Shown here piece by piece: positions 1-64,000 of a stretch of DNA of 64,000 nt. The DNA is from Mesotoga prima MesG1.Ag.4.2 (GTDB taxonomy: Bacteria > Thermotogota > Thermotogae > Petrotogales > Kosmotogaceae). Both the position numbers and the translations under genes were made by a program. Under the pieces are notes generated by a model. The model did no database searches. It had not been told where the DNA came from and saw only the letters and a list, made by a program, of their open reading frames with translations. How positions within the stretch are numbered: the stretch's first letter is position 1; each line of letters starts with the position of its first letter. The stretch lies in NCBI RefSeq assembly GCF_000147715.2, contig NC_017934.1, forward strand, positions 2,108,001 to 2,172,000. The letters are read 5' to 3'.

Positions 1-537
1 GTTAAGAGTCCGCTGGCAAGTTCTGAGCCCAACACTCCTATGAGAAATCTTCTTGGCATTCCTTACACAAGAACAATAGCAAAGAACGGTTGTTCGTACT
101 ATTTTGTTTCGCAGGCAAGGGACTGGATGCCCGACAAGATAGGCGGACTTCTCTGGTTCGGACTTGACAACCCGAGAAAGGGAGCTTGGATTCCTGTTTA
201 TGTAGGGACTCTTCCCAATACGCTCCCGGAGTCTTGGGTGACCTTAAACAGAGATGAGCTTGACAGGAGCTGCTCTTATTGGGCTTTTGATCTTGTCGAT
301 AAGATTTCAAATCAGAGGCTTGGGGCTCTTATGCCTTTGATAGAGGAAGTAAGAGTACCTTTCCAAACGGAGATGTTCGAAGAACAGAGGGATCTCGACG
401 AAATGGCAATGACCCTTTACGAAGATAATCCCGAGCTTGTTCTTAGACTCCTCTCATCCTATACGGCGAGAAAGATGAGAGAAGCAGAAGAACTCTGGTA
501 TGATCTTTCAGAGGTCTTGTTAACTAAGATCGACTAA
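1..537 (+). CDS. C69-family dipeptidase, C-terminal part (cut by window start)
   Basis: The reading frame is open from base 1, so the gene begins outside the window; 178 residues remain. It aligns by eye with the C-terminal third of the two full C69 dipeptidases downstream: the block CSYYFVSQARDWMPDKIGG matches CSYVIVGQARNWMPDAIGG in the next gene, and both continue with a WFG.D.P segment and a charged helical tail. The family (peptidase C69/U34, Ntn hydrolases) removes dipeptides or hydrolyses small amide substrates. The catalytic N-terminal Cys is not visible here. The tail ends about 25 residues earlier than its paralogues and lacks their closing YP.WWLDAVGY motif. The next gene starts 58 bases downstream with its own ribosome binding site, so they may be co-transcribed. 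Confidence 0.85.
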   Translation, partial: VKSPLASSEPNTPMRNLLGIPYTRTIAKNGCSYYFVSQARDWMPDKIGGLLWFGLDNPRKGAWIPVYVGTLPNTLPESWVTLNRDELDRSCSYWAFDLVDKISNQRLGALMPLIEEVRVPFQTEMFEEQRDLDEMAMTLYEDNPELVLRLLSSYTARKMREAEELWYDLSEVLLTKID

Positions 538-595
538 GTAATTGACTTTGGGCCGGTTGATGCCGGTCCATTACTTTGAAAGGGGAGTGAAAGAA

Positions 596-2191
596 ATGAG
601 ACGTGCACTTATTGTTATGCTAGTCCTCATTGTCGGTTATGGAGTAGTAGCAATGGCATGTACTTCGATACTTGTCGGAAAAGACGCATCTGTCGACGGT
701 TCTACTATGGTGACACATACTTGCGACGGCAGTTACGACGCCAGGTTACAGGTGATTCCCGGTGGAGTACATGAAGAAGGCGAGACGGTAAGTATCTACA
801 AGGGTTTGTGCCAGGCGGGTATTCCAGGTAGAACGGTTCAGTATGTTGGAGAGATTCCACAGGTTCCCGAAACTTACACCTACTTCCACACCGGCTACCC
901 GTTTATGAACGAACATCAGGTAATTATCGGAGAAACAACCTGGAGTGGAGAAAGAGCGCTCAGAAACTCCCAGGGTTGGATGACAATCGAGCAGCTCCAG
1001 GTGCTGGGTTTGCAGAGAGGAAAGACAGCCAGAGAAGTCATTCAGATAATGGGTGAACTTGCTGAGAAATATGGTTATGGTGACGGCGGCGAGGGGCTTA
1101 CAGTAATTGATGGAGACGAAGCCTGGTTGTTTGAGATCTGTGGCCCCGGTCCTTTCTGGTCTCCTGGAAGCGAAGAACCCGGAGCAGTATGGGTTGCGCA
1201 GAGAATTCCCGATGACCACGTCCTTGTCCATGCAAATAGATCTAGAATTGGCGAAATCGATCTTGAGAACACAGATTATTTCATGGCATCACCCAATGTA
1301 TACTCAACGGCACAGGAACTCGAGCTGTGGGACGGACAGGAACCATTCCTTTTCTATGCAGCTTACGGGCCAAAGAATGCCTTTTATAACACGAGACGTG
1401 AATGGAGGGTTCTGGACCTTCTTGCCCCGTCTCTAGAGCTCGATCCATGGGCAGAAAGATATCCGTTGTCTGTCAAGCCAGATAAGAAAGTGTCTGCGCA
1501 GGATCTTATGATGATTAAGCGTGACCACTATGAAGGAACCGAATTCGATCTCACTGTTGGCCTTGCCGCAGGTCCTTTTGGTAATCCCAATAGGTATGCT
1601 ACTCCCGCCAGTGCAAGACCGGAAGGCATAAACTATGACGGTTGGGAAAGAGCTATATCTATGTTCAGATGCTCATATGTCATAGTTGGGCAGGCAAGAA
1701 ACTGGATGCCAGATGCGATCGGTGGAGTTGTGTGGTTCGGAGAGGATGCACCTCACTCGACAGTTTATATTCCATTCTACGCAGGTGCGACCAGTGTTCC
1801 CGAGTCGTTCAGTCAAGGAGCAAGGGATTTCTTCGACAGAAGCTCTGCTTGGTGGGCATTCAACCACGTGTCAAACCTAGCCGATCTGAGATATAATGTC
1901 GCAATAGAGATAATCAAAGAGGAATACACGAAGTTTGAGACTGAGTTCCTCGCAAATCAGCCGCTGATCGAAAAGGTTGCGCTGGATCTCTATGCAGAGA
2001 ATCCCGAAGCGGCTATCGATTTCATTACTAATTACAGCAACGGGCTAGCAAACAGAGTTGTCGATAGATGGTGGAAGCTGGCCGATGAGCTAATTTACAC
2101 CCTGAACGATGGGTATGTTGATGGTAAGACTGTGGGTTATCCGACGTGGTGGCTCGAAGCTGTTGGTTATGGAGATACAACTGCAAGATAG
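596..2191 (+). CDS. Secreted C69-family dipeptidase (Ntn hydrolase)
   Basis: A 531-residue exported peptidase. I chose ATG 596 because AGGGGAG at 580-586 sits at proper spacing and the signal peptide starts there; an in-frame TTG at 542 has no such site. Residues 1-21 are a hydrophobic signal peptide ending AMA, directly followed by Cys22 in CTSILVGKDASVDGS, the expected N-terminal nucleophile block of the C69 family. Other family landmarks are NEHQVIIGE near residue 110 and LAAGPFGNPNRY near 330. Family role: hydrolysis of dipeptides or short amides. A strong terminator follows at 2211. It is a tandem paralogue of the genes at 1-537 and 4515-6179. Substrate cannot be told from sequence. Confidence 0.92.
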   Translation: MRRALIVMLVLIVGYGVVAMACTSILVGKDASVDGSTMVTHTCDGSYDARLQVIPGGVHEEGETVSIYKGLCQAGIPGRTVQYVGEIPQVPETYTYFHTGYPFMNEHQVIIGETTWSGERALRNSQGWMTIEQLQVLGLQRGKTAREVIQIMGELAEKYGYGDGGEGLTVIDGDEAWLFEICGPGPFWSPGSEEPGAVWVAQRIPDDHVLVHANRSRIGEIDLENTDYFMASPNVYSTAQELELWDGQEPFLFYAAYGPKNAFYNTRREWRVLDLLAPSLELDPWAERYPLSVKPDKKVSAQDLMMIKRDHYEGTEFDLTVGLAAGPFGNPNRYATPASARPEGINYDGWERAISMFRCSYVIVGQARNWMPDAIGGVVWFGEDAPHSTVYIPFYAGATSVPESFSQGARDFFDRSSAWWAFNHVSNLADLRYNVAIEIIKEEYTKFETEFLANQPLIEKVALDLYAENPEAAIDFITNYSNGLANRVVDRWWKLADELIYTLNDGYVDGKTVGYPTWWLEAVGYGDTTAR

Positions 2192-2210
2192 ATACTGATC
2201 GTTTATTTGT

Positions 2211-2238
2211 AAGGGCGGATATTATTCCGCCCTTTTTT
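2211..2238 (+). terminator. Rho-independent terminator after dipeptidase
   Basis: AAGGGCGGA at 2211-2219 pairs with TCCGCCCTT at 2226-2234 around a TATTAT loop and runs into six T residues. It closes the transcript of the dipeptidase ending at 2191. Confidence 0.9.
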
Positions 2239-2543
2239 AAAGCTATAGATGGAGTGATCCGCGAAAAACATCCAGTGAGTGCAAGTGTGCTCAAATCAGC
2301 TAATTCGCAATGCGTTGCATATTCGAAAGATAAAACCTACTCTTCCTGGATTGATTTTCGAATCCCTGAAAGGGTTTGAGTCTTTCCGAAGCTAACTGGA
2401 GCTTTTTCCTCCTATTTAACACTTGTGTATCGATTGAAGGAAGGAGGCATATTCTCGGGACCCTTTGCTATAATGAATATAGAAAGTTCTCGAACCTTAC
2501 TTATGTTGATTTTTTTAGTATCTACAGAGTTTATTGCTTGGGG
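2239..2543. other. Gene-free leader region
   Basis: About 300 bases without a convincing gene. An open frame runs through it into the downstream gene but lacks a ribosome binding site and protein-like composition. Near 2352-2375 there is a small hairpin built on CCCT-GAA-AGGG. The promoter at 2466-2474 lies at its end. Confidence 0.5.
2466..2474 (+). promoter_or_regulatory. Extended -10 promoter
   Basis: TG-c-TATAAT at 2466-2474 is a perfect extended -10 element. No good -35 lies 17 bases upstream. It would start RNA near 2481, upstream of the exported protein at 2544, which supports that gene's shorter start. Confidence 0.55.
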
Positions 2544-3167
2544 ATGTCACTTTTGAAAATTGCTACGATCTTTTTGATTCTTATTGCGAGTTCAGTTCTT
2601 TGCTCGCTGTCTATCGAACCGCTCCCCGTAATTGAAGATCCAGTGCTTTTTACAGTTTGGGGTGAGAGCATAGAGCTTCAAAACATAAACTATTTCTGTG
2701 ATAGTCTTCAAGTTGCACGTGATTATTCACCGGGTGCAAGTATCGAAGATCTGTGTGAAGGCGCCGGATTCAGGATTGAAGAAGAGCTTTCAGGAGAATC
2801 TTTCCATCCATTTTATGTTTCAGGGACACCTTACCGCACACTTGTGATAATTGCCGGGAGTTCTTTGCCAGAGTCGAGAGCAGACATAGAGAGAATTGAA
2901 GAGCTTGCTTCCTCAGTGAAGTCTTCAAATGGATTAGTGATGGTAATCGATATAGATGTTGAAGGATCGGGAGATGATCCGCTGAAGCAGGAATTTGATC
3001 AAAGATTGGTGCGGTATCTAGATGTTCTGATTGTAGCTGAAAGGCCAGTTGGAGAGTATCTGTCTTTCTTGGAAGGAGAGACTCCTATAGTTGTTGAGTT
3101 ACCCGTGGTTGTAGACCTCGTTTCGATTTTCGAAAGGGACTTTGGGGGCGGCAGATGCTGCGATTGA
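2544..3167 (+). CDS. Exported protein, divergent DUF6305-like paralogue
   Basis: A 207-residue protein with signal peptide (residues 1-22, LIASSVLCS). The mature part has the same order of motifs as the protein at 6296-6931: a PVLFTVWGESIELQNINYFCD block matching PVVITSAGQSAEVETVNYVAD, then a hydrophobic strand TLVIIAGSSLPE matching SLLLVLGASLKG, then a D.E..RIEEL helix and a final IVVELP strand. I recall this family as DUF6305 in RefSeq; function unknown. ATG 2544 is chosen for the signal peptide and the promoter just upstream; no clear Shine-Dalgarno is visible, which is unusual here. It lacks the GGE motif its paralogue carries at the equivalent place. The stop lies 11 bases before the next gene. 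Confidence 0.7.
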   Translation: MSLLKIATIFLILIASSVLCSLSIEPLPVIEDPVLFTVWGESIELQNINYFCDSLQVARDYSPGASIEDLCEGAGFRIEEELSGESFHPFYVSGTPYRTLVIIAGSSLPESRADIERIEELASSVKSSNGLVMVIDIDVEGSGDDPLKQEFDQRLVRYLDVLIVAERPVGEYLSFLEGETPIVVELPVVVDLVSIFERDFGGGRCCD

Positions 3168-3178
3168 TTGGAGGAAAT

Positions 3179-4450
3179 ATGAAGAGAGTTCTCTTGATTA
3201 CGATGATTTTGATTGGCACATTCGCACTATCTCAGATTCATTTGGAAGACTCAGTTACTTTTGGGAGCGAAGGTGACGATGTGGCCAATGATCTAGTAGT
3301 GTTGAGCGACGGAAAATTACTACTGGTAGGGTATACAACTTCGTTTTCTGGAGAGCTTGGAAGTTCTAAAGGAGAAGAGGATTTCCTGATTCTTAAGCTA
3401 GATGAAAGGCTACGCATAATCTGGTCAAAGACATATGGAGGAAGCGGGCGTGACATTGCTGAAGCAGTTCTCGAAACATCAGACGGAGAAATAGTGGTTG
3501 TGGGATTGACAGAGTCGTCAGATGGAGATGTTTCTGAAAGTGATAAGCTTGGCGATTTTTGGGTCGTTAAGCTCTCGCCCACCGGAGAACTCCTTTGGGA
3601 GAAAACCTTCGGGGGAAGCAGCCAGGATCATGCTTATGACGTAGTGGAAAGCCCTTCGGGGAATATTCTGGTCGCCGGCTACACCAGGTCTCCCGACGGG
3701 GACATCGAAGGACACGTATGGGGCGAAGATTTCTGGATAGTTGAGATTTCACCATCCGGTCAGGTATTGAAGCAATGGGTTCTTGATGGAGGAAACAACA
3801 ACGAAGATCTTGCAAGAAAGCTTTTCGTAAATGATATGGGAGATATTTTGATTACGGGATACACCGCATATAAGGATGTAGGGATCAGCTGCAACTACGT
3901 GAATGAACAGGCGGCTCTTGCCATTATTCATGCTGAGGGTATTTCTTCTTATTACGCTTTTGGAGGCATGTATCTTGAGGATGGCTACGACGTGCTTGCT
4001 TCTGAAGAAACAATAGTCATAGTCGGTGAACAGGATGCTGGAATCTCTATGTTTTCGACCGGTCTTGGCGGAAAGGACTTCTATGTAGTCGCGATAGGTG
4101 AAAAGGGGCAGGAATTGTGGTCAGAGAATTACGGTGGAACCTTCACGGATATAGCCCGTGTAGTAAAACCGTTTGGAGCTAGTGATCTTCTAGTTGCCGG
4201 TCATACAACTTCGCAGGATATTGACATTGAAGATCCGCTCGGGATGACAGATGGGTGGATAATCGTTGTTAATGAAAACGGTGAGCTTGTCGAATCGTTG
4301 TCGGTAGGTGGCTCGGCTGACGATTTCATTCTTTCGGGTGTCAATTACGGTGAAAAGTACATTTTATGTGGTTGTTCAACGTCATCTGACGGAGACCTGG
4401 AAAGCAACAAGGGTAAAAAAGACATCTGGTTGATTACGTTAGGAAAATAG
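3179..4450 (+). CDS. Exported seven-repeat beta-propeller protein
   Basis: A 423-residue secreted protein. ATG 3179 follows GGAGG at 3170-3174 and begins a signal peptide (residues 1-17). The mature protein consists of seven repeats of 57-59 residues starting near residues 28, 87, 145, 204, 262, 319 and 377. Each opens with (F/Y)GG....D.A..V, continues with a strand reading LLVGYT or equivalent and a polar S.DGD turn, then a DFW.V.L strand. Seven regular repeats point to a seven-bladed propeller of the SBBP/delta-60 kind, probably for binding or scaffolding. No catalytic motif is seen. It is tightly linked to the upstream exported protein (11-base gap) and followed by a C69 dipeptidase. Confidence 0.85.
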   Translation: MKRVLLITMILIGTFALSQIHLEDSVTFGSEGDDVANDLVVLSDGKLLLVGYTTSFSGELGSSKGEEDFLILKLDERLRIIWSKTYGGSGRDIAEAVLETSDGEIVVVGLTESSDGDVSESDKLGDFWVVKLSPTGELLWEKTFGGSSQDHAYDVVESPSGNILVAGYTRSPDGDIEGHVWGEDFWIVEISPSGQVLKQWVLDGGNNNEDLARKLFVNDMGDILITGYTAYKDVGISCNYVNEQAALAIIHAEGISSYYAFGGMYLEDGYDVLASEETIVIVGEQDAGISMFSTGLGGKDFYVVAIGEKGQELWSENYGGTFTDIARVVKPFGASDLLVAGHTTSQDIDIEDPLGMTDGWIIVVNENGELVESLSVGGSADDFILSGVNYGEKYILCGCSTSSDGDLESNKGKKDIWLITLGK

Positions 4451-4452
4451 AT

Positions 4453-4487
4453 AAGGTCTAGCGACCTTAAACTGGGGTTAATCCCCA
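4453..4487 (+). other. Two small tandem hairpins between genes
   Basis: AAGGTC-TAGC-GACCTT (4453-4468) is followed at once by TGGGG-TTAAT-CCCCA (4473-4487). Neither is followed by a T run, so they look like intercistronic RNA stems (processing or stability) and not a terminator. Confidence 0.45.
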
Positions 4488-4514
4488 ATAAAATCAAGTT
4501 GGGAGGGGTTTCAA

Positions 4515-6179
4515 TTGCGTAAGATCCTGTTGGTCCTGATTGTGGCTGCAGCAATAGTTAGCATCGGCTTTGCATGTACCACGATCATCGTAACTAAGGG
4601 TGCGTCTGTTGACGGTTCGGTAATGACGAGTCATTCAGCTGACTGCGGCCTCTGTGATTTCAGGTACGTCTATGTTCCACCCGCAGACTATGAAGCGGGA
4701 GCAAAGAGAGCAGTTTATCCATTCGTTGAGCCATATCCACGTTATGTCGGTGCGGATATGGGTCCGACCTACAACGATCCGGACCTTCCGGCTACTGAGC
4801 CTCTGGGTTACATCGATCAGGTCGAGCACACATATGGCTACTTTGATGCAGTTTATGGTGTAATCAACGAGCACCAGCTTGCCATTGGCGAATGTACTTG
4901 TTCCGCAAAGGTCTATGCTCAGCCAAAGGCCGGAGAATGCATATTTGACGTAGCCGCTCTTTCCAGAGTTGCTATGGAGAGATGTACAACCGCAAGAGAA
5001 GCCGTTGAACTGATGGGCGCACTTGCCGTTGAGTACGGTTACTACGGTTGGGGAGAAACACTCACAGTAACAGACCCTAATGAAGCATGGGTCTTCGAAA
5101 TCTGTGCAACGCCTGACAAGAAGAGCGCACTTTGGGCGGCAAAGAAGGTTCCCGATGGAACGGTCTTTGTTGAGTCAAACCTATTCAGGATTAGAGAACT
5201 CGATCCTGAAAGCCCTGACAATATGTTCTCCCCGAATCTTATCGAAGTTGCAACGGAGGCCGGCTGGTACGATCCCAGTACCGGTCCTATCGACTGGATG
5301 GCTACTGTTAGTACAGGCGAGTACTCTATGCCTTACTATAGTCTGAGAAGAACGTGGAGAGTTTTCGACAGGGTCTCCCCTTCTCTTGGACTTTCTCCAT
5401 GGGTAGAAGACAGTTTTACAAAGGACTACCCGTTCTCTATAGTGCCTGACAAGAAACTGTCGGTAGCAGATGTTATTGATCTTTTCAGAGACCACTACGA
5501 AGGAACGGAATTCGATCTTACCGAAGGACTTGCCGCAGGACCTTTCGGCAATCCCAATCGCTATGCAGGTTCAAGCAAACTAATAAAGGGGAGCTGGGAA
5601 AGAGCTCTTTCTATCTTCAGATGTGAATACGTATTTGTGTCTCAGGTCAGAGATTGGCTTCCGGATCCTGTCGGCGGCGTAGTATGGTGGGGCGCGGCTG
5701 CTCCTCACGAGACAATTCTAGTGCCCATGTACTGTGGAATAACGGACGTTCCATATGCTTATGACAGTGGTAGCCTTCAGGAATTCGACTACGATGTCGC
5801 ATCATGGGCATTCAACTTCATGGGTAACTGGGCAGAGTTGAAGTGGAGCTACATGTACCCGGAGATTCAGGAACTGCAGAAGAAGATCGAAGGAAAGCTC
5901 TTTGCAGTACAGCCAGCTATCGAGGCAGCTGCTGCACAGCTTTATGAGACAGATCCAGAACTGTGTAAGGAATTCCTTACAGATTACGTTGCTGACGTGA
6001 CTGACAGAGTGATGGCAGAAGTGTGGGATTTCAACGAATATCTTATTACGAAGTACAGAGACGGATACATAAACATTCCGAACGTTGGTTCGTCTGCTGG
6101 ATACCCCGACTGGTGGCTTGATGCAGTAGGATACGACGAAGGCCATATTTTCGGCGAAGACGGCTACAAAGCTAAGTAA
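4515..6179 (+). CDS. Secreted C69-family dipeptidase (Ntn hydrolase)
   Basis: A 554-residue exported peptidase starting at TTG 4515, six bases after GGGAGGGG at 4501-4508. Residues 1-20 form a signal peptide ending GFA. Cys21 begins CTTIIVTKGASVDGS, the nucleophile block of C69 dipeptidases. Further shared blocks are NEHQLAIGECTC near 115, DHYEGTEFDLTEGLAAGPFGNPNRY near 325-350 and the C-terminal YPDWWLDAVGY. It is clearly paralogous to the gene at 596-2191 and, unlike it, has many extra cysteines in the mature part. Expected activity is hydrolysis of dipeptides or small amides outside the membrane. Terminator at 6187. Confidence 0.92.
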   Translation: MRKILLVLIVAAAIVSIGFACTTIIVTKGASVDGSVMTSHSADCGLCDFRYVYVPPADYEAGAKRAVYPFVEPYPRYVGADMGPTYNDPDLPATEPLGYIDQVEHTYGYFDAVYGVINEHQLAIGECTCSAKVYAQPKAGECIFDVAALSRVAMERCTTAREAVELMGALAVEYGYYGWGETLTVTDPNEAWVFEICATPDKKSALWAAKKVPDGTVFVESNLFRIRELDPESPDNMFSPNLIEVATEAGWYDPSTGPIDWMATVSTGEYSMPYYSLRRTWRVFDRVSPSLGLSPWVEDSFTKDYPFSIVPDKKLSVADVIDLFRDHYEGTEFDLTEGLAAGPFGNPNRYAGSSKLIKGSWERALSIFRCEYVFVSQVRDWLPDPVGGVVWWGAAAPHETILVPMYCGITDVPYAYDSGSLQEFDYDVASWAFNFMGNWAELKWSYMYPEIQELQKKIEGKLFAVQPAIEAAAAQLYETDPELCKEFLTDYVADVTDRVMAEVWDFNEYLITKYRDGYINIPNVGSSAGYPDWWLDAVGYDEGHIFGEDGYKAK

Positions 6180-6186
6180 TTGACTT

Positions 6187-6222
6187 ACCCGCCCCCAAAG
6201 TGGGGCGGGTTTTGCTCTTTTT
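6187..6222 (+). terminator. Rho-independent terminator
   Basis: ACCCGCCCC (6187-6195) pairs with GGGGCGGGT (6202-6210), then TTTTGCTCTTTTTT. It ends the dipeptidase transcript at 6179. Confidence 0.9.
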
Positions 6223-6295
6223 TGTATTTCAAACCTTGTAGACGATTCTTGATTCATATATAGTGTTTAAGATTTCGAATGAGGAGGTTACTTAC

Positions 6296-6931
6296 ATGAG
6301 AAGATTTCTGTTAGTTCTGATTGTAGTTTCTCTTGTCAGTGTTTTTGCGTTTGCCGAACCCGAGGTAAAACTCGGTTTGCCTGTCGTAATCACTTCTGCC
6401 GGTCAGAGCGCAGAGGTTGAAACAGTCAACTATGTTGCCGATGAAGTCGGCCTGAAGTACGACTACTGTGACGTTCTTTCCAAGGATGAGCTTGCGGCTG
6501 GAGTTGGACTCGGTGGAGCCAAGTCAGCAATAGGAAAGCACGTCACGACGCTTTCTCCCGATCCCGAAGGTACTAAGTTCCAGTCTCTGTTACTCGTTCT
6601 TGGCGCCAGCCTTAAAGGCATGGGCGCTTCCGGTCTCTCAGTTGACACGGAAGTTGACAGACTCAAGGACCTTATAGAATATGCGAAGGCAAACAAAATA
6701 AAGATTGTTGCAGTTGCTATTGGAGGAGAGATTCAAAGAGGTCTTCCAGGAAGTCCGATCGAAGTTATTATCGACACCGTCGTTCCCCATGCTGACGTAT
6801 TCATAGTTACAAAGGATTCAAATGGCGATGGGAAGTTCACGAAGGCGGCGGAAGCCAGAAACGTTCCAATAGTAGAGATCGATTCTGCATTTGATCTTCT
6901 CGATACTTTTACACAGGTATTTGGCTTGTAG
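6296..6931 (+). CDS. Exported DUF6305-like protein
   Basis: A 211-residue secreted protein. ATG 6296 follows GAGGAGGT at 6281-6288; a GTG at 6263 in frame is less likely. Signal peptide is residues 1-20 (FAFAEPE). The mature part alternates strands and helices: PVVITSAGQSAEVETVNY, a VTTLSPDPEGTKF turn, LLLVLGASLKGMG, a helix D.EVDRLKDLIEYAKANKI, then VAVAIGGEIQRG and a final DVFIVTKDSNGDGKFTKAA. The order suggests a small Rossmann-like domain. I recall it as DUF6305, unknown function. It stands directly before the permease at 6997, separated by a stable hairpin, so a role as extracytoplasmic partner of that transporter is possible but only inferred. Confidence 0.75.
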   Translation: MRRFLLVLIVVSLVSVFAFAEPEVKLGLPVVITSAGQSAEVETVNYVADEVGLKYDYCDVLSKDELAAGVGLGGAKSAIGKHVTTLSPDPEGTKFQSLLLVLGASLKGMGASGLSVDTEVDRLKDLIEYAKANKIKIVAVAIGGEIQRGLPGSPIEVIIDTVVPHADVFIVTKDSNGDGKFTKAAEARNVPIVEIDSAFDLLDTFTQVFGL

Positions 6932-6941
6932 TTTCTTGGTG

Positions 6942-6973
6942 GCCGGCGCAATAGTTTTATCTACCGCGCCGGC
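6942..6973 (+). other. Intercistronic hairpin before permease gene
   Basis: GCCGGCGC (6942-6949) and GCGCCGGC (6966-6973) form an 8-base GC stem with a 16-base loop. No T tract follows, and the ribosome binding site of the permease gene starts eight bases later. It probably stabilises or splits the mRNA of the exported protein. Confidence 0.55.
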
Positions 6974-6996
6974 TCCAATTAAAGGGGGTAATCAGA

Positions 6997-8301
6997 TTGT
7001 CAGCTGATGCAATATACATGCAAACGATCATAGCAGGAATAGTTATGGTTGGAGCCTATGCCGTCGGGAAGTTTCTGAAATTTTCAACCGAACTATGTAT
7101 GTTTGTCGCAGTAATCGGTGGTGCCATTGCCGGGGGAGCGGGATTTGATACTTTCAGGCATATTGCCGAAGGATCGGTAACCTACCTCGACATTGGACTA
7201 ATTTTCGTGTTTGCAACGATATTTATGAACATCATCAAGGAATCGGGTGGAACGAATTACATAGTAAGAAAGATAATAGGTGCCTTCCACAACAAGAGAA
7301 TACTGATGCTGATACTTCTCATGCTTGTGATTCTTGTTCCCGGTGCCCTAACAGGTGCCGGAAGCATCTCGGTCCTGGTTGTTGGAGGAACGGTTGCGGC
7401 CGCTCTCAACGCAATGGGACTTTCGAAGGTGAGAATCTCGGCGTTGATTTTCATTGTCGCCGGTTTGAGTGCCGCTGCTCCGCCAGTTAACATCTGGGCG
7501 ATGATGACCTGTGCCGGAACGGCCATTCCTTACGTTGGATTTACGATGCCTCTTCTCATACCGGTCCTGATTCTTGGGCTTTTCACCGTGCTGTTTTTTG
7601 GACGCGGGGCAGGAAATATCGACAAAGAAAAGGCTCTCAAAGAGATTCCCGATCCAAAAGGACTCTCCGGATGGAGTGTTGGAGTACCTTTCCTTGTCTT
7701 GATCTTCCTGCTTGGAGCTCCTAGAATCTGGCCATTTGATTTCCCGGTCCTCGGATTGCCTCTGGTATTTGCAATCTGTGCTTTGGTAGCATGGCTTATG
7801 AACTTCAAGAGAGTTGATATATTGAAGGTCAGCAGAGAAACGGTCGCTCAATTGACGCCGCTCATAGCGACTACCGCTGTCGTCGGTATGCTGATACAGG
7901 TGATGAGTTTTAACGGTGTCAAAGGCTTGATTTCCATGTGGATTGTGACTGCTCCTCTCGCGATCGTCTGGATTCTCCTTCCTTTCATAATACCAATATC
8001 GGAAGGTCTCCTGACGTATGGTGGTGCTACGGTAATTGGCATACCTCTTATATGGATGTTGAACTCGAACGGGATCAACCCGGTAATCGTTCTGGCAGGA
8101 CTGAGTTTACTGTGGCCTCTTGGGGATGGATTGCCCCCGACTGCGCTTATTGGGCGCTTGACGGTTAGCACAGTAGGTTACAAAGGCTCATATGGCTCAT
8201 TCTTGAAAGAATGCGTGGTGCCCTGGATAGCCATAACTGTCGTTGCAATGATACTGGTTATCTTTGCAAATAAATTCAACTTCCTGATGATGGTAGGTTG
8301 A
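6997..8301 (+). CDS. Ion-transporter/TRAP-large-subunit-like membrane permease
   Basis: A 434-residue polytopic membrane protein with about 12 hydrophobic segments. TTG 6997 is eight bases after AAAGGGGG at 6981-6988. Two pseudo-repeats each carry a re-entrant-like motif: GALTGAGSISVLVVGG with AAPPVNIWAMMTCAGT in the first half, and EGLLTYGGATVIGIP with WPLGDGLPPTALIGR in the second. That layout is typical of the ion-transporter superfamily and most like DctM subunits of TRAP carboxylate transporters (GTG..A and PP motifs). No DctP or DctQ gene is present; instead an exported DUF6305-like gene precedes and a 50-codon membrane gene follows. Substrate is unknown; products of the neighbouring hydrolases (amino acids or acylated amino acids) are an inference. 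Confidence 0.8.
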   Translation: MSADAIYMQTIIAGIVMVGAYAVGKFLKFSTELCMFVAVIGGAIAGGAGFDTFRHIAEGSVTYLDIGLIFVFATIFMNIIKESGGTNYIVRKIIGAFHNKRILMLILLMLVILVPGALTGAGSISVLVVGGTVAAALNAMGLSKVRISALIFIVAGLSAAAPPVNIWAMMTCAGTAIPYVGFTMPLLIPVLILGLFTVLFFGRGAGNIDKEKALKEIPDPKGLSGWSVGVPFLVLIFLLGAPRIWPFDFPVLGLPLVFAICALVAWLMNFKRVDILKVSRETVAQLTPLIATTAVVGMLIQVMSFNGVKGLISMWIVTAPLAIVWILLPFIIPISEGLLTYGGATVIGIPLIWMLNSNGINPVIVLAGLSLLWPLGDGLPPTALIGRLTVSTVGYKGSYGSFLKECVVPWIAITVVAMILVIFANKFNFLMMVG

Positions 8302-8316
8302 GGAGGAGGTGTCGTC

Positions 8317-8469
8317 ATGACTTTGATAATGTTTCTGTATTATGTGATGACAGCCTATGTGGTAGGCATGCTTATCTGGAACTTCATAAAGACGAAGGAT
8401 ATAAACAGCGAAATCTTATATGCACTGGCTCTCTTGCCCCTCATTCTCAGATTGCTTATAATGAGGTAG
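8317..8469 (+). CDS. Tiny two-helix membrane protein (50 aa)
   Basis: A 50-codon gene with a perfect AGGAGGAGGT ribosome binding site at 8301-8310, overlapping the stop region of the permease gene. The product has a first hydrophobic helix at residues 2-22 (begins MTLIMFLYYVMTAYVV), a short polar loop with KTKDINSE, and a second hydrophobic helix at 33-49 ending in Arg. It ends 10 bases before the next gene, so translation of permease, small protein and deacylase is coupled. It does not resemble a family I know. Its position suggests a small subunit or stabiliser of the permease, in the place a DctQ subunit would hold, though it is far shorter than DctQ. Confidence 0.75.
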   Translation: MTLIMFLYYVMTAYVVGMLIWNFIKTKDINSEILYALALLPLILRLLIMR

Positions 8470-8479
8470 GAGGGATATT

Positions 8480-9628
8480 ATGATGAGAAAACTATTGATA
8501 CTGGTTGTTCTGACACTTATTGTCTTGGCGGGCGGAATTCCTTTGTACATACAGAGGAGTTACAAGGAAGAAGTAGTCGCCGGGCCGAGCGTGACAGACG
8601 TCTTCAAGCTAAGCAAGTATTTCGACGGAATCAAAGGAACCATTGCCGATACCGACGTCTTTGAGCTTAAAGGAGCAGAAGAGGGTGGAAAGACGCTGAT
8701 AATCGCGGGAACCCATGCAAATGAACCCTCTGCTGCCTTACTCGCCTATTTCTTCATAGAAAATCTGGAAGTCGAAAAGGGAACAATTTACGTAATCCCC
8801 CATTTCAACCGAAGCGGTTCTCTCGGGCCGCAGCCCGGTGGCGGTTTCCCGCTCTATTACTTCGTTGATACTCCCTGGGGTGAAAAGAAATTCAGAATGG
8901 GCGATCGAGGCTTCCAGGCACTCGACCAGTGGCCCGATCCAGATGTATATGTTCACTATCCAGACGGCCAGTTGTTGTCCTATATCGATGCAAGAAACAC
9001 AAACAGATCTTGGCCGGGAAGACCCGATGGCTACCTTGCGGAAAAGGTTTCCTTTGCAGCAATGGAGATGATCCGTAATGAAGGAATTGACGTGGTTATC
9101 GATCTTCATGAGGCAGAGGCAATGTATCCAGTAACAAACTGTATAGTTGCTCCCGAGAAGTCAATGCCCTACGCGATAGGAGCTGCGTTCTATGTAAAGG
9201 GAAGGGAGAAATTCGAAAACCATGTGGAATCTTCACCGGCTGGTTACAGGGGTCTTTCTCATAGAGAGATCGGAGATTGGTCAGACGCATACCCCTTCTT
9301 ACTGGAATCTCCTGGTGTGCACTTAGATCAGATTACGGCAGCGAAAACTCCTGAGCTGATCATAGACGGAATAGACCCGTTTGTACTGAAGGCCGGCGAA
9401 AAGGGACTGCTTTTCGTTCCATATGACGAAAACGGATTCTCTATGGACAGAAGAGTTGGGCAGCATTCTTCTGTCATACAGGAGATTTTGTCTCAGTGGA
9501 CGAAGAAGAATCCAGATCGCGGCTTCAAAGTCTCGGCTCCGAAACATGCGGACATTGTTGAAAATGGTCTCGGGTTTTATTTCAAAGATCCTTCTGAGGC
9601 GGATGAAGATAAGGTCTTTCTCCAGTAG
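8480..9628 (+). CDS. Membrane-anchored M14/AstE-AspA-like deacylase or carboxypeptidase
   Basis: A 382-residue protein with one N-terminal membrane anchor (residues 3-24) and a zinc-hydrolase domain outside. The metal motif AGTHANEPS (near residues 76-84) matches the H..E zinc ligands of the M14 succinylglutamate desuccinylase/aspartoacylase branch, and VIDLHEAEAMYP near 210 matches the third ligand block D.HE. Known members cleave acyl-amino acids or C-terminal amino acids. ATG occurs at both 8480 and 8483 after AGGAGGG. It is the last gene of the permease operon and is followed by a terminator, so it probably makes or trims the substrate of that permease (inference). Confidence 0.8.
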   Translation: MMRKLLILVVLTLIVLAGGIPLYIQRSYKEEVVAGPSVTDVFKLSKYFDGIKGTIADTDVFELKGAEEGGKTLIIAGTHANEPSAALLAYFFIENLEVEKGTIYVIPHFNRSGSLGPQPGGGFPLYYFVDTPWGEKKFRMGDRGFQALDQWPDPDVYVHYPDGQLLSYIDARNTNRSWPGRPDGYLAEKVSFAAMEMIRNEGIDVVIDLHEAEAMYPVTNCIVAPEKSMPYAIGAAFYVKGREKFENHVESSPAGYRGLSHREIGDWSDAYPFLLESPGVHLDQITAAKTPELIIDGIDPFVLKAGEKGLLFVPYDENGFSMDRRVGQHSSVIQEILSQWTKKNPDRGFKVSAPKHADIVENGLGFYFKDPSEADEDKVFLQ

Positions 9629-9648
9629 GGTTTTGTCTAGGCTGAATG

Positions 9649-9683
9649 AGTGCATGCGTTATCGAGGACGCATGCACTTTTTT
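9649..9683. terminator. Bidirectional rho-independent terminator
   Basis: AGTGCATGCGT (9649-9659) pairs perfectly with ACGCATGCACT (9668-9678), followed by six T. It lies between convergent genes (deacylase plus, HAD minus) and can serve the plus strand well; on the minus strand the T run is weak. Confidence 0.9.
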
Positions 9684-9705
9684 AGTTTTCGTCACGGTTC
9701 CGTTA

Positions 9706-10332
9706 TTAATCTTCTTGAATAATCCGCCCCAGCTGCAGCAGATCGTCGACTATATAGTCGACGTCTATCGAAGGTTTCGACCCATCTTGCGAAAAGAAGC
9801 AGGTTTTTGTTCCCGCATCCCTTGCGGCCATCACATCGAGATCTCTGTCGCCAATGGAGAGGGTTGATTCCGGTTTTAATCTGTGTCTTCTAATCGTGCT
9901 TATGAAAGCTTCTGGATCGGGCTTTCTTTTGAATCCGCTTTCTTTTGTGACAATTTCACTGAACAAGGAGGTCATCTCGAAGTAATCTAGCAGTTTGAAG
10001 GCTGTCCTTCTAGCTCGATGAGTAATTATTAGATTCACTCCACCATCTCTCTTAATTCTCGAGCATACCTCACGGGCACCACTGAATGGAGGCTGTTCGA
10101 CTGGATCCAATTCTTCCTCCATTCTTTGGAAGTCTTTGTAGAAAGCGTAATCAACTCCACGATCTAGATAAAAATCTACGGCCTTTCCCAGCGTTTCTTT
10201 CATCAGCGAGAGTATCTCATCTTCAGAAGCACCGTATCCGTGAATTGCCAGAGACTGCTTGAATAGTCTTACCATGGCGGGATAGGTGTTAAACAAGGAA
10301 CCATCGAAATCCCATATTAAATTTTCAATCAT
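9706..10332 (-). CDS. HAD-superfamily hydrolase (phosphatase-like)
   Basis: A 208-residue HAD hydrolase. ATG at 10332 is taken because WDFDG then starts at residue 7 as in its paralogue; GTG 10341 would add three residues. Motif I is D8-F-D10 (WDFDGSLFNTYP), motif II is ITHRAR near 105, motif III the lysine in KRKPDPEAF near 145 and motif IV GDRDLDVMAARDAG near 172. All catalytic residues are present. The cap region and length resemble phosphoglycolate-phosphatase-type enzymes. Its start overlaps the stop of the upstream HAD gene, with which it shares about 40% of positions by eye: a tandem duplication. Confidence 0.88.
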   Translation of the reverse strand: MIENLIWDFDGSLFNTYPAMVRLFKQSLAIHGYGASEDEILSLMKETLGKAVDFYLDRGVDYAFYKDFQRMEEELDPVEQPPFSGAREVCSRIKRDGGVNLIITHRARRTAFKLLDYFEMTSLFSEIVTKESGFKRKPDPEAFISTIRRHRLKPESTLSIGDRDLDVMAARDAGTKTCFFSQDGSKPSIDVDYIVDDLLQLGRIIQED

Positions 10333-10984
10333 CGCCTTCACAGCCGCTGAATCTGTTGCAAACCTGGAGGACAGAAGGAACCTGACTTAAAGAGGTTAAG
10401 ACGAAGTCCGCGCTGGTCTTTACGAAATCCTTATCTGGATTGAAAAGGCACGTTGCTATTCCCGCTCTCTTTCCAGCCTCTATATCGATCTCTCTGTCAC
10501 CTATCGTCAAGACTCTCTCTCTCTCAAGGCCGTATTTGTCAATTATGTACATTATTGCTTGAGGATCAGGCTTTCTCGCAAAGCCGCTATCCGCAGATAC
10601 GATTTCGGAGAAGAGATCGAGCATATTGTAGTAATTGAGAAGTTTGGTCATGGAGTAGTTGCTTCTATGACTGAAAAGGAAATTGCTGCCGCCGTTCCTG
10701 TTGATCTTCACACAAATCTCCTTCGCGTTATCAAATGGCGGCTGTTTCTCGGGTTGCAGAAGGTTTTCTATGCGGTAGAAATCCTCAAGGAAGCCATTCT
10801 TCAGCTTATATTTGTTGACAAAATAGCTTGCAGCTTTCGATGTCGACTCCTTGAGCTTTTCAAGAATTTCATCTATTGAGGCTTTGACATCATACTTCTC
10901 GAGAACTTCCTGAAATACCTTTGCTGCAGCTGGGTAAGTATCGAAAAGTGTACCTCCGAAATCCCAAATCACGTAATCATACAT
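10325..10984 (-). CDS. HAD-superfamily protein lacking the second motif-I aspartate
   Basis: A 219-residue paralogue of the next gene. Motif I reads WDFGGTLFDTYP: the nucleophile D8 is kept but the general acid/base D10 is Gly. Motif II (LFSHRSN), the motif III lysine in ARKPDPQAI and motif IV GDREIDIEAGKRAG are all intact. Loss of only D+2 usually cripples phosphomonoesterase turnover or shifts chemistry in this superfamily, so it may be a slow phosphatase, a binding protein or a partner of the intact copy. Its last eight bases overlap the second HAD gene, so expression is coupled. Confidence 0.85.
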   Translation of the reverse strand: MYDYVIWDFGGTLFDTYPAAAKVFQEVLEKYDVKASIDEILEKLKESTSKAASYFVNKYKLKNGFLEDFYRIENLLQPEKQPPFDNAKEICVKINRNGGSNFLFSHRSNYSMTKLLNYYNMLDLFSEIVSADSGFARKPDPQAIMYIIDKYGLERERVLTIGDREIDIEAGKRAGIATCLFNPDKDFVKTSADFVLTSLSQVPSVLQVCNRFSGCEGDD

Positions 10985-11052
10985 AGTACTTCCCCTTTCT
11001 TGGATCTAAATCAATAATAAACGCTTTTGGGGATTTCGTCCTGTCGGGTATC

Positions 11053-11556
11053 TTAAGAATCCTGGGTTTCTTCAAGATATCTTACCCTTGATGCAGCGAT
11101 TATTTCCAACGTTTCTTCCCTTCTTACCCAGCCTTCGATACCCGTTTTCTTCTTTTCGAGATCCTTGTATACGGAGAAGAAATGCTCTATCTCTTTCAGC
11201 AGATGAGGTGGAACATCATCGAGAGTCTCAATGTAATTCCAGACCGGATCATGAATCGGAACACAAAGGACCTTTTCATCGGGTCCCTTCTCGTCCCACA
11301 TCTTGAATGCGCCTATGGGCTTCGCTTCTATTAGACAGCCAGGAAAGGTTGGCTCCCACAGCAAAACCATCGCATCGAGCGGGTCCTCATCCTCGGCAAG
11401 CGTATTGAGGATGAAGCCATAATCCATTGGATAATGGACCGCAGAAAACAGCGTCCTGTCGAATCTTATTCTTTGAAACTTCTTGTCGTATTCGTACTTG
11501 TTCCTGCTCCCTTTCGGAATCTCTATCATTATGTCCAGTACTATTTCTTCCTGCAA
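11053..11556 (-). CDS. ppa: Inorganic pyrophosphatase (family I)
   Basis: A 167-residue soluble family I pyrophosphatase, hydrolysing diphosphate to phosphate. Diagnostic blocks: IEIPKGSRNKYEYD near residue 10-23, YPMDYGFI near 45, the signature AEDEDPLDAMVL (the D..D.LD metal-binding motif), and the DEK.L.VP segment. TTG 11556 is favoured because GGAGGTGA at 11562-11569 lies five bases upstream; a GTG at 11571 would overlap that site. The gene is monocistronic with a likely extended -10 (TGGCATAAT, minus strand, about 11574-11583). Confidence 0.93.
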   Translation of the reverse strand: MQEEIVLDIMIEIPKGSRNKYEYDKKFQRIRFDRTLFSAVHYPMDYGFILNTLAEDEDPLDAMVLLWEPTFPGCLIEAKPIGAFKMWDEKGPDEKVLCVPIHDPVWNYIETLDDVPPHLLKEIEHFFSVYKDLEKKKTGIEGWVRREETLEIIAASRVRYLEETQDS

Positions 11557-11575
11557 AGCTGTCACCTCCACAACA

Positions 11576-11584
11576 ATTATGCCA
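11576..11584 (-). promoter_or_regulatory. Possible extended -10 for pyrophosphatase gene
   Basis: On the minus strand TGG-CATAAT ends just before the ribosome binding site of ppa, giving an almost leaderless mRNA. No good -35 is seen. Confidence 0.35.
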
Positions 11585-11614
11585 GAAAGACCACAGTCTC
11601 ATGATTATCATAAA

Positions 11615-11640
11615 AGAAGAACCCCTTATGGGGTTCTTCT
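11615..11640 (-). terminator. Terminator after the dockerin-protease operon
   Basis: AGAAGAACCCC (11615-11625) and GGGGTTCTTCT (11630-11640) form a perfect 11-base stem with a TTAT tetraloop. On the minus strand the stem runs into TTTTA. It ends the two-gene operon 14482-11662. Confidence 0.85.
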
Positions 11641-11661
11641 AGACCGATTTCAAAAACAGTC

Positions 11662-13128
11662 TTACCTGTTGTTAAATAAGAATACCCAGGCAGCAGCGTC
11701 TTCGCCGTTGATCTTCCCGTCCTTGGGGAAGGAAATGTCGCAAGCGGTTATGTCGTCTGCTTCCGTAGAACCGATCTTTTCAACTAGATATTCGAAATCC
11801 TTCGTATCAACAACGCCATCGCTATTGACGTCAAGATCGTCACCTTCGTGATGAGCGAGATCATCGAATATTGGCAGGTACATCTCTCTTTTTTCAATTT
11901 CCCAGAAGCCCAGCTGCCCACTTTCATATTGTTCTTCACTGATAGCCGGAATCACGAAGTAACCACCATCTCCCCAGTCATAGGCCCAGGAGTTCTTTAT
12001 TATCCAGAACGTGGTGGTTGTGAAAATCGGTGAGGCCGCCTGTGTTGGATCGACATATGTGTAGCTTTCAATCTCTTCGTCCAGAATAGGAGTTGCATCT
12101 GGATTTGTCTTGCCAGCTAGAATAATATCGTCGAGATCTGTGGCACTTGCCCATCCGACTAGAGTAACTGCATGTCCGCCCGTACTATAATCTCCTTCTA
12201 CTGGAGAATATATACCCTTTGAATAGTAGTTGAAACTATACGGAACTGAGAAAGAGACGGCAAGAGATCCATAATCTGAAAGCGCTGTCTTGATCATGTT
12301 CAAATAGTCTTCATAGCTGTACCCTAGCTCAGCTGCCGATGTGGATGGAGGGATCATAACGGTTCGGGACGACTTCAACAGTGGAGCATCGTAGGCAGAT
12401 GGAGGCAGAGGAATCTCCTCCCTAGCATCAATATAGACTTCTGAGAATGGAGCATACTGTTCTTCCATCATCCCATACCTTATGAGATTGTACATTGCAA
12501 AGTAACTGTTTCCACCCTCAAGACTGTTCTTATCCTGAACATAACTGTCTGGTGAAAAACTGTAGATATCCCAGTCTATGTTGTGATAAGTTCCCCATCG
12601 TTCCGAATAATCGAAGGTGTTATCAACGTTGCCGTTCATTCCGAAAGACTGCACCGCCAAAGCGCTCTCAAAAGAGCCCACAGTGGCAAAAGACCAGCAG
12701 CTTCCATGAATGAACTGATCTCTTATAGGTTCGAGTCTTACAAAACTGCTCTCGGCTACTACGCGAGGTTCCAGAAGCACGAAAGTCGACATCATAAGAT
12801 CATCAGTAGTTGTCATTCCCTGTATAGAGAATTCATCCATCTCTTCTATGTATGCCAACCTCAAATACTCGATGAATCTCTCACGCACTTCATCTGGAAG
12901 GTCTATGTAGCTATTGAGTTTCTCGAAAATCACTTCTACGTCACCAATGTTAGCTGTCTCCAGCTTTGCAACGAAGCTCTCTTCTAGATCTGCTTTCCAG
13001 CTAAGATTCATGCTTGATATCGCCGAGTTGATTTCCGCCTCTATGGATGCTACCTGAGTTGCAACGTTAGCAGTTGCAAACGTGTATAAGAACAAAACCG
13101 AAAGTAATACTACCAATATTTTCTTCAT
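11662..13128 (-). CDS. Secreted papain-like cysteine protease with C-terminal dockerin-like domain
   Basis: A 488-residue exported protease. ATG 13128 is six bases from GGGGGG at 13135-13140 and starts a signal peptide (1-20, FATANVA). Residues 25-125 form a helical propeptide-like region. The C1A catalytic core follows: oxyanion Gln138 and Cys144 in DQFIHGSCWSFA, His319 in GGHAVTLVGW and Asn379 in WIIKNSWAYDWGDGGYF. Residues 430-488 look like a type I dockerin: calcium loop 1 is D433-V-N-S-D437-G-V-V-D441-T-K-D444, and loop 2 ends KDGKINGEDA (470-479) preceded by ACD with a two-residue insertion. It lies 13 bases behind a lipoprotein with a cohesin-like domain, suggesting a tethered surface protease (inference). 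Confidence 0.88.
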   Translation of the reverse strand: MKKILVVLLSVLFLYTFATANVATQVASIEAEINSAISSMNLSWKADLEESFVAKLETANIGDVEVIFEKLNSYIDLPDEVRERFIEYLRLAYIEEMDEFSIQGMTTTDDLMMSTFVLLEPRVVAESSFVRLEPIRDQFIHGSCWSFATVGSFESALAVQSFGMNGNVDNTFDYSERWGTYHNIDWDIYSFSPDSYVQDKNSLEGGNSYFAMYNLIRYGMMEEQYAPFSEVYIDAREEIPLPPSAYDAPLLKSSRTVMIPPSTSAAELGYSYEDYLNMIKTALSDYGSLAVSFSVPYSFNYYSKGIYSPVEGDYSTGGHAVTLVGWASATDLDDIILAGKTNPDATPILDEEIESYTYVDPTQAASPIFTTTTFWIIKNSWAYDWGDGGYFVIPAISEEQYESGQLGFWEIEKREMYLPIFDDLAHHEGDDLDVNSDGVVDTKDFEYLVEKIGSTEADDITACDISFPKDGKINGEDAAAWVFLFNNR

Positions 13129-13141
13129 GGTCATCCCCCCT

Positions 13142-14482
13142 TTACTCCAAGAAGACAATCGGTTCGTGATCAACTATGAACCCGTCAACCGAACCATTGT
13201 CTACATCTCTGAAAGCGGGATTTGGTAAATCGGGATAAGTGCCGTACGTATCCCAGTAACCTTCATACGCCAGTCCCACGGCAATGAGTTCACCTTCGAA
13301 ATCTTCAGGAACCGAGAAAGTGAGAGTTGCGAAGACATCGTCGGCCGCTTCGGCTTCATCTACTCCGTTTAGGAAGGCTTTGTAAAGAGTAACGGCCTCA
13401 TCACTACTCTTGAATGTTCCAACATCCTTCAGACCTGCCATGAAGTTTCCAAATTCGACGCCTTCGAGAACCAAACCCTCGCTATTCCACAGAGAGAGTT
13501 GAACATATCTGACATCATACAGATCGGCAAAACTCGCAACATTTTCTGTCAAGACACTTACTGTAAACGAATCACCAGGTCCTATATCACCGTCGGGAGT
13601 AGAAAGGCTTATTATTGGTTTTTCATCTGAGTCATACCTCTCTCTCAACGCGAAGGCTTTGTAAGCTTCTCCGTAGTCGTTAAGCGTGTTTCCGAAAACG
13701 TGAGCTTCTACCCATCTCGCGTAAACTGTGTTAAGATCAAATCCCACTTCAGCAAACTTGTAGAACAAGACATATCCGCTGTAAGGACCTTCAACACCGG
13801 CATAGTATGCCCTTATCGATTTCTCGCCATACTCGAATCCATAAGGCACCCATAGCGTATCATAATCTATCAAATAACCAGGTAGATACACATATGTCTG
13901 AAGATCGGGCCTGTCATTTGGTATTTCTTCCCATGTGTCATACATGCCATCATCATCGGTGTCGAGCAGGTTGAGCCGCTTCCTTACCGTTACCTCTTCG
14001 GCAGGTAGAATTTCCTCTGAAGCAGTCTTGTAAAACCTGATACCGAAAGCCTCATCTTCGATATACTGGAAATAGTCGCTGTAGTCAAAGTACATTAATC
14101 CAGCTCCAGACTGGAAGAGCTCTCTCTTAAGATTCGTGGCTTTGAAAGAAATCGTCTCCTTCGATTGAGCACCCATCGAATCGGTTGCTACAACCTCTGC
14201 GACGTACTTCCCCTCTTCGTCGAGAGCGTACATCGCTTCACCGGTGTCGACTACAGAAAGAACTTCAGCCCCATTTCTGTAGAGCTTGAACTCAGAAGTT
14301 ACTTCTGTGTCATCAAAGTCAGTTATTTCCCACTCGAAAGTGACAAGCGTCATCGGAGCAATTTCCTGCCCTTCCGAAACGGAGCCTGTCAACGATATTA
14401 CCGGTGGATTGTTGATCTTAAAGCAGCCGGAGACAAATAGCATGAATCCCAGCAGAAGAGTAATCAACAACGTTTTCTTCAT
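13142..14482 (-). CDS. Lipoprotein with Ig/PKD-like and cohesin-like domains
   Basis: A 446-residue lipoprotein: lipobox FVSG-Cys20 after a hydrophobic signal. Residues 27-117 look like an Ig/PKD module (PPVISLTGSVSEGQEI, TFEWEITDFDD, GKYVAEVVATDSMGA). Residues 118-287 are a middle region with one calcium-loop-like stretch DTDDDGMYD. Residues 288-446 resemble a cohesin: PIISLSTPDGDIGPGDSF, then FTVSVLTENV, LYDVRYVQLSL, LEGVEFGNFM, and DDVFATLTFSVPEDF, in the order and spacing of cohesin strands, then a C-terminal VDNGSVDGF. RBS AGGGGG lies seven bases before ATG 14482. The following gene encodes a dockerin-bearing protease, which supports the cohesin call. Domain assignment needs a profile search. 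Confidence 0.75.
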   Translation of the reverse strand: MKKTLLITLLLGFMLFVSGCFKINNPPVISLTGSVSEGQEIAPMTLVTFEWEITDFDDTEVTSEFKLYRNGAEVLSVVDTGEAMYALDEEGKYVAEVVATDSMGAQSKETISFKATNLKRELFQSGAGLMYFDYSDYFQYIEDEAFGIRFYKTASEEILPAEEVTVRKRLNLLDTDDDGMYDTWEEIPNDRPDLQTYVYLPGYLIDYDTLWVPYGFEYGEKSIRAYYAGVEGPYSGYVLFYKFAEVGFDLNTVYARWVEAHVFGNTLNDYGEAYKAFALRERYDSDEKPIISLSTPDGDIGPGDSFTVSVLTENVASFADLYDVRYVQLSLWNSEGLVLEGVEFGNFMAGLKDVGTFKSSDEAVTLYKAFLNGVDEAEAADDVFATLTFSVPEDFEGELIAVGLAYEGYWDTYGTYPDLPNPAFRDVDNGSVDGFIVDHEPIVFLE

Positions 14483-14521
14483 TCTCTTACCCCCTTTTCA
14501 AAGATTTCGCGTTCAAAGACA

Positions 14522-14550
14522 ATTATACATTCACAGGCGCCGATTCTGAA
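14522..14550 (-). promoter_or_regulatory. Sigma-70 type promoter for cohesin-like/dockerin-like operon
   Basis: On the minus strand TTCAGA (14550-14545), 17-base spacer, TATAAT (14527-14522). Transcription would start near 14515, about 33 bases before the lipoprotein ATG. Confidence 0.65.
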
Positions 14551-14740
14551 AACCCCCGTTTCTGAACAATTCTGCTTTCATGGCTTGAAAACATAATTTT
14601 TCGCTTTGTCTAGATCCTACCTGACACCGTCGGAGAATCTCTGAAAAACTCCGATAAACGACTCGTCAACATGCTTTTCAATGAAGAGATTTGCTTCACT
14701 TTCAACCGGGTTCTTCATCCCAAATTCAGTAACACTCCCA

Positions 14741-14749
14741 TGTTATAAT
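14741..14749 (+). promoter_or_regulatory. Extended -10 promoter of leuS
   Basis: TG-t-TATAAT at 14741-14749, about 50 bases before the leuS start; no clear -35. Confidence 0.55.
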
Positions 14750-14799
14750 CCATCTAAATTGCTTTTCTCAGGCTTCATATTCAATTGTGGAGGTAGCAC

Positions 14800-17175
14800 A
14801 TGTACGATTTCAGGGCGATCGAAAAGAAATGGCAGGAATATTACGCTAAGGAGAAACCATTCAATATAGACCTTGAAAAGGCCGAACGACCATTCTACAA
14901 CCTCATGATGTTTCCCTATCCCTCCGCAGCGGGGCTTCACATAGGAAATATGTTTTCCTTCATAGGTTCGGATGTATATGGAAGGTTCATGAAACTGAAG
15001 GGCTATGATGTATTTGAACCGATCGGCTTCGATGCCTTTGGAATTCACAGCGAGAACTACGCTTTGAAAGTTGGGAAACATCCCGCAGAACTCACCCCAA
15101 AGAGCATAGAGTATTTCAGAGAAGAGCAGCTGAAAAAGATTGGAAATATCTTCGATTGGAACAGCGAAGCGATTACCTCCTCTCCAGAGTACTACAAGTG
15201 GACGCAGTGGATATTCATACAGTTATTCAAGAATGGACTTGCAGAAAAGCGCTCTTCAAATGTGAACTGGTGTCCATCGTGCAAAACGGTGCTTGCTGAT
15301 GAACAGGTTATCGATGGCCGTTGTGAACGGTGCAACAGCGAAGTTGAGAAGCGTGAGATGAGTCAGTGGTTCTTCAAGATCACAGAATACGCAGAGAAGC
15401 TGCTGTCTAACCTGGAGAAGCTTGACTGGACCGATACGACCAAAAATCTTCAGCGGGCCTGGATAGGCAAATCCTCCGGAGCTACGATCTCTTTTGAAGT
15501 ATCCGGAATGAATGAGAAGATAGATGTTTTTACAACCCGTCCAGATACGATATTTGGAGTAACTTACATAGTTGTTGCTCCTGAATATGGTCTGGTCAGT
15601 AAGCTAATCACGCCCTCAACACTACAGGCCTTTGAAAACTTCAAAGAAGAAGTCAAGAACATGGATCTTGCCACGAGAACATCTATTTCGCGCCCCAAGA
15701 ATGGAATATTCACCGGATCTTACGCCGTTCACCCTCTTACAGGTGAGGAGCTTCCAATATGGATAGGAGATTACGTTCTGGCAGAATACGGAACGGGCGC
15801 TGTTATGGCCGTCCCGGCACACGACGAGAGAGATTATGTCTTTGCGAAGAAGTATGGACTGGAGATAAAACAGGTTATCGAATGTGATCCCTCACAGTTG
15901 CCCTATACTGAGAAGGGAAAGATGATCAACAGCGGAAAGTATTCGGACATGCTCAGCGCTGACTTCATCGAGAGGATAGATGAAGTGAGCGAGAGTATAA
16001 AGGGTTCGGTAAACTACCACCTTCATGATTGGTGCATCTCGAGGCAACGCTATTGGGGTCCGCCAATTCCGATTGTGTACTGTGATAAGTGTGGAACGAT
16101 TCCGGTGCCTGAAGATCAGTTGCCGGTAACGCTACCAAATACCGATGATTACATACCGGACGGAAGTGGGAAGTCTCCTTTGGCAAAGAATGAAGAGTTT
16201 GTCAACACGATTTGCCCTGTTTGCGGTGGACCGGCTAGACGAGAGACCGATGTATCCGACAATTTCCTTGATTCGGCTTGGTACTATCTGAGATACCTCT
16301 CACCGAACGATAACAGTGCACCTTTTGATGATGGGCTGGTTGAAAAGTGGTGCCCGGTCGATATGTATATAGGGGGAAATGAACACGCTACCCTGCACCT
16401 CATGTACTCGAGATTTCTTTCAATGGCACTTCACGATATGGGTTTTCTTCCTTTTGAAGAGCCGTTCACCTCATTCAGAGGTCACGGACTCATAATTAAG
16501 GACGGCGAGAAGATGTCGAAGTCCAAGGGCAACATTGTCAATCCAAACGAATATTTTGAGAGCCATGGAGTAGATACCCTCAGGACATATCTGATGTTCA
16601 TGGGTACGTTTCTTGAAGGAGGAGACTTCAGGGACAGCGGGATGGACGCTATGAGGAGGTTTCTCAATCGTGTATGGGACATCGCTACTATGCCCGAAGG
16701 GAGAAGTTCTACCGAGTTGAAGATAAAGATGTCAGAGACTGTAGAGAAAGTAGATTATTCAGTCAAGAACATCAAGCCGAACACGGCAATTGCCGCTATC
16801 ATGGAGTTTGTTAATGAAGCTTCGAAAGAGGTTTCTATTGAAAGACAGCTTGTCATAGATATGGCAAAGCTTCTTTCTCCATTTGCACCGTTTGTCTGTG
16901 AAGAGATTTACAGTATGAAGGGTGGAAAGAAGAAGACAATTCTTGACGATGGATTCCCATATGGTTATGAGAAGTACGCATCTATGGCCAAGACGGAATT
17001 GCCTGTCCAAATCACTGGAAAGATGAGGGGGAAAGTCGTGCTTCCTCAGAACGCATCCCAGGAAGAGGCGATGGAAGCAGTAATGGCTGATGAAAAGCTC
17101 TCAAAAATGCTTGAAGGAAAGTCAATAAGAAAGATCATCTACGTTCAAGACAAGATAATCAACATAATTATTTGA
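14800..17175 (+). CDS. leuS: Leucyl-tRNA synthetase
   Basis: A 791-residue class I aminoacyl-tRNA synthetase charging tRNA-Leu. The HIGH motif is H47-I-G-N50 in AAGLHIGN and the KMSKS loop is residues 571-575 in GEKMSKSKGN. A zinc knuckle with Cys158, Cys161, Cys175 and Cys178 precedes the CP1 editing domain (about 220-400, with TTRPDTIFGVTY and the GTGAVMAVPAHDERD editing block). A second C..C pair lies near 425-430 and 470. It is somewhat shorter than typical bacterial LeuRS of 810-870 residues because the C-terminal region is compact. ATG 14800 follows GGAGGT at 14789-14794. It is a stand-alone gene. Confidence 0.97.
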   Translation: MYDFRAIEKKWQEYYAKEKPFNIDLEKAERPFYNLMMFPYPSAAGLHIGNMFSFIGSDVYGRFMKLKGYDVFEPIGFDAFGIHSENYALKVGKHPAELTPKSIEYFREEQLKKIGNIFDWNSEAITSSPEYYKWTQWIFIQLFKNGLAEKRSSNVNWCPSCKTVLADEQVIDGRCERCNSEVEKREMSQWFFKITEYAEKLLSNLEKLDWTDTTKNLQRAWIGKSSGATISFEVSGMNEKIDVFTTRPDTIFGVTYIVVAPEYGLVSKLITPSTLQAFENFKEEVKNMDLATRTSISRPKNGIFTGSYAVHPLTGEELPIWIGDYVLAEYGTGAVMAVPAHDERDYVFAKKYGLEIKQVIECDPSQLPYTEKGKMINSGKYSDMLSADFIERIDEVSESIKGSVNYHLHDWCISRQRYWGPPIPIVYCDKCGTIPVPEDQLPVTLPNTDDYIPDGSGKSPLAKNEEFVNTICPVCGGPARRETDVSDNFLDSAWYYLRYLSPNDNSAPFDDGLVEKWCPVDMYIGGNEHATLHLMYSRFLSMALHDMGFLPFEEPFTSFRGHGLIIKDGEKMSKSKGNIVNPNEYFESHGVDTLRTYLMFMGTFLEGGDFRDSGMDAMRRFLNRVWDIATMPEGRSSTELKIKMSETVEKVDYSVKNIKPNTAIAAIMEFVNEASKEVSIERQLVIDMAKLLSPFAPFVCEEIYSMKGGKKKTILDDGFPYGYEKYASMAKTELPVQITGKMRGKVVLPQNASQEEAMEAVMADEKLSKMLEGKSIRKIIYVQDKIINIII

Positions 17176-17925
17176 ACGCAGTAAACAATATTCTGTTCTG
17201 AATACAAAAATGGAGAGCCAGTTGCTCTCCATTGTCTTCCATAGATTCATCTTCATTTTGATAAAGGCTTTCGCGAAACAAAAATACTGGTATTCCCGTA
17301 TCTGCATGGTGTCTTACGAGCCTGAACCCAGCCTTTTCTAGAACTGCTTGTTGATTATCTATGGAAAGTGGCAGATCGAAGTGATAGAAACCGTCAGGTA
17401 AATTACTCTCGCTTTTCAGAGACCCGTATCTGTTGAGCAACTCCATCTCCTCAATCGCAGTACCGACAACGTAATCGGCTTCGATATATGTTCTATTACC
17501 CCCCGGACTGCGGAAAACCTTCCTGTAGAGCGATAGCTTTTGTTCTTGTCCGAAGTGGTGCATCGATTGAACCGAAATGGCAACGTCGAATCCCTCCACC
17601 GGCAATTCGACTTCGAAGTAGGAACCGGCAACAAATTCGTGGTTCCCTTCTTGCCTTCGTATTTGCTTCTAAGAATTTCGAGCATCTTCTCTGATAGGTC
17701 GATGCCGGTTACCCTGGCCGTGGAATTCAATTTGAATATCTCGTCAATTTCCAGGCCCGTCCCGCAACCGAGATAAAGTATCCTGATTCCTGTAGTAACT
17801 GGAACTAGCCTTGCCATTTCTCCGTAGAATGCAGCGGATTCCTTGACATTGTTTTTCATGTGGGATTCGCATGAATCGGCTCCTCTATCGAAGAAAGCTC
17901 TCATTGTTTCCCAGTAACGGCTCAT
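17168..17925 (-). pseudogene. Class I SAM methyltransferase, frameshifted
   Basis: Two overlapping minus-strand frames together make one methyltransferase. The N-terminal part from ATG 17925 has motif I ILYLGCGTGLEIDEI and the acidic motif II VTGIDLSEKML. Around 17645-17655 the meaningful frame changes: the sequence after KYEGKKG continues in another frame as HEFVAGSYFEVELPVEGFDVAISVQSMHHF, which is motif III/IV of the family. A one-base indel in that stretch would restore an approximately 250-residue enzyme. The C-terminal frame also reads through the terminator stem at 17206-17231, so a second lesion near the end is possible. It could also be an assembly error. Substrate unknown. Confidence 0.75.
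17206..17231 (-). terminator. Terminator for the methyltransferase gene
   Basis: On the minus strand GGAGAGC-AACTG-GCTCTCC is followed by ATTTTTG. The convergent leuS gene stops at 17175 just beyond. The stem lies inside the 3' end of the methyltransferase frame, which is abnormal. Confidence 0.7.
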
Positions 17926-18080
17926 TTTCTCTCGCTCCGTTTTTTTGCTTCTTTGGCAAGTCAATCTACTTTCTTATATTATAGAAGTGCCGAACGAGTA
18001 TGAAGCCGAGTTTGCCGTAACTATTAAGGTGGGGGTTTTCACGGAAGTCTAAATGAGCTTTTGCCCGAAAGGAGACAACA

Positions 18081-18980
18081 TTGATAATCAGCGCAAGCAG
18101 GAGGACGGATATCCCGGCATTCTATTCCGATTGGATTATTGAAAGAATCAGAAGCGGTTTCGCTCTGGTCAGGAATCCTTTCAATCCCAGACAGGTAAGT
18201 AAGGTAACTTTGAATCCGGAGGCAGTAGATTCTCTTGTTTTCTGGACCAAAGACCCTAAGAACATGCTCGACAAACTGTCTTACTTGAAAGACTACTGCT
18301 ACTATTTCCAGTTCACAATCACACCCTATGATAGATCTGTAGAGCCCGGACTACGCGACAAGGGAAACATCATTGAGACTTTCAAGAAGCTGGCGGATAG
18401 AATCGGTAGGGAAAGAGTAATCTGGCGATATGATCCGATTATAGTTTCGGAGCAGTTCAATTTAGCTTACCATTTTAGAGCCTTCGAGAAGATGGTCGAT
18501 CTGCTTCAAGGGCACACGGAGAAGTGTGTAATTAGTTTTCTAGATTACTACAAGAAAATCTCTTCAGGTCTGAGGAGATTAGGTTTAAGAAGACCGGAAA
18601 GAGATGAAATCAGAGATGTTGTTCGGTTTTTTGCCGGGAAAGCAAAGGACGCGGGGATTCGTATCGAGACGTGTTCTGAAGAGGAAGACCTCGACGAATT
18701 CGGAATAACCCATGGCAGTTGTATTGACGGCAATCTTATAAACAGGCTTACGGGCAGAAACAAACAGTACTCAAAAGACAGATATCAAAGATCTGCATGT
18801 AGATGCGTTGAAAGCGTTGACATCGGTTCATATAATACCTGTCTTCATCGCTGCAGTTACTGCTACGCGAACTTCAGCCAGAAGATGATCTATAGAAATT
18901 ACGGGAGGTACGATTCAAAGTCTCCAATTCTCTGCAGTCGTCTAGACGCAGGAGACACCATAACAGAAAGAAAAGAGTAG
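18081..18980 (+). CDS. DUF1848 family protein
   Basis: A 299-residue protein of the DUF1848 family. It begins at TTG 18081 after AAAGGAGA (18068-18075). Signature features are the N-terminal MIISASRRTDIPAFYSDW, the LVFWTKDPKN block near 55, and the cysteine-rich C-terminal block CRCVESVDIGSYNTCLHRC followed by SYCYANF, with Cys residues spaced as in known members. The C..C..C arrangement suggests an iron-sulfur or zinc site, and I recall the family as distantly radical-SAM-like; function is not established. It has no operon partners. The region upstream to 17926 holds only divergent control sequences. Confidence 0.85.
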   Translation: MIISASRRTDIPAFYSDWIIERIRSGFALVRNPFNPRQVSKVTLNPEAVDSLVFWTKDPKNMLDKLSYLKDYCYYFQFTITPYDRSVEPGLRDKGNIIETFKKLADRIGRERVIWRYDPIIVSEQFNLAYHFRAFEKMVDLLQGHTEKCVISFLDYYKKISSGLRRLGLRRPERDEIRDVVRFFAGKAKDAGIRIETCSEEEDLDEFGITHGSCIDGNLINRLTGRNKQYSKDRYQRSACRCVESVDIGSYNTCLHRCSYCYANFSQKMIYRNYGRYDSKSPILCSRLDAGDTITERKE

Positions 18981-19157
18981 CCGATTCCTGAAGGCGTTCT
19001 AGGTTCCAAGATCTAGATTTAGTGTCTTTTTGCCTTTAATGGGTTCATTATTAGCCACATCATCTTTTCTGGAGCTCAGTGATCTTGTCCCTTCGTTGCA
19101 GAATCAGCTAAAATCTCGCGTCTTTTCAGTCTTGCCTTCTCGCGTTTCTCTCACTTT

Positions 19158-19383
19158 GTCATCCCGAACTTGTTTCGGGATCTTGGTTTTGATCTTATCC
19201 AAAGACGGTTCTTCACAGTGCTCAGCGGCACTTAGGAACTAGATTCTGAAACAAGTTCAGAATGACGGGCTGTGGCGTTTTTGCCTACGGGTCTTTAACC
19301 TGCAACTTGGAACCGAGAACTTGCAACTGGTCTTTCAGCGTATAGCGTCTCTTAGGAACTTGATTCTGAAACAAGTTCAGAAT
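19158..19383. repeat. Three palindromic elements with compensatory stem changes
   Basis: ATCCCGAA/TTCGGGAT (19161-19181), ATTCTGAA/TTCAGAAT (19243-19263) and ATTCTGAA/TTCAGAAT (19363-19383) are 8-base stems with 5-base loops CTTGT or its complement ACAAG. The first copy is inverted relative to the others. Where the stem bases differ, both arms differ so pairing is kept. Elements of this look are scattered through many bacterial genomes. Confidence 0.75.
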
Positions 19384-19447
19384 GACGGATTGTGTCGGTT
19401 TCATGGCCGTAGCCAGCAACTTAGAACTGACAACTTGCAACCGGTCT
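19231..19447. repeat. Tandem duplication, unit about 115-120 bases
   Basis: Unit one starts with CTTAGGAACT at 19231 and ends with TTGCAACTGGTCT at 19333. Unit two starts with the same CTTAGGAACT at 19351 and ends with TTGCAACCGGTCT at 19447. Between them both carry the palindrome and an AACTTGGAACC or AACTTAGAACT segment. Confidence 0.8.
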
Positions 19448-19526
19448 ACAAAGCCAAGAAGTTAACAGGATCGAACATCAACGCAATAGTACGGAGTCCA
19501 GAAAGACCACGAAGGTCCTGGAAAAT

Positions 19527-19562
19527 ACTTCCGATGCCGGAAGTAACTTCCGCCTTCGGAAG
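19527..19562. repeat. Twin CTTCCG hairpins
   Basis: CTTCCG-ATGC-CGGAAG (19528-19543) and CTTCCG-CCTT-CGGAAG (19547-19562) have identical stems, different loops and a three-base spacer. Compare the hairpin array at 54535-54670. Confidence 0.7.
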
Positions 19563-19631
19563 CGCTTCTTCCAAACTATGTAGTTGGCCAGATTTAGCTG
19601 GACTCACACCCTCCGCCACTACGTGGCCCTC

Positions 19632-19851
19632 CTCCCTCAAAGGTGGATTTAAGATGGGGATCATTCGGAGCAAAAAACAAACTCATGCAAGAAACAGCTA
19701 ATTAGTGGAATTCAACTCCCAGACTCATGGGTAATGATGAGCTCCCTCATGTGAGGATTTAAGAAACAGGATCATTAGTACGCAAAAGCAAATTCGAGCA
19801 AGAAAAAGCCAGTTAGCGGGATTTAATTTCCTGACTTACGTGTAATAATGA
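19632..19851. repeat. Second tandem duplication, unit 110 bases
   Basis: Copy one (19632-19741) and copy two (19742-19851) share CTCCCTCA, GGATTTAAGA, GATCATT, a GCAAGAAA segment, TTAG.GG.ATT.AA and TAATGATGAG/TAATAATGAG in the same order. They are diverged, so the duplication is old. Unrelated to the repeat at 19231. Confidence 0.75.
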
Positions 19852-19916
19852 GAGTTAATGGAGGTTAACCGTAACTTTGGCAATCTCTCAATCACCCCAC
19901 ATCTCGACTAATATCT

Positions 19917-19922
19917 TATAAT
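19917..19922 (+). promoter_or_regulatory. -10 element before UPF0316 gene
   Basis: TATAAT at 19917-19922, about 50 bases before the gene at 19973. No clear -35. Confidence 0.4.
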
Positions 19923-19972
19923 CGGCACGGACGGGCAGATAATTATTATGAAATGCGGTAGGAGGGTTACTA

Positions 19973-20557
19973 ATGGAAGAATTTCTCAGTGGAGATCTCT
20001 TTAAATGGGTGATAATGCCCCTCATAATCTTCTTCGCAAGAATCGTTGATGTCTCTCTAGGGACAACGAGAATCATAATGGTTTCTAGAGGGAAGAAGGA
20101 AATTGCCAGCCTGATCGGTTTCTTTGAAGTTATTGTATGGTTGCTCGTTGCCAGCAAGGTTATCCAGAGTGTTGACAACGTACTTTACATTCTTGCTTAT
20201 GCAGGCGGTTTCGCTGCCGGTAGCTACATAGGGATCTTGATAGATGAGAGACTGGCAATGGGTACTGTCTCTATAAGGTTAATCACATCAGTTGAACCGA
20301 CTGAACTGATTAATAAACTCTGCCAGGCGGGATTTGGGGTGACAAAGATAGATGCGCAAGGCTCTCGCGGAAAGGCTTACATAATCTACAGTATAATAAA
20401 CAGGAAGGAAGTCTCAGAGTTTGAAAGAATAGCTCAAGAATGCGTGCCAAAGGCGTTTATGTCTGTTGAAGATATTCGCAAAGTGAGAGAAGGCATCTTC
20501 TTGCCCAGGGATACGCTACGCCTCCGAAAAGAGTCTCCCCTCAGAAAGTCGAAGTGA
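19973..20557 (+). CDS. UPF0316 / DUF2179-type membrane protein
   Basis: A 194-residue protein. ATG 19973 lies after AGGAGGG. Three hydrophobic helices fill residues 10-100 (VIMPLIIFFARIVDVSLGTTR, IASLIGFFEVIVWLLVASKV, ILAYAGGFAAGSYIGILI), followed by the soluble DUF2179-like domain with GFGVTKIDAQGSRGKAYIIY near 120-140. This is the order of the UPF0316 family. Function is not known; the C-terminal domain is thought to bind a ligand. Convergent with the ABC ATPase gene. Confidence 0.88.
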   Translation: MEEFLSGDLFKWVIMPLIIFFARIVDVSLGTTRIIMVSRGKKEIASLIGFFEVIVWLLVASKVIQSVDNVLYILAYAGGFAAGSYIGILIDERLAMGTVSIRLITSVEPTELINKLCQAGFGVTKIDAQGSRGKAYIIYSIINRKEVSEFERIAQECVPKAFMSVEDIRKVREGIFLPRDTLRLRKESPLRKSK

Positions 20558-20583
20558 TCAATTTCTCAGAATCGGAAGTGAAA

Positions 20584-20608
20584 GAGATGAGGGTTCGGCC
20601 CTCATCTC
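20584..20608 (-). terminator. Terminator overlapping ABC ATPase stop codon
   Basis: GAGATGAGGG (20584-20593) and CCCTCATCTC (20599-20608) form a 10-base stem. On the minus strand it includes the TGA of the ATPase gene and is followed by TTTC, a weak T tract. It may serve both convergent genes. Confidence 0.65.
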
Positions 20609-21288
20609 GTTATGTCGTTAACGATGTTACCGTCTTTTATTTCGATTATTCTGTCAGTTTCTTCTGCGATCCTTCTGTCATGAGTGATGATCACGAAGGT
20701 TGTTCCGTATTTCTTGTTAAGGCTGCGCATGAGATTGAAGACCTTTGACGAAGTATCTGAATCGAGATTACCTGTCGGCTCGTCCGCGAGGATGATTTTC
20801 GGATTATTTATGAGTGCCCTCGCGATTGCCGTTCTCTGCTGTTGACCTCCGGACATATTTGGCGCAAGATTGTCTCTGACCATGCTGATTTCAACAATAT
20901 CCATAAGCTCTCTCGCTCTTTCTACTACTTCTTTCGTTGGTTTGAGACCCTTTATTCTGTACGGGAGAATTACGTTCTCAAAAGCAGTGAATTCCGGAAG
21001 GAGGTAATGAAACTGGAAGATAAATCCTATTGTTTCGTTTCTTACTTTTGCGAGTTCATTCTTATTCATTTTGTTTGTCTTCCTGCCGGAAATCGTTACT
21101 TCTCCGCTAGATGGCTTATCAAGAGTTCCAATAATATTCATCAGTGTAGACTTTCCGCTTCCAGATTGGCCGACTATCGAGATGAAAGAAGATTCTTCGA
21201 TCGCAAGATTTATTCCATGCAGCACTTCGGTTTTGACAACGGTTCCGTATTCTTTCTTTATCTCTTCAAGCTTTATGATATCAGCCAT
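20602..21288 (-). CDS. ABC transporter ATP-binding protein, LolD/MacB type
   Basis: A 228-residue ATPase: Walker A GQSGSGKST near residues 39-47, Q-loop FQFHYLL, signature MSGGQQQR near 143, Walker B IILADEPTGNLDSDTS and the switch His in ITHDRR. The EPTGNLDSDTS block is typical of the lipoprotein-release/MacB/FtsE-like branch. It starts at ATG 21288, inside the 3' end of the permease gene (8-base overlap), after GAGGTGA. With that permease it forms an energised complex acting on membrane or periplasmic substrates, not a solute importer. Confidence 0.92.
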   Translation of the reverse strand: MADIIKLEEIKKEYGTVVKTEVLHGINLAIEESSFISIVGQSGSGKSTLMNIIGTLDKPSSGEVTISGRKTNKMNKNELAKVRNETIGFIFQFHYLLPEFTAFENVILPYRIKGLKPTKEVVERARELMDIVEISMVRDNLAPNMSGGQQQRTAIARALINNPKIILADEPTGNLDSDTSSKVFNLMRSLNKKYGTTFVIITHDRRIAEETDRIIEIKDGNIVNDITR

Positions 21289-22447
21289 TTCTTATCACCT
21301 CAACCGGACTGAGTTTGGAGGATCTTCTTGCAGGAACCATGGCTGCAATGGTCGAAGCACTTATGGCTATGATCGCAGAAAGCATTACAAATCCGTAGTT
21401 AAGAGAGATGCTTAATATTGGTTCTCCGTCTGGTCCAACGGCAAAGGTAGAAAACATTATTATAAGCAATAAGCCAAAGGCTATTCCAACAACAGCACCC
21501 ACAACTCCCAGTGCGAGCCCCTGAAATAGGAAGACGAAGCTTGTTGTAGAATCTCTCAAACCCATTGCTTTTAGTATTCCTATCTGTCTCGATTTCTGGA
21601 CTACAGTTACTGCCAGGACACTTGCTATTCCAAGCGAAACGGCAATAATTACGAAGACTTGAATCATTATACTTGAAATACTCTGTCCGTTCAGCCCGGA
21701 AAGGAGGTCCTCATTCTGGGACTTCCAATCTGTAACTTGTAGACTAGGATTCCGAAGAGCTTCCGAAATTAGTGAAGCGTTTTCATCGGCTCTGAAAACC
21801 TCGCTCACCTGCATTTCGATCGAAGTGACCGCATCGCCCAGATCCCCCACGGATTGAGCAGTATCGATCGTTGAGATCAGCCAGTTCCTATTGAGACTTG
21901 CAACTCCCAGATCAAAAATGCCGACGACTTCGAGGGTTTCGACTGTTCTGTCTGGAGTGAATATCGTTATTTTTTCACCGATTTTCACTTCCAGATCCTC
22001 TTTTAAACCCTTGCCGATCAAGATCTCTCTATAATTCTCCGGGATTTTACCATCTACTAGACGTGTATCGATCTTATATATTGCATTTGATTCGGGAAAC
22101 TGAAGACCCCGAAGAAGAACCGATAAGGTTCTGTTGCCGCTGTCGATAAATACTGGAAGATCCGCGCTCGCCGAAAGAGCCGTTAGTTCCGTTGGAAGAT
22201 CTAGAGAATCGATCTCCGAAATTATACTCTCCCAGTCTGCTACTCTATTGTCTTCTTCCGATGAAGTAATGGTAACTTGTGAAGAACTTCCGATTGTGGT
22301 GTCGACCAGGTCCTTTTGCAGTCCCTGAATGAGCGAGCCGATAAATACCTGGACGGATACCCCTATTGCAATCCCTAGAACTATGAGAAGAGTCTGTACC
22401 TTGCTGGATGATAGGAAACGCATTGCGATTGAAAATGCCAGTTTCAT
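21281..22447 (-). CDS. ABC transporter permease, FtsX/LolC-like
   Basis: A 388-residue type VII ABC permease. One helix near residues 17-40 (TLLIVLGIAIGVSVQVFIGSL) is followed by a large extracytoplasmic MacB-PCD-like domain (40-255, with LLRGLQFPESNA and ILIGKGLKEDLEVKIG) and three helices near 260-385, ending in VPARRSSKLSPVEVIRNG, the classic FtsX-family tail. ATG 22447 overlaps the stop of the B12-binding gene by four bases. It partners the ATPase downstream. Substrate unknown. Confidence 0.9.
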   Translation of the reverse strand: MKLAFSIAMRFLSSSKVQTLLIVLGIAIGVSVQVFIGSLIQGLQKDLVDTTIGSSSQVTITSSEEDNRVADWESIISEIDSLDLPTELTALSASADLPVFIDSGNRTLSVLLRGLQFPESNAIYKIDTRLVDGKIPENYREILIGKGLKEDLEVKIGEKITIFTPDRTVETLEVVGIFDLGVASLNRNWLISTIDTAQSVGDLGDAVTSIEMQVSEVFRADENASLISEALRNPSLQVTDWKSQNEDLLSGLNGQSISSIMIQVFVIIAVSLGIASVLAVTVVQKSRQIGILKAMGLRDSTTSFVFLFQGLALGVVGAVVGIAFGLLLIIMFSTFAVGPDGEPILSISLNYGFVMLSAIIAISASTIAAMVPARRSSKLSPVEVIRNG

Positions 22448-23097
22448 TTCTTATCACCCTCCCCGAATGAGAAGATTTCTCTCGGATCTTTCAGGAAAAT
22501 ATCGGCTCCCACTTCCTTCCAGTAATTGGGGTTCTTCTCGAAGGCCTTTCCGCCAACCACTATTCTTGATTTTCCACCGTGTTCCCTTATTTTGGTAATC
22601 ATCCTACGTGTATTTATGAGGTTGTAGTAATTAGAAACACTAATAGCAATATAGGATGGATTAAGCTCTTTCATCGCTTCGAGGAAGGTGTCGAGAGGGG
22701 TATTTGCACCTACAAACGTCGAGTTATATCCTGCAATCGTGAAGATGTCTGAGATCATCCTGGCACCTATTTCATGATACTCTTCCGGTGGACAGAGAAC
22801 TGCAACGGTAACCTCTTTCTCGGCAGATCTTTTGCCGCCTCTTTTCCCTATGATGTAGGGATAGCAACATTCCATTACGGTCCTGACGATTGAGCTTCTT
22901 ATATGTTCGTTCCAGATGCACATCCTGTCACTTTCATAGTCGCACTCCCAGTTTCCGAGAGCAGGGCCGAGAATTTCCAGATATAGATCTACCACTTCAA
23001 TGCTACCAGAATCCAGGGCGTCGATGCAGATTTCTACGGCTCTCTTTTTGTCCTGAGAATCTAGAGCCTCTATGAAACTACTTCTGATTTCGTTCAA
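22444..23097 (-). CDS. Stand-alone cobalamin-binding protein (cap domain plus B12 domain)
   Basis: A 217-residue cytoplasmic protein. TTG 23097 follows GGAGG overlapping the end of the upstream gene. Residues 1-85 are a helical B12-binding cap with Trp50 and an E64-H65 pair, comparable with the W...EH motif of CarH-type photoreceptors though with longer spacing. Residues 95-212 are a Rossmann B12-binding domain with E106-Y-H108-E-I-G111, a variant of the D.H..G His-on motif, plus ISVSNYY and VVGGKAF. There is no DNA-binding, methyltransferase or mutase domain. It sits between an aldo/keto reductase and an ABC transporter in a four-gene operon. Role as corrinoid sensor or carrier is inferred. 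Confidence 0.85.
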   Translation of the reverse strand: MNEIRSSFIEALDSQDKKRAVEICIDALDSGSIEVVDLYLEILGPALGNWECDYESDRMCIWNEHIRSSIVRTVMECCYPYIIGKRGGKRSAEKEVTVAVLCPPEEYHEIGARMISDIFTIAGYNSTFVGANTPLDTFLEAMKELNPSYIAISVSNYYNLINTRRMITKIREHGGKSRIVVGGKAFEKNPNYWKEVGADIFLKDPREIFSFGEGDKK

Positions 23098-23107
23098 GGT
23101 AACCTCC

Positions 23108-23929
23108 TTATTCCAGAGAATCTAGTCTCCTCGTATCATCGTCATCCAGGACTATACTCCCCGCTTCGAGATTTAGGCGCAGGTGATCTAGCTTCGATGC
23201 CTTCGGAATTACCACAACTCCTTCTTTGCCCAACAACCAAGCAAGCATTATTTGCTGTACAGTTGCGGAGTACTTCACGGCGAAATCCTTTAGCAGCTTC
23301 TCGGTCGAGGGTTTCAAAGAGTTTCTTTTAAGCGGCGAATAGGCAGTCAGAGTTATTTCATGACTCTGACAGTAAGGAAGAAGCTCTTCCATTGGCTGTC
23401 TATCGTCAATATTGAAGAGAACTTGATTGTTTACTATTGGTTGTTTCGAAACGGCAACTGCCTTCTTCAATAAAGGTGTGTCAAAGTTAGAAACGCCAAT
23501 AAACTTGACTCTTCCATTCACTACTTCTTCACTCATAGCGTTCAGGGTCTCTTCGAGAGGAACATCGGGATTTGGCCAATGTATAAGGTAGAGATCAAGA
23601 TAGTCCGTCCTGAGTCTTCTCAGAGTTCCTTCTAGAGCTCTGTGAAGTTCTTCCTTCCGCAGATGGATGGGCCAAACCTTAGAAGTAATGAACAGCTCTT
23701 CTCTGCTGAAGACCGAAATAGCCTCTCCTATTATTTCTTCGGTATGGCCTCCACCATAGTATTCCGCCGTGTCTATGTGCGTATAACCCATCTCAATTGC
23801 TCTGGATATTGTATCGATGTGCTCTTTGTCTCTAGATAGATCGGGAAAATCTCTTCCACCTATTTCCCACGTACCAAGCCCTATGGCTGGAATTTCTCCC
23901 ATATTCTTTCCCAAAGTTCTGTAAATCAT
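23108..23929 (-). CDS. Aldo/keto reductase
   Basis: A 273-residue NAD(P)H-dependent oxidoreductase (AKR fold). Catalytic set visible: Asp in HIDTAEYY with Tyr five residues on, Lys in ITSKVWP, His in YLIHWPNPDVP. The cofactor end has IPKASKLDHLRLN. ATG 23929 has AGGGG eight bases upstream; a GTG three codons earlier is possible. Substrate is an aldehyde or ketone not predictable here. It is the first gene of the operon with the B12-binding protein and ABC transporter; the next start is 10 bases after its stop. Confidence 0.9.
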   Translation of the reverse strand: MIYRTLGKNMGEIPAIGLGTWEIGGRDFPDLSRDKEHIDTISRAIEMGYTHIDTAEYYGGGHTEEIIGEAISVFSREELFITSKVWPIHLRKEELHRALEGTLRRLRTDYLDLYLIHWPNPDVPLEETLNAMSEEVVNGRVKFIGVSNFDTPLLKKAVAVSKQPIVNNQVLFNIDDRQPMEELLPYCQSHEITLTAYSPLKRNSLKPSTEKLLKDFAVKYSATVQQIMLAWLLGKEGVVVIPKASKLDHLRLNLEAGSIVLDDDDTRRLDSLE

Positions 23930-23938
23930 CTTATTCAC

Positions 23939-24356
23939 CCCTGTTCTTTACATTTTACATTAATGATTCGAAAGAAAGTAGCTAGTAAAACATTGCAAAC
24001 TTCCATGAGCACGTAATTCATCATCATAATTAAATCTTCTCATGAGAATGTTATTAATGCATCAAAACAATCTACTCGAAGTCAAGATGAAGGAGATTAA
24101 GAACACCTCCCTTTGAGTTAGATTTACATTTCATTCTCTGTATGTCAACCAGTGATTCTCGAGAATATGCTATATCGGATCTAATTAAGGTTGACAGTCC
24201 TTGAGGTATAATTGTTTGAACGGGCTGATCACTTTGCAGTTGCAGTTACAAATGGTCTTTCAAAAACGGCTTTTCCAGAAATCAGGATCTACATCTGGTA
24301 CCTTCCTATGTTAGTTATGAACAAAATCAAAGACACCAAACGAAGGAGGGAGCGCC
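23939..24356. other. Gene-free region with dispersed repeat copy
   Basis: AT-rich spacer between divergent genes. It contains one copy of a 33-36 base element (24011-24046) and a TATAAT at 24207-24212 that may serve the small gene at 24357. A TTGACA at 24191 is only 10 bases from it, so the pair is not a normal promoter. Confidence 0.5.
24011..24046. repeat. Dispersed 33-36 base element, copy 1
   Basis: ACGTAAT.CATCATAATTAAATC with TCTCA.GAG following; the same order appears at 52768-52800 and 62237-62269. This copy has a CATCATCAT stretch one triplet longer than the copy at 62237. Confidence 0.65.
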
Positions 24357-24680
24357 ATGTATATTGTGTGTGATTTGACGTATGCTGTTTCTGAAAGTAG
24401 ATCCACGGAGGCTTTGAAAATGATACTTGAGACGCTCTCAAAAAAGTTGCTTCTGGGAGCCCAAGGTGACACGCTTAATATGAGAGCCGAGACGGAAGAC
24501 ACGATTGAAGTTCAGATCATGGCTCTCAAAGGTTCGTGTTCTTTCGAAGAAGTAGTGCCAAGGATCAACGAGTACCTATCATTGATCTCAAGAGCGCTGG
24601 AAACGAGTTTTCCAGATTACAGAGTAGTTAGTTCATACATCTATCTAGATGGAGAAGAAACACCCTATCTACTCTGTTGA
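24357..24680 (+). CDS. Small protein of unknown function (107 aa)
   Basis: ATG 24357 follows AGGAGG with seven-base spacing, and a strong terminator comes after the stop, so this is a real gene. The product is soluble, with a first strand MYIVCDLTYAV, a helix STEALKMILETLSKKLLLGAQ, an ETEDTIEVQIMALKG strand, a second helix EEVVPRINEYLSLISRAL and a final strand VVSSYIYLDG. The beta-alpha-beta-beta-alpha-beta order is ferredoxin-like. I do not recognise the family. Confidence 0.75.
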   Translation: MYIVCDLTYAVSESRSTEALKMILETLSKKLLLGAQGDTLNMRAETEDTIEVQIMALKGSCSFEEVVPRINEYLSLISRALETSFPDYRVVSSYIYLDGEETPYLLC

Positions 24681-24690
24681 AGCCATAAAA

Positions 24691-24719
24691 AGAGGGCCGC
24701 GGGCCCTCTTTTTTTTTTC
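24691..24719 (+). terminator. Strong terminator
   Basis: AGAGGGCC (24691-24698) pairs with GGCCCTCT (24702-24709) and is followed by ten or more T. Ends the gene at 24357-24680. Confidence 0.92.
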
Positions 24720-24725
24720 TTACGG

Positions 24726-24754
24726 TTGACAGGATAAAAACGCTCCACTATAAT
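24726..24754 (+). promoter_or_regulatory. Consensus sigma-70 promoter of peroxiredoxin gene
   Basis: TTGACA (24726-24731), exactly 17 bases, TATAAT (24749-24754): both hexamers perfect. Start would be near 24761, 38 bases before the peroxiredoxin ATG. This predicts high constitutive expression. Confidence 0.9.
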
Positions 24755-24798
24755 CATAATGTTGATAATTAGAATGGTTCTAAATAAGGAGGTGTTTT

Positions 24799-25440
24799 AT
24801 GGAGAAAAGAATTCCTTTGATCGGTGAAGATTTCCCTGAAATGAAAGTGAAGACAACTCATGGTGTACTCAGCCTTCCAGAAGAATATAAGGGCAAGTGG
24901 TTTGTTTTGTTCAGCCATCCGGGCGATTTTACACCGGTTTGTACAACTGAGTTTGTGGGATTTCAGAAGAGATACCAGAAGTTCAGAGAGCTCAACTGTG
25001 AACTCATAGGTCTCAGCGTCGATCAAGTCTTCTCTCACATAAAGTGGGCCGAATGGATAGAAGAAACTCTGGGAGTGAAGATTGAGTTCCCAATAATCGC
25101 CGATGAAATGGGTGAAGTTGGTATGACTCTCGGTTTGATCCATCCTGCGAAGGGTACAAACACGGTCAGGGCCGTATTCATTGTTGATCCGAAGGGAAAA
25201 ATAAGGGCAATACTCTATTATCCGCAGGAGCTTGGAAGAAACATGGACGAAATACTTAGAATGGTCAAGGGCTTCCAGGTTGCCGACAAGAACGGAGTCG
25301 CGATTCCTGCCGATTGGCCAAACAACGAAATCATCGGCGATCACGTAATTATTCCCCCTGCAGCAGACGTCAAGACTGCAGCAGAGAGAAAGGGCAAGGA
25401 AGGTTGCTACGACTGGTGGTTCTGCCACAAGAGCCTTTGA
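24799..25440 (+). CDS. Peroxiredoxin, Prx6/archaeal AhpC type
   Basis: A 213-residue thiol peroxidase reducing hydrogen peroxide and organic peroxides. Peroxidatic Cys48 sits in [11 protein letters not shown]; the C-terminal part holds Cys203 and Cys209 in [10 protein letters not shown], as in the hexadimeric archaeal and Thermotoga enzymes where the last cysteines resolve the sulfenate. ATG 24799 follows AAGGAGGTG. It is monocistronic between a perfect consensus promoter and a strong terminator, which suggests an abundant oxidative defence protein in an anaerobe. Confidence 0.96.
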
Positions 25441-25470
25441 CACAGCGATCATGAAATAAATTTAACGGAT

Positions 25471-25501
25471 AGAGGTCGGGACAACCGACCTCTTCTTTTT
25501 T
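25471..25501 (+). terminator. Terminator after peroxiredoxin gene
   Basis: AGAGGTCGG (25471-25479) pairs with CCGACCTCT (25485-25493), then TCTTTTTTT. Confidence 0.92.
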
Positions 25502-25567
25502 TGCTTGCCGCCTCAAACATAGAATCCCGAGCTTAAACCACAAATCTTTTGAAAGACGGGCAGAATA

Positions 25568-25617
25568 ATTGTCTCTAGGTATTCGATGTTTTCTGCGCGT
25601 AATTAACTATAGACAAT
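25568..25617. promoter_or_regulatory. Inverted repeat upstream of sugar ABC operon (possible operator)
   Basis: ATTGTCTCTAG (25568-25578) and CTATAGACAAT (25607-25617) are inverted with one mismatch in 11 and a 28-base gap. It lies about 60 bases upstream of the extended -10 of the ABC operon, which also encodes an RpiR regulator, so it may be that regulator's site. Confidence 0.35.
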
Positions 25618-25678
25618 CTAGAATGAGCCTGATCGCACGTGGTTGATCTTGATTGTTCTTTTTCAAAGATGTAAAGTT

Positions 25679-25687
25679 TGGTATTAT
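25679..25687 (+). promoter_or_regulatory. Extended -10 promoter of sugar ABC operon
   Basis: TG-g-TATTAT at 25679-25687, about 36 bases before the substrate-binding protein start. Confidence 0.45.
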
Positions 25688-25722
25688 AGAGATGAAAAAA
25701 ATTTCCTTCGGAGGTGATGACA

Positions 25723-27018
25723 GTGAAAAAAATTTTCTTTGTGGTATTCCTCGTATTGATGCTTTCAGTGACAGTGACTGCAAAACTTGTCTACTGGCAT
25801 ACTCAAGAGGAGGAATCAAGACAGCAGGTAATTGCACAGATAATCGAGTCGTTCACGATTGAAACGGGAATCGAAGTCGACGTAGTCGCGATCGAAGAGA
25901 ATGAGATGTTTTCACGGCTGGCGGCCGCTTCCGCTGCCGAAACGCTTCCGGATCTGATTGAAGCTGGCGCGGAAACCATTCTGGGTCTTGGCGCGGATGG
26001 TTTGCTTGACACTGCAATTCCAACGAGATTCATTAAGAATGGAGGGGATTTCTACAACGGCGCCACGAGATTCGTTATTACGCCAACCGGGGACGAATAC
26101 TTTGCGGTCCCATACCATGGATGGGTTCAGGGTATCTGGTACAGAAAAGATTGGTTTGAAAAAGCCGGATTGGCCGAGCCGACCACATGGGAAGCGATCA
26201 TGGAAGCTGCGAAGTATTTCCATGATCCTCAGAACGGAATGTACGGGATCGTTCTGGGAAAGGCAAACGATGCTTATGCAGAACAGGTGTTCACGATTTT
26301 CGCTTTGTCAAATGGAGCCAGGATATTTGATAAGGAAGGAAACGTGATCGTAAATTCTCCAGAGATGAAGGAAGTACTCCAATACTATAAAGATCTTGGA
26401 GAGTACTCGGCCCCCGGGCATACCTACTGGCAGCAAGCAAGAGAGCTCTTCCTTGCAGGTAAAACACCGATGATGTTCTACTCTACTTATGTTATGGATG
26501 ACCTTGCCCTTGCTGAGATTCAGACTCAATACATCAGCGATTTTGATCCTGAACTGGTTGAGAACACTGAGTTTGCTCCAATGATGACTCACAGCAGATC
26601 TTCATCTTTTGGACAGGTTTTGTCGCTTGCCGTAGTGAAGTCGTCCGAAAATAAGCTTGACGTTCTCAAATTCCTGGATTTTGTCTTTGAACCGGACAAC
26701 TACATTAAGTACATCCACATGGCTCCAGGTGGTATGCTTCCAACACGCTCCTCTATCGCCGAAAGCGAAGAATTCCTGAACGATCCAAAAGGGATTTACA
26801 GGAGGTACGGTGCTGACAAGATCAAGGCAATCATCTATGGAATGGAGAACATTGAGAAGTTCGGTTACGTTGAAGGAAGGGTCTTCCCAGAAATGGGCAA
26901 GATATCCGGAGCTTTCACAATAGGAAATGGAATTGTCATGATGTTCGATAACGACGCAACTCCAGATCAAGTTCTCACTTTCTGGAGAGAGGATATTAGA
27001 AAGCTTATAGGAAGATAG
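25723..27018 (+). CDS. Sugar ABC transporter substrate-binding protein (family 1)
   Basis: A 431-residue exported binding protein. GTG 25723 is used because GGAGG at 25710-25714 is eight bases upstream; ATG 25717 would be too close. Signal peptide residues 1-19 (VTVTAKLV). The mature part starts LVYWHTQEEESR and has family 1 landmarks: FTIETGIEVDVVAI, the AVPYHGWVQGIWYRKDWFEKAGL block, PTTWEAIMEAAKYF and MAPGGMLPTRSS. It delivers a sugar or oligosaccharide to the two permeases that follow. A strong hairpin separates it from them, so it is likely made in excess. Confidence 0.93.
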   Translation: MKKIFFVVFLVLMLSVTVTAKLVYWHTQEEESRQQVIAQIIESFTIETGIEVDVVAIEENEMFSRLAAASAAETLPDLIEAGAETILGLGADGLLDTAIPTRFIKNGGDFYNGATRFVITPTGDEYFAVPYHGWVQGIWYRKDWFEKAGLAEPTTWEAIMEAAKYFHDPQNGMYGIVLGKANDAYAEQVFTIFALSNGARIFDKEGNVIVNSPEMKEVLQYYKDLGEYSAPGHTYWQQARELFLAGKTPMMFYSTYVMDDLALAEIQTQYISDFDPELVENTEFAPMMTHSRSSSFGQVLSLAVVKSSENKLDVLKFLDFVFEPDNYIKYIHMAPGGMLPTRSSIAESEEFLNDPKGIYRRYGADKIKAIIYGMENIEKFGYVEGRVFPEMGKISGAFTIGNGIVMMFDNDATPDQVLTFWREDIRKLIGR

Positions 27019-27032
27019 TCAACTAGCAGTGG

Positions 27033-27061
27033 AGGCCCCGGAGCCGGGGCCTTCATTTTTT
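27033..27061 (+). terminator. Intra-operon terminator/attenuator after binding-protein gene
   Basis: AGGCCCCG (27033-27040) and CGGGGCCT (27045-27052) with a GAGC loop, then TCATTTTTT. Partial termination here would keep the permease mRNA below that of the binding protein. The T run abuts the ribosome binding site of the next gene. Confidence 0.8.
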
Positions 27062-27074
27062 GGAGGGAGATCTC

Positions 27075-27950
27075 ATGCAGAGAGCAGCCTCTTCCATGTT
27101 GAAGAAAGAAAACAGTCTGGGTTGGAAACTGGTTTCACCAACTGTAATACTGTTGATGATACTTATACTCTATCCAGTCGGCTACAATATCTATATCTCG
27201 TTCTTCGATTATGGAATAACCAGCTCCACATTTGTAGGACTGGAAAATTATGTTCGCGTCTTCAAAGACAGCGCCTTCTGGAAGTCATTCTTCATTACTG
27301 TAGGTTTTACCCTTATGACTGTTGTTGGAAGCATTATCCTGGGACTCGTTGTAGCATTAATGCTCAACAAGGAGTTCAAGGGGAGAGCTATTGTTAGGAC
27401 GATTGTGCTGCTGCCGTATATAACGCCGCTCATTTCAATTGTCTTCTCCTGGAAGTATATCTTCGATCCCAGCTATGGGCCATTTATGCAGCTGTTCGGT
27501 CAAACTCTTGGGTGGGTCTCCCCTCAACTCGATCTTCTGAACAATTCGAATAACGCGTTCTTGGTGGCCTCTGTCTTCAATATTTGGCGAAACTTTCCTT
27601 TTGTCTATTTGATGCTCCTATCAAGGCTTCAGTCGATACCTGACGATTACTATGAAGCTGCTGAAATTGATGGGGCAACGTCTTGGAAGCAGTTCACTAA
27701 TATAACACTTCCAGAGCTCTACTTTGTGATGGGAGCGGTAGCACTAATGAGAGGGATCTGGAATTTCTACAAATTCGATGAAGTCTATCTGATAAGCAAG
27801 AGGGCGGGAACACTACCAATCTTCATCTATGAAAGGGTAATAGGCACTACTTCGCCGGAGTACGGAGTAGCCGCTGCGATAGCAACGATTCTGATGGTAA
27901 TAATGCTTTTCTTGATAACCGTGTACGTCAAGAAGGTGTTGAAATGGTAA
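27075..27950 (+). CDS. Sugar ABC transporter permease, MalF/UgpA type
   Basis: A 291-residue inner-membrane permease with six helices; ATG 27075 follows GGAGGG. The EAA motif is YYEAAEIDGATSWKQFTNITLP near residues 195-216, which docks to the ATPase. No ATPase gene is in this operon, so a shared MsmK/MalK-like ATPase encoded elsewhere must power it. Seven-base overlap with the second permease. Confidence 0.92.
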   Translation: MQRAASSMLKKENSLGWKLVSPTVILLMILILYPVGYNIYISFFDYGITSSTFVGLENYVRVFKDSAFWKSFFITVGFTLMTVVGSIILGLVVALMLNKEFKGRAIVRTIVLLPYITPLISIVFSWKYIFDPSYGPFMQLFGQTLGWVSPQLDLLNNSNNAFLVASVFNIWRNFPFVYLMLLSRLQSIPDDYYEAAEIDGATSWKQFTNITLPELYFVMGAVALMRGIWNFYKFDEVYLISKRAGTLPIFIYERVIGTTSPEYGVAAAIATILMVIMLFLITVYVKKVLKW

Positions 27951-29239
27951 AGAGAAAATCACCCTTCAAGAGAGGAATGTTTATTTTTGGGATCCTTCTT
28001 TTGTGCTTTTTTATTCTAATTCCGTTTTATTTCATGATTCATGTATCATTAAAAGCCGATTATGATCCAAACAAGCTGACATTTTCGAACTTCACGGTAA
28101 GAAATTACCTCGAGATATTCGGTTTGATTCAGAGTAGCGAGACAGAGTTTTTCGGAGATGAAATTATTAGGGCAAATCTTGAGCCGGTACTGAAAAGAAT
28201 CGAAGAGCTGGAAGAAAGGACGGCCTCACTGGAATCGTACACTCGATATGTTCACGAGATCCAGTTGGAGGCAAAAGAGAAAGAACTTAGGGATATTGTA
28301 GATCTTGTAATTGATTTCAGTGGAATAGAAGTTCAAAACAGAGAGGAATTTATCGAACGCGCGATAACTCCAGGTACCGAAGAGACGGAAATTGTTGAGG
28401 AGAATATGAAATCGATTTTCAGTGCCAACGATGTAAAGAAGTTTATCGATCTTAGGGAAGAAGTGGACAGCGCTCTAACCGAGGAGTCTCTCCTGGCTGG
28501 TCTAGAGAATGCAAAGGCCCAGCTCAAATCCTATGAAGCTCAGAAAAAAAAGATAATCGAGGAGAGAGCAAGTGAATTCCCCTTCCTGAGATATCTTAGT
28601 AACTCATTAGTCTTCGCAGGAATTTCAGCTTTAATAAGCCTCATTGTTGCCATTTTCGGTGCCTACGCCTTTTCGAGGCTTAGATTCAAGGGGAGAAGTT
28701 CTGTTCAGCGATCCGTTCTATTCGTTTATCTCTTTGGAGGGACGGTAATAATGGTTCCGCTTTATCAAATGGCGGTGAAGCTCGGGATCCTTGCAACGCC
28801 ATTGGGAACGGGAATCTACTTGATCATGGTTTATGTTATTCAAACATTGCCGGTTTCTTTGTACATGCTGGGCAACTATTTCAGAACGATACCGTTTTCG
28901 ATAGAAGAAGCCGCTATCATTGATGGTTGCTCAAGAATTCAGGCGATCTTCAAGATCGTAATTCCTCTTTCTCTTCCAGCGATAGTGACTGTATATATCT
29001 ACGCATTTATGATTGGTTGGAATGAATACCTATTCGCATCGGCCTTCCTTGGTTTGAAGTCATACAAAGATCTCTTCACCCTTCCAATTGGGTTGAACGC
29101 GTTCTCAGGTTCCGCCCATGCTGTTTGGGGTAGGTTGATGGCGGCTTCTGTGGTTTCCGCAGTTCCAATAATTATCATCTTCAGTCTCATGCAGAAATAC
29201 CTGACCAGCGGATTCACTGCTGGAGGCGTGAAAGAATAG
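27944..29239 (+). CDS. Sugar ABC transporter permease, MalG type, with long inserted coiled-coil domain
   Basis: A 431-residue permease; MalG-type partners are normally about 270-300. The first helix (residues 12-34) is followed, after the usual NYLEIFG segment, by an insertion of about 145 residues (about 60-205) rich in Glu/Lys/Leu heptads: EPVLKRIEELEERTASLESYT, EIQLEAKEKELRDIVD, LLAGLENAKAQLKSYEAQKKKI. The remaining five helices and the EAA motif SIEEAAIIDGCSRIQAIFKIVIP are normal. By topology the insertion is extracytoplasmic between helices 1 and 2 and may contact the binding protein. Confidence 0.9.
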   Translation: MVKRKSPFKRGMFIFGILLLCFFILIPFYFMIHVSLKADYDPNKLTFSNFTVRNYLEIFGLIQSSETEFFGDEIIRANLEPVLKRIEELEERTASLESYTRYVHEIQLEAKEKELRDIVDLVIDFSGIEVQNREEFIERAITPGTEETEIVEENMKSIFSANDVKKFIDLREEVDSALTEESLLAGLENAKAQLKSYEAQKKKIIEERASEFPFLRYLSNSLVFAGISALISLIVAIFGAYAFSRLRFKGRSSVQRSVLFVYLFGGTVIMVPLYQMAVKLGILATPLGTGIYLIMVYVIQTLPVSLYMLGNYFRTIPFSIEEAAIIDGCSRIQAIFKIVIPLSLPAIVTVYIYAFMIGWNEYLFASAFLGLKSYKDLFTLPIGLNAFSGSAHAVWGRLMAASVVSAVPIIIIFSLMQKYLTSGFTAGGVKE

Positions 29240-29250
29240 GAGGTGTCTAT

Positions 29251-30450
29251 ATGCCCGGACTGAGTCATGATTCATACGATATAGTGGTGGGAATACCTAG
29301 TTTCAACAACGAGACTACGATTAAATATGTTGTCGAGACGGCGGCCATAGGCTTAAAGCAGTATTTTCCATCTATGAGAGGTTGCATTGTCAATGCTGAC
29401 GGGGGCTCAACCGACAGGACAAAGGAGATGTTTTATTCGGCTTCAAGTAATGGGGTAGATTTGCTGTCCTTTGTATATGAGGGAATTTCGGGAAAAGGTA
29501 GCGCAATGAGATCAATAATGGAGAAATCAAAATCATATGGAGCGCAAGCAGTCCTATTTCTTGATTCCGATCTCAGAAGTGTGGAGCCATTCTGGATAGA
29601 AAGGCTTGCAAGTCCGATTCTGGAGGAAGGGGCAGCCTATGTCACCCCTTACTATATAAGACACAAGTACGATGGGACAATAACGAACAGCATATGTTAT
29701 CCCCTCACCACAGCTCTTTATGGAAAAAAGATCAGGCAACCCATCGGGGGAGATTTCGGAGTTGGAAGGGAGCTCCTCGAATACTACACGACGGTACCCG
29801 AGAATACGTGGAGATCGGACATTTCAAGATTTGGAATAGATATATGGATGACGACCTCCGCTGTCAATGAAGTCAAAGGAAGCATTTATCAAGCCGCTCT
29901 CGGCACGAAGATTCATGATGTCAAAGATCCTGGAAAGCAATTGGGGAACATGTTCAAAGAAGTTGTAGGCACCCTGTTTTCCCTGATGCAGAAATATGAG
30001 GATAATTGGAAAACAGTGGGTGACTATTCCGATTCACCTATCTATGGTGACGTTGTGACAGGTATACCGGAGCCGCTGGAGGTCGATCTCGAAAACATGA
30101 TTTCCAAGTGCTACGAAGGCATACACAGTCAGGAAGATTTCATTAAAGACATTCTTGGTGCGAAGATTGCTCGAAATCTCTTACTTCTTGGAAAATCAGA
30201 CGCGATGATCGATGATGATCTTTGGGTTAGAATTATTTACAGAATAGCTTCAGGCTATAGAAAGTTAGCTCTTAGAGACAGACTCATAGAGCTTCTAGTT
30301 CCGCTTTATTTTGGAAGGGTTGCCAGCTTTGTCTCGAGAACAGAAAAGATGACCCAGGAAGGTGCCGAAGAAGAAATCGATAAACTTCTGAAGAAGTTTG
30401 TAGAAACGAAGGATGAGTTGATATCTATATGGGAGAAGAGTTCAGAATAA
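29251..30450 (+). CDS. GT-A family glycosyltransferase (GT2/GT81-like, glucosylglycerate-synthase type?)
   Basis: A 399-residue cytoplasmic glycosyltransferase after AGGAGGTG. N-terminal GT-A motifs: VVGIPSFNNETTI, NADGGSTDRTKEM, GISGKGSAMRS and the metal-binding LFLDSDLRSVEPFW. Then RQPIGGDFGVGREL near 168 and an acceptor region DIWMTTSAVNEV. The GKG and GGDFG features recall retaining enzymes that make glucosyl- or mannosyl-(phospho)glycerate, compatible solutes in Thermotogota relatives; that specificity is only a suggestion. It sits between a sugar permease and an RpiR regulator in one operon, overlapping the regulator by 22 bases. Confidence 0.8.
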   Translation: MPGLSHDSYDIVVGIPSFNNETTIKYVVETAAIGLKQYFPSMRGCIVNADGGSTDRTKEMFYSASSNGVDLLSFVYEGISGKGSAMRSIMEKSKSYGAQAVLFLDSDLRSVEPFWIERLASPILEEGAAYVTPYYIRHKYDGTITNSICYPLTTALYGKKIRQPIGGDFGVGRELLEYYTTVPENTWRSDISRFGIDIWMTTSAVNEVKGSIYQAALGTKIHDVKDPGKQLGNMFKEVVGTLFSLMQKYEDNWKTVGDYSDSPIYGDVVTGIPEPLEVDLENMISKCYEGIHSQEDFIKDILGAKIARNLLLLGKSDAMIDDDLWVRIIYRIASGYRKLALRDRLIELLVPLYFGRVASFVSRTEKMTQEGAEEEIDKLLKKFVETKDELISIWEKSSE

Positions 30451-31250
30451 CTGAAAAACTGAAGGCGATGATAAAGGGTTTAAACCCTGCAGAGAAGAAG
30501 GCAGCCAGATACATTATCGATTTTCCAGATGATGTTATCCATCATTCAATAAGCGAACTCTCAGTACTTGCGGGAACAAGCGAGACCACAATTTTCAGGC
30601 TGTCAAAAAAGCTGAACTTCAATGGATACCAGGCCCTCAAAATACAGCTAGCCAGAGAACTCTCGCGAGAATCACCGCCAATTTCAGCCGACAAGAATAA
30701 GCTGATTTCCGATCTCATTGAGGCACTTAATCAGCAGAACCAACTTATTGATGATGTTCAATTAGACAGAATTGCAGGTAAAATCGTTAGAGCGAATAGA
30801 CTGATTTTCTTTGGAGTGGCCTCAAGCGGAATAGTTGCCGAATTTGGGGCAACCCTCTTCATGAGAGCCGGTTTTTCGACCGCGTTCTACACAGACCCCC
30901 ATTTGCAGATAATGACTGCCGTCTCGCTTAACAGGGGAGATATAGTTTTCGGTATCTCCGCCAGCGGGAATATTAGGGACACTGTGAAATCCATTGAAGT
31001 GGCTTCAGACTCTGGGGCGTACACTGTAGCAGTTACGGGTGGGATAGGATCGAGAATAGTGAGTGTTTCCACCGAGACCATCTACGTAGCTCAAGGGGGT
31101 CATGAAACCGGGATACCACTTCTTCAACCCAGAGTCTGCCAGCTTACGGTAATACAACTTCTTCTGGAGAAGTCCATAAAACTAAGAAACGGAACGCTGC
31201 AGACTCTTGAAAAGGTCGATAGAACACTTGATAAGAAAAGATATCTTTAG
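30429..31250 (+). CDS. MurR/RpiR family transcriptional regulator
   Basis: A 273-residue regulator with an N-terminal HTH (residues 10-80; ISELSVLAGTSETTIFRLSKKLNFNGYQALK) and a SIS sugar-phosphate-binding domain (110-250; RLIFFGVASSGIVAEFG, GDIVFGISASGNIRDTV). It is expected to sense a phosphosugar and control this ABC/glycosyltransferase operon, perhaps through the inverted repeat at 25568-25617. It ends the operon. Confidence 0.92.
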   Translation: MGEEFRITEKLKAMIKGLNPAEKKAARYIIDFPDDVIHHSISELSVLAGTSETTIFRLSKKLNFNGYQALKIQLARELSRESPPISADKNKLISDLIEALNQQNQLIDDVQLDRIAGKIVRANRLIFFGVASSGIVAEFGATLFMRAGFSTAFYTDPHLQIMTAVSLNRGDIVFGISASGNIRDTVKSIEVASDSGAYTVAVTGGIGSRIVSVSTETIYVAQGGHETGIPLLQPRVCQLTVIQLLLEKSIKLRNGTLQTLEKVDRTLDKKRYL

Positions 31251-31380
31251 TCTGAAGGTCTAAATACACTCTCTCCGGTAGGTTTCTAGTTCAACCGTTG
31301 AACACAGCCAAAGGTTTTCTCAATGTCTGTAGCAAAAACGTCCACTTTGACAAGAGAATTACCGAATAGCTGCTTTGGTA

Positions 31381-32565
31381 CTAGGGCTGGGAAGCAGAAG
31401 TTTTCAAGCTGCTTTCAAAGGAAAAACCATTTTCGAAAGCAGTGAGGCAGGCTTCGACAACTTCTGTTCTGTAAAGTGAACCTTTGTATTTTACTATCTG
31501 ATCCAGCGAGTACTCCTGTCCATACGGCTTTCTGTATGGCCTGTAAAAACTCATTGCCGCGACTACTTCAGAAACGGCAAGTATGCTACCCTCAAGGCTA
31601 ATTTCCGAATCCTTTAGGCCGTTCGGATAACCGGAACCGTCAATTCTCTCATGATGCTGAAAGACTGCGTACGAGACTTTATCGGGAAATGGAACTCCTC
31701 TACTTATCTCGAATCCCGTAATGGGATGTCTTCTAAGAAGTCTGGCCTCAAGAGCATGCAGTGGCCCGGGTCTAGTGAGCATGTCCAAAAACATCGAGTT
31801 CATTCCTAAGTCGTGTATCTTTCCGGCCATTTCAAGACAGGCCATGGTAAAAGAGTCCAATGCCATTTCCTTAGCGATTGCTGACGCAAGCTTCGAAACG
31901 TTTTCCTCATGTTCTTCTACATATATGCTCTTCATTCTGAACATCTGTAAAAGGGAGTTTGCGGTACCCCTGCAAATGTCGAGCCGACTTGCGGTATCAT
32001 ATTCCAGAGTTCTTCTGGGTGCACGATAATAATCTTCATTTACGCTAAACCCACTTTCTCTGAGAGTGTACGGATGGAGTCTGGAGATTTCCAGAGCACT
32101 GCTTTGGTCAATTCTTGAAGAGTCATAAAGGCAATATGCCGTTACTGGAGACTCTTCAACGAGATCGTTCACAGATGCCTCGTACTTTAGAAGCTCTTCC
32201 ATTTTCGTCCCAGATTCCAGGATCGCAGTACCTTCCCCGGCCACACCGAGGCCATTATAGCCTTCCTTTATAGCCCTTACTGCGGCTTCTTGCAGAAAAC
32301 TAATCTGTCTTACGGGATCGAAAACGCCGTTCTTCACATATGACTTTTCGAAATCGATTATCTCTAATGTCTTCGAACCTAGAAGATCATCCAGGTTATA
32401 GGGGAGCCCGTCAGTTGTCTCTTTAGAAGGAATGACATCCCTTTCTGGTCCAAAATAAAGAAGTTTGTAATTTTTGGAAAGACCTTCTTTAAGGAAGGTG
32501 TTTATTGCTTTTCTTAGATCGTGAGCCGAACCATAAAGACAAACACTATGAGTATCTGATTTCAT
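31381..32565 (-). CDS. MEDS-domain / HD-GYP protein (putative cyclic-di-GMP phosphodiesterase)
   Basis: A 394-residue cytoplasmic protein. Residues 1-170 match the MEDS (DcmR-like) sensory domain: HSVCLYGSAHDLRKAINTF with Cys9, LLYFGPERD, a KSYVKNGVFDP helix, and TAYCLYDSS with Cys145. Residues 215-385 are an HD-GYP hydrolase: HD pair H251-D252 in GKIHDLGM, RRHP near 280, H304-H305-E306 and DGSGYPNG (309-316). Family members degrade cyclic-di-GMP. The canonical HDIGK is HDLGM here. The gene stands alone downstream of phoR on the same strand with a 182-base gap. Confidence 0.82.
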   Translation of the reverse strand: MKSDTHSVCLYGSAHDLRKAINTFLKEGLSKNYKLLYFGPERDVIPSKETTDGLPYNLDDLLGSKTLEIIDFEKSYVKNGVFDPVRQISFLQEAAVRAIKEGYNGLGVAGEGTAILESGTKMEELLKYEASVNDLVEESPVTAYCLYDSSRIDQSSALEISRLHPYTLRESGFSVNEDYYRAPRRTLEYDTASRLDICRGTANSLLQMFRMKSIYVEEHEENVSKLASAIAKEMALDSFTMACLEMAGKIHDLGMNSMFLDMLTRPGPLHALEARLLRRHPITGFEISRGVPFPDKVSYAVFQHHERIDGSGYPNGLKDSEISLEGSILAVSEVVAAMSFYRPYRKPYGQEYSLDQIVKYKGSLYRTEVVEACLTAFENGFSFESSLKTSASQP

Positions 32566-32747
32566 TAAACAACAACTCCATTAATATATGACGAACTTTC
32601 TTCAGGAGGTCATATCAAAAAAATTATTGCATAAGTAATTTCACACTTTGCCATAAACGAATATGCACTGTTAGTTAAATGGTGGCGACCAAAAAGTGTC
32701 AGAGTCTTATTACTAGCTTTATCTGGAAGTAAATTCAGAAGATGTCT

Positions 32748-33725
32748 CTACATGTTCTTGGGAAAACTGATGGTCACGGTCGTTCCCATCATGTACCTCG
32801 ATCGTACCTCTATAGATCCGTTTATAAGGTTGAGAGCGTGCTTAACGAGAGACAGTCCCAGCCCCAATCCAGAAGATCCCGAAGTTCTTGCATTGCTTCC
32901 TCTGTAGAATCTTTCGAAGATTCTCGGTAGTTCTTCACTTTTAATACCTATTCCGTTGTCTTTCACGGAGATGTATATTCTGGATTCGACTTCCCTAGAG
33001 ACGATTTCAATTGTATCGCCAACACTTGAGTACTTAACCGCATTCGAAATCAGGTTCGATATCACTCTGAAGAGAAGAAGCGAATCTACGGCGGCATATG
33101 TGTTAGGGGAGACTGTTGTGGTTATCTTCAATTTCTTTCTTTTCCATTTGCTTTCGAGGTCACTTACGGACTCATCAATTAGTTCCTTCAAATTGACGGT
33201 TTCAATCTTGACTCTGTAGTTCTGTAGCTCGAGATTAGACAGTATTCCAAGTTCTTCAACCAATCTCGAAAGCCGTCCAGTCGATCTCGCTATCCTTTCG
33301 ATAGTCTCGGAAACATCTGCAGGTAACTCCATTTTCTTTTCTATTAGAAGCTGTACATAACCGTTTATAACAGCCAACGGTGTAGAAAACTCGTGGACAA
33401 TCGAATTGACAAAGTCCATCTTAGCGCTTTCAAAGAGTTTTTCACTCGTTATGTTTCTCGCTATTATATATGGTGCAGAAACCCTTATTTTGAGATAGTG
33501 AGTCGTGTCATCCTTAACGAAGATCGTGTCGATGGTGTAATTAGTACCCGAAATGAGATTATCTACTATCTTTGAAATGCCCTGAACGTGGAGAGCGTCA
33601 GGTAAGGCTAATCCTTCCACATCTCCAAGCATCTTTCTAGCCGATAGGTTGGCCCTTGTTACGACCAGACCTTCATCTACCATTATGATTGCTTCGTTAA
33701 GTTCATCGAGCAGAGATTCGTTCAT
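32748..33725 (-). CDS. phoR: PhoR-like sensor histidine kinase, no membrane segment
   Basis: A 325-residue kinase: PAS-like domain (1-90, LNEAIIMVDEGLVVTRANL), HisKA with the phospho-acceptor His in FVNSIVHEFSTPLAVI near 109, and HATPase_c with SNLISNAVKYSS (N box), DNGIGIK (G1), and SSGLGLGLSLVKHAL (G2). There is no hydrophobic segment, so it is cytosolic and must learn phosphate status through PhoU/PstB or a ligand. The H box has S where R is usual (HELRTPL). Start overlaps the stop of phoB by four bases. Confidence 0.88.
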   Translation of the reverse strand: MNESLLDELNEAIIMVDEGLVVTRANLSARKMLGDVEGLALPDALHVQGISKIVDNLISGTNYTIDTIFVKDDTTHYLKIRVSAPYIIARNITSEKLFESAKMDFVNSIVHEFSTPLAVINGYVQLLIEKKMELPADVSETIERIARSTGRLSRLVEELGILSNLELQNYRVKIETVNLKELIDESVSDLESKWKRKKLKITTTVSPNTYAAVDSLLLFRVISNLISNAVKYSSVGDTIEIVSREVESRIYISVKDNGIGIKSEELPRIFERFYRGSNARTSGSSGLGLGLSLVKHALNLINGSIEVRSRYMMGTTVTISFPKNM

Positions 33726-34396
33726 CTCTGCTCTCCAATGACGAATTTGTAACCGACTCCCCGAACTGTCTTAATGAATCCCTCTCCAACCTTTTCTCTG
33801 AGTTTGCTTATGTGGACGTCAACGGTTCTGAAATCGCCGAAGAAATCCATTCCCCAAACCTTGTCCAGTAGCTCTTCGCGAGTAAAAACTCTCCCGGGGT
33901 TTTCCGCGAGCAGTTTCAACAATTCGAATTCTCTTCTTGTCAGCTCTTCTGACTTTCCATTTTTAGTTACTGTGTACGATTTGAGGTTAACTACGGCGTC
34001 ACCAATCGTAAGTTTATCTTCCAAAGTACCGGATATCTCTGTTCTTCTCATGACAGCCTTGATTCTTGCCACAAGAGCCCTTGGATTGAAGGGTTTTGTA
34101 ACGTAATCATCTGCGCCAAGTTCAAGCCCAAGAATCATGTCAAGGTCGGACTTTCTTGCGGTCAAAAATATTATCGGAATTCTCGAATACATTGTTCGAA
34201 TCTTCTTCACGAGATCGAGACCATTTGCGTCAGGTAGCATGATATCAAGTAATATCACGTCGGGCTTTTCTGAACGCAGGGATGACCATAACTCTTCTGC
34301 ATTTGCGGCAGTTGAAGTCTGCATCGATTCATTCTCACATGCAGTTCTGACAATATTCAGGATATCGAGATCGTCATCAACAATCAATACTTTCAA
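33722..34396 (-). CDS. phoB: PhoB-type response regulator
   Basis: A 224-residue OmpR/PhoB regulator: receiver domain with acidic pair DDD near 7-9, phospho-acceptor Asp in VILLDIMLPD near 53, Thr and Lys in FLTARK and VTKPFN, then a winged helix (130-222, SEELTRREFELLKLLAENPGR, VDVHISKLREKV, VRGVGYKF). Start TTG 34396 overlaps the phoU stop (TTGA). Sixth gene in the pst operon, controlling phosphate genes. Confidence 0.93.
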   Translation of the reverse strand: MKVLIVDDDLDILNIVRTACENESMQTSTAANAEELWSSLRSEKPDVILLDIMLPDANGLDLVKKIRTMYSRIPIIFLTARKSDLDMILGLELGADDYVTKPFNPRALVARIKAVMRRTEISGTLEDKLTIGDAVVNLKSYTVTKNGKSEELTRREFELLKLLAENPGRVFTREELLDKVWGMDFFGDFRTVDVHISKLREKVGEGFIKTVRGVGYKFVIGEQR

Positions 34397-35070
34397 CGTC
34401 GCATTTCCTCCTTGAGGCTCTCGCCCTTTTCTATGTAATAGATCTCTTCTGCAATGTTAGTCGCATGATCGCCGGCTCTTTCGAGAAATCTTGACACTAG
34501 CATCAAATCTAGGAGCTGTCCGATCGCATTTGGGTCGGTCATGCTAACCAGTTTCTCTCTCACTTCTCTCTTTATGTACAGGTAGTATTCATCTACGTTG
34601 TTGTCCTCGTTCCATACTCTTTTTGCAGTCTCCGTATCCTTGTTGTAGTAGGCATCTATTATCTCTTCCAACATCTTTTCGACAACCGCTGTCATCTTCT
34701 TAATATGTATAAGTGGCTTGACGAGAGTCTGATTCTCATACCTGACTGCGACTTCAGCAATGTTTACGGCGAGGTCGCCGATTCTTTCCAGATCGGTTGC
34801 CAGCTTCATCATTGTAAGAACATACCTTAAGTCCTCGGCAAGGGGTTGAAATCGTCCGATATAGTTGCATATTTCTGTATCCATTTTTCTCTGAAGCTTA
34901 TCAATCACTTCATCATTTTCAATGACTACTCTTGCGAGGTCGCCATCTAATCGATCAAGAGAGTCTATCGCTTTCAAAAGACTCGATCTCACGTTCTCCA
35001 TCATATCTGACAACATAGATTTCAATCTGTTAAAGCCTGCTTCCAGATGCCTCTGCCTTTCTGGTGTCAT
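34393..35070 (-). CDS. phoU: Phosphate signalling protein PhoU
   Basis: A 225-residue two-repeat helical protein; ATG 35070 with GGGAG nine bases upstream. Each half carries the PhoU metal motif E..D.....D..: ATDLERIGDLAVNIAEV near 90 and SRFLERAGDHATNIAEEI near 195. It couples PstSCAB to PhoR and limits phosphate uptake. Confidence 0.94.
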   Translation of the reverse strand: MTPERQRHLEAGFNRLKSMLSDMMENVRSSLLKAIDSLDRLDGDLARVVIENDEVIDKLQRKMDTEICNYIGRFQPLAEDLRYVLTMMKLATDLERIGDLAVNIAEVAVRYENQTLVKPLIHIKKMTAVVEKMLEEIIDAYYNKDTETAKRVWNEDNNVDEYYLYIKREVREKLVSMTDPNAIGQLLDLMLVSRFLERAGDHATNIAEEIYYIEKGESLKEEMRR

Positions 35071-35085
35071 CTCAACCAACTCCCG

Positions 35086-35838
35086 TTAACTGAAGATTCC
35101 TCTCAGGTACTCGCTTGTTCTTTGATCTCTAGGGTTAGAGGTTATCTTCTCGGTAGTGTCAAACTCAACGAGATCACCCACGTAGAAGAACATCACATAA
35201 TCCGAGATCCTCAGTGCCTGCTGAAGGTTATGGGTTACTATAATAATAGTATACTTATCCGAGAGCTCTTCTATAAGAGTTTCCATTCTCTGTGTAGCAA
35301 TTGGATCAAGAGCACTCGTAGGCTCATCGAGAAGCAGAACATCCGGTTCAACGGACAGAGCCCTCGCTATGCAAAGTCTTTGCTGTTGACCTCCCGATAG
35401 ATTTGTTGCGTTTTTCTTCAGCTCATCTTTGACCTCATCCCATAGGGCTGCCTGCTTTAGTGACTTTTCGGTTATCTCCCTAAGTGTCTTGCGGTTCTTG
35501 ATTCCGTGAATTCTCGGCCCATAAGTGACGTTTTCCTGGATCGTTTTTGGAAATGGGTTTGGCTTCTGAAAGACCATTCCCACGTGTTTTCTTAGAATGA
35601 CCGGGTCCATATCGAGAATCTCGTTGCCGAGAAGTTTTACCGATCCCGTATGTCTGTAGGAAGGTATCAGATCATTCATGCGGTTTAGAACTCTAAGAAA
35701 GGTAGATTTTCCGCAACCGGAAGGGCCCACAACCGCTGTTACCTTCTTTTTTGGGATTTCACAGGTCACGTCCTTAAGTGCATGTTTATCACCATAATAC
35801 ACGTTGAGCTTTTCTATTTTGAAAATTGGTTCGTCCAT
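35086..35838 (-). CDS. pstB: Phosphate ABC transporter ATPase PstB
   Basis: A 250-residue ATPase with Walker [10 protein letters not shown], the PstB-specific [17 protein letters not shown] and [15 protein letters not shown] blocks, signature [15 protein letters not shown], Walker [13 protein letters not shown] and [12 protein letters not shown]. It powers phosphate import with PstAC. Confidence 0.96.
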
Positions 35839-35839
35839 T

Positions 35840-36676
35840 TCACTCCTCCAGTTTCTTCGATTCTATTCTCCTTCTGATTGCGACGCTGACGAACAAAGTT
35901 ATGACGATTATCAGCAGAACGGAAATACTTCCCTCAAGCTTCGGAGTCACATTCTCGGGATAGATTGCCGAAAGCACGAAAATGTGTGTTGGCAATGACA
36001 TAGCCGGCTCAAAGAGACCTGAAGGGTTTCTGGTAATATAAAATGCGGCCCCTGTAAACAGCAAAGGAGCCGTCTCCCCAATTATTCTTCCTACAGCTAT
36101 CATAACTCCAGTTAGTATCCTCGAGAAGGAGGCTGGAACAACGATTCTGAAAGTTGTCTCAGCCTTATTCGCACCAAGTGCCATCGATGCTTCTCTGTAA
36201 GATTTCGGAACTGCAGCCAGGCTTTCATGGGTATTTGAAATGATGTAAGGAAGTGACATTATTCCTAAAGTAAGACCCCCCGAGATGATTGAGGTTCCGA
36301 ATCCAAAAGTGATCGAAAAAAGCGACAGGCCAAACATTCCAAAAACAACCGAAGGAATTCCCGCAAGAATGTTGTTAGCAGTTAAAACTAGACGCTGAAA
36401 ACGATTCTCTTTGCTGTACTCACTCAAATAGACGGCTGATAAAATACCAACCGGCACCGAAAAGAGCAGTGCTATCGATAGAAAATAAAACGTTCCCAGT
36501 ATTGAAGGCCAAATTCCTCCTTCCGTCATCGAATTTCTCGGGAAGGAGACCAGAAATTCCAGGCTAATGTCATCAAGTCCATTTATAACAAGGAAACCAA
36601 TTATAGCTAGTATAACTGCAACCAGTGTGTACGATATAATTCCGAAAATCAATTTGGTTATTCGGTCGATCAGCAT
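35840..36676 (-). CDS. pstA: Phosphate ABC transporter permease PstA
   Basis: A 278-residue permease with six helices and the PstA motif [12 protein letters not shown] near 105, plus the coupling segment [23 protein letters not shown] near 160-182. Seven-base overlap with pstC. Confidence 0.95.
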
Positions 36677-37548
36677 CTTCTCATTCCCCTCTTAAGACGC
36701 ATTGCTATAACTGTGAAGATCAGGGAAATCCCTAAAAGAACAATCCCAATCATGAAGAGAGCGTAATAATGAGTGCTTCCAAGTTCAACTTCTCCCATTT
36801 CGCCGGCGATTGCTGCGGTTAGAGGTCTAACTGGATCAAAGATCGACTGGGGAATCATGGAAGCGCCGCCTGCGACCATCAGAACAACCATTGTTTCTCC
36901 TATTATTCTATTTGCTCCAAGTATGATCGCATTTAGGATCCCGCTTCTAGCTTGTGGAACAATAATGCGGAATACTGTTGAAGTTGTGTTGGCTCCCAGT
37001 GCTAATGAGGCCTCTTTTTGATCTACAGGAACAGCTTTCAATGCATCTTCGATAAGAGTTACGAAATATGGCATAGCAAGTATAGAGAGCATGAGAGAAG
37101 CGTTGAAAATATTCAGTCCCGTCCACACTTTCATCGGGAAGAGCTCCATTAACCACCTTGAGACATACTTGAGCCCGAAACTTCCAAGTACCACAGATGG
37201 AATTCCTGCCATGAGTTCAAATATGAGTTTTAGAAAGTCGTGCGCCTTCCTGTGGCTGAACTCGGCAAGAAATATGGCCGAAACAAATCCCAACGGGATA
37301 GATATTGCTAAGGTCAACCCTGTTACAGCCAGAGTGCCCGATAACAGAGCGAGGATGCCATATTCGGCATCCTCGTAAGTTGGGTACCAGCGAGCGCTGA
37401 AAAAGAACTCCTCGAATGATATCTTTCCGAAAACTCTTACCCCATCTGATATGAGAAAGAAGAATATTCCGAAAAGAATTGCTGATGTAATCAAAGCTGC
37501 AGTCGTTACCAGTACTCTCGACGAAAGTTCAAGTCTCCTTCTTCTCAA
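36670..37548 (-). CDS. pstC: Phosphate ABC transporter permease PstC
   Basis: A 292-residue permease paralogous to PstA: GIPSVVLGSFGLK near 113 and the coupling segment DQKEASLALGANTTSTVFRIIVPQ near 177. Start is TTG 37548 after GAGG. Lies 15 bases downstream of pstS. Confidence 0.95.
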   Translation of the reverse strand: MRRRRLELSSRVLVTTAALITSAILFGIFFFLISDGVRVFGKISFEEFFFSARWYPTYEDAEYGILALLSGTLAVTGLTLAISIPLGFVSAIFLAEFSHRKAHDFLKLIFELMAGIPSVVLGSFGLKYVSRWLMELFPMKVWTGLNIFNASLMLSILAMPYFVTLIEDALKAVPVDQKEASLALGANTTSTVFRIIVPQARSGILNAIILGANRIIGETMVVLMVAGGASMIPQSIFDPVRPLTAAIAGEMGEVELGSTHYYALFMIGIVLLGISLIFTVIAMRLKRGMRRC

Positions 37549-37563
37549 CTCGCCTCATCCAAT

Positions 37564-38388
37564 CTATTTCGTTCCGTAAGCGTTTACATAACCCACACTT
37601 AGAACAGCTGCCTGCCCTTCCGGTGATAGTGCATATCTCAGGAATTCACCAATAACTCCTGTAGGGAGTCCATTGGTTGCATCGACGAACATGAACAATG
37701 GTCTCGATATCGGGTATGATCCTGCATTCACGTTTGCTACAGTGGGTTCAACGCCTTCAACTGTCAGGGCCTTAACCTCTTCCGTGATGTATCCCATTCC
37801 AATGTAGCCGATAGCATACTGATTCTGCATAACCTGCTCAACTTCGGCTCTTGTTGATGCCAGCTGTTGAACCTGAGGAGCGAATTTCTCACCCTTCATT
37901 ACGTGTTCGACGAAGTACTCGAATGTTCCAGATGCATTGTCTCTTGACAGAGGAACAATTCTAGCCTTTGGCAGAGAAGAGTCAATCTGATTCCACGAAG
38001 TTATCTTTCCCGAGTAGATATCAAAAAGCTGTTGAATGGTTATGTTGCTAATCCCGAGGGACTTGTTTACGATAATCGCTATCCCGTCATAGGCGACAAC
38101 ATATGGTATGAAGTACTTTCCATCACTGTTCATCTGTTCAATTTCCGAGGCCTTGATCCATCTACTGGAATTTGCAATGTCGGTCTGTCCATTGAATAAG
38201 GCCTTGATACCCGTCGAAGACCCGGCGCCTTCGATAGATATCTCAACATCAGGGTTCATTGCCTTGAAACCTTCTGCCCAGAGCTGCGCAACTGGATAGA
38301 CAGTGTTGGAGCCTTTAATGACAAGTGTAGAACCTAACATAGTACCAGCCAGTAACAGGATCACGATAAGTACACCAAAATTCTTCAT
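37564..38388 (-). CDS. pstS: Phosphate-binding protein PstS
   Basis: A 274-residue exported binding protein. ATG 38388 follows GGAGG with seven-base spacing; signal peptide 1-20. Phosphate-binding loops are recognisable: IKGSNTVYPVAQ near 24, GAGSSTGIKAL near 55, SRDNASGTFEYF near 142. First gene of the pstSCAB-phoU-phoB-phoR operon. A weak TATAAA lies near 38419 on the minus strand; no Pho box can be defined by eye. Confidence 0.95.
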   Translation of the reverse strand: MKNFGVLIVILLLAGTMLGSTLVIKGSNTVYPVAQLWAEGFKAMNPDVEISIEGAGSSTGIKALFNGQTDIANSSRWIKASEIEQMNSDGKYFIPYVVAYDGIAIIVNKSLGISNITIQQLFDIYSGKITSWNQIDSSLPKARIVPLSRDNASGTFEYFVEHVMKGEKFAPQVQQLASTRAEVEQVMQNQYAIGYIGMGYITEEVKALTVEGVEPTVANVNAGSYPISRPLFMFVDATNGLPTGVIGEFLRYALSPEGQAAVLSVGYVNAYGTK

Positions 38389-38657
38389 ACACACACCTCC
38401 TGAATTTATTTCCACGATTAGTTTATACATGTAGGGTGTTATTGGGGGATTATTTGAGTTTGCTAAAAGTTCAGCTTTTTGACATTCTGATCAGAAGAAG
38501 ATTACAGACGACTGGTGAAGGCCGGCATGAAAATGCTGAAGTATTCAGTGAATGATGAGCACATAAGATCCTTATTGAGAGAGGATTCTATAGGATGAAA
38601 ATGAATATTTCCCGAAGATCAAGTATTTTAAATTCGATGAACTGCTATAAAGATCAG

Positions 38658-39707
38658 TTAATTATGTTTTGGAATATAGAAACTGTCCAGAATAAGGCCC
38701 TCCGGGGTTTTTGAATAGCCGTACAGACCTTCTAGAGTATAGTTGAACAACATATAGTGGAAGGCTTTGGCGGAAGCGACTAGACTCTCGCCCCGGGTGA
38801 TATCGTAAAGCGGAGCACCGCCGCCAGCCGTAATAACATAGGTTACGCCGTTTCTCTCAATTCTCTGATAGCCATGATCATGGCCGCTAAGAACAAGATC
38901 GACGTTGTAGTTTTCGAAGACAGGAACCAGGTATTCCTTTAGATACAGATGGTCTCCATGAGAGCCGTAACTGTACGGAGGGTGGTGCAAGCAAACTACT
39001 ATATGTGCAGGATCTTCTTCTTCCGCCTCCTCCAGCTGTGTTAGAAGCCAAACGTATTGCTGTGAATACTTATCGAAGGCTTCATTTGTGTTCAAAAATA
39101 TGAAGAAGATATCGCCGTACCATAGGCTATAATATCTTTCATTTCCTGGGAAAGCAAAGAATTTCAAATAGTTTATGGCTTCAGACTCGTGGTTTCCAAT
39201 AACACTGTAGAGTACACTGTCAGATAGTACCTCGGTAACTTCGAAGAAGTCTATCCATTCTTCAATAGCATCGTCGGTCGAGACGATATCACCCGTGTGA
39301 ATTACTAGAGGAACGTTTTCACTAGCTATTCCATGGACTATCTCAGAATGAACGACATAGTTGTTTCTGCTATCCCCGTAAGCAGCAAAACTGAATGGTG
39401 TGTTTCTGTTAGGTGCGGTTGTCAGTATCCCGTTGCCTTTGTAAATGACTTCTCCATCCTTTTCACTCTTAACAGTGTAAGCATAGCTCATTCCAGGAAG
39501 GAGTCCAGATACCCGGAATCTGTGAAGAGTCACTTCCTCATCTGAATGAATAGATTCATTGGAGCCATCGTAGACTATTAAATAAGAAGTTGAGGGTTCC
39601 TCAGTGAACCAGCTTACGGTAACTCCATCGCGCGAAATATCGTTCAAATAGACTGAAAAAACCTGACCAATTATCAGAAGAAACAGAAGAAGCATATATT
39701 TTTTCAA
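38658..39707 (-). CDS. Exported purple-acid-phosphatase-like metallophosphoesterase
   Basis: A 349-residue exported protein. TTG 39707 is chosen because GGAGGTGA lies five bases upstream and a signal peptide (YMLLLFLLIIGQVFS) starts there. Residues 20-100 are a fibronectin-III-like domain (VTVSWFTEEPSTSYLIVYDG). Residues 105-345 are a metallophosphatase: FAAYGDSRNN, HTGDIVSTDD, VIGNHESE, VVCLHHPPYS, SGHDHGYQR, the full set of D, D, N-H, H and H-x-H ligands. It lies just upstream of, and on the same strand as, the phosphate operon, so it probably frees phosphate from organic esters outside the cell. Confidence 0.88.
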   Translation of the reverse strand: MKKYMLLLFLLIIGQVFSVYLNDISRDGVTVSWFTEEPSTSYLIVYDGSNESIHSDEEVTLHRFRVSGLLPGMSYAYTVKSEKDGEVIYKGNGILTTAPNRNTPFSFAAYGDSRNNYVVHSEIVHGIASENVPLVIHTGDIVSTDDAIEEWIDFFEVTEVLSDSVLYSVIGNHESEAINYLKFFAFPGNERYYSLWYGDIFFIFLNTNEAFDKYSQQYVWLLTQLEEAEEEDPAHIVVCLHHPPYSYGSHGDHLYLKEYLVPVFENYNVDLVLSGHDHGYQRIERNGVTYVITAGGGAPLYDITRGESLVASAKAFHYMLFNYTLEGLYGYSKTPEGLILDSFYIPKHN

Positions 39708-39894
39708 CGCGCTCACCTCCTTTATGGTGTCGTGGGATCTGCGAATAAATGGACACATAATGATTATAACGGAAAAAGAATCTTGATTCTTATTGAGGGG
39801 GTTTTTGAAATCTCGTCCATTGATGGATGACAAGATACAAGAGAAGTGTTGGAATAGCTTTTAGCGGTGAAAATAACGGTGTTCAACTGCGTTA

Positions 39895-39903
39895 TGATAT
39901 AAT
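39895..39903 (+). promoter_or_regulatory. Extended -10 promoter of corA leader
   Basis: TG-a-TATAAT at 39895-39903. Transcription would start at about 39910, just before the ribosome binding site of the leader ORF. Confidence 0.6.
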
Positions 39904-39924
39904 CTCAGAGCGGAGGTGAGTGAT

Positions 39925-39963
39925 ATGGAATTATACAGTAGTGAGAGTGAACCGCCACTTTGA
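39925..39963 (+). CDS. 12-residue corA leader peptide
   Basis: ATG 39925 has a near-perfect ribosome binding site GGAGGTGA (39912-39919). The peptide is MELYSSESEPPL and ends in TGA at 39961. It is acidic and closes with Glu-Pro-Pro, a combination that slows or destabilises ribosomes. The leader's GGAGGT (39912-39917) is complementary to ACCTCC at 39982-39987, between leader and corA. The magnesium transporter gene starts 72 bases downstream. Leader ORFs with acidic/proline codons control Mg transporter genes in enteric bacteria (mgtL, corL), so a similar switch is plausible here; this is inference. Confidence 0.65.
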   Translation: MELYSSESEPPL

Positions 39964-40035
39964 TTTGATTCGCCCGTTGAGACCTCCTTCTAAGTGACAA
40001 AAGAAAGATGAAGTACTTAAAAAGGGGGGACCGAT

Positions 40036-40968
40036 GTGCGCGAGATTTTGATTTCCGAGAATGGAAGAATGAATACAATAGATTCACCAGTAGAAGGTTG
40101 CTGGATCAATGTTGTATCGCCAGATAGTGGAGACATCGCTTTTCTTAAGAGTTTAGAAATCGACGAGGATTTTGTGTACGATGCTTTAGATCAGGAAGAA
40201 AGGGCAAGATTCGAGCAGGATGAGGATTTAATCTACGTGATTACCAAACTGCCATATTTAGATACTGCAGACGAAACCGTTCCATACAAGACGACGACTC
40301 TCGGAATTGCAATGAAATCCGGTTATTTTGTCACGATAAGCAGTTCGGAAAACGCAATTGTATCGGACATAGTCGAAGGACGGGTTAAGGATATTTCCAC
40401 AAAGAAACGAAACCGCTTTCTTCTTAGAATTTTTGACAGAGCAACTGTTTATTACCTGAGGTATCTCAAGGAAATCAGGAGACTGTCAAATGAGATCGAG
40501 TCCGAACTACACAGATCTACCAGGAATCAAGAGCTTGTGGCGATGTTGAATCTCGAAAAATCTTTAGTTTTCTTCACGACATCTCTTAGATCAAACGAGT
40601 TAATGTTTGAGAAGCTCAAGAGAGCAAACATACTGACGCTCTATGAAGAAGATGAAGAGCTATTTGAAGACATCTCTATCGAGAATAGACAGGCAATCGA
40701 GATGGCAAACATTTACAGCGACATTCTGACGGGAATGATGGATGCCTTTGCTTCTGTGATCTCCAATAATCTCAACGTAGTAATGAAGATATTAACGATA
40801 GTGACGCTCTCTCTTCAGATTCCGACGCTGGTAGCGTCGATCTATGGAATGAATGTTAAACTCCCCTTTATGGAGAGCAGTACGATTTTCTACTGGTCTA
40901 TGGGTTTGTCGGGACTTGCTGCCTTCCTGGTTGGTTTTGTACTATTCAAGATAAGATGGTTCAAGTAG
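40036..40968 (+). CDS. corA: CorA magnesium/cobalt transporter
   Basis: A 310-residue CorA channel, GTG start at 40036 after AAAGGGGGGA. The cytoplasmic N-terminal domain (1-240) is acidic and helical, with the long stalk helix near 190-250. Two C-terminal helices carry the signature Y270-G-M-N273 in SIYGMNVKLPFMES. It admits Mg2+ passively. Its mRNA has a leader ORF. The last eight bases overlap the convergent glycosyltransferase gene. Confidence 0.95.
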   Translation: MREILISENGRMNTIDSPVEGCWINVVSPDSGDIAFLKSLEIDEDFVYDALDQEERARFEQDEDLIYVITKLPYLDTADETVPYKTTTLGIAMKSGYFVTISSSENAIVSDIVEGRVKDISTKKRNRFLLRIFDRATVYYLRYLKEIRRLSNEIESELHRSTRNQELVAMLNLEKSLVFFTTSLRSNELMFEKLKRANILTLYEEDEELFEDISIENRQAIEMANIYSDILTGMMDAFASVISNNLNVVMKILTIVTLSLQIPTLVASIYGMNVKLPFMESSTIFYWSMGLSGLAAFLVGFVLFKIRWFK

Positions 40969-41860
40969 TAGAATGAAGTGATCCCAGGGAAAAAATCTGA
41001 ACTAGTGAAGCCGCCAAAAGAACAGGGGGGATGAATATTACGGGAATAAAGACCCCCACAAATGCGTAAGAGAGCGCAATGCCTGTTGAAATAAGGAGTG
41101 TGACTCTCTTCTTGTTTTTGGTAAGTCTGAATATCTTATCGTAATAGTGGTCACGATCACCTGCAAAAGGCGATTTTTTTGCGAGAGATCTTCTCAGGAA
41201 TCCAACGAAGAGATCGAGAAAAACCGGCCAGCAAATCGCCGCAATTCTGATGAAATTCTGAGTCCCCCAAGATTGAATGAGCAATATTCCGACAAAGGAA
41301 CCTGCGATATACGATCCCTGATCTCCCATGAAAAGTCTTGCAGGTGGAAAGTTAAAAATTAGATATCCGGAGTAAACGCCCGCAATTGCGAGGGCTATCT
41401 CAGGAACGAATCCCGTGAAATACGCAAACACTGCAAATACGATAACATTTGCCGAAGAAATTCCATCAAGACCATCTACCATGTTGTAAGCATTAACCAT
41501 GCCTGCAAAAACCACCGAGAGAACGATCGAATCTAATGTAGAAAACCCAAAGATGATGAAAGACACTGCAAATCCCACAAGAATCTCCAATATTAATCTG
41601 ATTTTCGGGGAAACACCTCTTATGTCGTCAACAAAGCCCAGAGCCCACATTATCAGTATTGGCAGAAAGAACTCTGGATTCCGAAAAAACCAAGGAATCA
41701 TGGCAAGAAATATCCCCGTTCCTCCCATGAAAGTAATTGGCCTTTCATGAGGTTTTAGAACACCAGAAGGCTTATCCACGAGCCCAAGCCTCATACCGAT
41801 CTTTCCAAAAATGAAACACAGTAGTGCGGAAAGAATCATGGCATAGAGGTACGACATCAT
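40961..41860 (-). CDS. MraY/WecA-family undecaprenyl-phosphate sugar-phosphate transferase
   Basis: A 299-residue polytopic membrane enzyme (about 10 helices) that loads a UDP-N-acetylsugar phosphate onto undecaprenyl phosphate. Motifs: HERPITFMGGTG near 38, GFVDDIRGVSPK (the DD pair) near 75, NAYNMVDGLDGI near 123, FMGDQGSY near 178 and the AGDRDHYYDKI (H..Y) loop near 235. The tail resembles WecA/RgpG more than MraY. Last gene of a surface-sugar operon; start overlaps the aminotransferase stop by four bases. Confidence 0.9.
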   Translation of the reverse strand: MMSYLYAMILSALLCFIFGKIGMRLGLVDKPSGVLKPHERPITFMGGTGIFLAMIPWFFRNPEFFLPILIMWALGFVDDIRGVSPKIRLILEILVGFAVSFIIFGFSTLDSIVLSVVFAGMVNAYNMVDGLDGISSANVIVFAVFAYFTGFVPEIALAIAGVYSGYLIFNFPPARLFMGDQGSYIAGSFVGILLIQSWGTQNFIRIAAICWPVFLDLFVGFLRRSLAKKSPFAGDRDHYYDKIFRLTKNKKRVTLLISTGIALSYAFVGVFIPVIFIPPVLLAASLVQIFSLGSLHSTT

Positions 41861-43020
41861 CCAGCGATCTCCACGGCTTTTTCAATAGTGTAAGAGACAA
41901 ACTGCATCTCTTCTTCACTAAGATTGTTGAAGAAAGGAATTGCGACCGTTCTCTTGGCTAACCTTTCAGTTACCGGAAACATACCCTCTCTGTATCCGAA
42001 GTCTTGCATATAAAATGGCTGAAGATGTATAGGTCTGAAGTAATCCCGGCACTGGACTCCATTCTCTGTGAGATATCTCATGAAGCTTTCTCTATCTATC
42101 TTCTCGTCTAACTTTATAACATACACAAACCAGCCTATGCTCGTAGCATAATTTGCAATGAAAGGAGTTTCTATTCCACTGATGTTTGACAAAAGCCTTT
42201 CATAACGGTCAGCAACTCTCTGGCGTTTTTCAAGAATCTCATCAATTCTTTTCATTTGTTCCACGCCAAGTGCGGCTGACATTTCATCCATCCTGTAATT
42301 ATAGCCAAGTCTTACATGTTCAAGCCAGTTTTCGGAGACTCCTCTTCCTTGATTTCTCATGCTCTTAGAAAGTTCCGCAATATTGCTGTCATCGGTAACA
42401 ATCATTCCGCCTTCTCCAGTTGTAATCTGTTTGTTTGGATAAAACGCAAATGTGCCGGCAAGACCGAAACTCCCTGTCTTTCGTCCCATGAAAGAGCTCC
42501 CCAGTGCCTCACACGAGTCTTCAACGATTCTTATCCCGTGTTTGTTGCAGATCCCCTCGATTCTGTCCCACTCAAGTGGATGGCCAAAGATGTCTACTGC
42601 CATAAATATGTCCGGAACAAATGGGTCTAGTTTGATAGCACCTGTATCCAGACCATCTCTTGAGTAGTTGGCCAGGGCCTCTTCCAGAGTTTCCGGAGAT
42701 ACGTTAAATGTCGACTCTTCAATATCTGCGAATATCGGGATGGCTCCTTCGTATAAAGCAACATTTGCGGAGGACACAAAAGTGAAAGGGCTTGTGATAA
42801 CTGTTTGACCCCTCTTCAGGTCCAGAGAACGAATCACCAGGTGAAGGGCGCTGGTTCCGCTGTTTACTGCGACGGCATGTTCAACACCGATATATTCCGC
42901 GAAGATTCTTTCAAACTCTGTAACCTTGGGGCCAATGGATAAAATGCCTCCCGTCATCAACTCCGTAACTGCCGAAATTTCTCTTTCTGTAATGTCAGGT
43001 CTTGAAAGGGGAACGAACAT
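41857..43020 (-). CDS. DegT/DnrJ/EryC1-type sugar aminotransferase
   Basis: A 387-residue PLP enzyme; ATG 43020 follows GGAGG and overlaps the TAA of the previous gene. Motifs: NSGTSALHL near 58, VEDSCEALGSSF (Asp for the pyridine nitrogen) near 165, and the Schiff-base Lys in TFAFYPNKQITTGEGG near 190. It aminates a 4-keto-6-deoxy nucleotide sugar, which the upstream dehydratase would supply. Confidence 0.93.
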   Translation of the reverse strand: MFVPLSRPDITEREISAVTELMTGGILSIGPKVTEFERIFAEYIGVEHAVAVNSGTSALHLVIRSLDLKRGQTVITSPFTFVSSANVALYEGAIPIFADIEESTFNVSPETLEEALANYSRDGLDTGAIKLDPFVPDIFMAVDIFGHPLEWDRIEGICNKHGIRIVEDSCEALGSSFMGRKTGSFGLAGTFAFYPNKQITTGEGGMIVTDDSNIAELSKSMRNQGRGVSENWLEHVRLGYNYRMDEMSAALGVEQMKRIDEILEKRQRVADRYERLLSNISGIETPFIANYATSIGWFVYVIKLDEKIDRESFMRYLTENGVQCRDYFRPIHLQPFYMQDFGYREGMFPVTERLAKRTVAIPFFNNLSEEEMQFVSYTIEKAVEIAG

Positions 43021-43559
43021 TATTTCACCTCCTGAGGAGATCTTGAAAATAAAGAGAGCAGAAGTCCTAACATAAATGACCAAAGTGCAGCGAGACCTAT
43101 CTGGAAATCCTTTGGCAAAGCGAACGTAAGCGTGTGAGCTGGAATCCAGAACCAAATCAAAGAAATAAGCGCTTTGTCCAGGTTCTTCCAGTTGACTGTT
43201 TGAAGTACAAAATTGTCGAGCAGCCTATGAAAAAGTACAAGAAATACACCAAATTGAAGATTCATCGAAAGTGAGCGTGCAAAGGCATTGAGCAAGAGGT
43301 TCTCGACGAAAAAGCTCGGTAGAACTCCATTGATTACAAGAGCAGAAACGAAGCCCTGGTAACCAATGAATGCGATCTTTATGAAGATAGCTAGGAAAGC
43401 CCATTCCAGGGCCTTCATGAAAGCAATCCTTGGCGGAAACGGTGTCTTGAAGCGGGCAATCTTCGCACTGACAAAATCGCCAAGAGTTCCAAGAATAGAG
43501 AACTGAATGATTGCTGATAAGAAAGGGAAATCTCTAACGAAATCGACATACCAGTTCAC
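43020..43559 (-). CDS. Membrane protein, possibly Mpv17/PMP22-like
   Basis: A 179-residue membrane protein with four to five hydrophobic segments. The C-terminal block DKALISLIWFWIPAHTLTFALP followed by LAALWSFMLGLLLS has the W.FWIPAH.L.F.LP look of Mpv17/PMP22 proteins, which are mostly eukaryotic; I am not certain. GTG 43559 overlaps the upstream stop (GTGA). It sits inside the surface-sugar operon, where a flippase or polymerase accessory might be expected, but nothing shows that. Confidence 0.65.
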   Translation of the reverse strand: MNWYVDFVRDFPFLSAIIQFSILGTLGDFVSAKIARFKTPFPPRIAFMKALEWAFLAIFIKIAFIGYQGFVSALVINGVLPSFFVENLLLNAFARSLSMNLQFGVFLVLFHRLLDNFVLQTVNWKNLDKALISLIWFWIPAHTLTFALPKDFQIGLAALWSFMLGLLLSLFSRSPQEVK

Positions 43560-45427
43560 TTTGAATCACATCCATCATCTATTCTGGCAGTTGAATCATC
43601 GACTATTTCAGAAGTTATTCTGTTCAATTCCTCAAAGTCGCTCTCTTCAACTGCGGTCCTCAGTCTGGAAACTGTCTTAAGCAGAGCCTCTTCATCCATC
43701 GCTTCATTCATCTTGAGACGGAAGATCTTTGGATGTTTAGTCTGAATTAATTCTTCATTTGTGAGGACTAATTCTTCGAAGAGCTTCTCGCCCGGTCTGA
43801 CACCTGTGTACTTTATTTCAATTTCCTGATGGGGAATATATCCGGCAAGGGTAATCATCTCGTTTGCGAGGGATGAGATTTTGACAGGCTCCCCCATGTC
43901 AAGCACAAAGACGTCTCCATCTCCGGAAAATGCCCCCGCTTGAAGAACTAACGTCACCGCTTCTGGAATTGTCATGAAGTATCTTGTCATTCTGGGATCT
44001 GTAACTGTAACGGGCCCACCGGACTGGATCTGTTTCTTGAAAAGAGGTATCACACTTCCACGGCTTCCAAGAACGTTCCCAAACCTGACAATTCCAAATT
44101 TCGTATTGCTTCTCGATGAAATGGATCTCACGAATTCCTCTGCGATTCTCTTTGAAACACCCATGACAGAACTTGGCCTTACTGCCTTGTCTGTCGAAAT
44201 AACGACCATTGTTTCGACTCCAAATTCATCGGCCAGACTTGCAATATTGTAAGTGCCAAGTGAGTTGACTCTAAATGCTTCTGTTGGGTTCTCTTCCATT
44301 ATGGGAACGTGCTTGTGGGCAGCGGCATGGAAGACGACCTGTGGCCTCATCTTATTGAAAATGTATCTCATTCTCGACCGATCGGCCACGTCGCCAATTA
44401 GTTGACTGACCTTGAGATCAGGAAACAGAGAGCCAATCTCCTGGCTGATTTCATAGATGCTGTTTTCCCCCTTTCCGGCGAGCAAGAGCCTGCCGGGTCC
44501 AAGAGGGGCTATCTGACGGCACAACTCACTCCCAATGCTTCCTCCAGCACCGGTTATGAGCACAGTTCTTCCAACAACATAATCCTTGAGTGAGTTCAGA
44601 TCTATCTGAACGCTTTCTCTTCCAAGCAGGTCTTCGATGTTTATCTCTCTCAGATATCCAAGTTTCGCCTTTCCGTCCATTATCTCCGTAATGCTTGGAA
44701 GAGTCTGAGCCTTGACCTTACTTACATCGATCTTCGAAAAGATTCTTCTCAATGTGCTTGCATCGGCAGAGGGGATTGCAATGATTACCTTTCGGACTCC
44801 CATTTTCTCTACGAGCGGCATAATCTCATCAGTATTCCCCAAAACGGGAATTCCACGAATTCGTTTTCGAAGCTTTTTCGGAGAGTCATCTATAAAACCC
44901 ACTACCAATCCATTTTCAGGATGGCGCGACAGTTCCTCCGCAATTGAGGTACCGGCATCTCCTGCCCCTACTATGAAGACCCTTTCTTCGGAAGAGACAA
45001 TCGGATGATTTCTACTCAAGATACTGAGCCAAAAAAACCTCGACCATATTAAGAGAAAAACGGAGATAATCGCTGCCATCGTCGAGACTGTGAAAGGCAC
45101 CGTGAGAAATCTTATTTCAAAGAGGTTGAGAAATCGACCTGCAAGAAATCCGATTGCATAGCCAACGATAACAGCTCGGAGTATTATGAAATAATCTCTG
45201 AAGTAACTGTAACTCCAGGCGATTCTATATACACCGTTTAGTATAAGAGAAACGACAATGAAAGCGCTGAAATAAATTCCATTAACGAAAAACTCCGGTT
45301 CATCCAGAGTGAAAATACCGTATCTGAAGTACATACCTAGTATGTATGCAAAATATACTATCAATGAATCAACTACTAGAAGCAAAAGATTTCTCTTGAA
45401 GCCGGAAAGATCACTGAGTTTTGTCAA
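43556..45427 (-). CDS. CapD/WbpM/PglF-type nucleotide-sugar 4,6-dehydratase
   Basis: A 623-residue membrane-anchored enzyme. TTG 45427 is preferred (AGGTGA just upstream) over GTG 45436. Four helices in residues 15-130, then a CoA-binding-like Rossmann domain (GAGDAGTSIAEELSRHP near 150), then the catalytic SDR domain with GAGGSIGSELCRQIAPLG near 285, STDKAVRPSSVMGVSKR (the Met-containing variant of the YxxxK site) near 410 and RFGNVLGSRGSVIPLF. It makes UDP-4-keto-6-deoxy-HexNAc at the membrane, feeding the downstream aminotransferase and WecA-like transferase. Confidence 0.94.
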   Translation of the reverse strand: MTKLSDLSGFKRNLLLLVVDSLIVYFAYILGMYFRYGIFTLDEPEFFVNGIYFSAFIVVSLILNGVYRIAWSYSYFRDYFIILRAVIVGYAIGFLAGRFLNLFEIRFLTVPFTVSTMAAIISVFLLIWSRFFWLSILSRNHPIVSSEERVFIVGAGDAGTSIAEELSRHPENGLVVGFIDDSPKKLRKRIRGIPVLGNTDEIMPLVEKMGVRKVIIAIPSADASTLRRIFSKIDVSKVKAQTLPSITEIMDGKAKLGYLREINIEDLLGRESVQIDLNSLKDYVVGRTVLITGAGGSIGSELCRQIAPLGPGRLLLAGKGENSIYEISQEIGSLFPDLKVSQLIGDVADRSRMRYIFNKMRPQVVFHAAAHKHVPIMEENPTEAFRVNSLGTYNIASLADEFGVETMVVISTDKAVRPSSVMGVSKRIAEEFVRSISSRSNTKFGIVRFGNVLGSRGSVIPLFKKQIQSGGPVTVTDPRMTRYFMTIPEAVTLVLQAGAFSGDGDVFVLDMGEPVKISSLANEMITLAGYIPHQEIEIKYTGVRPGEKLFEELVLTNEELIQTKHPKIFRLKMNEAMDEEALLKTVSRLRTAVEESDFEELNRITSEIVDDSTARIDDGCDSK

Positions 45428-45503
45428 ACTCTTCACCTCATGGAGATTCTAGCACAATAGACTCGAAGTAAAAATTGGCCTCCATCTTTCTTTAGCACTG
45501 GAT

Positions 45504-46400
45504 TCAGTTAACCTGGAACCTTTCGTCTTTGCGCGCAACACGGATAGCTGCTTCTGCCGACTTTTCCTTGTCTTTTATCTCAAGCATGATGTCGAAATTG
45601 AAGGGGAGACTTTTTTCTAGAAAAGAAGTGAAATTGTGTAGATCGATGCTATCTGTATGTCTTCCCTTTCTCGCGCCTTCTTGTTGAGTGCTGTAATCAA
45701 CAATTGGAATTCCATCTTCATCTGACCACGTTGATCCGGATAAACTAAGGGAATCAGCAAATGAAATTCCATCTGAAAGAATTGAATGATGAAATACATC
45801 AAGGAGAATCGGAATACCTGTCTCATAATTAATTGCCATACAGTCCGAAAGCGAGTACAATCTTTCGTCGTTTTCGATTACGAGTCGCTCCTTTATAGCT
45901 TCAGGAACTGCGTTATACTTGTCTATGAATCTCCTGGAGGCTTCCTTCTTATCTCCGTAAACTCCGCCAACGTGAATCTGGATTTTTGCGCTGCCGTCTA
46001 GCTTCATGAGATTGAGGACTTTTGCGTGGTAAAGTAGTTCAGCATTGCTGTTGCTTACAACATCAGGTCTGGGAGAATTGAGCAGGACGAATTGATCGGG
46101 ATGCATCGATACTCTCATATTGTAATTTTTTATCCTATCGCCTATGCTCTCGAATCTACTTCGAAAAATATTTTCCCACTTTGCTTTGCACACTGGGTGA
46201 GAAGCAAATGGAATTAGGTCCGATGAAATCCTAAAGAAGAGAATGTCCTTTTTTCTGTTGTATTCTAGTATCTCTTCAAGGCAATCAAGATTGGCAGAGA
46301 CAGTCTTAATCAGTCTCTCTTCGCTGTATGATGCCAGTCTGAAAGTTTTCGCAGAGGTGCAGCTGAGAGTTGTGTTTATGCAAGGATACCCTATCTTCAT
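45504..46400 (-). CDS. uvsE: UV damage endonuclease UvsE
   Basis: A 298-residue TIM-barrel endonuclease nicking 5' to UV photoproducts. Signatures: MKIGYPCINTTL at the N terminus, FRISSDLIPFASHP near 58, RVSMHPDQFVLLNSP near 100, QIHVGGVYGDK near 140, VIENDERLYS near 175, LDVFHH near 200 and MLEIKDKE near 275, giving the metal-binding His/Glu/Asp set. ATG follows TAGGAGGTTATGC. Monocistronic, divergent from the GerMN gene. Confidence 0.95.
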   Translation of the reverse strand: MKIGYPCINTTLSCTSAKTFRLASYSEERLIKTVSANLDCLEEILEYNRKKDILFFRISSDLIPFASHPVCKAKWENIFRSRFESIGDRIKNYNMRVSMHPDQFVLLNSPRPDVVSNSNAELLYHAKVLNLMKLDGSAKIQIHVGGVYGDKKEASRRFIDKYNAVPEAIKERLVIENDERLYSLSDCMAINYETGIPILLDVFHHSILSDGISFADSLSLSGSTWSDEDGIPIVDYSTQQEGARKGRHTDSIDLHNFTSFLEKSLPFNFDIMLEIKDKEKSAEAAIRVARKDERFQVN

Positions 46401-46485
46401 GCATAACCTCCTAATAATAGTATTTTAGCGGAGTTTCGGGCGAAGAATGTATAATTGATTCGATACTGATTGAGAGGTGAGGTAT

Positions 46486-47082
46486 TTGAGAGTTAAGAAG
46501 CAACAGTCTTTCCCCATCACCAGAGTTGTCCTTGTTGCCTTTCTTGTGATTTCAGTTCTGCTTTTAGTGATTCTTATTTTCCATCTTTTCAGGGTGAAAA
46601 GCCTTGAGGGCAGGGTAGCAAACCTTGAAAAGCATCAGGCCGCTCTTGAGATGGAGATTAGTGCGGTAACCGGTGTTCAGCGAACAATGAGTATCAATCT
46701 CTATTATTATAACGAGCTTCTCGATAGACTGATGAATGACGAAGTCATCTGTGATACAGGAGCTGTAATACCTGTCCAGAGAACGATTCCATATTCTCAG
46801 TCACCAATTAACGATGCGCTGCGTTTGTTGTTAAGGGGAGAGCTTACTAAGGCCGAAGAAGACCTGGGTTTCAAGACAGAATTCCCCGGCAGAGAACTGC
46901 AATTTCTTGGAGCCAGACTTGAGAACGGAGTTTTGTTCTTGAAGTTTTCAGATCCTGCCGGGTTTACTTCGGGCGGGTCTTGCAGGGTAAATCTCCTTAA
47001 AGCTCAGATAGAAAAGACAGCTCTTCAATTCGACTCGGTGAGCAGCGTTGAATTCGAGCCAATCGATCTCTTTCAACCCTGA
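46486..47082 (+). CDS. Membrane-anchored GerMN-domain protein
   Basis: A 198-residue protein. TTG 46486 has GAGGTGA at proper distance; GTG 46477 would lie inside that site. One helix near residues 12-34, a short coiled coil VKSLEGRVANLEKHQAALEMEISAV, then a GerMN-like domain (about 90-195): an I.DALRLLLRGELT..E helix, FLGARLENGVLFLKFSD and a final VSSVEFEPID. GerMN domains occur in envelope proteins outside spore formers too. Role unknown. Confidence 0.75.
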   Translation: MRVKKQQSFPITRVVLVAFLVISVLLLVILIFHLFRVKSLEGRVANLEKHQAALEMEISAVTGVQRTMSINLYYYNELLDRLMNDEVICDTGAVIPVQRTIPYSQSPINDALRLLLRGELTKAEEDLGFKTEFPGRELQFLGARLENGVLFLKFSDPAGFTSGGSCRVNLLKAQIEKTALQFDSVSSVEFEPIDLFQP

Positions 47083-47135
47083 TCTTACATTTGATCTTTG
47101 AATAGTAATTTACACTGTTGCAATTTGCAGAGTAG

Positions 47136-47164
47136 TTGACTTTAACAAAATCTCGTGGTAGAAT
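47136..47164 (+). promoter_or_regulatory. Sigma-70 promoter without an evident gene
   Basis: TTGACT (47136-47141), 17 bases, TAGAAT (47159-47164). RNA would start near 47171. The only plus-strand feature behind it is a terminator hairpin, followed by a convergent gene. Confidence 0.65.
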
Positions 47165-47171
47165 ATTAACT

Positions 47172-47205
47172 AAGACGTCCGAACGAAATGGGCGTTTTTC
47201 TTTTT
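47172..47205 (+). terminator. Terminator directly after the 47136 promoter
   Basis: AAGACGTCC (47172-47180) pairs with GGGCGTTTTT (47190-47199, two G-T pairs), then CTTTTT. It would limit the RNA from the promoter to about 35 bases. Confidence 0.6.
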
Positions 47206-47239
47206 ACCTTACACGATTACTAATCTTGAGCTTCTTTTT

Positions 47240-47872
47240 TCAGAGGAAAACTAACAACACCAGAGCGGCAGATATTGCTCCTATGATACCCAGCCCGTAC
47301 AATTCCCACTTGGCCAGTCCCTTTAAATAGTGAAATGATCTGATCTCTCTTATCCATCGTGGTACCGCAATTATCTGGGAAGCGGTAAATTTTTCCTTCT
47401 TTCCAAACGTTATCCATGCTCTTCCTGGATCTTCAGCCTTCACTTTGATAGAATAGATCCCTTTCTTAGCTAGTGTCGAGTCATGCCTTACGTATAGGTA
47501 TGAATAGGTATCACCGAAGAACTCATACATTATTTCGGGTTCTATACTTTCAAGAACGAAATCTTCGACGATTTCTCCATCAGGATCATATACTGTGACT
47601 TCTGGACGAAAGTCCATTGTGGAATCCATGCCTTCAATTTCCTTTGGTACTCCAAAAAGCATGTGGAAGTGCTGACCGACAAAACCTTCGAATACGAATG
47701 TGATTTTCTCTGCTGCGGAGAAGACATAATAAAAGATCTGTGACAGATCTATGTCCCTTACAAGGAATGCACCTTTAGCAAAGTCATCGGATGTTAGGAA
47801 GGCCGGTACATGGGCGAATGCTGAAACTGCAAAAATAACCAACAAAGAAAGCAGGACGAATTTTTTCTTCAT
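47240..47872 (-). CDS. Exported, C-terminally membrane-anchored protein of unknown function
   Basis: A 210-residue protein; ATG 47872 follows AAGGAGG. Signal peptide 1-20 (VSAFAHV), a beta-rich ectodomain with a jelly-roll look (KITFVFEGFVGQHFHMLFG, RPEVTVYDPDGEIV, GIYSIKVKAEDPGRAWITFG) and a C-terminal helix (residues 188-209). The GIYSIKVKA strand is like domains that bind ligands on secreted proteases. Family not recognised. Confidence 0.75.
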   Translation of the reverse strand: MKKKFVLLSLLVIFAVSAFAHVPAFLTSDDFAKGAFLVRDIDLSQIFYYVFSAAEKITFVFEGFVGQHFHMLFGVPKEIEGMDSTMDFRPEVTVYDPDGEIVEDFVLESIEPEIMYEFFGDTYSYLYVRHDSTLAKKGIYSIKVKAEDPGRAWITFGKKEKFTASQIIAVPRWIREIRSFHYLKGLAKWELYGLGIIGAISAALVLLVFL

Positions 47873-48126
47873 GGAATGCCTCCTTTGTAGTAATCTATTT
47901 AAATAAGTCTATCAGTATTCAAGGCATTTTCTCTCATGCTGAAACTATATGGACAGAAAAACAGATTTGCTCCAGTTCAAAATGATCGGTTTTCGATAGC
48001 TATCGAATAATCGCAGCATTTTTATCCTTTTAAGGGCTGACGAAAAGATTGTTTTGGCGATTTCATAAACTGATAACAGCGAGAGGAAAAAAGATCTTTC
48101 AGAGTGATCTCCGTTTTCAGCTTTTG

Positions 48127-49470
48127 TTACGTTAACCTTTCAAAAGAGAGTATTTCAATAGAGCACTCCCTCTCGTACGATCTCAAGGCTCTCTTTTCTG
48201 TCTCGATTTCTCCCACCTGATTGTCATATGGATCAGATCTGAAAAATCTCTTAGCCGGCAACAGGGGTGCCATAAATTCTGAATTCGAGATCATTCTGTA
48301 CGCATCTAGATTCCCGAAGTAGAACTCTCTATAAGCAGGGATATCCTTCCTCGATCCTCCGAAGGAACAGTCGGCTGGAACCCACCCGAAAGGTTCGAGC
48401 CAGAACAAAGCCCAGTCGTGGGGGCTCGCACCTTTTGGAGATGCGAACCATCCTGATTGCCATCTAGCGGGTATTCCCTTTATTCTGCAAAGTGTTATAA
48501 ACAGCAGAGCTTTTACACCACAATCCCCCCTGAGATTGGTAGCGGCAAATTCCGAAAGATTTGGATAAAGGGCATATTCACTCATGAATGTATATTTGAC
48601 ATGCTCGCATATCCAGTCATAGAAACTCTTAGCGATGTAGTAGGGATTGGTCTCCTTGCCAGAGATCTCATCGGCTAGAGATCTCATAAATGGTGAAAAT
48701 ACGATATGGGGCGCTCGTTCAATCAAATAGCTTTCAAATCTCTTTTCATCGGGATGTGTGCATCTGGAAGGATCGAGGGAAGTCGATATTTCGGAGATTT
48801 CGTACTCAAATTCGACACTGAAAACGGTATCTTTTTTTGCATCTGACTCCATGTATACGGTGCGTTGGGAGTAATCTGCCGGAGACAGGAAATAATCGTG
48901 ACTTGTGTTGAGGATCTTCGTTGAGGAAACTTGTTCTCCATTTCTGGATACTGGCAACCAACAGCGGAAAACATTTTCCTCAGAGCTTTGAACATTGATT
49001 GACGATCTAGCATTCACTTTGAATTTTGAGGGTTCTCTAGTGCTGATAAGCCTGTCTATTTCTCTGTGGAGGAGCGCCCTTATTTCGTCTCGTTCGTTAT
49101 CTTTTTGCTTCAGTCGACTACCATATTCCGGCATAACGAATAGAAGATTCTTATCGAATCTTCTTTCGAATCTTTCCTCACCGTCGAGAGTCATTGAGTC
49201 TAGTTGCTTCGCTTCACATAAACCTTCAAATTCCTCTCTGGTGAAGTTGTCTATAGAATTCGATAGAATCTCAAATGCCTGTGAATTAGTGTATGGATAA
49301 TTGTCCTTCAGTCTGAGAATTCTTTCCTTTTCCCATAACAGTCTTCTTGTCATAATAGAAGGAAGATAGCTTTCAAGCTCACTATCGATTTCTTTTATAG
49401 CCCCTTTGTAGTCTCCATTGCTCTCAAGCAAGCCGATCTTCTCAGGAAGTTGAGCCGCTAAAAAATCCAT
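48127..49470 (-). CDS. Cytoplasmic transglutaminase-like protein
   Basis: A 447-residue protein without signal peptide. ATG 49470 has GGGG eight bases upstream. N-terminal helices 1-150, a beta region 155-240, then a transglutaminase-like core: Cys in LRGDCGVKALLF near 315, His in GASPHDWALFWLEP near 348 and Asp in WVPADCSFGG near 362, a complete C-H-D triad. Bacterial members are cysteine proteases or amidases acting on peptides. Function here unknown. Confidence 0.85.
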   Translation of the reverse strand: MDFLAAQLPEKIGLLESNGDYKGAIKEIDSELESYLPSIMTRRLLWEKERILRLKDNYPYTNSQAFEILSNSIDNFTREEFEGLCEAKQLDSMTLDGEERFERRFDKNLLFVMPEYGSRLKQKDNERDEIRALLHREIDRLISTREPSKFKVNARSSINVQSSEENVFRCWLPVSRNGEQVSSTKILNTSHDYFLSPADYSQRTVYMESDAKKDTVFSVEFEYEISEISTSLDPSRCTHPDEKRFESYLIERAPHIVFSPFMRSLADEISGKETNPYYIAKSFYDWICEHVKYTFMSEYALYPNLSEFAATNLRGDCGVKALLFITLCRIKGIPARWQSGWFASPKGASPHDWALFWLEPFGWVPADCSFGGSRKDIPAYREFYFGNLDAYRMISNSEFMAPLLPAKRFFRSDPYDNQVGEIETEKRALRSYERECSIEILSFERLT

Positions 49471-49479
49471 TGCCTTCAC

Positions 49480-49890
49480 CCCTTATCTTCATAATCAAAG
49501 ATCTCAAAATGATTATATCAGCAAGAAGGACTACGAAAAAAAAAGGCGGCCTCCGCCTGGAAGCCGCTATTCTCTTAAGATATAAGGGGTGGAATTTTCT
49601 CCACTGCTAGAATATTTGCAAATCCATGCCATGAATCTTTCTTCAGAAGATAATCTGACAACACCAGAAGAGAAAAAGACTTCGATACGCTTGGAGTAGA
49701 TTGTACCTGCAATTTTCCGAGAGTCTAATTTCTAATGGGTACAGCACGTCATTCTGCAAGCAAAGAAGACAGGGCTGAGAATTCTAAGTGCTTAGAGTAA
49801 TTTGTCCTATAATTAAGATGAGTGAAACGGGGCTCCTTTCTTGATCCTGATGGGGCGTTCTTGACATCCGAAAAAGGTGGAGGTGAAATA
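49480..49890. other. Gene-free region with orphan minus-strand terminator
   Basis: About 400 bases between divergent genes. It contains a strong minus-strand terminator (49536-49567) that ends no known gene, a GTGGA-ATTTTC-TCCAC hairpin near 49590-49605, and a TATAAT at 49808-49813 for the bcp gene. A short minus-strand RNA between about 49670 and 49540 is possible. Confidence 0.5.
49536..49567 (-). terminator. Orphan minus-strand terminator
   Basis: GCGGCCTCC (49546-49554) pairs with GGAAGCCGC (49559-49567, one G-T pair). On the minus strand the stem runs into C plus nine T (A9 at 49536-49544). No minus-strand gene lies upstream within 950 bases. Confidence 0.75.
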
Positions 49891-50361
49891 ATGGCCGAGA
49901 TTTCTCTGGGCAAGAACGTACCGGACTTTTCATTACTTGATCAAAACGGCAATGAGATATCGTTGTCCCACTTTTCCGGGAAGAAGATTGTGCTCTATTT
50001 TTACCCAAAAGATAACACTTCCGGTTGTACGCTCGAAGCAGAAGGCTTTAGAGATTTGGCGAGCGAGTTCGAGGCTTTAAATACAGTCATAATTGGTGTT
50101 AGCAAAGATAGTCTGAAATCCCATCAGAGCTTCTCGTTGAAGCTTGATTTGAATTTTTCTATTCTGAGTGATGAGAATGGAAGGATTCACGAGATGTTCG
50201 ACGTGATCAAACCGAAAAAGATGTACGGTCGTGAATATATGGGAACAGAAAGATCGACTTTTGTAATTAATGAAAACAGAATTCTCGCAAAAGAATATCG
50301 AAACGTTAAAGCAAAGGGTCATGCCGTAGAAGTGTTGGAGTTCATCAGGAGTTTAGAGTGA
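49891..50361 (+). CDS. bcp: Thiol peroxidase BCP/PrxQ, one-cysteine form
   Basis: A 156-residue peroxiredoxin of the BCP group; ATG 49891 has GGAGG seven bases upstream. Peroxidatic Cys lies in YPKDNTSGCTLEAEGFRDL; the resolving Cys usually five residues on is Glu, and there is no other Cys in the protein. The conserved Arg/Thr support is present (TERSTFVINENR). It must use an external thiol. Second peroxiredoxin in this window. Confidence 0.94.
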   Translation: MAEISLGKNVPDFSLLDQNGNEISLSHFSGKKIVLYFYPKDNTSGCTLEAEGFRDLASEFEALNTVIIGVSKDSLKSHQSFSLKLDLNFSILSDENGRIHEMFDVIKPKKMYGREYMGTERSTFVINENRILAKEYRNVKAKGHAVEVLEFIRSLE

Positions 50362-50533
50362 TCTAGACAATGAGGTTGTAACAGGTTTTTGCCTGGACTT
50401 TCTCAAATCCATCTTCAAGATAAAGAGAAAGGGTGATCTCGTTTCATGTATTCTCCGAGAGGACACTTCCAAGGCCCAATTCATAAGAAAGAGCCAATGT
50501 TTTTCTTAACAAGAGCTTTCTAAAATCCTGCCC

Positions 50534-51225
50534 TTAAAAGCCTGGCAGTAACGCCAGAGGACCTATTTCAAGGAGTCTTTCACTATTGATTTCCGAAAAG
50601 AAGAGGCCTACTGGTTCATTTTCTTTATATAGCAGTTGAATCCCTGAATCTGGAACTGTGCTAATTGACAGATTGCTTTTTAACCAGTTCGGGTCAATGT
50701 CGAAATGGCCCGCTAGTTTGGCGAAAGCAGAGTTGATTATTTTGCAGAAAGTCTCTCCGTGTTTCTCCAAGTCAAATGTGGTGAAATCGATTTCCTCGGG
50801 GGTTTCTAGAGAGCTGCTAATTAGCCTTCTCTTAAGGACGAAGGAATATCCCTCAACTTTGAAACCGATTTCCTTTAGAATGGATTCGACTGGTTTTCCT
50901 AATGAAACAAAGAGATAGACCTCGTCTATTCCAGAGATTTTACTTAGTAATGGCGTAAGTAGTGATCTATAGGCGTCCGTCATCGATGATTTGGAATGAA
51001 GAATCATGAATCTTCCCCTTCTTAAACTCCTATATCTTCCCTCAAGAATTAGAGAGGCAGCTCCAATAACTTCATCATTTCTATCCAAGAGAATTACTGA
51101 AGGATGATCTTCAGCGGCGACAAATGTCTCCGATAGCAAAAAAAAAGAATCGCCATGCTCCGGATGAATTTCCTGCAGTAATCGATAAAAGCCTCTTTCG
51201 ATGATTCATCTGTTAACTTGACCAT
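50534..51225 (-). pseudogene. GNAT-like acetyltransferase with frameshift near an A9 tract
   Basis: The main frame (to 51139) reads VILLDRNDEVIGAASLILEG and DEVYLFVSLGKPVESILKEIGFKVEGYSF, GNAT-like strands and an acetyl-CoA-binding helix, then a second GNAT-like half. It has no start with a ribosome binding site. In another frame an ATG at 51225 has GGAGG five bases upstream and gives MVKLTDESSKEAFIDYCRKF. The frames must join between 51205 and 51137, where a nine-base A run (51138-51146) is the likeliest slip site. Sequencing error, decay or phase variation are all possible. Confidence 0.65.
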
Positions 51226-51423
51226 TTGAGCCTCCACAATTTGAATTCACAGAGTACTCTATTACAAGTGAGGAGAGGCGAGAAATTAAAAGAGCGACTG
51301 CCAAATTCTTCTGGAAGAAAGAGAGATTCGTTGTTGCTTATGAGAAATGGATCTCATATGTCTTATGTTGGAAGTTTTCGGCGAAAGTATTTCTCTATTA
51401 AAGGGCAGGCAAAACAATGAGTG

Positions 51424-51429
51424 TATAAT
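51424..51429 (+). promoter_or_regulatory. -10 element before small membrane protein gene
   Basis: TATAAT at 51424-51429, 40 bases before the gene; no evident -35. Confidence 0.4.
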
Positions 51430-51469
51430 TACATTACTCAGACAAGAAGTAACTTGAGGTGGTGATTTA

Positions 51470-51817
51470 ATGGGTTTTGCAGTAAGGAGAAGCAGAAGGC
51501 CCAAAATAGGACTCATAAGAAACAACTTCATAAGAGCATCGGTTTTACTCGGAATAGTATCTCCCGTATCGATTTATGGAATCACGAGATTCTTTGGAGC
51601 AAGAGAAAGACTTGAAGGGTTTGGGTGGCTCCTGATAATGTTGATAGCGGTTTGGATATTGGTAGCAGTGATCTGGGTTCTTTCACTAAGAGTCTATTTT
51701 GAGGCTCGTAAACAGATTGTCAGGAGCAGGAGAGGTTTTAGAACTGGAAATCTCAAACCAACCAGAATGATTCTCAACAGATCTCAGGTAAGTTCCATAA
51801 GAACGAAGTCAACCTAG
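51470..51817 (+). CDS. Small basic membrane protein (115 aa), unknown
   Basis: ATG 51470 after GAGGTGGTGA. The N terminus is strongly basic (RRSRRPK), followed by two hydrophobic helices near 20-40 and 52-75 (WLLIMLIAVWILVAVIWVLSL), and a basic tail with RKQIVRSRRGFR. I do not recognise it. Its last nine bases overlap the convergent esterase gene. Confidence 0.65.
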   Translation: MGFAVRRSRRPKIGLIRNNFIRASVLLGIVSPVSIYGITRFFGARERLEGFGWLLIMLIAVWILVAVIWVLSLRVYFEARKQIVRSRRGFRTGNLKPTRMILNRSQVSSIRTKST

Positions 51818-52474
51818 TTTACGCTTGCTCATGAACCATTCATAAAGTTCCGGATCCGAGTAAGTCTCTGTCCATGAATCATGGCCTGCATCGGGATAGA
51901 TCTTTAGCATTGCGTTTCCTCCGGCTTCCTTCAAAGTTTTCACAAGAATTCTGCTCTCTTCAACAGAGACAATATTGTCTTTTTCACCGTGAAAGGCCCA
52001 AACCGGCAAATCCTTGATATCGATCACTCTTTCCGGGAATCCCAAAATCCCTAATCCTCCGCCACAAATTGGAGCTATGGCGGAAAATAAATCTGGGTAC
52101 TCAACTGCCATATGCCAGGTTCCGAAACCTCCCATAGAAAGGCCTGTGAGATAGATTGCTGAGTGATCGACTCTGTACTGCTTAATGATCGATTCTAGGA
52201 GAAATCTGAGGTCCTGAAGTCTGTTCAGCCACCAATCATTTTCCGGACATTGTGGCGAGACGGTTATGAAAGGAAAATCGCTCATTTCGCTAACCACTCG
52301 TGGAATTCCGTGCTTCTTCAGTAGCTCCAAATTGTCTCCCCTCTCACCCGCTCCATGAAGAAATAGAATAAGCGGCCATTCAGTATCTTCTTCGTTGTAT
52401 TGTAAGGGGAGTGAGAGAAGGTAGTCCAGCTTCCTTTTGAGTGAATAAGCGATGGTTGATTTATGAAGCTCCAT
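51809..52474 (-). CDS. Alpha/beta-hydrolase, esterase/phospholipase-like
   Basis: A 221-residue cytoplasmic hydrolase; ATG 52474 follows GGAGGTG. Oxyanion region PLILFLHGAGERGDN, nucleophile Ser in YLTGLSMGGFGTW, Asp in VWAFHGEKDNIVSVEES and His in YPDAGHDSWTETY complete the triad. The arrangement is that of the prolyl-oligopeptidase/dienelactone-hydrolase esterases often found next to glycan enzymes. Substrate unknown. Confidence 0.92.
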   Translation of the reverse strand: MELHKSTIAYSLKRKLDYLLSLPLQYNEEDTEWPLILFLHGAGERGDNLELLKKHGIPRVVSEMSDFPFITVSPQCPENDWWLNRLQDLRFLLESIIKQYRVDHSAIYLTGLSMGGFGTWHMAVEYPDLFSAIAPICGGGLGILGFPERVIDIKDLPVWAFHGEKDNIVSVEESRILVKTLKEAGGNAMLKIYPDAGHDSWTETYSDPELYEWFMSKRKLG

Positions 52475-52912
52475 TTTTGGCACCTCCTTATCAGACTTCA
52501 ACCTACAGCATATCATTATCGACAGAGAATTCTCTGCATAAACAATAGTCGTGAGTCTTCTTGAAGAAATCAGTCCATTCTCCCAAATAAGAGGATATGT
52601 ATCATTCTTGCCACAGTGATCGTTGTTAACTTATCTTAGAAAAAGCTTGCAGACAGTAGGAGAGTTACTCTGGCCAGTCCGGATTAATGAATAGGGTCAA
52701 GCTCGTAAATTCTGGTGAAGTGGCTCTGTCAATACAGCACCAGATCCTAGTGGAATAGTTTGGAAATGCGTAATGAATCTTAATTAAATCTACTCAATAC
52801 AATGCACGTTCGACGAGAAAAGTCACTATAATCTTCTTCTTAAAAATCTTCAAAAATCAGAGAGCCTTTCTTTTGGGAAAAGCTACCCACTCTGGCTTTC
52901 GCGATCTCATAG
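52475..52912. other. Gene-free region with dispersed repeat copy
   Basis: Spacer of 438 bases. Apart from the repeat at 52768-52800 I see no gene, terminator or promoter with confidence. Confidence 0.5.
52768..52800. repeat. Dispersed 33-36 base element, copy 2
   Basis: GCGTAATGAATCTTAATTAAATC followed by TACTCAATAC; shares CGTAAT, ATC.TAATTAAATCT and ACTCA with copies at 24011 and 62237. Confidence 0.6.
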
Positions 52913-54019
52913 CTACTTGGAAATGAACACAGATTTGCCAGCTAGAATCGTTTCTTCGACCTCCAGTTCTTTGCTAAGCAACACAATATCGGCAATCATG
53001 CCCTCTTTGAATCTTCCCCTGTTGGAGATGCCAAGATTCTTAAGAGCGTTGTAGGAAGATACTTTCGCCAGTTCTTGAAAATTGCAGCCAGTCCACCTCT
53101 TGAAATTTCTTATTGCTTTGTCCATTGTCAGAGTACTTCCGGCTAGAGTCCCGTCTTCAAGTGTTGCAACATTGTCTTTTACTTCTACCCTTAGACCACC
53201 GAGATCGTAAATCCCATTATCCAAACCCGTTGCATCAAGAGAATCGGTAACAAGAATTATCGCTTCGCTTCCACGGATTTTGTAGACCATTTCTACGAAT
53301 TCAGGCGTGGTATGAACTCCGTCGACAATCATTTCGAGATTCAAAGGAAGCAGGAATCCCGCTCCAACACAACCAATCTCTCTATGGTGAAGGGTGTTCA
53401 TACCGTTGGGGAAGTGAGTCATCCTCCTGGCACCTAATTTATAAGCAGCCTTGATCTGGTTATAAGTGGCGTCTGTATGTCCGATCGAGACAGTGATTTC
53501 TCGCTTTATTATCTCGGGAAGGACCTCCAAAAATCCTCCAACCTCGGGGGCCATCGTAATTATCATAACTACATCTGAAAGCACAGAATTTATCTCTGAT
53601 AGTGTTGGCTGCCTAATTGCTTCCGGATTTTGAGCACCTTTCTTCTTGGGGTTAATATATGGACCTTCGAAATGCACTCCGTGAACCACCGTTCTTGACC
53701 TGTCGGAAATGTATTTAGATACAAGATCTGCAACTCTCTTCATTCCTTCCTCGCTAGCAGATACTGTGGTTGGGAGAAGGTAAGTCACACCATGAGATTG
53801 AGCAAATTCCTCCCACTTTTCCAACCCTTCATGGTTCATTGTCATGCAATTTATTCCAAGGGCGCCATGCGAATGAGTATCAACGAAGCCGGGCATAGCT
53901 ATCGATCTGAAATCTCCTCCGGTCTTCTTGATTGATTCGATTTTGCTTCCAGAAATCCTTACATCTGCTGTGTATTCACCATCTATTGGATCAACTACGA
54001 GAATTCTTTCCAGTTCCAT
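52913..54019 (-). CDS. nagA: N-acetylglucosamine-6-phosphate deacetylase
   Basis: A 368-residue amidohydrolase removing acetate from GlcNAc-6-phosphate. Metal and substrate motifs: GFVDTHSHGALG near 45-56, HGVHFEGPYINPKKKGAQ near 115-130, SIGHTDAT near 188, THFPNGMNTLHHR near 210, VDGVHTTPEF near 240 and the catalytic Asp in LVTDSLDATG near 265. Stand-alone gene with weak upstream control; the region beyond it is the long repeat/microprotein interval. Confidence 0.94.
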   Translation of the reverse strand: MELERILVVDPIDGEYTADVRISGSKIESIKKTGGDFRSIAMPGFVDTHSHGALGINCMTMNHEGLEKWEEFAQSHGVTYLLPTTVSASEEGMKRVADLVSKYISDRSRTVVHGVHFEGPYINPKKKGAQNPEAIRQPTLSEINSVLSDVVMIITMAPEVGGFLEVLPEIIKREITVSIGHTDATYNQIKAAYKLGARRMTHFPNGMNTLHHREIGCVGAGFLLPLNLEMIVDGVHTTPEFVEMVYKIRGSEAIILVTDSLDATGLDNGIYDLGGLRVEVKDNVATLEDGTLAGSTLTMDKAIRNFKRWTGCNFQELAKVSSYNALKNLGISNRGRFKEGMIADIVLLSKELEVEETILAGKSVFISK

Positions 54020-54534
54020 TCAAGGTCATCTCCCTTCACAACTCAATTATTACACCTATTCTTCTTCAATACAATTTCTGTGTTGAGAAAGCTCGTCTGT
54101 CAAGAGGAGATGTGTTTTTTTGGCAAACATGAGATTGAGCATTTGGCCAAATAAAGGGGAGATCATGATCGCGGGTAGTAAGTAGGCGGTAGGAATAGGG
54201 ACAAAACAGATTCGTCGAGGAGAACTGTTATTCAAGAGAGAGGATTTGTTCCTCGTTCTTGGTCAAAACGCGACGAGGTTCGAGGTTGGAGTGTGCCAAG
54301 AAGGCGAAGAAGTAAACTTCAAGCCATGCTTAATTGAAGATGAGGGAGGGCCCCACGAAGCCGCCATGCAGGTGGAGGCTTCAAACCGCCGTAAGCTGCT
54401 GTGGTAAAGAGCCATGGTAGTGAACGTTACGGGAAAAGGCGGGACAGTGATCCCGTCAGGTGAGTACCAGAGGAGACAAATATCTCTTGTCGATTTTGCA
54501 CTGGATCTTATTCTCTGACTTTTTTCTTTTCAGC
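54020..54534. other. Gene-free region with RNA-like secondary structure
   Basis: No supported gene. Between about 54285 and 54480 stems crowd together on one strand: GCC-AAGAA-GGC, GAAG-TAAA-CTTC, a 10-base stem GAAGCCGCCA with TGGAGGCTTC (54356-54381, one mismatch), CGGGA-CAGTGA-TCCCG. It has the feel of a structured RNA or an intron remnant, but no family could be confirmed and no reverse transcriptase is present. Confidence 0.35.
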
Positions 54535-54670
54535 CTCCTGGCGCGTAAGCGCCAGCATCACTTCCCTGGATGTCCTTCCGGGCATCACTTCCTCGAGCCA
54601 GCGAGCCTCACTTCCTGCCGGAGGCAGCCTTGCGTCCCGGCACGATCTTTGCCGATATTGCGTCTTGCAT
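54535..54670. repeat. Array of five mini-hairpins separated by a CACTTCC-type spacer
   Basis: Stems in order: CTGGCGC-GTAA-GCGCCAG, CCTGGA-TGTCCT-TCCGGG, CTCG-AGCCAG-CGAG, CTGCC-GGA-GGCAG and CGGCA-CGATCTT-TGCCG. They are joined by CATCACTTCC, CATCACTTCC, CTCACTTCC, then CTTGCGTCC, and the last is followed by ATTGCGTC. Period is 22-28 bases. Stems differ in sequence while the joints are conserved. Confidence 0.7.
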
Positions 54671-54731
54671 TCTATAACTGATCTGCCATAGCAGAGAAAC
54701 GGCCATCTCTTTCCACAGACTCTACAATAAA

Positions 54732-54773
54732 AACTGAAGACCCTTTGGAAAGTTATGGAACGGGTCTTCAGTT
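54732..54773 (-). terminator. Terminator of the microprotein operon
   Basis: AACTGAAGACCC (54732-54743) and GGGTCTTCAGTT (54762-54773) form a perfect 12-base stem with an 18-base loop. On the minus strand it is followed by TTTTATTG. It lies 56 bases beyond the last microprotein stop. Confidence 0.8.
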
Positions 54774-54828
54774 ATTTGGTATCCAGTATTCCTTTGGATT
54801 CTATCAATTTGAACGCCTCTCCTTCTTT

Positions 54829-54927
54829 TCAGTTGTGGATAGAGCTCATGTATCTCTTCAGTGCATCTGTCTTTATCTTGTCAATGTATCTATCCACATC
54901 CGCTAAATTCTCTCTTCTCTTTCTCAT
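54829..54927 (-). CDS. Microprotein E of five-gene array (32 aa)
   Basis: ATG 54927 has AGGGGG seven bases upstream. The product starts MRKRRENLADVDRYIDKIKT and continues as one amphipathic helix to a short tail ending SSIHN. It shares the (A/E)-(V/I)-D-R-(Y/I/L)-I pattern with C and D and the basic N terminus with all five. A short TTG-started frame of 11 codons behind an AAGGAG could be a sixth, decayed member. Confidence 0.75.
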   Translation of the reverse strand: MRKRRENLADVDRYIDKIKTDALKRYMSSIHN

Positions 54928-54951
54928 GATCTCACCCCCTTCTCTTCGGAG

Positions 54952-55044
54952 TTAGAACCTGGGATTCATCATCAAGGAACTGAAAGCACTCTCTCTTACC
55001 TGTAAAACTATCCTGTCTACTTCCTTCATGTTTCTCTTCTTCAT
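54952..55044 (-). CDS. Microprotein D of five-gene array (30 aa)
   Basis: ATG 55044 has GGAGG seven bases upstream (gaGGAGGaaagaag). The product starts MKKRNMKEVDRIVLQVRESA and ends SSLMMNPRF. The end is nearly the same as that of C (SNLLINPRF), and the preceding D-R-I...R-E-S block also aligns, so C and D are duplicates. Confidence 0.78.
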   Translation of the reverse strand: MKKRNMKEVDRIVLQVRESAFSSLMMNPRF

Positions 55045-55066
55045 CTTCTTTCCTCCTCTTCTCCAA

Positions 55067-55168
55067 TCAAAATCTCGGATTGATAAGTAAGTTACTGTAA
55101 ACAGTCTCTCTTTCACTCTCGATCAATCTGTCTATCGCCTTGAAGTCTTTCTTCTCCCTGAATCTCAT
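55067..55168 (-). CDS. Microprotein C of five-gene array (33 aa)
   Basis: ATG 55168 has AGGAG eight bases upstream. The product starts MRFREKKDFKAIDRLIESER and ends SNLLINPRF. It aligns with D over most of its length and shares RERETYSN-type sequence with B (ERETVYSN). Soluble, highly charged, predicted helix with a conserved C-terminal NPRF. Confidence 0.78.
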   Translation of the reverse strand: MRFREKKDFKAIDRLIESERETVYSNLLINPRF

Positions 55169-55184
55169 TCAAACCACTCCTCTC

Positions 55185-55283
55185 TTATCTGATGTTCATT
55201 ACTCTTGATCTGATTGAATCTTCAATGATGTTTGAGTAAGTCTCCCTTTCTCTGTAATGAACCTTTCTTTCTCTTCCTCTCAT
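55185..55283 (-). CDS. Microprotein B of five-gene array (32 aa)
   Basis: ATG 55283 has GGAGG eight bases upstream, located right behind the stop of A. The product starts MRGRERKVHYRERETYSNII and ends RSRVMNIR. The RERETYSN segment matches ERETVYSN in C. Net charge strongly positive. Confidence 0.75.
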   Translation of the reverse strand: MRGRERKVHYRERETYSNIIEDSIRSRVMNIR

Positions 55284-55297
55284 CTTCCTCACCTCCT

Positions 55298-55390
55298 TCA
55301 TAGGTAATGTGGGAAGGACTCTCCTGCGAGTTTCTCTTTGAACTTTCTGATTGCTCTTTCTATGGACGCTGGATCTTTCACTTTTCTCAT
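55298..55390 (-). CDS. Microprotein A of five-gene array (30 aa)
   Basis: ATG 55390 has AGGAGG seven bases upstream, in a 42-base leader behind the promoter at 55432-55461. The product starts MRKVKDPASIERAIRKFKEK and ends FPHYL. It keeps the basic start and the single amphipathic helix but is the most diverged of the five. Confidence 0.72.
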   Translation of the reverse strand: MRKVKDPASIERAIRKFKEKLAGESFPHYL

Positions 55391-55431
55391 TCTCACACCT
55401 CCTTTTTGTTAATCTCTGCTTCGACATTCAT

Positions 55432-55461
55432 AATATATCACATAAAATAATAAAAAGTCAA
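55432..55461 (-). promoter_or_regulatory. Promoter of the microprotein operon
   Basis: On the minus strand TTGACT (55461-55456), an 18-base AT-rich spacer ending TGTGA, then TATATT (55437-55432) with TG-a in front, an extended -10. RNA would begin near 55425. Confidence 0.7.
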
Positions 55462-55715
55462 GAGAGAAACTAAAACAATCTTAGATAAATATAATTATTA
55501 TTGGAAAGCTAATAAGTATTTCTTCCAGAACAAGAAAAAAGTTCAATGTAATAGATCATGTAGAATTTTGAATGGGGATTTGTCAACTGATTAGATGGTT
55601 AAGAATCCAAAGATTCGAGGATTGTTGGAATAGTTATGATCCAGACTTTATAATTTCTAATTGGAACATGGAGAACTGAGATTGATTAAGGGCAGTAGGT
55701 AGAGTCTGCAAAAGC

Positions 55716-56429
55716 ATGGACATCAAATGTATAATCAAGGAAAGACAGGGGGCACTTGCGGAATGGTTAAACGTGCTAAATGAATGCATAATTTGTGGTT
55801 CTGAAACGCGAGAGATCTATAATCGCACATTAAAGGTGAAATATCACCACTGCGGAAACTGTGAGTTCATCTCGAAGGATCCGGCCGATTGGATTTCAGA
55901 AGAAGAAGAGCTGAAGATCTATAATAGGCACAATAATAGCATCGAGGACCCGCGATACGTTGCGTTTTTCAAAGATTTCATCGATTCTGCAGTTGTGCCT
56001 TTCCTCTCAAAAGGAAGAAGAGGATTTGATTTTGGAAGTGGTCCATCGCCTGTGCTTGCAACTATACTTGAAAGGGATTACGGCTTCAAAATGGACATCT
56101 ATGATCTTTACTTCTCGCCAAATGAGGTCTTTAAGGGGAAAAAATACAATCTAATCACCTCAACTGAGGTTTTCGAACACCTTGCGGAACCCGTAAAGTA
56201 TTTTAGAATGCTTTCGGGCTATCTTGAGGATGATGGATTGCTTTCAGTCATGACTCTTTTTCATCCACAAGATCATCAGCAGTTTCTTGACTGGTACTAC
56301 ATGAGAGATATGAGTCATATATCCTTTTATACTGTCAGAACAATGCAAGTAATTTCCGATCTTGTCGGACTTGAGTTGTTATTCACTGATAGAAAGAGAT
56401 ACACTTCTTTCAAATTGAGAAAGAAGTGA
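55716..56429 (+). CDS. Class I SAM methyltransferase with N-terminal zinc-ribbon
   Basis: A 237-residue protein, ATG 55716 without a clear ribosome binding site. Cys24-x2-Cys27 and Cys46-x2-Cys49 (ECIICGSET and HHCGNCEFI) form a likely zinc ribbon. The methyltransferase core follows: FDFGSGPSPVLATIL (motif I) near 107, MDIYDLYFSP near 128, ITSTEVFEHLAEP near 148 and YLEDDGLLSVMTLFHP near 170. The DFGSGPSP motif is of the Methyltransf_23 kind, which acts on small molecules, sugars or proteins. It diverges from the microprotein operon with 254 bases between the promoter and this gene. Terminator at 56465. Confidence 0.85.
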   Translation: MDIKCIIKERQGALAEWLNVLNECIICGSETREIYNRTLKVKYHHCGNCEFISKDPADWISEEEELKIYNRHNNSIEDPRYVAFFKDFIDSAVVPFLSKGRRGFDFGSGPSPVLATILERDYGFKMDIYDLYFSPNEVFKGKKYNLITSTEVFEHLAEPVKYFRMLSGYLEDDGLLSVMTLFHPQDHQQFLDWYYMRDMSHISFYTVRTMQVISDLVGLELLFTDRKRYTSFKLRKK

Positions 56430-56464
56430 GAAAGACACCTTAATGGTCAGAAATGGTCAGAAAC

Positions 56465-56496
56465 AAAACAGGCCCTCTCGTGAAGAGCCTGTTTTC
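56465..56496 (+). terminator. Terminator after methyltransferase gene
   Basis: AAAACAGGC with GCCTGTTTT, and an inner CTCT-CGTGA-AGAG stem, followed by TTTTC. Could act on both strands, since the minus strand also ends in TTTTG. Confidence 0.75.
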
Positions 56497-56692
56497 TATT
56501 TGGGAATTTCCGAACAGGGGTGGGGTCTAGCATGTCTCTGTTTGATCGAGTCGAGAAGGAGTTGATTCTTCAATTCATTTTAGTCAAAAATGTGGAATTG
56601 TCAATTAACCCAGCGTGACTATTGTTTAAGTCTATATGTACTTCTTTTCTTCCGATCAGAGTAAGTTACAACATTCTTAGCAAACTTGAAAA

Positions 56693-57865
56693 TCACTCGG
56701 ATTTCCTGGCTGTAATTAATCTCTTCATTGCCTCTTCAACTATGGCCCTTGGGCAGGCAAGATTCACCCTCATGAACCCTTCGCCTTCTTCACCGAATAT
56801 CGAGCCGTCTTCAAAGCCAACCTTTGCCTTTTCGTACAGAAAGCTCCTGAGCTCTTCAACACTCATACCTGTATTTCTAAAATCGATCCATGCAAGATAG
56901 GTTCCCTCGAGATCAGCAACTCTCAGCTCCGGGAAATTGGTTTTCAAGAAATCTCTCATATACACGAAGTTCCCATTAATGTATTCGAGTAGTTGTTCGA
57001 GCCAACGTTCCCCATTGTTATAAGCCGTTTCAAGAGCGACTGTGCCAAAAACGTTAGACATACCGGCTCCAACTGTGCTCATCATACTCGAGTATTCTCC
57101 TAGAAGTTCACTGGATGACGAAATTACCGCTGCTGAAGAGAGGCCCGCGAGATTGAAAGTCTTACTTGGCGCAACGCATGTCAGTGTTATGGAAGAAACC
57201 TCGTCAGAAATCATTGCTGTAGGTATATGCTTGTTATTGCCAAAAACCAGATCCGAATGGATCTCGTCAGAGATTATCTTGATGTTTCTGTTCAAACAGA
57301 TCTCTCCCAGCCTTGAGAGCTCATCTCTTCTCCAAACCCTTCCGACTGGATTGTGGGGACTGCAGAGAATGATAATCTTCGTTCTTGAATCAACTTTTCT
57401 TTCAAGGTCTTCGAAATCCATTGAGTACCTTCCGTCTGATTCCTTCAAAGGGTTCAGAATCATTTGTCGACCCGTTTCATTGATTGCTTTGAAGAAAGGA
57501 TAATACACCGGTGTCTGCACAACCACCCTGTCTCCAGGATGAGAAAGCGCCATAATGGCAATGTGAACTGCCGCGACAACTCCAGGAGCGTGTGCGATCC
57601 ACTCTTCCTTTATCTTCCAGCCATGTCTTCTATAAAGCCAATTCACGATAGACTCGTAGTAAGCTTTTGATCTTGCGGTATATCCGTAGATTCCATGCTT
57701 TGCTCTTGAGACTATTGCCTCGACAACTTCAGGGGGCGACTCAAAATCCATATCGGCTACCCACATCGGAAGCAGATCATTCCTTCCAAAAAAGAGATCT
57801 GCGTGATCCCACTTAATGCAATTTGTTCCTCTTCTCTCGATAACTCTGTCAAAGTCGTATTTCAC
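56693..57865 (-). CDS. MalY/PatB-type aminotransferase (cystathionine beta-lyase-like)
   Basis: A 390-residue PLP enzyme. GTG 57865 with GGAGG six bases upstream gives VKYDFDRVIERRGTNCIKWD, the standard MalY/PatB start; a longer frame upstream is unlikely. Motifs: PMWVADMDFESPP near 30, APGVVAAVHIAI near 90, SPHNPVGRVW near 165, ISDEIHSDLVF near 200 and the PLP Lys in APSKTFNLAGL near 235. The family splits C-S bonds of cystathionine or cysteine. Third gene of an operon behind the glycosyltransferase (79-base gap). Confidence 0.93.
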   Translation of the reverse strand: MKYDFDRVIERRGTNCIKWDHADLFFGRNDLLPMWVADMDFESPPEVVEAIVSRAKHGIYGYTARSKAYYESIVNWLYRRHGWKIKEEWIAHAPGVVAAVHIAIMALSHPGDRVVVQTPVYYPFFKAINETGRQMILNPLKESDGRYSMDFEDLERKVDSRTKIIILCSPHNPVGRVWRRDELSRLGEICLNRNIKIISDEIHSDLVFGNNKHIPTAMISDEVSSITLTCVAPSKTFNLAGLSSAAVISSSSELLGEYSSMMSTVGAGMSNVFGTVALETAYNNGERWLEQLLEYINGNFVYMRDFLKTNFPELRVADLEGTYLAWIDFRNTGMSVEELRSFLYEKAKVGFEDGSIFGEEGEGFMRVNLACPRAIVEEAMKRLITARKSE

Positions 57866-57944
57866 AGCTTTCCTCCATCTCTTAGAAATGTCATCTATGT
57901 TCACATTCAAGATTATCATTGGTTGAGCTGAAAGAATTTCTGGA

Positions 57945-59393
57945 CTACTCAATAAACGGAAGACCATCACCCGAGTAAAGACATTCTGGAATCTCCGGCT
58001 CGGGATATTCCCCCTTGATTTTTTCTTTGATCACGTTGAGATAGTTTTCAGCGCTTGATCGCCATGTATATTTTTCGGTTACCCGATCGACTCCTCTTGA
58101 ACTTAATTCTTCCCAAAAAGAGGGACTGCTGAAGAGAGCCTTTTTCAATCCGCGAACAATATCATTTGTTTCAAGAGGATCTACTAGCACTCCATATTCA
58201 ATGTTGTCTTCTCTTAAACTCTCTGCCGGTCCACCATTTGAGGTTGCTACTACTGGCAGCCCGCAGGCCATAGCTTCAATCGGTGCAAGGCCGAACGGTT
58301 CATACAGAGATGTCAAAGCGAAAATCGATTTCCTCTTTGTAGAGATTCTATATAGGGCGGATAGTTCGTGCTGATTCTCAATGTTAAGGAAAATCACTCC
58401 GTATTCAATTCCATTTCTGCGGATATGGTCGATGATTTCCTTCAGAACTGAACGATCAGGTTCCTCAAGAGAGTCGAATTCTTCGTATGGATTTTTAATC
58501 CCTCTCGTGACGATTACAAGATTGCTTGACTCATGGAGTTCACGATCATTTGCAAAGGCTCTGACTATTCCAATGTGGTTCTTCTTTCCTTCGAATCTGC
58601 TTGAGACAACGATCATCGGAAGTCGAAACCTCGATGCATTTGAAAATCTTTCAACAGCCTCTTTGTATCTATCTTCTATTGCTTCGTCCAATTCCGATGG
58701 ATTTGCAGTGAATATATCCGTATTGACACCGGGAGGCACGATAGAGTATTTTGAATCGTTTCCGACGTCAGAAAACTCACGGTAAAGGGGATGGCTATAC
58801 TGCTGAAATCTTTCCATCGAAGTTGAAACAAAATTCACTGCAGAGTACTTCATAGAGATACGCTCTGCCGCAATTCGATAGGAGAACTTGAACTCCTCTT
58901 CGATTTTCATGCGGTTTTCTCCCGTCTGAAGTAGCTTGTCTAGTTTCTGAGCCCCTAAGGAGTGAGCGGTGAACGAGTAAGGAATCCCCGTTTCTTTGAA
59001 TAACATAGCGCCTGTAAGACCTCCATCTCCGTAATGTGTTGTAAGAAAATTCGGCATCGTGCGCTCTGCCCGATAGAACTCTATTATTCTTATTGAGAAC
59101 TCACCTAGGTAGGGCCATAAGTCCTCTTTTCTTAGAAATCCGTCGGGGCCGAAGGGAATCCGAACGATTCTGAGATTCTCTTTTCCTGGATAGTAGTCGA
59201 ATTCATCGGCGAATTCGGGCCATCTCTCATCGATTATTCTTCTGGTGATTATGTCACACCTGATTCCCATTTCCGACATAGCCGAAGCGACCTCTTTAAC
59301 ATAGACCAATTGGCCCCCAAAATCCGGATGAGTCGTCCAGTAGCTGTCTTCCCTGTCGAAGTTTCCCTGCGGGTTTATAAACGCAACTCTCAC
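57945..59393 (-). CDS. GT4 glycosyltransferase, sucrose-phosphate-synthase-like
   Basis: A 482-residue GT-B retaining transferase. N-terminal acceptor domain: INPQGNFDREDSYWTTHPDFGGQLVYVKEVA (broken by gaps in the family) with the GGQ..Y..E motif typical of sucrose and sucrose-phosphate synthases, LTTHYGDGGLTGAML, SFTAHSLGAQK. C-terminal donor domain: VVSSRFEGKKNHIG and LTSLYEPFGLAPIEAMACGLPVVATSNGGPAE, the E-x7-E site. GTG 59393 overlaps the kinase stop. With the PfkB kinase beside it, it suggests synthesis or cleavage of sucrose or a related fructoside. Confidence 0.88.
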   Translation of the reverse strand: MRVAFINPQGNFDREDSYWTTHPDFGGQLVYVKEVASAMSEMGIRCDIITRRIIDERWPEFADEFDYYPGKENLRIVRIPFGPDGFLRKEDLWPYLGEFSIRIIEFYRAERTMPNFLTTHYGDGGLTGAMLFKETGIPYSFTAHSLGAQKLDKLLQTGENRMKIEEEFKFSYRIAAERISMKYSAVNFVSTSMERFQQYSHPLYREFSDVGNDSKYSIVPPGVNTDIFTANPSELDEAIEDRYKEAVERFSNASRFRLPMIVVSSRFEGKKNHIGIVRAFANDRELHESSNLVIVTRGIKNPYEEFDSLEEPDRSVLKEIIDHIRRNGIEYGVIFLNIENQHELSALYRISTKRKSIFALTSLYEPFGLAPIEAMACGLPVVATSNGGPAESLREDNIEYGVLVDPLETNDIVRGLKKALFSSPSFWEELSSRGVDRVTEKYTWRSSAENYLNVIKEKIKGEYPEPEIPECLYSGDGLPFIE

Positions 59394-60325
59394 AAATAAT
59401 CACCTGCCTCGAAAATCGCCTTCAGAGCATCTATAGAAGGTAAGATCACTTCCTTTCCTTCGTGTTCAATGCGAAAGCCCGCGCAGTAGTTACCGTACAC
59501 TGCCGATTCAAATATGTCCTTTCCACCGAGCAATCCGAATAAAACTCCTGACCAAAATGCATCTCCAGCTCCTGTTGTATCTACTACTCTTCTCGCACAA
59601 GATGGCAAGGTTACTACCCTGTTTCCGTCGGATATCATTGATCCTTTTTGCCCCAGAGTCAGAATGACGTTTTTCGCTCCAGATTCATGGAATTTGCGGA
59701 TGTAATCAAGAGGTTCTCCAGGGCCGAAAATTTCGTTAGCATCATCTTCAGAAGGTTTGACAAGAAAGACATTCTCGAGGAACCCTATTATGAATTCCGA
59801 ACCATCCTGATTGTGAGTCCAAAGAATTTGTCTGTAGTTGGGATCGAATGTGATCCTTACTCCCGTTCGAAGTGCATAATCTACAAGCTTGCAGCAAACC
59901 TCTCGAGACCTCTCACACGATAACGGCCATGTAGTGAAGTGAATAAAGTCTATGTCCTTCATGAAGCTATCAATATCATACGGTTCCTCAAGTAAGCAAT
60001 CTGCGCCTCTGAAGGCCGAGAACTGTGGGGATGACTGAGATCTCGAAACGAAGACCATAGAGGTATGGGCTTCCTGGTCTTGCTGGACAAAGGAAGTATC
60101 GATCCCTTTTAGACGAAGATGCTCAAGGTAAGCCCTTCCGAAAGGATCATTTCCAACTCTTGATAGAAGAATACTTTCGATACCCAGGTCGTTAAGATTC
60201 GATGCAAGGTTTCCAGGCGAACCCGCAAAGAACCTTCGAAAAGAAGTCGCTTCGCCTAGATCTTTCACAGTATTGGTAGATATCAGATCAATAAGGAGCT
60301 CACCAACGACGGCAATTCGAGACAA
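59390..60325 (-). CDS. PfkB-family carbohydrate kinase (fructokinase-like)
   Basis: A 311-residue ribokinase-fold kinase. TTG 60325 with GGAGG seven bases upstream. Motifs: GELLIDLISTN, FRRFFAGSPGNLASNLNDLG (sugar site) near 37-56, DPNYRQILW near 175 and the ATP/anion-hole motif VVDTTGAGDAFWSGVLFGL with the catalytic Asp near 255. It would phosphorylate fructose or a similar ketose, linked with the sucrose-type transferase that overlaps it by four bases. Confidence 0.92.
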   Translation of the reverse strand: MSRIAVVGELLIDLISTNTVKDLGEATSFRRFFAGSPGNLASNLNDLGIESILLSRVGNDPFGRAYLEHLRLKGIDTSFVQQDQEAHTSMVFVSRSQSSPQFSAFRGADCLLEEPYDIDSFMKDIDFIHFTTWPLSCERSREVCCKLVDYALRTGVRITFDPNYRQILWTHNQDGSEFIIGFLENVFLVKPSEDDANEIFGPGEPLDYIRKFHESGAKNVILTLGQKGSMISDGNRVVTLPSCARRVVDTTGAGDAFWSGVLFGLLGGKDIFESAVYGNYCAGFRIEHEGKEVILPSIDALKAIFEAGDYL

Positions 60326-60440
60326 TTCAACGCCTCCTTCTCTTATTAGTCTATCATTCGAGAGTCTATTTCCGTTCACGGATCCGGGATCTGCTCAAAC
60401 ATAGCTCTTCAGAAACCAGATTCTCAAAGTGGGAGGCGTG

Positions 60441-60446
60441 TATAAT
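60441..60446 (+). promoter_or_regulatory. -10 element before oligopeptidase gene
   Basis: TATAAT at 60441-60446, 46 bases before the oligopeptidase ATG; preceded by GTG. No clear -35. Confidence 0.4.
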
Positions 60447-60491
60447 CAAGTTAACAATGGCTACACATATTTGAGATAGGAGGTTTAGTAA

Positions 60492-62198
60492 ATGGAGGAA
60501 ATATCTTTAAAAAGGCTCCAAAGAAGATATGTTGGAAGTGATATTGATTTATCGCTTTGGGAGAATCTGGAGAGCGAGCTCAAGAGGCTTGAGGAATACG
60601 AAATTGTTGATAGAGATTCGCTAGAGAACTTCCTGCTTCACTGGAGTGAGCTATTCATGATTCTTCAAGAGAAGCTTGCATGGAAGTACATCGACATGAC
60701 AAGATTTGCTGATAACGAGAAGAAGAGACTTGATTATTCGAAATTCTTTGAAGATGTTTATTCGAAGGCAGAGCCTTACAGAATAAGGCTTATGAAAAAA
60801 TACTACGATAGCATTCACAGAAGGGAGTTAGATCCTTTCCGATATGAGAACTTCGATGCGATAGTTTCTAATGCGGTTGAGCTTTTCAATGAGGATAATC
60901 TCTCTCTGGAGGTTCAGGAGAAGAAAATGGCGTCTGAATATGCGGCGACCATCGGTTCAATAACTGCAGAGTTTCGAGGAAAAGAATACACTCTTTCGCA
61001 GCTATCGAGGTTCCAGCTGGAACCGGACCGCTTAACTCGCGAAGAAGCCTGGCGGCTTTCAATGAGCAAACTTGATGAAGTACATGAAAGCCTTGAGAAC
61101 TTATTTGATAGACTTCTTTCTGTAAGGGTTCCTCAGGCGGCAAATTCTGGATTCAGTAGTTATAGAGACTATATGCATCAGAAGAAGAACAGATTTGTCT
61201 ATTCAGTCGAGGATGTACACAGATTTCATGAATCTGTAGAAAAAGTTGTAGTCCCTTTTGTTTCGGAGCTAAATGAGAAGAGACGGAAAGAACTCGGGTT
61301 GGATAGACTAAGACCCTGGGATATTAGTGTTGAGCCTTCGGGAAGAGTGCTAAAGCCATTTGAAACAATGGAGGAATTCATACAGAAGGCTATCAGAGTA
61401 CTTCAGAAGGTTGACCCGGAGTTCGGCGTTAATCTCTTAAAGATGAAGGAGAACGGTCTGCTTGATCTCGAAAACAGAAAGGGAAAGGCTCCAGGTGGCT
61501 ACAACTACCCCTTAGATGAAACCGGCGCTCCTTTCATCTTTATGAACGCCACGGGAACTCCCGCAAATGTCAAAACCATACTTCATGAATCGGGACATGC
61601 GATGCACTCTTTTGCAACGACAGATGAGAAACTGATAGCTTATAGACACGCAACCCACGAAGCTGCCGAACTGGCTTCCATGTCTATGGAACTTTTGACG
61701 ATGGATTACTGGGATGAATACTACTCAGAAGAGGAGGTAAGGATTGCAAGAAAAGAGGAACTGGCCGGAACTTTGAGTTTTCTGCCATGGTGTATGATTG
61801 TGGATTCTTTCCAGCAGTGGATCTACACAAACCCCGATCATTCTTCCTCGGAAAGAGATGAGAAATTCTCTTTGGTTTTTGATCGATTTAACACTGGAGT
61901 CGACTGGACAGGACTCGAAGAAGAGAAGAAGATTCGCTGGCTTCTTCAGCCACATATTTTTACGAATCCCTTCTACTATATAGAATACGGAATTGCTCAA
62001 CTTGGGGCTCTCGCTGTTTACAGAAACTATAGGCAAAATGGCTCTAAGGCCATAAAGGATTACAAGAAGTTCCTTTCAATGGGTTATTCAAGGCCGCTAG
62101 ACGAATTGTTTGAAAGCGCAGGTATAAAATTCGATTTTTCGGAGCATTACCTGCTTGAACTCGTCCGATTTGTTGAAAGCGAGCTAGCTTTGCTTTGA
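60492..62198 (+). CDS. M3-family oligoendopeptidase (PepF-like)
   Basis: A 568-residue cytoplasmic zinc peptidase degrading short peptides. The zinc site is H365-E-S-G-H369 in TILHESGHAMHSF, with the third ligand Glu in THEAAELASMSMELL about 25 residues on. C-terminal FTNPFYYIEYGIAQLGAL is typical of oligoendopeptidase F. ATG 60492 after AGGAGG. Length fits the shorter PepF group. Could finish the degradation of peptides imported after the extracellular hydrolases act. Confidence 0.94.
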   Translation: MEEISLKRLQRRYVGSDIDLSLWENLESELKRLEEYEIVDRDSLENFLLHWSELFMILQEKLAWKYIDMTRFADNEKKRLDYSKFFEDVYSKAEPYRIRLMKKYYDSIHRRELDPFRYENFDAIVSNAVELFNEDNLSLEVQEKKMASEYAATIGSITAEFRGKEYTLSQLSRFQLEPDRLTREEAWRLSMSKLDEVHESLENLFDRLLSVRVPQAANSGFSSYRDYMHQKKNRFVYSVEDVHRFHESVEKVVVPFVSELNEKRRKELGLDRLRPWDISVEPSGRVLKPFETMEEFIQKAIRVLQKVDPEFGVNLLKMKENGLLDLENRKGKAPGGYNYPLDETGAPFIFMNATGTPANVKTILHESGHAMHSFATTDEKLIAYRHATHEAAELASMSMELLTMDYWDEYYSEEEVRIARKEELAGTLSFLPWCMIVDSFQQWIYTNPDHSSSERDEKFSLVFDRFNTGVDWTGLEEEKKIRWLLQPHIFTNPFYYIEYGIAQLGALAVYRNYRQNGSKAIKDYKKFLSMGYSRPLDELFESAGIKFDFSEHYLLELVRFVESELALL

Positions 62199-62236
62199 AG
62201 AGAGTGCTTCTTTGAAAGAATAGACAGTTCGTAAGG

Positions 62237-62269
62237 ACGTAATCCATCATAATTAAATCTACTCAAGAG
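62237..62269. repeat. Dispersed 33-36 base element, copy 3
   Basis: ACGTAATCCATCATAATTAAAT followed by CTACTCAAGAG would exceed a short motif, so only the shared parts are named: ACGTAAT, CATCATAATTAAATCT, CTCA.GAG. It matches the copy at 24011-24046 most closely. Confidence 0.65.
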
Positions 62270-62322
62270 CAGGATAGCTTCGGCGAAGCTCACAGAGTTA
62301 AAATTGGCGAGGAGGTGTTTGA

Positions 62323-64000
62323 ATGAGAAAAATCGTCTTTGTTATAGTTCTGATGATGGTACCGTTCGTTGTATTGGGACAGGTTGAAGAACTCAAGGCC
62401 AAGATAGCCGAAAATCCTTTGGATGTTGAGAGTCTCAAAGCATTGCTGGAAATCTATTATGAGAATTACGAACTTGAAAATTATGGAACGACACTTAAAG
62501 AAGTAATAATGGCTGTTGATGAGATTCCCGAAGCAATGTATCCGTTGATTGAAGAAGGAATTGAGAAGTTGCTTGAAAATGCTTATTCAGATTACGCCGA
62601 AGAAATATCCGAGATCCTTTTTGATCTTCGGCCAGACAAGAACTCTATGCTACTCTATCTTAAGTCCCTGAATAGCGGCTGGGCCATGTCGGAGGAGGCT
62701 ATCCGACAGTCTGTAAACAGACTTAGCGAAGATCAGATCGAGATTTACGAGTTTCTCCATGCGGAGTCTGTCGACCTTTATCCAGTCGATCTTCATCTGC
62801 TTGTATCGAGAATCCTTGTAGAGGATTTTGGAGAGACTGACTATTTGATTCCTTATATTGTGGGGTTGATAGACGATTACGACTTTTCAACCGCTAGAAG
62901 TCTGCTAAGTGAGAATTCAGAATTTCTTAGCTCTTCACCGATGTACTACTATCTAAATGGAATCCTTGATCTGGAGATAGGCTATTATGATGATGCAGTA
63001 GAATGGTTTCTGCAGGGCAAGTCGAGAGACGACGGTACTGAAATTTACGAGGCGCTGTCCTTGATCGAGTATATATATATCCCTGAATATGTAACCGATT
63101 TGTTCACCGCGATTGTCCTGGCCAACGACGAAGCATCGCTGATTTCGAATATTCAGGAGTTTGTTCTCAACTACGAGGAGTTGTCCTGGATCTTTTCGTG
63201 GATTTCAAGAGTTCCTGAACCTATGAAGCTGGCAGAGATTCTCTCAGATGAGGAGACTGCCGTATCGTACAACACGGTGAACCTCGATTTCGAGAAGATC
63301 AACATTGGTTTCTATGATGCTTACGCATCGCTTCGGGGAACAGTTTCAAGTGCTATTTATGGACAGTTTCTAGATGCGAGAACTTATGTCTACATATCTG
63401 AAAAGATGGATGGAGTCATAGTTGAAGGAGAAAGAGAGGCCAGATTTGATGGATGTGATGTTTATTCTCTTTCCCCCAACAGAGATCGATTATTGATCAT
63501 GGATACATGGGGAGAGTCAATCTCAATGGTAGATAGCAGCATGGACATTATATGGACATTGTCTGAAGAATACAGTATGGTACCTGTTGCGTGGTCACCG
63601 GATGGATCCAAGGTAGTTGTATCGACTGGCGGAGATTACTTCTCAGTGATCGATGTCGAATCGGGTCAGGTCATCGAGTCAATCGAGAGTTTCTATGATC
63701 TGGTCTTCTTGTCTTTGGATGAAACTTACGCGGTAGACTACGATGGAGAAATTGTCAATCTTACAAAAGAATCCCTTATTGATACAGATGCTCCAGCCTT
63801 CTGGGCTGCCTACGGCAATAATAACAAGATAATCTATTTCGAGTACCCCGACGAATACTCGGATTTCTCTTATGATTCTCTCCACGTATATGACTTGAGC
63901 ACTGGGGAAGACACCGTGATAGCTTATAACGTTATGTTCATGGATGCGCCGGTGCCTTCTGTGAAGATAGAGGGAGATTTCGTCTATTTCACAGAAAAGG
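62323..64000 (+). CDS. Exported TPR / beta-propeller protein (runs off the window)
   Basis: ATG 62323 after GAGGAGGTG; the frame stays open for 559 codons to the window end, so the C terminus is missing. Signal peptide 1-19 (VVLGQVEE). Residues 20-260 are helical repeats of TPR kind (ENPLDVESLKALLEIYYENY, YYLNGILDLEIGYYDDAVEWFLQG). From about 330 the sequence turns into beta-propeller strands (VAWSPDGSKVVVSTGGDYFSVIDVESGQV), as in TolB/WD40-like proteins. Likely a periplasmic scaffold; substrate unknown. Confidence 0.85.
   Translation, partial: MRKIVFVIVLMMVPFVVLGQVEELKAKIAENPLDVESLKALLEIYYENYELENYGTTLKEVIMAVDEIPEAMYPLIEEGIEKLLENAYSDYAEEISEILFDLRPDKNSMLLYLKSLNSGWAMSEEAIRQSVNRLSEDQIEIYEFLHAESVDLYPVDLHLLVSRILVEDFGETDYLIPYIVGLIDDYDFSTARSLLSENSEFLSSSPMYYYLNGILDLEIGYYDDAVEWFLQGKSRDDGTEIYEALSLIEYIYIPEYVTDLFTAIVLANDEASLISNIQEFVLNYEELSWIFSWISRVPEPMKLAEILSDEETAVSYNTVNLDFEKINIGFYDAYASLRGTVSSAIYGQFLDARTYVYISEKMDGVIVEGEREARFDGCDVYSLSPNRDRLLIMDTWGESISMVDSSMDIIWTLSEEYSMVPVAWSPDGSKVVVSTGGDYFSVIDVESGQVIESIESFYDLVFLSLDETYAVDYDGEIVNLTKESLIDTDAPAFWAAYGNNNKIIYFEYPDEYSDFSYDSLHVYDLSTGEDTVIAYNVMFMDAPVPSVKIEGDFVYFTEK

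Follow-up and report, generated by a model that had tools for sequence, protein, structure and literature searches.

A conserved hydrolase and permease gene module in Mesotoga prima and its association with poly-gamma-glutamate genes

The genome of Mesotoga prima MesG1.Ag.4.2 carries, at the start of the window (the whole stretch of DNA analyzed, 64,000 nucleotides, NC_017934.1 positions 2,108,001 to 2,172,000), a conserved gene module in the second of its two tandem copies, comprising a DUF6305 exported protein, a DctM-like permease, a 50-residue protein, an anchored M14-type hydrolase and one or more C69 hydrolases. This gene set is kept together across several bacterial phyla, and its association with poly-gamma-glutamate (PGA) genes is the new observation. 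We favor reading the locus as a copy of a cut-and-import module attached to PGA-type systems, and give this reading, with the mechanism proposed below, about an even chance of being correct.

Gene content of the locus

The original prediction, a locus of exported dipeptidases, DUF6305 proteins, a permease and a deacylase on one strand, was right about the composition and the strand, but only partly about the boundaries, as the window begins inside the unit. The genes, in window coordinates, are as follows:

1..537, + strand: C69 hydrolase, 3' part (PF03577, E 7.6e-6)
542..2191, + strand: C69-family Ntn hydrolase with signal peptide (PF03577, E 5.1e-73)
2376..3167, + strand: divergent DUF6305-like exported protein (PF19823, E 7.8e-6, 26 bits, cut-off 25)
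3155..4450, + strand: exported beta-propeller with delta-60-type repeats (match to TIGR02608 below its cut-off, E 5.9e-13)
4515..6179, + strand: C69-family Ntn hydrolase with signal peptide (GFA/CTT; PF03577, E 7.4e-56)
6263..6931, + strand: DUF6305 exported single alpha/beta domain (PF19823, E 1.8e-43; likely start ~6296)
6997..8301, + strand: DctM-like permease, predicted IT-superfamily fold (model pLDDT 94.9, Foldseek)
8317..8469, + strand: 50-residue membrane protein with two predicted helices, conserved alongside the permease (ORF conservation, purifying selection)
8480..9628, + strand: membrane-anchored M14-type zinc hydrolase, AstE/AspA-like (PF24827, E 2.5e-7, 30.9 bits, cut-off 25)

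The profile matches bear out the two DUF6305-like exported proteins, the propeller and the membrane-anchored M14-like deacylase family that had been named from the sequence. All three proposed C69 proteins match PF03577, but the one at 1-537 is only the 3' part of a gene starting outside the window (genome position C1:2106966; full gene L005:14966-16537). It is the last member of the first tandem copy, which lies just upstream and contains a separate DUF6305 gene, a permease, a small ORF and an M14 gene. Likely starts are ~596 for the C69 gene at 542..2191, whose Cys follows directly on a hydrophobic segment (AMA/CTS), and ~2544 for the DUF6305-like gene at 2376..3167. The propeller is absent among the gene clusters common to at least four loci; it therefore looks like a local addition outside the conserved module, as the weak DUF6305-like gene probably is too.

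Conservation of the module

Genomic neighborhood analysis was based on the best 80 of 329 confirmed permease loci, a choice that favors close C69-type relatives. Where the permease is flanked by 6 kb or more of sequence on either side (49 loci), M14 is present in 49/49, DUF6305 in 48/49 and the small protein in 48/49 (seen by eye in the 49th), while an Ntn hydrolase (C69 and/or gamma-glutamyltransferase, GGT) is found in 45/49. In a set of 39 well-flanked loci the corresponding counts are 39/39 for DUF6305, 39/39 for M14 and 35/39 for C69, and many loci carry two or three C69 genes. The genes thus stay together across phyla, and the objection that they might mostly occur apart fails. The M. 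prima genome also holds a third copy of the module and a broken fourth, as well as an orphan DUF6305 gene without a permease, which counts against the favored reading. Among the papers searched, none names DUF6305 and none deals with this module or a transporter of such composition, in keeping with the earlier statement that no described system of this kind is known. The four copies, the GGT sister clade and the tracking of PgsB-PgsC-TIGR04332 genes go beyond the original prediction.

The permease and its small partner

In Pfam, the window permease matches only CitMHS (E 0.0016, below cut-off) and has no match to PF06808 (DctM), and its profile found no match among PDB chains in a sequence search. 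The GGT-type permease of a relative (L089), by comparison, passes PF06808 with 45.9 bits against a cut-off of 23.8. Structural modeling places the window permease close to TRAP M subunits (Foldseek TMq 0.67-0.70 to SiaQM and IseQM chains) and to ArsB (0.69). Its predicted fold is DctM-like, which upholds the name first given to it. The absence of classical TRAP partners was also seen correctly: there is no DctP match among the nine proteins of the locus, no DctQ match in the 50-residue protein and none beside the window permease. The sole DctQ of the genome (C1:2558977) lies far off, against four such permeases.

Compared with a relative of 90% identity, the 50-residue ORF (8317-8469) shows 23 synonymous-codon base differences and 6 non-synonymous ones, and all 77 of the 77 permease-to-M14 intervals examined contain a similar small ORF. 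Judged from this pattern, it is a real gene under purifying selection, as the prediction of a tiny membrane protein required. Tyr8 and Arg45 are invariant in the alignment of the family.

The DUF6305 protein

DUF6305 (6263..6931) has conserved motifs with Gly, Lys and Arg and is modeled with a pLDDT of 92.1. A Foldseek search of this model against the PDB gave no match at E <= 0.001, and the profile gave five chance-like matches to PDB chains. By VIA, the best hits (Z up to 8.8) are assorted Rossmann-type chains, reflecting a common alpha/beta arrangement. Homology to TIGR04332 was considered and rejected (hhalign probability 0.5 percent).

The hydrolases

In the M14 protein, His79, Glu82, His210 and Glu276 are invariant in 32/32 sequences; from what is known of aspartoacylase, we take this set to comprise the zinc ligands and the catalytic Glu. 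The C69 proteins pass the Pfam cut-off and remain below that of the NCBIfam dipeptidase equivalog (221.6 and 157.8 bits, cut-off 250). Among C69 ORFs of at least 420 residues (15 shorter fragments were dropped), 97/104 have the nucleophile Cys motif after a hydrophobic N-terminal segment, the predicted mature start, and in many relatives a stretch of 13-27 residues stands ahead of the Cys. One permease clade is partnered with a GGT in place of C69: a branch with support 100 splits all 8 GGT-partnered rows from all 39 C69-partnered rows. Repeated interchange of C69 and GGT was rejected, as a single change suffices on the permease tree.

These families leave room for general scavenging of dipeptides or N-acyl amino acids, the use originally suggested for the locus, in which C69 would cut dipeptides, M14 would deacylate and the permease would import free amino acids, the PGA genes being only frequent companions. 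Substrates other than gamma-linked ones, namely dipeptides and N-acyl amino acids, are known for C69 and AstE/AspA-type M14 enzymes. The C69 protein at 4515..6179 is homologous to solved dipeptidases (5iau and others, E 2.4e-18), M14 has AstE/AspA family matches with N-acetyl-diaminobutyrate deacetylase among its nearest solved relatives, and the multiple C69 genes at many loci would also suit this function, as would the fact that most modules do not adjoin PgsB. However, the GGT replacing C69 in the sister clade argues against scavenging, as do the confinement of the module mostly to TIGR04332 genomes and the PgsB operons adjoining it in several phyla (below). We regard scavenging as the strongest competitor, yet rather unlikely.

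Association with poly-gamma-glutamate genes

Gene distribution supports the cut-and-import reading. Across three phyla, TIGR04332 occurs in 58/62 genomes with a strong DUF6305 match versus 11/780 without, a comparison whose p-values ignore shared ancestry. By phylum, the counts are 16/18, 27/29 and 15/15 strong-DUF6305 genomes (n=103, 347 and 392); of 31 Acidobacteriota genomes matching at E <= 0.001, the 29 strong ones were counted (G262 and G325 dropped), and the Spirochaetota set was reduced from 19 to 15 (G518, G543, G568 and G710 dropped). There are exceptions on both sides: 4/62 strong-DUF6305 genomes lack TIGR04332, and 9/24 TIGR04332 spirochaetes lack DUF6305.

PgsB, PgsC and TIGR04332, operons whose PGA assignment is a family label, adjoin the module in KSB1, Acidobacteriota/Aminicenantes and Bipolaricaulota/Acetothermia loci, and also in genome stretches titled Thermotogota, Spirochaetota and Bacillota/Clostridia. 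Such adjacency is seen in only 14/49 loci, which counts against the favored reading. In M. prima itself, PgsB (244.2 bits, cut-off 222.7), PgsC (95.0 bits, NCBIfam cut-off 96.45; PF14102 CapC 121 bits, cut-off 27) and TIGR04332 (369.3 bits, cut-off 100) stand in a row ~0.78 Mb from the module, one copy for four permeases, which likewise counts against it. TIGR04332 sits in this operon where PgsA (PF09587) would be expected; no PgsA/CapA is linked to PgsB-PgsC, the genome's PF09587 matches (C1:672525 and C1:1417930) lying elsewhere. PF09587 was dropped as a system marker because its matches are widespread and mostly weak; among 17 TIGR04332 genomes, strong ones occur only in G000, G027 and G031.

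A further alternative is polymer maturation or export, in which the hydrolases would trim or release the PgsB-PgsC chain, and the permease and small protein would move an intermediate or counter-ion outward. Against it, secondary transporters of the DctM/IT-type fold carry small anions, not polymers, and the module is missing from nine spirochaete genomes that have PgsC-TIGR04332 (PgsB in view in eight, a contig end truncating the ninth) and is thus dispensable for synthesis there. The small protein, moreover, is predicted to have two membrane helices. The synthase in the operon neighborhood would fit this alternative, as would CapD of the cap operon, a GGT-family Ntn hydrolase described as processing PGA (PMC4497714), and PgsE/CapE, described as stimulating PGA production (PMC3815933); on balance we find it improbable. 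An association owed to common descent and way of life (anaerobic peptide fermenters) and not to function, a reading helped by possible clustering of positives where genus membership is lacking (two of three phyla), is the least probable of all, given the patchy presence of both families in the first phylum (n=103; the same 7/38 genera, five family codes), their physical linkage (<=15 kb in 27/58 genomes) and the six changes in Pgs linkage needed on the permease tree.

Proposed function

Under the cut-and-import reading, an Ntn hydrolase (C69 here, GGT in the sister clade) would act outside the membrane and, with the membrane-anchored M14 zinc hydrolase, would release monomers or very short oligomers from gamma-linked glutamyl polymer or peptides. 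DUF6305 may hold or deliver the acidic product, and the DctM-like permease with its 50-residue two-helix partner would carry it inward, possibly as a physical complex. Known enzymes offer precedents: a GGT is described as taking single subunits off PGA (PMC4497714; PMC6506827), and PghP as a carboxypeptidase-like zinc PGA hydrolase (PMC6506827; PMC4497714).

A bolder proposal, which we put forward tentatively and consider possible rather than probable, is that the DctM-fold permease, the 50-residue two-helix subunit and a single-domain DUF6305 receptor constitute a three-part secondary transporter of a new class that, with the anchored zinc hydrolase and the Ntn hydrolase, forms the recovery arm of a synthesize-cut-reimport cycle for a gamma-linked polymer in anaerobes of several phyla, the GGT and C69 lineages probably handling two polymers. 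If true, many bacteria, mostly uncultured ones, would both produce PGA-type polymers and recycle them, with a transporter dedicated to this use. The association gives DUF6305, an easily overlooked 50-residue membrane protein and the TIGR04332 protein their first functional context at once, and yields, for a hitherto unexplained cluster, a hypothesis that can be tested on named substrates.

Comparison with known systems

The module resembles TRAP transporters (DctP-DctQ-DctM) in its predicted permease fold and in the exported protein and small membrane partner encoded alongside. Unlike them, the site lacks DctQ and DctP, the partner has only ~50 residues and two predicted helices, DUF6305 is one alpha/beta domain, and hydrolases are constant members. 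With secreted C69 dipeptidases (5iau family) it shares the family fold and nucleophile Cys motif, whereas here the enzyme is linked to a permease and M14, and many relatives have the additional residues before the Cys. The HxxE...H zinc pattern and distal Glu are shared with M14 deacylases of AstE/AspA type and with carboxypeptidase-like PGA hydrolases, but the M14 protein here differs by its N-terminal membrane anchor. Francisella capBCA offers a parallel in name, its CapA being called a hypothetical poly-gamma-glutamate system protein, the product name of TIGR04332 (PMC5362203). Finally, pgsBCA/capBCA(DE) systems have PgsB and PgsC in common with the module's surroundings, as well as an Ntn hydrolase of the GGT family in the case of one clade, alongside the known zinc and Ntn hydrolases of PGA; they differ in that TIGR04332 here takes the place of PgsA, and a permease, small protein, DUF6305, M14 and C69 are added.

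Module architecture and conservation

The window carries a conserved module comprising an exported DUF6305 protein, a DctM-like permease, a ∼50-residue two-helix membrane protein, an anchored M14-type hydrolase and one or more C69 hydrolases. The reading frames behind the original prediction of an exported dipeptidase, DUF6305, permease and deacylase locus were confirmed, but its boundary and the extent of the conserved unit required correction. The window opens inside a C69 gene which, in the upstream genome stretch L005, closes a complete module, so that the window carries the second member of a tandem pair. The upstream module consists of:

L005:11591-12202, DUF6305
L005:12265-13557, permease
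L005:13576-13749 (as called), small ORF
L005:13761-14927, M14
L005:14966-16537, C69, whose 3' part reaches the window

The propeller is absent from the neighbor clusters common to at least four loci, and both it and the weak DUF6305-like gene lie outside the widely conserved set. Directly after the module, two adjacent, similar phosphatase-like genes (HAD-type by eye; window 9706-10984, minus strand) resemble a tandem duplication.

A permease search of the genome revealed four copies. The third (L006) is complete, with DUF6305, permease, small ORF, M14 and two C69 genes. The fourth (L007; genome coordinates C1:1680000-1698000, 8393-13076) retains the permease and a shortened M14 gene without its start, lacks DUF6305, and adjoins two genes resembling transposases (by eye). 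The intact version, of the gamma-glutamyltransferase (GGT) type, occurs in a close relative (L089).

With the four permeases as queries, a scan of the genome_contigs collection confirmed 329 relatives, the best 80 of which were kept; the titles of the records point to Aminicenantes/Acidobacteriota, Atribacterota, Bipolaricaulota/Acetothermia, KSB1, Deferribacteres, Bacillota/Clostridia, Spirochaetes and Thermotogota-type organisms. Among 39 loci with enough flank, DUF6305 and M14 were each present in 39/39 and C69 in 35/39. A wider set with later loci added, 49 permeases flanked on either side by 6 kb or more, shows that the module is conserved: M14 in 49, DUF6305 in 48 (absent solely from L007), the small protein in 48 (uncounted solely in L090, where it is visible by eye) and an Ntn hydrolase in 45 (C69 alone 35, GGT alone 8, both 2). 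Within the window's phylum (103 genomes), a permease lies within 6 kb of 39/52 DUF6305 genes (E <= 1e-20), some of the remaining 13 being close to contig ends. The Mesotoga genome itself has one true orphan DUF6305 gene, with no permease or M14 nearby (L088; C1:2733000-2750000, 8365-9093); a similar orphan occurs in a same-genus genome (L091). In one spirochaete locus (L123, 8145-15359), the permease is followed by three M14 genes and a GGT, extending the hydrolase set beyond that of other loci.

Association with poly-gamma-glutamate genes

Neighbor clustering revealed Mur-ligase-like genes beside the module, named PgsB in NCBIfam, together with PgsC and TIGR04332 ('poly-gamma-glutamate system protein'). 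In the first such case, a KSB1 locus, PgsB, PgsC, TIGR04332, C69, DUF6305, permease, small ORF and M14 all share one strand. Pgs genes also adjoin the module, some loci showing fewer than three of them in view, in Thermotogota (L090, L093, L094, L095), Acidobacteriota/Aminicenantes (L026, L074, L084, L101), Bipolaricaulota/Acetothermia (L077, L079), genomes with Bacillota/Clostridia titles (L098, L102, L103; the genomes behind L024, L062, L080) and Spirochaetota (L099, L119-L123). In the Mesotoga genome, PgsC, PgsB and TIGR04332 stand in a row (L092; C1:2887000-2906000, 8224-12523); ahead of them, in the same orientation, lies a gene for an OPT-family oligopeptide transporter (PF03169).

Three whole-genome surveys (phylum names inferred from the titles of relatives' or centres' records) covered the window's phylum and those of an Aminicenantes and a Spirochaetes genome. 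DUF6305, TIGR04332 and both were found, respectively, in 18, 17 and 16 of 103 genomes of the window's phylum; in 29 (strong; 31 at E <= 0.001), 28 and 27 of 347; and in 15 (strong; 19 at E <= 0.001), 24 and 15 of 392. The Fisher p-values (1e-15, 9e-37 and 3e-21) are all inflated by shared ancestry. Better evidence for the link is the genus pattern in the window's phylum, where both families occur in the same 7/38 genera, across five family codes. Among hand-picked module genomes, TIGR04332 is present in 11/12, one of these a fragment below the cut-off. Nine spirochaete genomes (L110-L118) encode TIGR04332 and PgsC but lack the DUF6305 module; PgsB is present in eight, and the ninth ends at a contig edge. 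The dependence thus looks one-sided, the module accompanying the polymer genes and not the reverse. Several of these nine carry the same kind of ∼490-residue gene (CoA-binding type by eye) directly before PgsB.

Permease lineages and component proteins

The permease tree, built from 54 rows by a quick method and flagged for long branches, contains a branch with support 100 that separates 8/8 GGT-partnered rows plus the broken L007 from 39/39 C69-partnered rows plus six rows without an Ntn gene; Pgs adjacency occurs on both sides. Hydrolase type thus tracks permease sequence, a pattern expected of a permease that takes up the products of its partner hydrolase.

A motif cysteine follows a hydrophobic N-terminal segment in 97/104 C69 ORFs (at least 420 residues), with either 3-9 or 13-27 residues between. 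The window's C69 genes are of the 3-9 residue kind (by eye), so that the nucleophile could be exposed directly once the signal peptide is cleaved. Hydrophobic N-terminal segments also occur in 89/93 DUF6305 and 100/103 M14 ORFs. The M14 proteins keep HxxE...H and a distal Glu in 32/32 sequences, residues whose roles are assigned from aspartoacylase and carboxypeptidase work.

All 77 permease-to-M14 intervals contain a hydrophobic ∼50-residue ORF with a C-terminal pattern like P..LR.LR.K, one of which missed the hydropathy cut-off because its start was called too far upstream. The small protein is also encoded in the GGT clade. Between the window copy and a 90% identical relative, synonymous codons account for 23 base differences and other codons for 6. 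The small ORF is a real gene.

Proposed function and comparison with known systems

We favor, at roughly even odds, a reading in which Ntn and zinc enzymes would hydrolyze a putative gamma-linked glutamyl polymer or peptide outside the membrane, with subsequent uptake by the permease together with the small protein and DUF6305. The scavenging of dipeptides or N-acyl amino acids, close to the use guessed at in the original prediction, is a serious, though less likely, rival. Published parallels exist for the enzymes: GGT takes single subunits off poly-gamma-glutamate (PGA), and CapD of the cap operon belongs to the GGT family (PMC4497714); PghP is a carboxypeptidase-like zinc enzyme (PMC4497714; PMC6506827, on PghL). 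PgsE/CapE stimulates PGA (PMC3815933). In the open-licence papers searched, 'DUF6305' was not found, and the phrase 'poly-gamma-glutamate system protein' appeared in a single paper, for Francisella CapA.

Structural matches of the permease model (pLDDT 94.9) are to TRAP M subunits, ArsB, and INDY-type and YdaH/MtrF chains, and the predicted fold is that of the IT superfamily. While the permease thus looks DctM-type, its partners differ from those of a TRAP transporter: the genome's single DctQ is encoded far from the module. The DUF6305 model (pLDDT 92.1), a single alpha/beta domain, yielded no clear structural match. The system combines known kinds, a DctM-fold transporter and a PGA-type gene set, though we also entertain a bolder reading.

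Follow-up and report, generated by a model that had tools for sequence, protein, structure and literature searches.

Two adjacent genes of Mesotoga prima MesG1.Ag.4.2 were found to encode a lipoprotein with a cohesin-like C-terminal domain and a secreted papain-family protease with a C-terminal dockerin. Judged from their sequences, the two genes quite probably encode a dedicated 1:1 calcium-dependent cohesin-dockerin tether, which would hold the cysteine protease in place of direct lipid anchoring. The pair lies on the minus strand of the window, i.e., the whole stretch of 64,000 nucleotides of contig NC_017934.1 that was analyzed, and the same cassette was present in 26 of 103 Thermotogota genomes belonging to seven families, with the lipoprotein gene first wherever one contig holds both. 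A tether of this kind, on the outer surface, had been suggested in a preliminary description of the window, and this interpretation is partly supported in our study. The outer surface is a possible location, and the cohesin-dockerin pair and the idea of a dedicated tether are well supported, by profile matches among the relatives, strict pairing of the genes, their joint replacement and loss, and the alternation of lipobox and dockerin among the proteases.

The two genes and their domains

The lipoprotein gene (P0002; 13142..14482; 446 amino acids) is the upstream gene of the cassette and is followed by the protease gene (P0001; 11662..13128; 488 amino acids); all the features given below are on the minus strand as well. 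The lipoprotein stop and the protease ATG are separated by 13 bases (13129..13141), and the coordinates and spacing of the preliminary description were correct. The gap contained the ribosome-binding stretch GGGGGAT of the protease, and its length ranged between -4 and +15 among the relatives. The true start of the protease is the ATG at 13128, whereas the 503-amino-acid version of the open reading frame starts at an upstream TTG.

The lipoprotein contained a signal peptide with the lipobox LFVSGC (14423..14482), and by this signal peptide and the VSGC lipobox, which had been described before, it is classed as a bacterial lipoprotein with predicted lipidation at Cys20. The lipobox was present in all N-terminally complete relatives; the open reading frame of the G005 relative has a false start upstream of the true one. 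The region of about residues 24–117 (14132..14413) is a putative Ig/PKD-like domain, as suggested by weak Pfam PKD/Big_9 matches in the G028 orthologue. The middle region, from residue 118 to 280 (13643..14131), showed no Pfam match. A calcium-loop/TSP3-like motif, DTDDDGMYDTWE, was found in this middle region at residues 174–185 (13928–13963), outside the cohesin-like domain, and was present in relatives too. The cohesin-like domain comprises residues 281–446 (13145..13642), and its family profile was found in 27 of the 103 genomes.

The protease contained a plain signal peptide devoid of a lipobox. It is assigned to the papain family C1A (PF00112) by its Peptidase_C1 profile match (4.1e-20) and by the active-site residues Q138, C144, H319, and N379, so that the earlier claim of a secreted C1A protease was borne out. 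The four residues were conserved in all the relatives that reach those columns; catalytic Cys144 (12697..12699) was a cysteine in each of them, and His319 (12172..12174) and Asn379 (11992..11994) were invariant in 35 proteins.

The dockerin module was found at residues 428–488 (11665..11847). Its match to Pfam Dockerin_1 (PF00404; cut-off 22.9 bits) was just under the cut-off by hmmscan (21.7 bits, E 2.3e-4) and over it in the genome search (25.2 bits), and the scores of the relatives reached 36.9 bits. A profile of 19 dockerins of the family gave solved dockerins as the top PDB matches (2y3n_B, 4fl4_A, 2mte_A, and 1daq_A) at about 1e-7. Calcium loop 1, DVNSDGVVDTKD (residues 433–444; 11797..11832), is canonical and reads D433-VNSDGVVDTK-D444; its ligands were conserved throughout the family in alignment A5, which contained 19 rows (the G027 row is short by one residue outside the loops, with no effect on this result). 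Calcium loop 2, DISFPKDGKINGED (residues 464–477; 11698..11739), reads D464-ISFPKDGKINGE-D477 and contained a two-residue insertion. In the same alignment, an insertion of this PKDG type was present in every lineage except G097/G099, where loop 2 is canonical, and the calcium ligands of loop 2 were lost in the group G017–G020. The insertion is thus present as was first described, but it is a trait of nearly the whole family and no peculiarity of this protein. The module has the two duplicated EF-hand-like calcium loops of a dockerin, each followed by a helix (residues 20–30 and 53–64 of a low-confidence model), and with the profile matches its identity as a dockerin is secure at the sequence level, as had been claimed. 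Since the two halves differ, a single binding mode would be expected, in contrast to the two modes of symmetric dockerins.

The domain at the C-terminus of the lipoprotein was more difficult to assign. When the whole lipoprotein was compared with Pfam, NCBIfam, and the PDB, neither a cohesin nor any other convincing match was found, and the cohesin signal emerged only at the level of the domain and of the family. For the last 166 residues, Cohesin was the sole Pfam family matched, weakly (12.9 bits, E 0.13; the cut-off of PF00963 is 24.1 bits). The upstream proteins of G005 (15.2 bits, 0.026), G042 (19.6 bits, 1.1e-3), and G080 (20.5 bits, 5.7e-4) matched the same profile positions, as did the divergent protein occupying this cassette position in G022, whose score was the only one above the cut-off (30 bits, 6.7e-7); most relatives of the domain showed no Pfam match. 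A profile built from 8 sequences of the subclade to which the window belongs, G022 excluded, gave a single PDB match up to E = 10, namely 4uyp_A (E 0.01), a cellulosomal cohesin of scaffoldin anchoring protein C. The all-lineage profile including G022 matched type II cohesins of ScaB (0.0027–0.03, with 3l8q at 0.0027), whereas without G022 (A7) the ScaB matches were gone and the best PDB matches were Ig-like tail proteins (0.008). A profile built without the G022 sequence failed to recover it, and therefore the clear Pfam match of G022 backs the domain of the window by cassette position alone. Comparisons by hhalign with small hand-made cohesin alignments were weak (best E 7.5e-4 in one set of comparisons, 0.0035–0.02 in another), and most, but not all, scored above the reversed and N-terminal controls. 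The AlphaFold model of the domain, built from the window sequence and one close relative (L002), had a pLDDT of 45 and gave no significant Foldseek match; the models of both domains were poor.

The claim of a cohesin therefore stood in part: the C-terminal domain is beta-rich, Cohesin is its only Pfam match and relatives match cohesin profiles, but the score of the window domain by itself was sub-threshold. The sequence case for a cohesin is fair but not closed, and genomic context closes most of the gap that it leaves, for the sole dockerin of the genome is encoded by the very next gene and the pair is kept in 26 genomes.

Pairing, replacement and loss in the Thermotogota

Of the 103 Thermotogota genomes, 27 contained the cohesin of this family and 29 the dockerin-protease; both were present in 26, the protease only in 3, the cohesin only in 1, and neither in 73 (Fisher 5.6e-20, uncorrected for kinship). 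The pairing of the two genes is thus beyond chance. All three protease-only genomes were cut by contig ends, and in G100 the halves of the cassette sit at two contig ends. In the contigs that hold both genes, the lipoprotein gene was always directly upstream of the dockerin-protease gene, and the genes flanking the cassette varied between families. General Pfam Cohesin matches in a scan of the phylum numbered 19, of which 3 were directly upstream of one of the about 29 dockerin-proteases, against a chance expectation of about 0.003. The window's genome contained one domain of this cohesin family and one Dockerin_1, in adjacent genes; a Pfam profile search found no further Dockerin_1 in this genome beyond the protease, which supports the proposed dedicated partner. 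In a mirror-tree test, cohesin and dockerin covaried no more than the two genes did as a whole (partial r 0.12).

In Mesotoga, the interval between ppa (inorganic pyrophosphatase-like) and leuS was found to contain one of two cassettes, in opposite orientations. The pair of the window was present in the window itself, G005, G007, and G009, and a distant pair was present in G001 and G003; the cohesins of the two pairs were 27% identical and the proteases 39–41%, and mixed pairs were not seen at this interval. The sole cohesin-only genome of the 103, G006, contained a decayed lineage-B pair next to leuS (L026 5575–7569), in which stop codons and frameshifts interrupt the lipoprotein and nothing but the signal peptide is left of the protease. 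The pair thus moves and decays as a unit.

The ppa-leuS interval also holds more lipobox-bearing proteins (L028 9989–14072, L026 1526–5574, and L025 1–3599), some of which are subtilases (Peptidase_S8) with fervidolysin-like prodomains, and it therefore resembles a hot spot for secreted proteases. Elsewhere in the window, two overlapping open reading frames (17168–17964, minus strand) appear to be a frameshifted SAM-dependent methyltransferase, an intact version of which, with 224 amino acids, was found in Mesotoga G007 (L030:12463–13137).

The C1A proteases of the sister clade were devoid of a dockerin and contained their own lipobox in seven of seven cases, whereas no strict lipobox was found among the 26 dockerin-proteases with a complete N-terminus, LLAC in G004b being a borderline case. 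A cohesin domain of this family was absent upstream of all seven, and those examined come after a propeller-bearing protein (Pfam-checked in two, L107 and L109). These C1A lipoproteins (L107–L111) resemble the window's protease in catalytic family and in predicted membrane attachment, but differ in that the protease has a lipobox of its own, lacks a dockerin, and comes after a propeller protein instead of a cohesin. The switch between lipobox and dockerin occurred once on the tree, so the alternation counts as one contrast and not as many. Its direction matches what a tether would predict, i.e., either the lipid on the enzyme, or the dockerin on the enzyme and the lipid on its partner. The upstream protein in L107–L111 (domains checked in L107 and L109) combines a BamB/PQQ-like propeller with carboxypeptidase-regulatory-like domains, which makes up another conserved protease pair. 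In G064, two lipoproteins (L105:2659–5415 and L106:1188–3914) combine a papain-type C1A domain with a clostripain domain (Peptidase_C11, Pfam-checked in L105) in one chain.

The proposed tether and its alternatives

In the proposed mechanism, both proteins would be exported, and the lipoprotein would be lipidated at Cys20 and thereby anchored in a membrane, with its C-terminal cohesin projecting beyond the Ig/PKD-like domain and the middle region. The dockerin of the protease would fold with two calcium ions and plug into the cohesin of its neighbour; a soluble, active protease would thus be retained at the cell, with one enzyme per anchor and no multi-cohesin scaffold. Such a tether would be the non-covalent counterpart of the direct lipidation of the dockerin-less sister proteases, and the cell-held cysteine protease may degrade or process extracellular protein. 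That the cassette is a phylum-wide, laterally exchanged plug-in module, whose private cohesin-dockerin pair may be released by a change in calcium or temperature so that the enzyme is either tethered or free, is a speculative and rather unlikely extension.

Each of three other readings is less likely than the dedicated tether. The C-terminal Ig-like domain of the lipoprotein may be an inhibitor or a folding partner of the protease (compare chagasin and staphostatin), with the dockerin as just a calcium stabiliser. Co-transcribed neighbouring inhibitors are known for papain-like proteases, the domain is beta-rich, and an enzyme and its inhibitor would also pair strictly; nevertheless, no inhibitor family was matched by the lipoprotein or by 18 relatives of its domain, among which the recurring family was Cohesin. 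An inhibitor would moreover be expected to track the catalytic domain and not the dockerin, whereas in the relatives without a dockerin the catalytic domain and active site are retained but no such domain lies upstream, and we consider this role improbable.

It is also unlikely that the dockerin binds another surface protein or a component of the toga while the neighbour binds something else, the adjacency reflecting a general habit of placing a lipoprotein before a protease. Having a lipoprotein gene upstream does not set the dockerin carriers apart, since the dockerin-less relatives too come after a large, mostly lipobox-bearing protein, but the type of the upstream protein changes together with the dockerin, and the window's genome offers neither a second dockerin nor a second domain of this cohesin family. 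The low scores of most individual cohesin-like domains, the contact of the A7 profile with Ig-like proteins, and the lost loop 2 ligands in G017–G020 would fit a generic Ig-like spacer and a vestigial calcium-binding tail with no mutual binding. This is very improbable in view of the loop 1 ligands conserved throughout, the solved dockerins matched at 1e-7, the cohesin matches at the same positions, and the pairing conserved over seven families.

Relation to known cohesin-dockerin systems

To our knowledge, research on cohesin-dockerin binding has dealt almost exclusively with its role in holding cellulosomes together. The pair described here is not a cellulosome, because it has no multi-cohesin scaffold partner; a cellulosome would need a scaffoldin with several cohesins and carbohydrate-active dockerin enzymes, and in the window's genome no second cohesin of this family and no second dockerin were found. 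As in the cellulosomal pairs (type I of CipA; type II/ScaB/ScaC of Acetivibrio), the cohesin is on an anchored protein, here by prediction, and a C-terminal calcium-loop dockerin is on a secreted enzyme. In contrast to them, there is one cohesin per anchor, a lipid instead of SLH/sortase attachment, and a protease instead of a cellulase, and the pair includes neither a scaffoldin nor a cellulose-binding module. Peptidases with a dockerin have been described in cellulosomes, namely RflaF_05439 of R. flavefaciens (NlpC/P60-like, bound by the cell-surface ScaE) and a subtilisin-like protease of C. thermocellum (PMC3573020). There, as proposed here, a peptidase is brought to the cell surface via a dockerin and a cohesin, but it belongs to another peptidase family and is one of 70–220 dockerin proteins on shared scaffolds, with no dedicated pair described. 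Cohesins and dockerins also occur in archaea and bacteria without cellulosomes (PMC9012536, citing Peer et al. 2009), with ANME archaea and Archaeoglobus as examples; the partners there are various and mostly unassigned, whereas here one enzyme type has a neighbouring partner across a phylum. Our literature search found no paper joining Mesotoga or Kosmotoga with dockerin, and the papers joining cohesin, dockerin, and Thermotogae are, by their titles, biomass or biogas studies. Cohesin-dockerin pairs outside cellulosomes and dockerin-proteases were thus already known, whereas the literature searched gave no dedicated lipoprotein-protease cassette across the Thermotogota. A C1A protein encoded on a Methanosarcina plasmid, followed as a lead, was set aside; it contained a lectin-like domain, and neither a dockerin nor a cohesin was found beside it by Pfam.

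If the proposed tether is real, a single cohesin and a single enzyme encoded by adjacent genes would be the simplest form of this interaction, present in many Thermotogota, and would give a clear job to non-cellulosomal cohesins and dockerins. The Thermotogota are a largely heat-loving bacterial phylum, and binding and design studies could then draw on about 26 pairs already matched by nature, many of which probably come from thermophiles. With the sister proteases, which have a lipid anchor of their own, covalent anchoring could be compared with the plug-in kind in a natural setting.

Very large cohesin proteins of other Thermotogota are a separate cohesin-dockerin system. They have about 1200–1650 amino acids, their cohesins match Pfam clearly, and some of the chains include a dockerin as well; they were found in L032–L039 and L041 (G038–G044 and G015), except for L034, which is the G022 cassette. 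Another lipoprotein, with a sub-threshold Pfam cohesin match of 22.4 bits, was found in Mesotoga G002 (L123:1–1007), away from the protease pair.

Follow-up and report, generated by a model that had tools for sequence, protein, structure and literature searches.

The window analysed here, a 64,000-nt stretch of the Mesotoga prima MesG1.Ag.4.2 genome (NC_017934.1, positions 2,108,001 to 2,172,000 of the forward strand), carries on its minus strand five short ORFs that follow one another with gaps of 14–24 nt, all of them located where a sequence-only reading of this DNA had placed them. In the direction of transcription, these are ORF A (55298..55390; 30 aa, MRKVKDPASIERAIRKFKEKLAGESFPHYL), ORF B (55185..55283; 32 aa, MRGRERKVHYRERETYSNIIEDSIRSRVMNIR), ORF C (55067..55168; 33 aa, MRFREKKDFKAIDRLIESERETVYSNLLINPRF), ORF D (54952..55044; 30 aa, MKKRNMKEVDRIVLQVRESAFSSLMMNPRF), and ORF E (54829..54927; 32 aa, MRKRRENLADVDRYIDKIKTDALKRYMSSIHN). 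Each of the five ATGs is preceded at 7–8 nt by a Shine-Dalgarno (SD) site, namely AAGGAGG (A), AAGGAGG (B), AGAGGAG (C), GAGGAGG (D), and AAGGGGG (E). The core GGAGG is thus present in A, B, and D, with GGAG only in C and GGGGG in E. Upstream of A lies the proposed near-consensus promoter (TTGACT-18-TATATT with an extended TG; 55432..55461, minus strand), which agrees with the consensus at 10 of 12 positions and is followed by a 5′ leader (55391..55431, minus strand) with a predicted transcription start at ~55425. The unit is closed 3′ of E by an intrinsic terminator (54729..54776, minus strand), the arms of which, AACTGAAGACCC and GGGTCTTCAGTT, form the perfect 12-pair stem described earlier (54773–54732) around an 18-nt loop, followed by a T-run. 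Across four related genomes, identity amounted to 80% from the −35 element to the leader, compared to ~54% just upstream, and it reached 91% in the terminator region (four genomes). The loop core TTCCATAACTTTC is kept in the genus. The same loop (window 54732–54773) is near-complementary to GGAAAGAGATGG, located immediately 3′ of the terminator.

The sequence-only reading had also held that such regularity does not arise by chance. Counting SD-preceded ORFs of 25–45 codons as members of a chain, the real region contains a chain of five, compared to at most two in any of 3000 shuffles that kept its dinucleotide composition, and a chain of five occurs once in the window, which bears this argument out. 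Two further frames were considered and rejected: an 11-codon ORF with a TTG start 3′ of E, which is without conservation, and an 80-codon frame containing B (55185–55427), the upstream part of which overlaps A out of frame and has a codon-position pattern that fits A. A leader-peptide or attenuation role was rejected because the unit stops at its own terminator and the transcript contains no downstream gene, and a type I toxin was rejected because the peptides have no membrane segment.

Comparison with related genomes indicates that all five ORFs are almost certainly protein-coding. When the window was aligned with genomes G004, G003, G002, and G007, codon positions 1 and 2 were 83% identical and position 3 was 61% identical, with flanks at about 50%; in-frame homologues and codon periodicity are both present. 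The dN/dS ratios (Nei-Gojobori, all pairs) of 0.125 for A (about 0.13 within the genus), 0.12 for C, 0.24 for D, and 0.26 for E lie well under 1, as had been expected of genuine genes. ORF B was judged by codon-position identity (76/80/59%), which follows the same pattern as the whole array. By these measures, purifying selection acts on all five proteins, and the comparative evidence points, as originally suggested, to translated and paralogous products of a single transcription unit. Individual ORFs have decayed in some genomes: C carries an in-frame TAG in a second array copy of the window's genome, B is frameshifted in G004 and has an early stop in G008, and E of G003 has ATT where ATG is expected, so that no single ORF is indispensable everywhere. 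An ATT at the position of the expected ATG, after a good SD site, was seen both in this E (L004) and in the second ORF of G010 (L102). These could possibly be AUU starts, for which infC is a precedent, or cases of start loss.

The five products are related to differing degrees, which agrees with the earlier proposal. Smith-Waterman z scores against column shuffles were 20 for C–D and 11 for D–E, making these two relationships clear and C the nearest paralogue of D, followed by 6.2 for A–E, 5.5 for C–E, and 4.7 for B–C. All remaining pairs scored at most 2.4, and A–B (−0.7) is without direct likeness. The less similar members are joined by these weaker scores or via relatives: A is linked through E and type K2 (A–K2 z 6.6), and B, an HY-motif type comparable to the third ORF of sister-genus arrays, is linked through the sister-genus HY type K3 (11.4). 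By homology, A is the weakest member both within the array and against the arrays of other genera, while E is, of the five, most like relatives in other families. A block RERETYSN said to be shared by B and C was confirmed in part: it can be aligned with an insertion and is not identical, as C reads SERETVYSN.

With 30–33 residues, 33–44% of them charged, the peptides show a pI of 9.5–10.9, a GRAVY of −0.5 to −1.4, a hydrophobic moment of 0.38–0.59, and a negative mean helical hydrophobicity, and they contain no Trp. They are soluble and amphipathic, as described before, and not membrane peptides; their helical fold is predicted. For ORF C, AF2 places a helix at residues 9–29 with loose ends (mean pLDDT 78, ~93 at residues 11–20), although this is based on a shallow alignment, and a lone helix is what such a prediction returns by default. 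The C-terminal residue is F or L in many members (PRF, HYRF, GAFYRF, GNFLAL). The description of the peptides as basic holds for the arrays and not for the whole family, since the members from the neighbouring-family genus g6 (45–46 codons) are acidic with a pI of 4.9. Charge is therefore not a defining trait.

The arrays recur with variable ORF number, in line with what had been anticipated, with five ORFs in the own genus and three, two, or a single one in other genera. Peptide profiles identified three-ORF arrays in G016, G011, and G015 (twice), two ORFs at two loci in G012, and at least two array loci in G014. In the arrays of other genera, TTGAC(A/T) is located ~17–18 nt 5′ of TATATT or a close variant, the ATGAATGTC motif 3′ of the −10 element is retained in most, and a hairpin terminator is found where the array was read to its end. 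A wider profile additionally yielded single microprotein genes of 32–46 codons in the own genus, in other genera, and in seven genomes of g6, as well as a tandem pair in a third family; most singles have an SD site and a promoter or terminator. Short-profile matches tentatively connect the singles to the arrays. The first two singles gave E values of 0.06–0.07 with the array-only profile, with long matches to the model, and are free-standing genes with an SD site and a terminator. For the best types, z scores of arrays against singles or neighbouring-family genes ranged from 9.6 to 13.5 (10.8 for E against neighbouring-family genes, 13.5 for HY type K3 against singles), values that are biased upward because these genes were found by profile.

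In other families of the class, no convincing member was found; matches there lay inside long ORFs and were taken as chance. Matches at G003:C24, G024, and G058 were inspected and rejected. A profile scan of viral contigs gave no relative, and the sole match of the HY-motif profile against genome contigs was the record corresponding to G016. Scans against Pfam, NCBIfam, PHROGs, and PADLOC returned nothing above cut-off, profile searches against the PDB and solved structures returned nothing meaningful, and the part of the literature covered contained no description of the family. Judged by these comparisons, the sequence family appears to be new and to belong to a Kosmotogaceae-like lineage, with neighbouring families contributing outliers. 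Its members are smaller than the usual gene-caller threshold, and none was caught by family libraries. At L082 7400–8030 (G011), several tiny SD-preceded ORFs, one of them with a family-like helix, are located 5′ of an ABC transporter operon; whether they are related to the family is uncertain.

A DNA search covering 40 relatives revealed a second array in the window's own genome (G000; 889664–890425, 94% identical) and matches in eight of nine other same-genus genomes, several of which sit at the end of a contig, as a repeat would. At six of these same-genus loci the array is present wholly or for the most part, and the order of the orthologues is kept; the others are fragments. The same two loci are recognisable in G000, G005, and G009, all of which have the second copy. 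One locus adjoins a methyltransferase gene, the other an AraC-type regulator and a response regulator. The two copies of G009 are 96.8% identical over 221 nt, whereas either G000 copy is only ~84% identical to G009. Because copies within a genome are closer to each other than orthologous arrays are between species, the arrays have been homogenised, not diversified. These identities would best be explained by a duplication older than the divergence of the species and by gene conversion thereafter; that arrays were duplicated in parallel into both loci is less likely. The earlier suggestion that tandem expansion with divergence reflects selection for variety is at best partly right, as this homogenisation speaks against it and purifying selection acts separately on the orthologues of every ORF. 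The divergence sits between the ORFs within an array and is old. Dosage by duplication is supported by the sequence comparison. A few hundred bases 3′ of each array copy, we observed group II intron D1-D4 matches (window 54342–54461, plus strand; L016 10945–11064, plus strand), and beyond the match at copy 2 lies a reverse transcriptase in two frames.

In the window's family, most single genes lie beside genes for two ArsR-family proteins, each of ~355 residues and with its HTH at the C-terminus. By profile, this pair occurs in 14 genomes of the window's family, with a single beside it in 13 of the 14, and outside the family it was not found bar one weak partial match. The palindrome GTTTGA-N6-TC(A/T/G)AAC or a one-base variant is located between −66 and −77 relative to the start codon in all 13 singles' promoters scanned, and in none of the eight arrays scanned. 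From this arrangement we infer that the ArsR pair probably controls the singles. Genomes G010 and G014, which belong to one genus, contain arrays in the absence of the pair, which is consequently not a general partner of the arrays. In the window's genome, a convergent pair of singles with palindromic operators is found beside two ArsR-family regulator genes (G000:C1:2015458–2015817; L106). The g6 relatives (L095-L100, L088) carry a promoter palindrome TTCGGATACCGAA or a near variant, unlike the operator of the window's family.

Our best explanation, to which we assign a probability of roughly 40%, is that the arrays encode cytoplasmic docking helices that tune one or more protein partners, with the dose set by the number of copies and with five distinct specificities. 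A strong sigma-A-type promoter would drive one transcript ending at the intrinsic terminator, from which five paralogous microproteins would be translated separately. Each peptide would be for the most part a single amphipathic helix whose N-terminus is basic and which bears a hydrophobic stripe (I/V-x3-I/V-x2-I...); in most members, a short tail with F or L as its last residue would follow. The peptides would stay in the cytoplasm, where they may dock, by their hydrophobic face and C-terminal tail, on at least one protein partner; alternatively, A–E may dock on each other as coiled coils. Such docking would tune a regulator or complex, the divergence of the five ORFs would provide related but distinct specificities, and duplicated arrays together with a strong promoter would provide dose. 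Docking is the uncertain step of this explanation.

Tandem operons of leaderless small helical peptides are known from other bacteria. Multi-peptide leaderless bacteriocins of the aureocin A70 type consist of tandem genes for unmodified ~30-residue peptides under one promoter, and the phenol-soluble modulin alpha operon of staphylococci encodes tandem paralogous leaderless single-helix peptides that are membrane-active. The arrays resemble these arrangements but fail their defining features: compared to the aureocin A70 type (cf. PMC11580447) they are highly charged, soluble, and chromosomal across genera, and in contrast to the modulins they have a negative helical hydrophobicity and no linked exporter. 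A secreted multi-peptide or signalling system, although it would have the same anatomy of tandem, unprocessed, amphipathic ~30-residue peptides under one promoter, is thus very improbable in our view. Between a third and nearly half of the residues are charged, Trp is absent, and the arrays are inherited at fixed loci. Tandem unprocessed small peptides are the one trait of leaderless bacteriocins that we found; neither a membrane-active composition nor a conserved transporter or immunity gene accompanies them, and the neighbours differ between loci (nagA, a methyltransferase, an AraC-type regulator, a response regulator). The peptide signals considered by the sequence-only reading likewise find no backing in any secretion feature or in a conserved exporter next to the arrays. 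We regard it as just as improbable that function resides in the RNA itself, or that the transcript serves two functions, with the peptides being secondary. The retained terminator loop core and a conserved C-rich 3′ element of the related singles would fit such a role, but the codon-position signal is clear, purifying selection acts on the protein, and the window's array has neither the C-rich element nor an Rfam match of note. In Thermotoga maritima, ORFs of <40 aa were described within putative ncRNAs, with no peptide evidence reported (PMC3636130). These share the phylum and the short transcripts with the arrays, yet no convincing homologue from that lineage turned up in our profile searches.

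An accessory role at the ribosome or on RNA, in which the peptides bind the small subunit or mRNA and fill in for the missing bS21, is unlikely. It is suggested by the high pI of the array members, by weak matches of A orthologues to bS21 (best Pfam E 0.0028, three of six members), and by the lack of bS21 in the 41 genomes searched, consistent with its published absence from Thermotogae (PMC9976891, PMC10931766). Within the bS21 profile (PF01165, TIGR00030), ORF A aligns with the N-terminal helix (positions 3–23), but it is without the C-terminal half and, at 15 bits, stays under the curated PF01165 cut-off of 27. Matches came from only half of the A orthologues, and from neither B–E nor the types of other genera. 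bS21 is also missing from other members of the class, yet these have no arrays; furthermore, the neighbouring-family branch is acidic, and codon usage does not set the array apart, a proxy for expression that is uninformative in the window's genome, where ribosomal-protein and background usage hardly differ. Unlikely, too, is the possibility that the microproteins are intracellular ligands or co-regulators of the ArsR regulators, the singles forming the cognate circuit and the arrays being amplified relatives. The adjacency of singles and pair, the shared operator, and the resemblance of array type K3 to the singles would all agree with it. However, the operator is absent from the arrays, two genomes have arrays without the pair, the neighbouring-family genes have a different palindrome and different neighbours, and the adjacency may reflect regulators controlling the gene and nothing more. 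A more far-reaching version, a new class of cytoplasmic helical effectors in which the operator-controlled singles are cognate ligands of a dedicated ArsR pair and the constitutive arrays supply a graded mixture of helices that docks on regulators or the ribosome without secretion, is improbable; if true, it would constitute a lineage-wide, previously unseen intracellular peptide code.

Reading raw sequence has led to a testable protein family, here with five diverged, individually conserved proteins on one mRNA. If translated as predicted, they would add several proteins to the cells of a deep-branching phylum, and this natural series of diverged single helices may help to understand how proteins this short acquire and retain a function.

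In the ArsR-linked singles, we additionally observed a conserved C-rich element, approximately CAACCCCCCTTTTCCCCCACGGA, located 3′ of the stop codon and 5′ of the terminator, in 11 genomes from four genera (L106, L089, L092, L108, L114, L115, L094, L104, L103, L116, and L117). This element could base-pair with G-rich SD sites, so that the singles may be dual-function RNAs.
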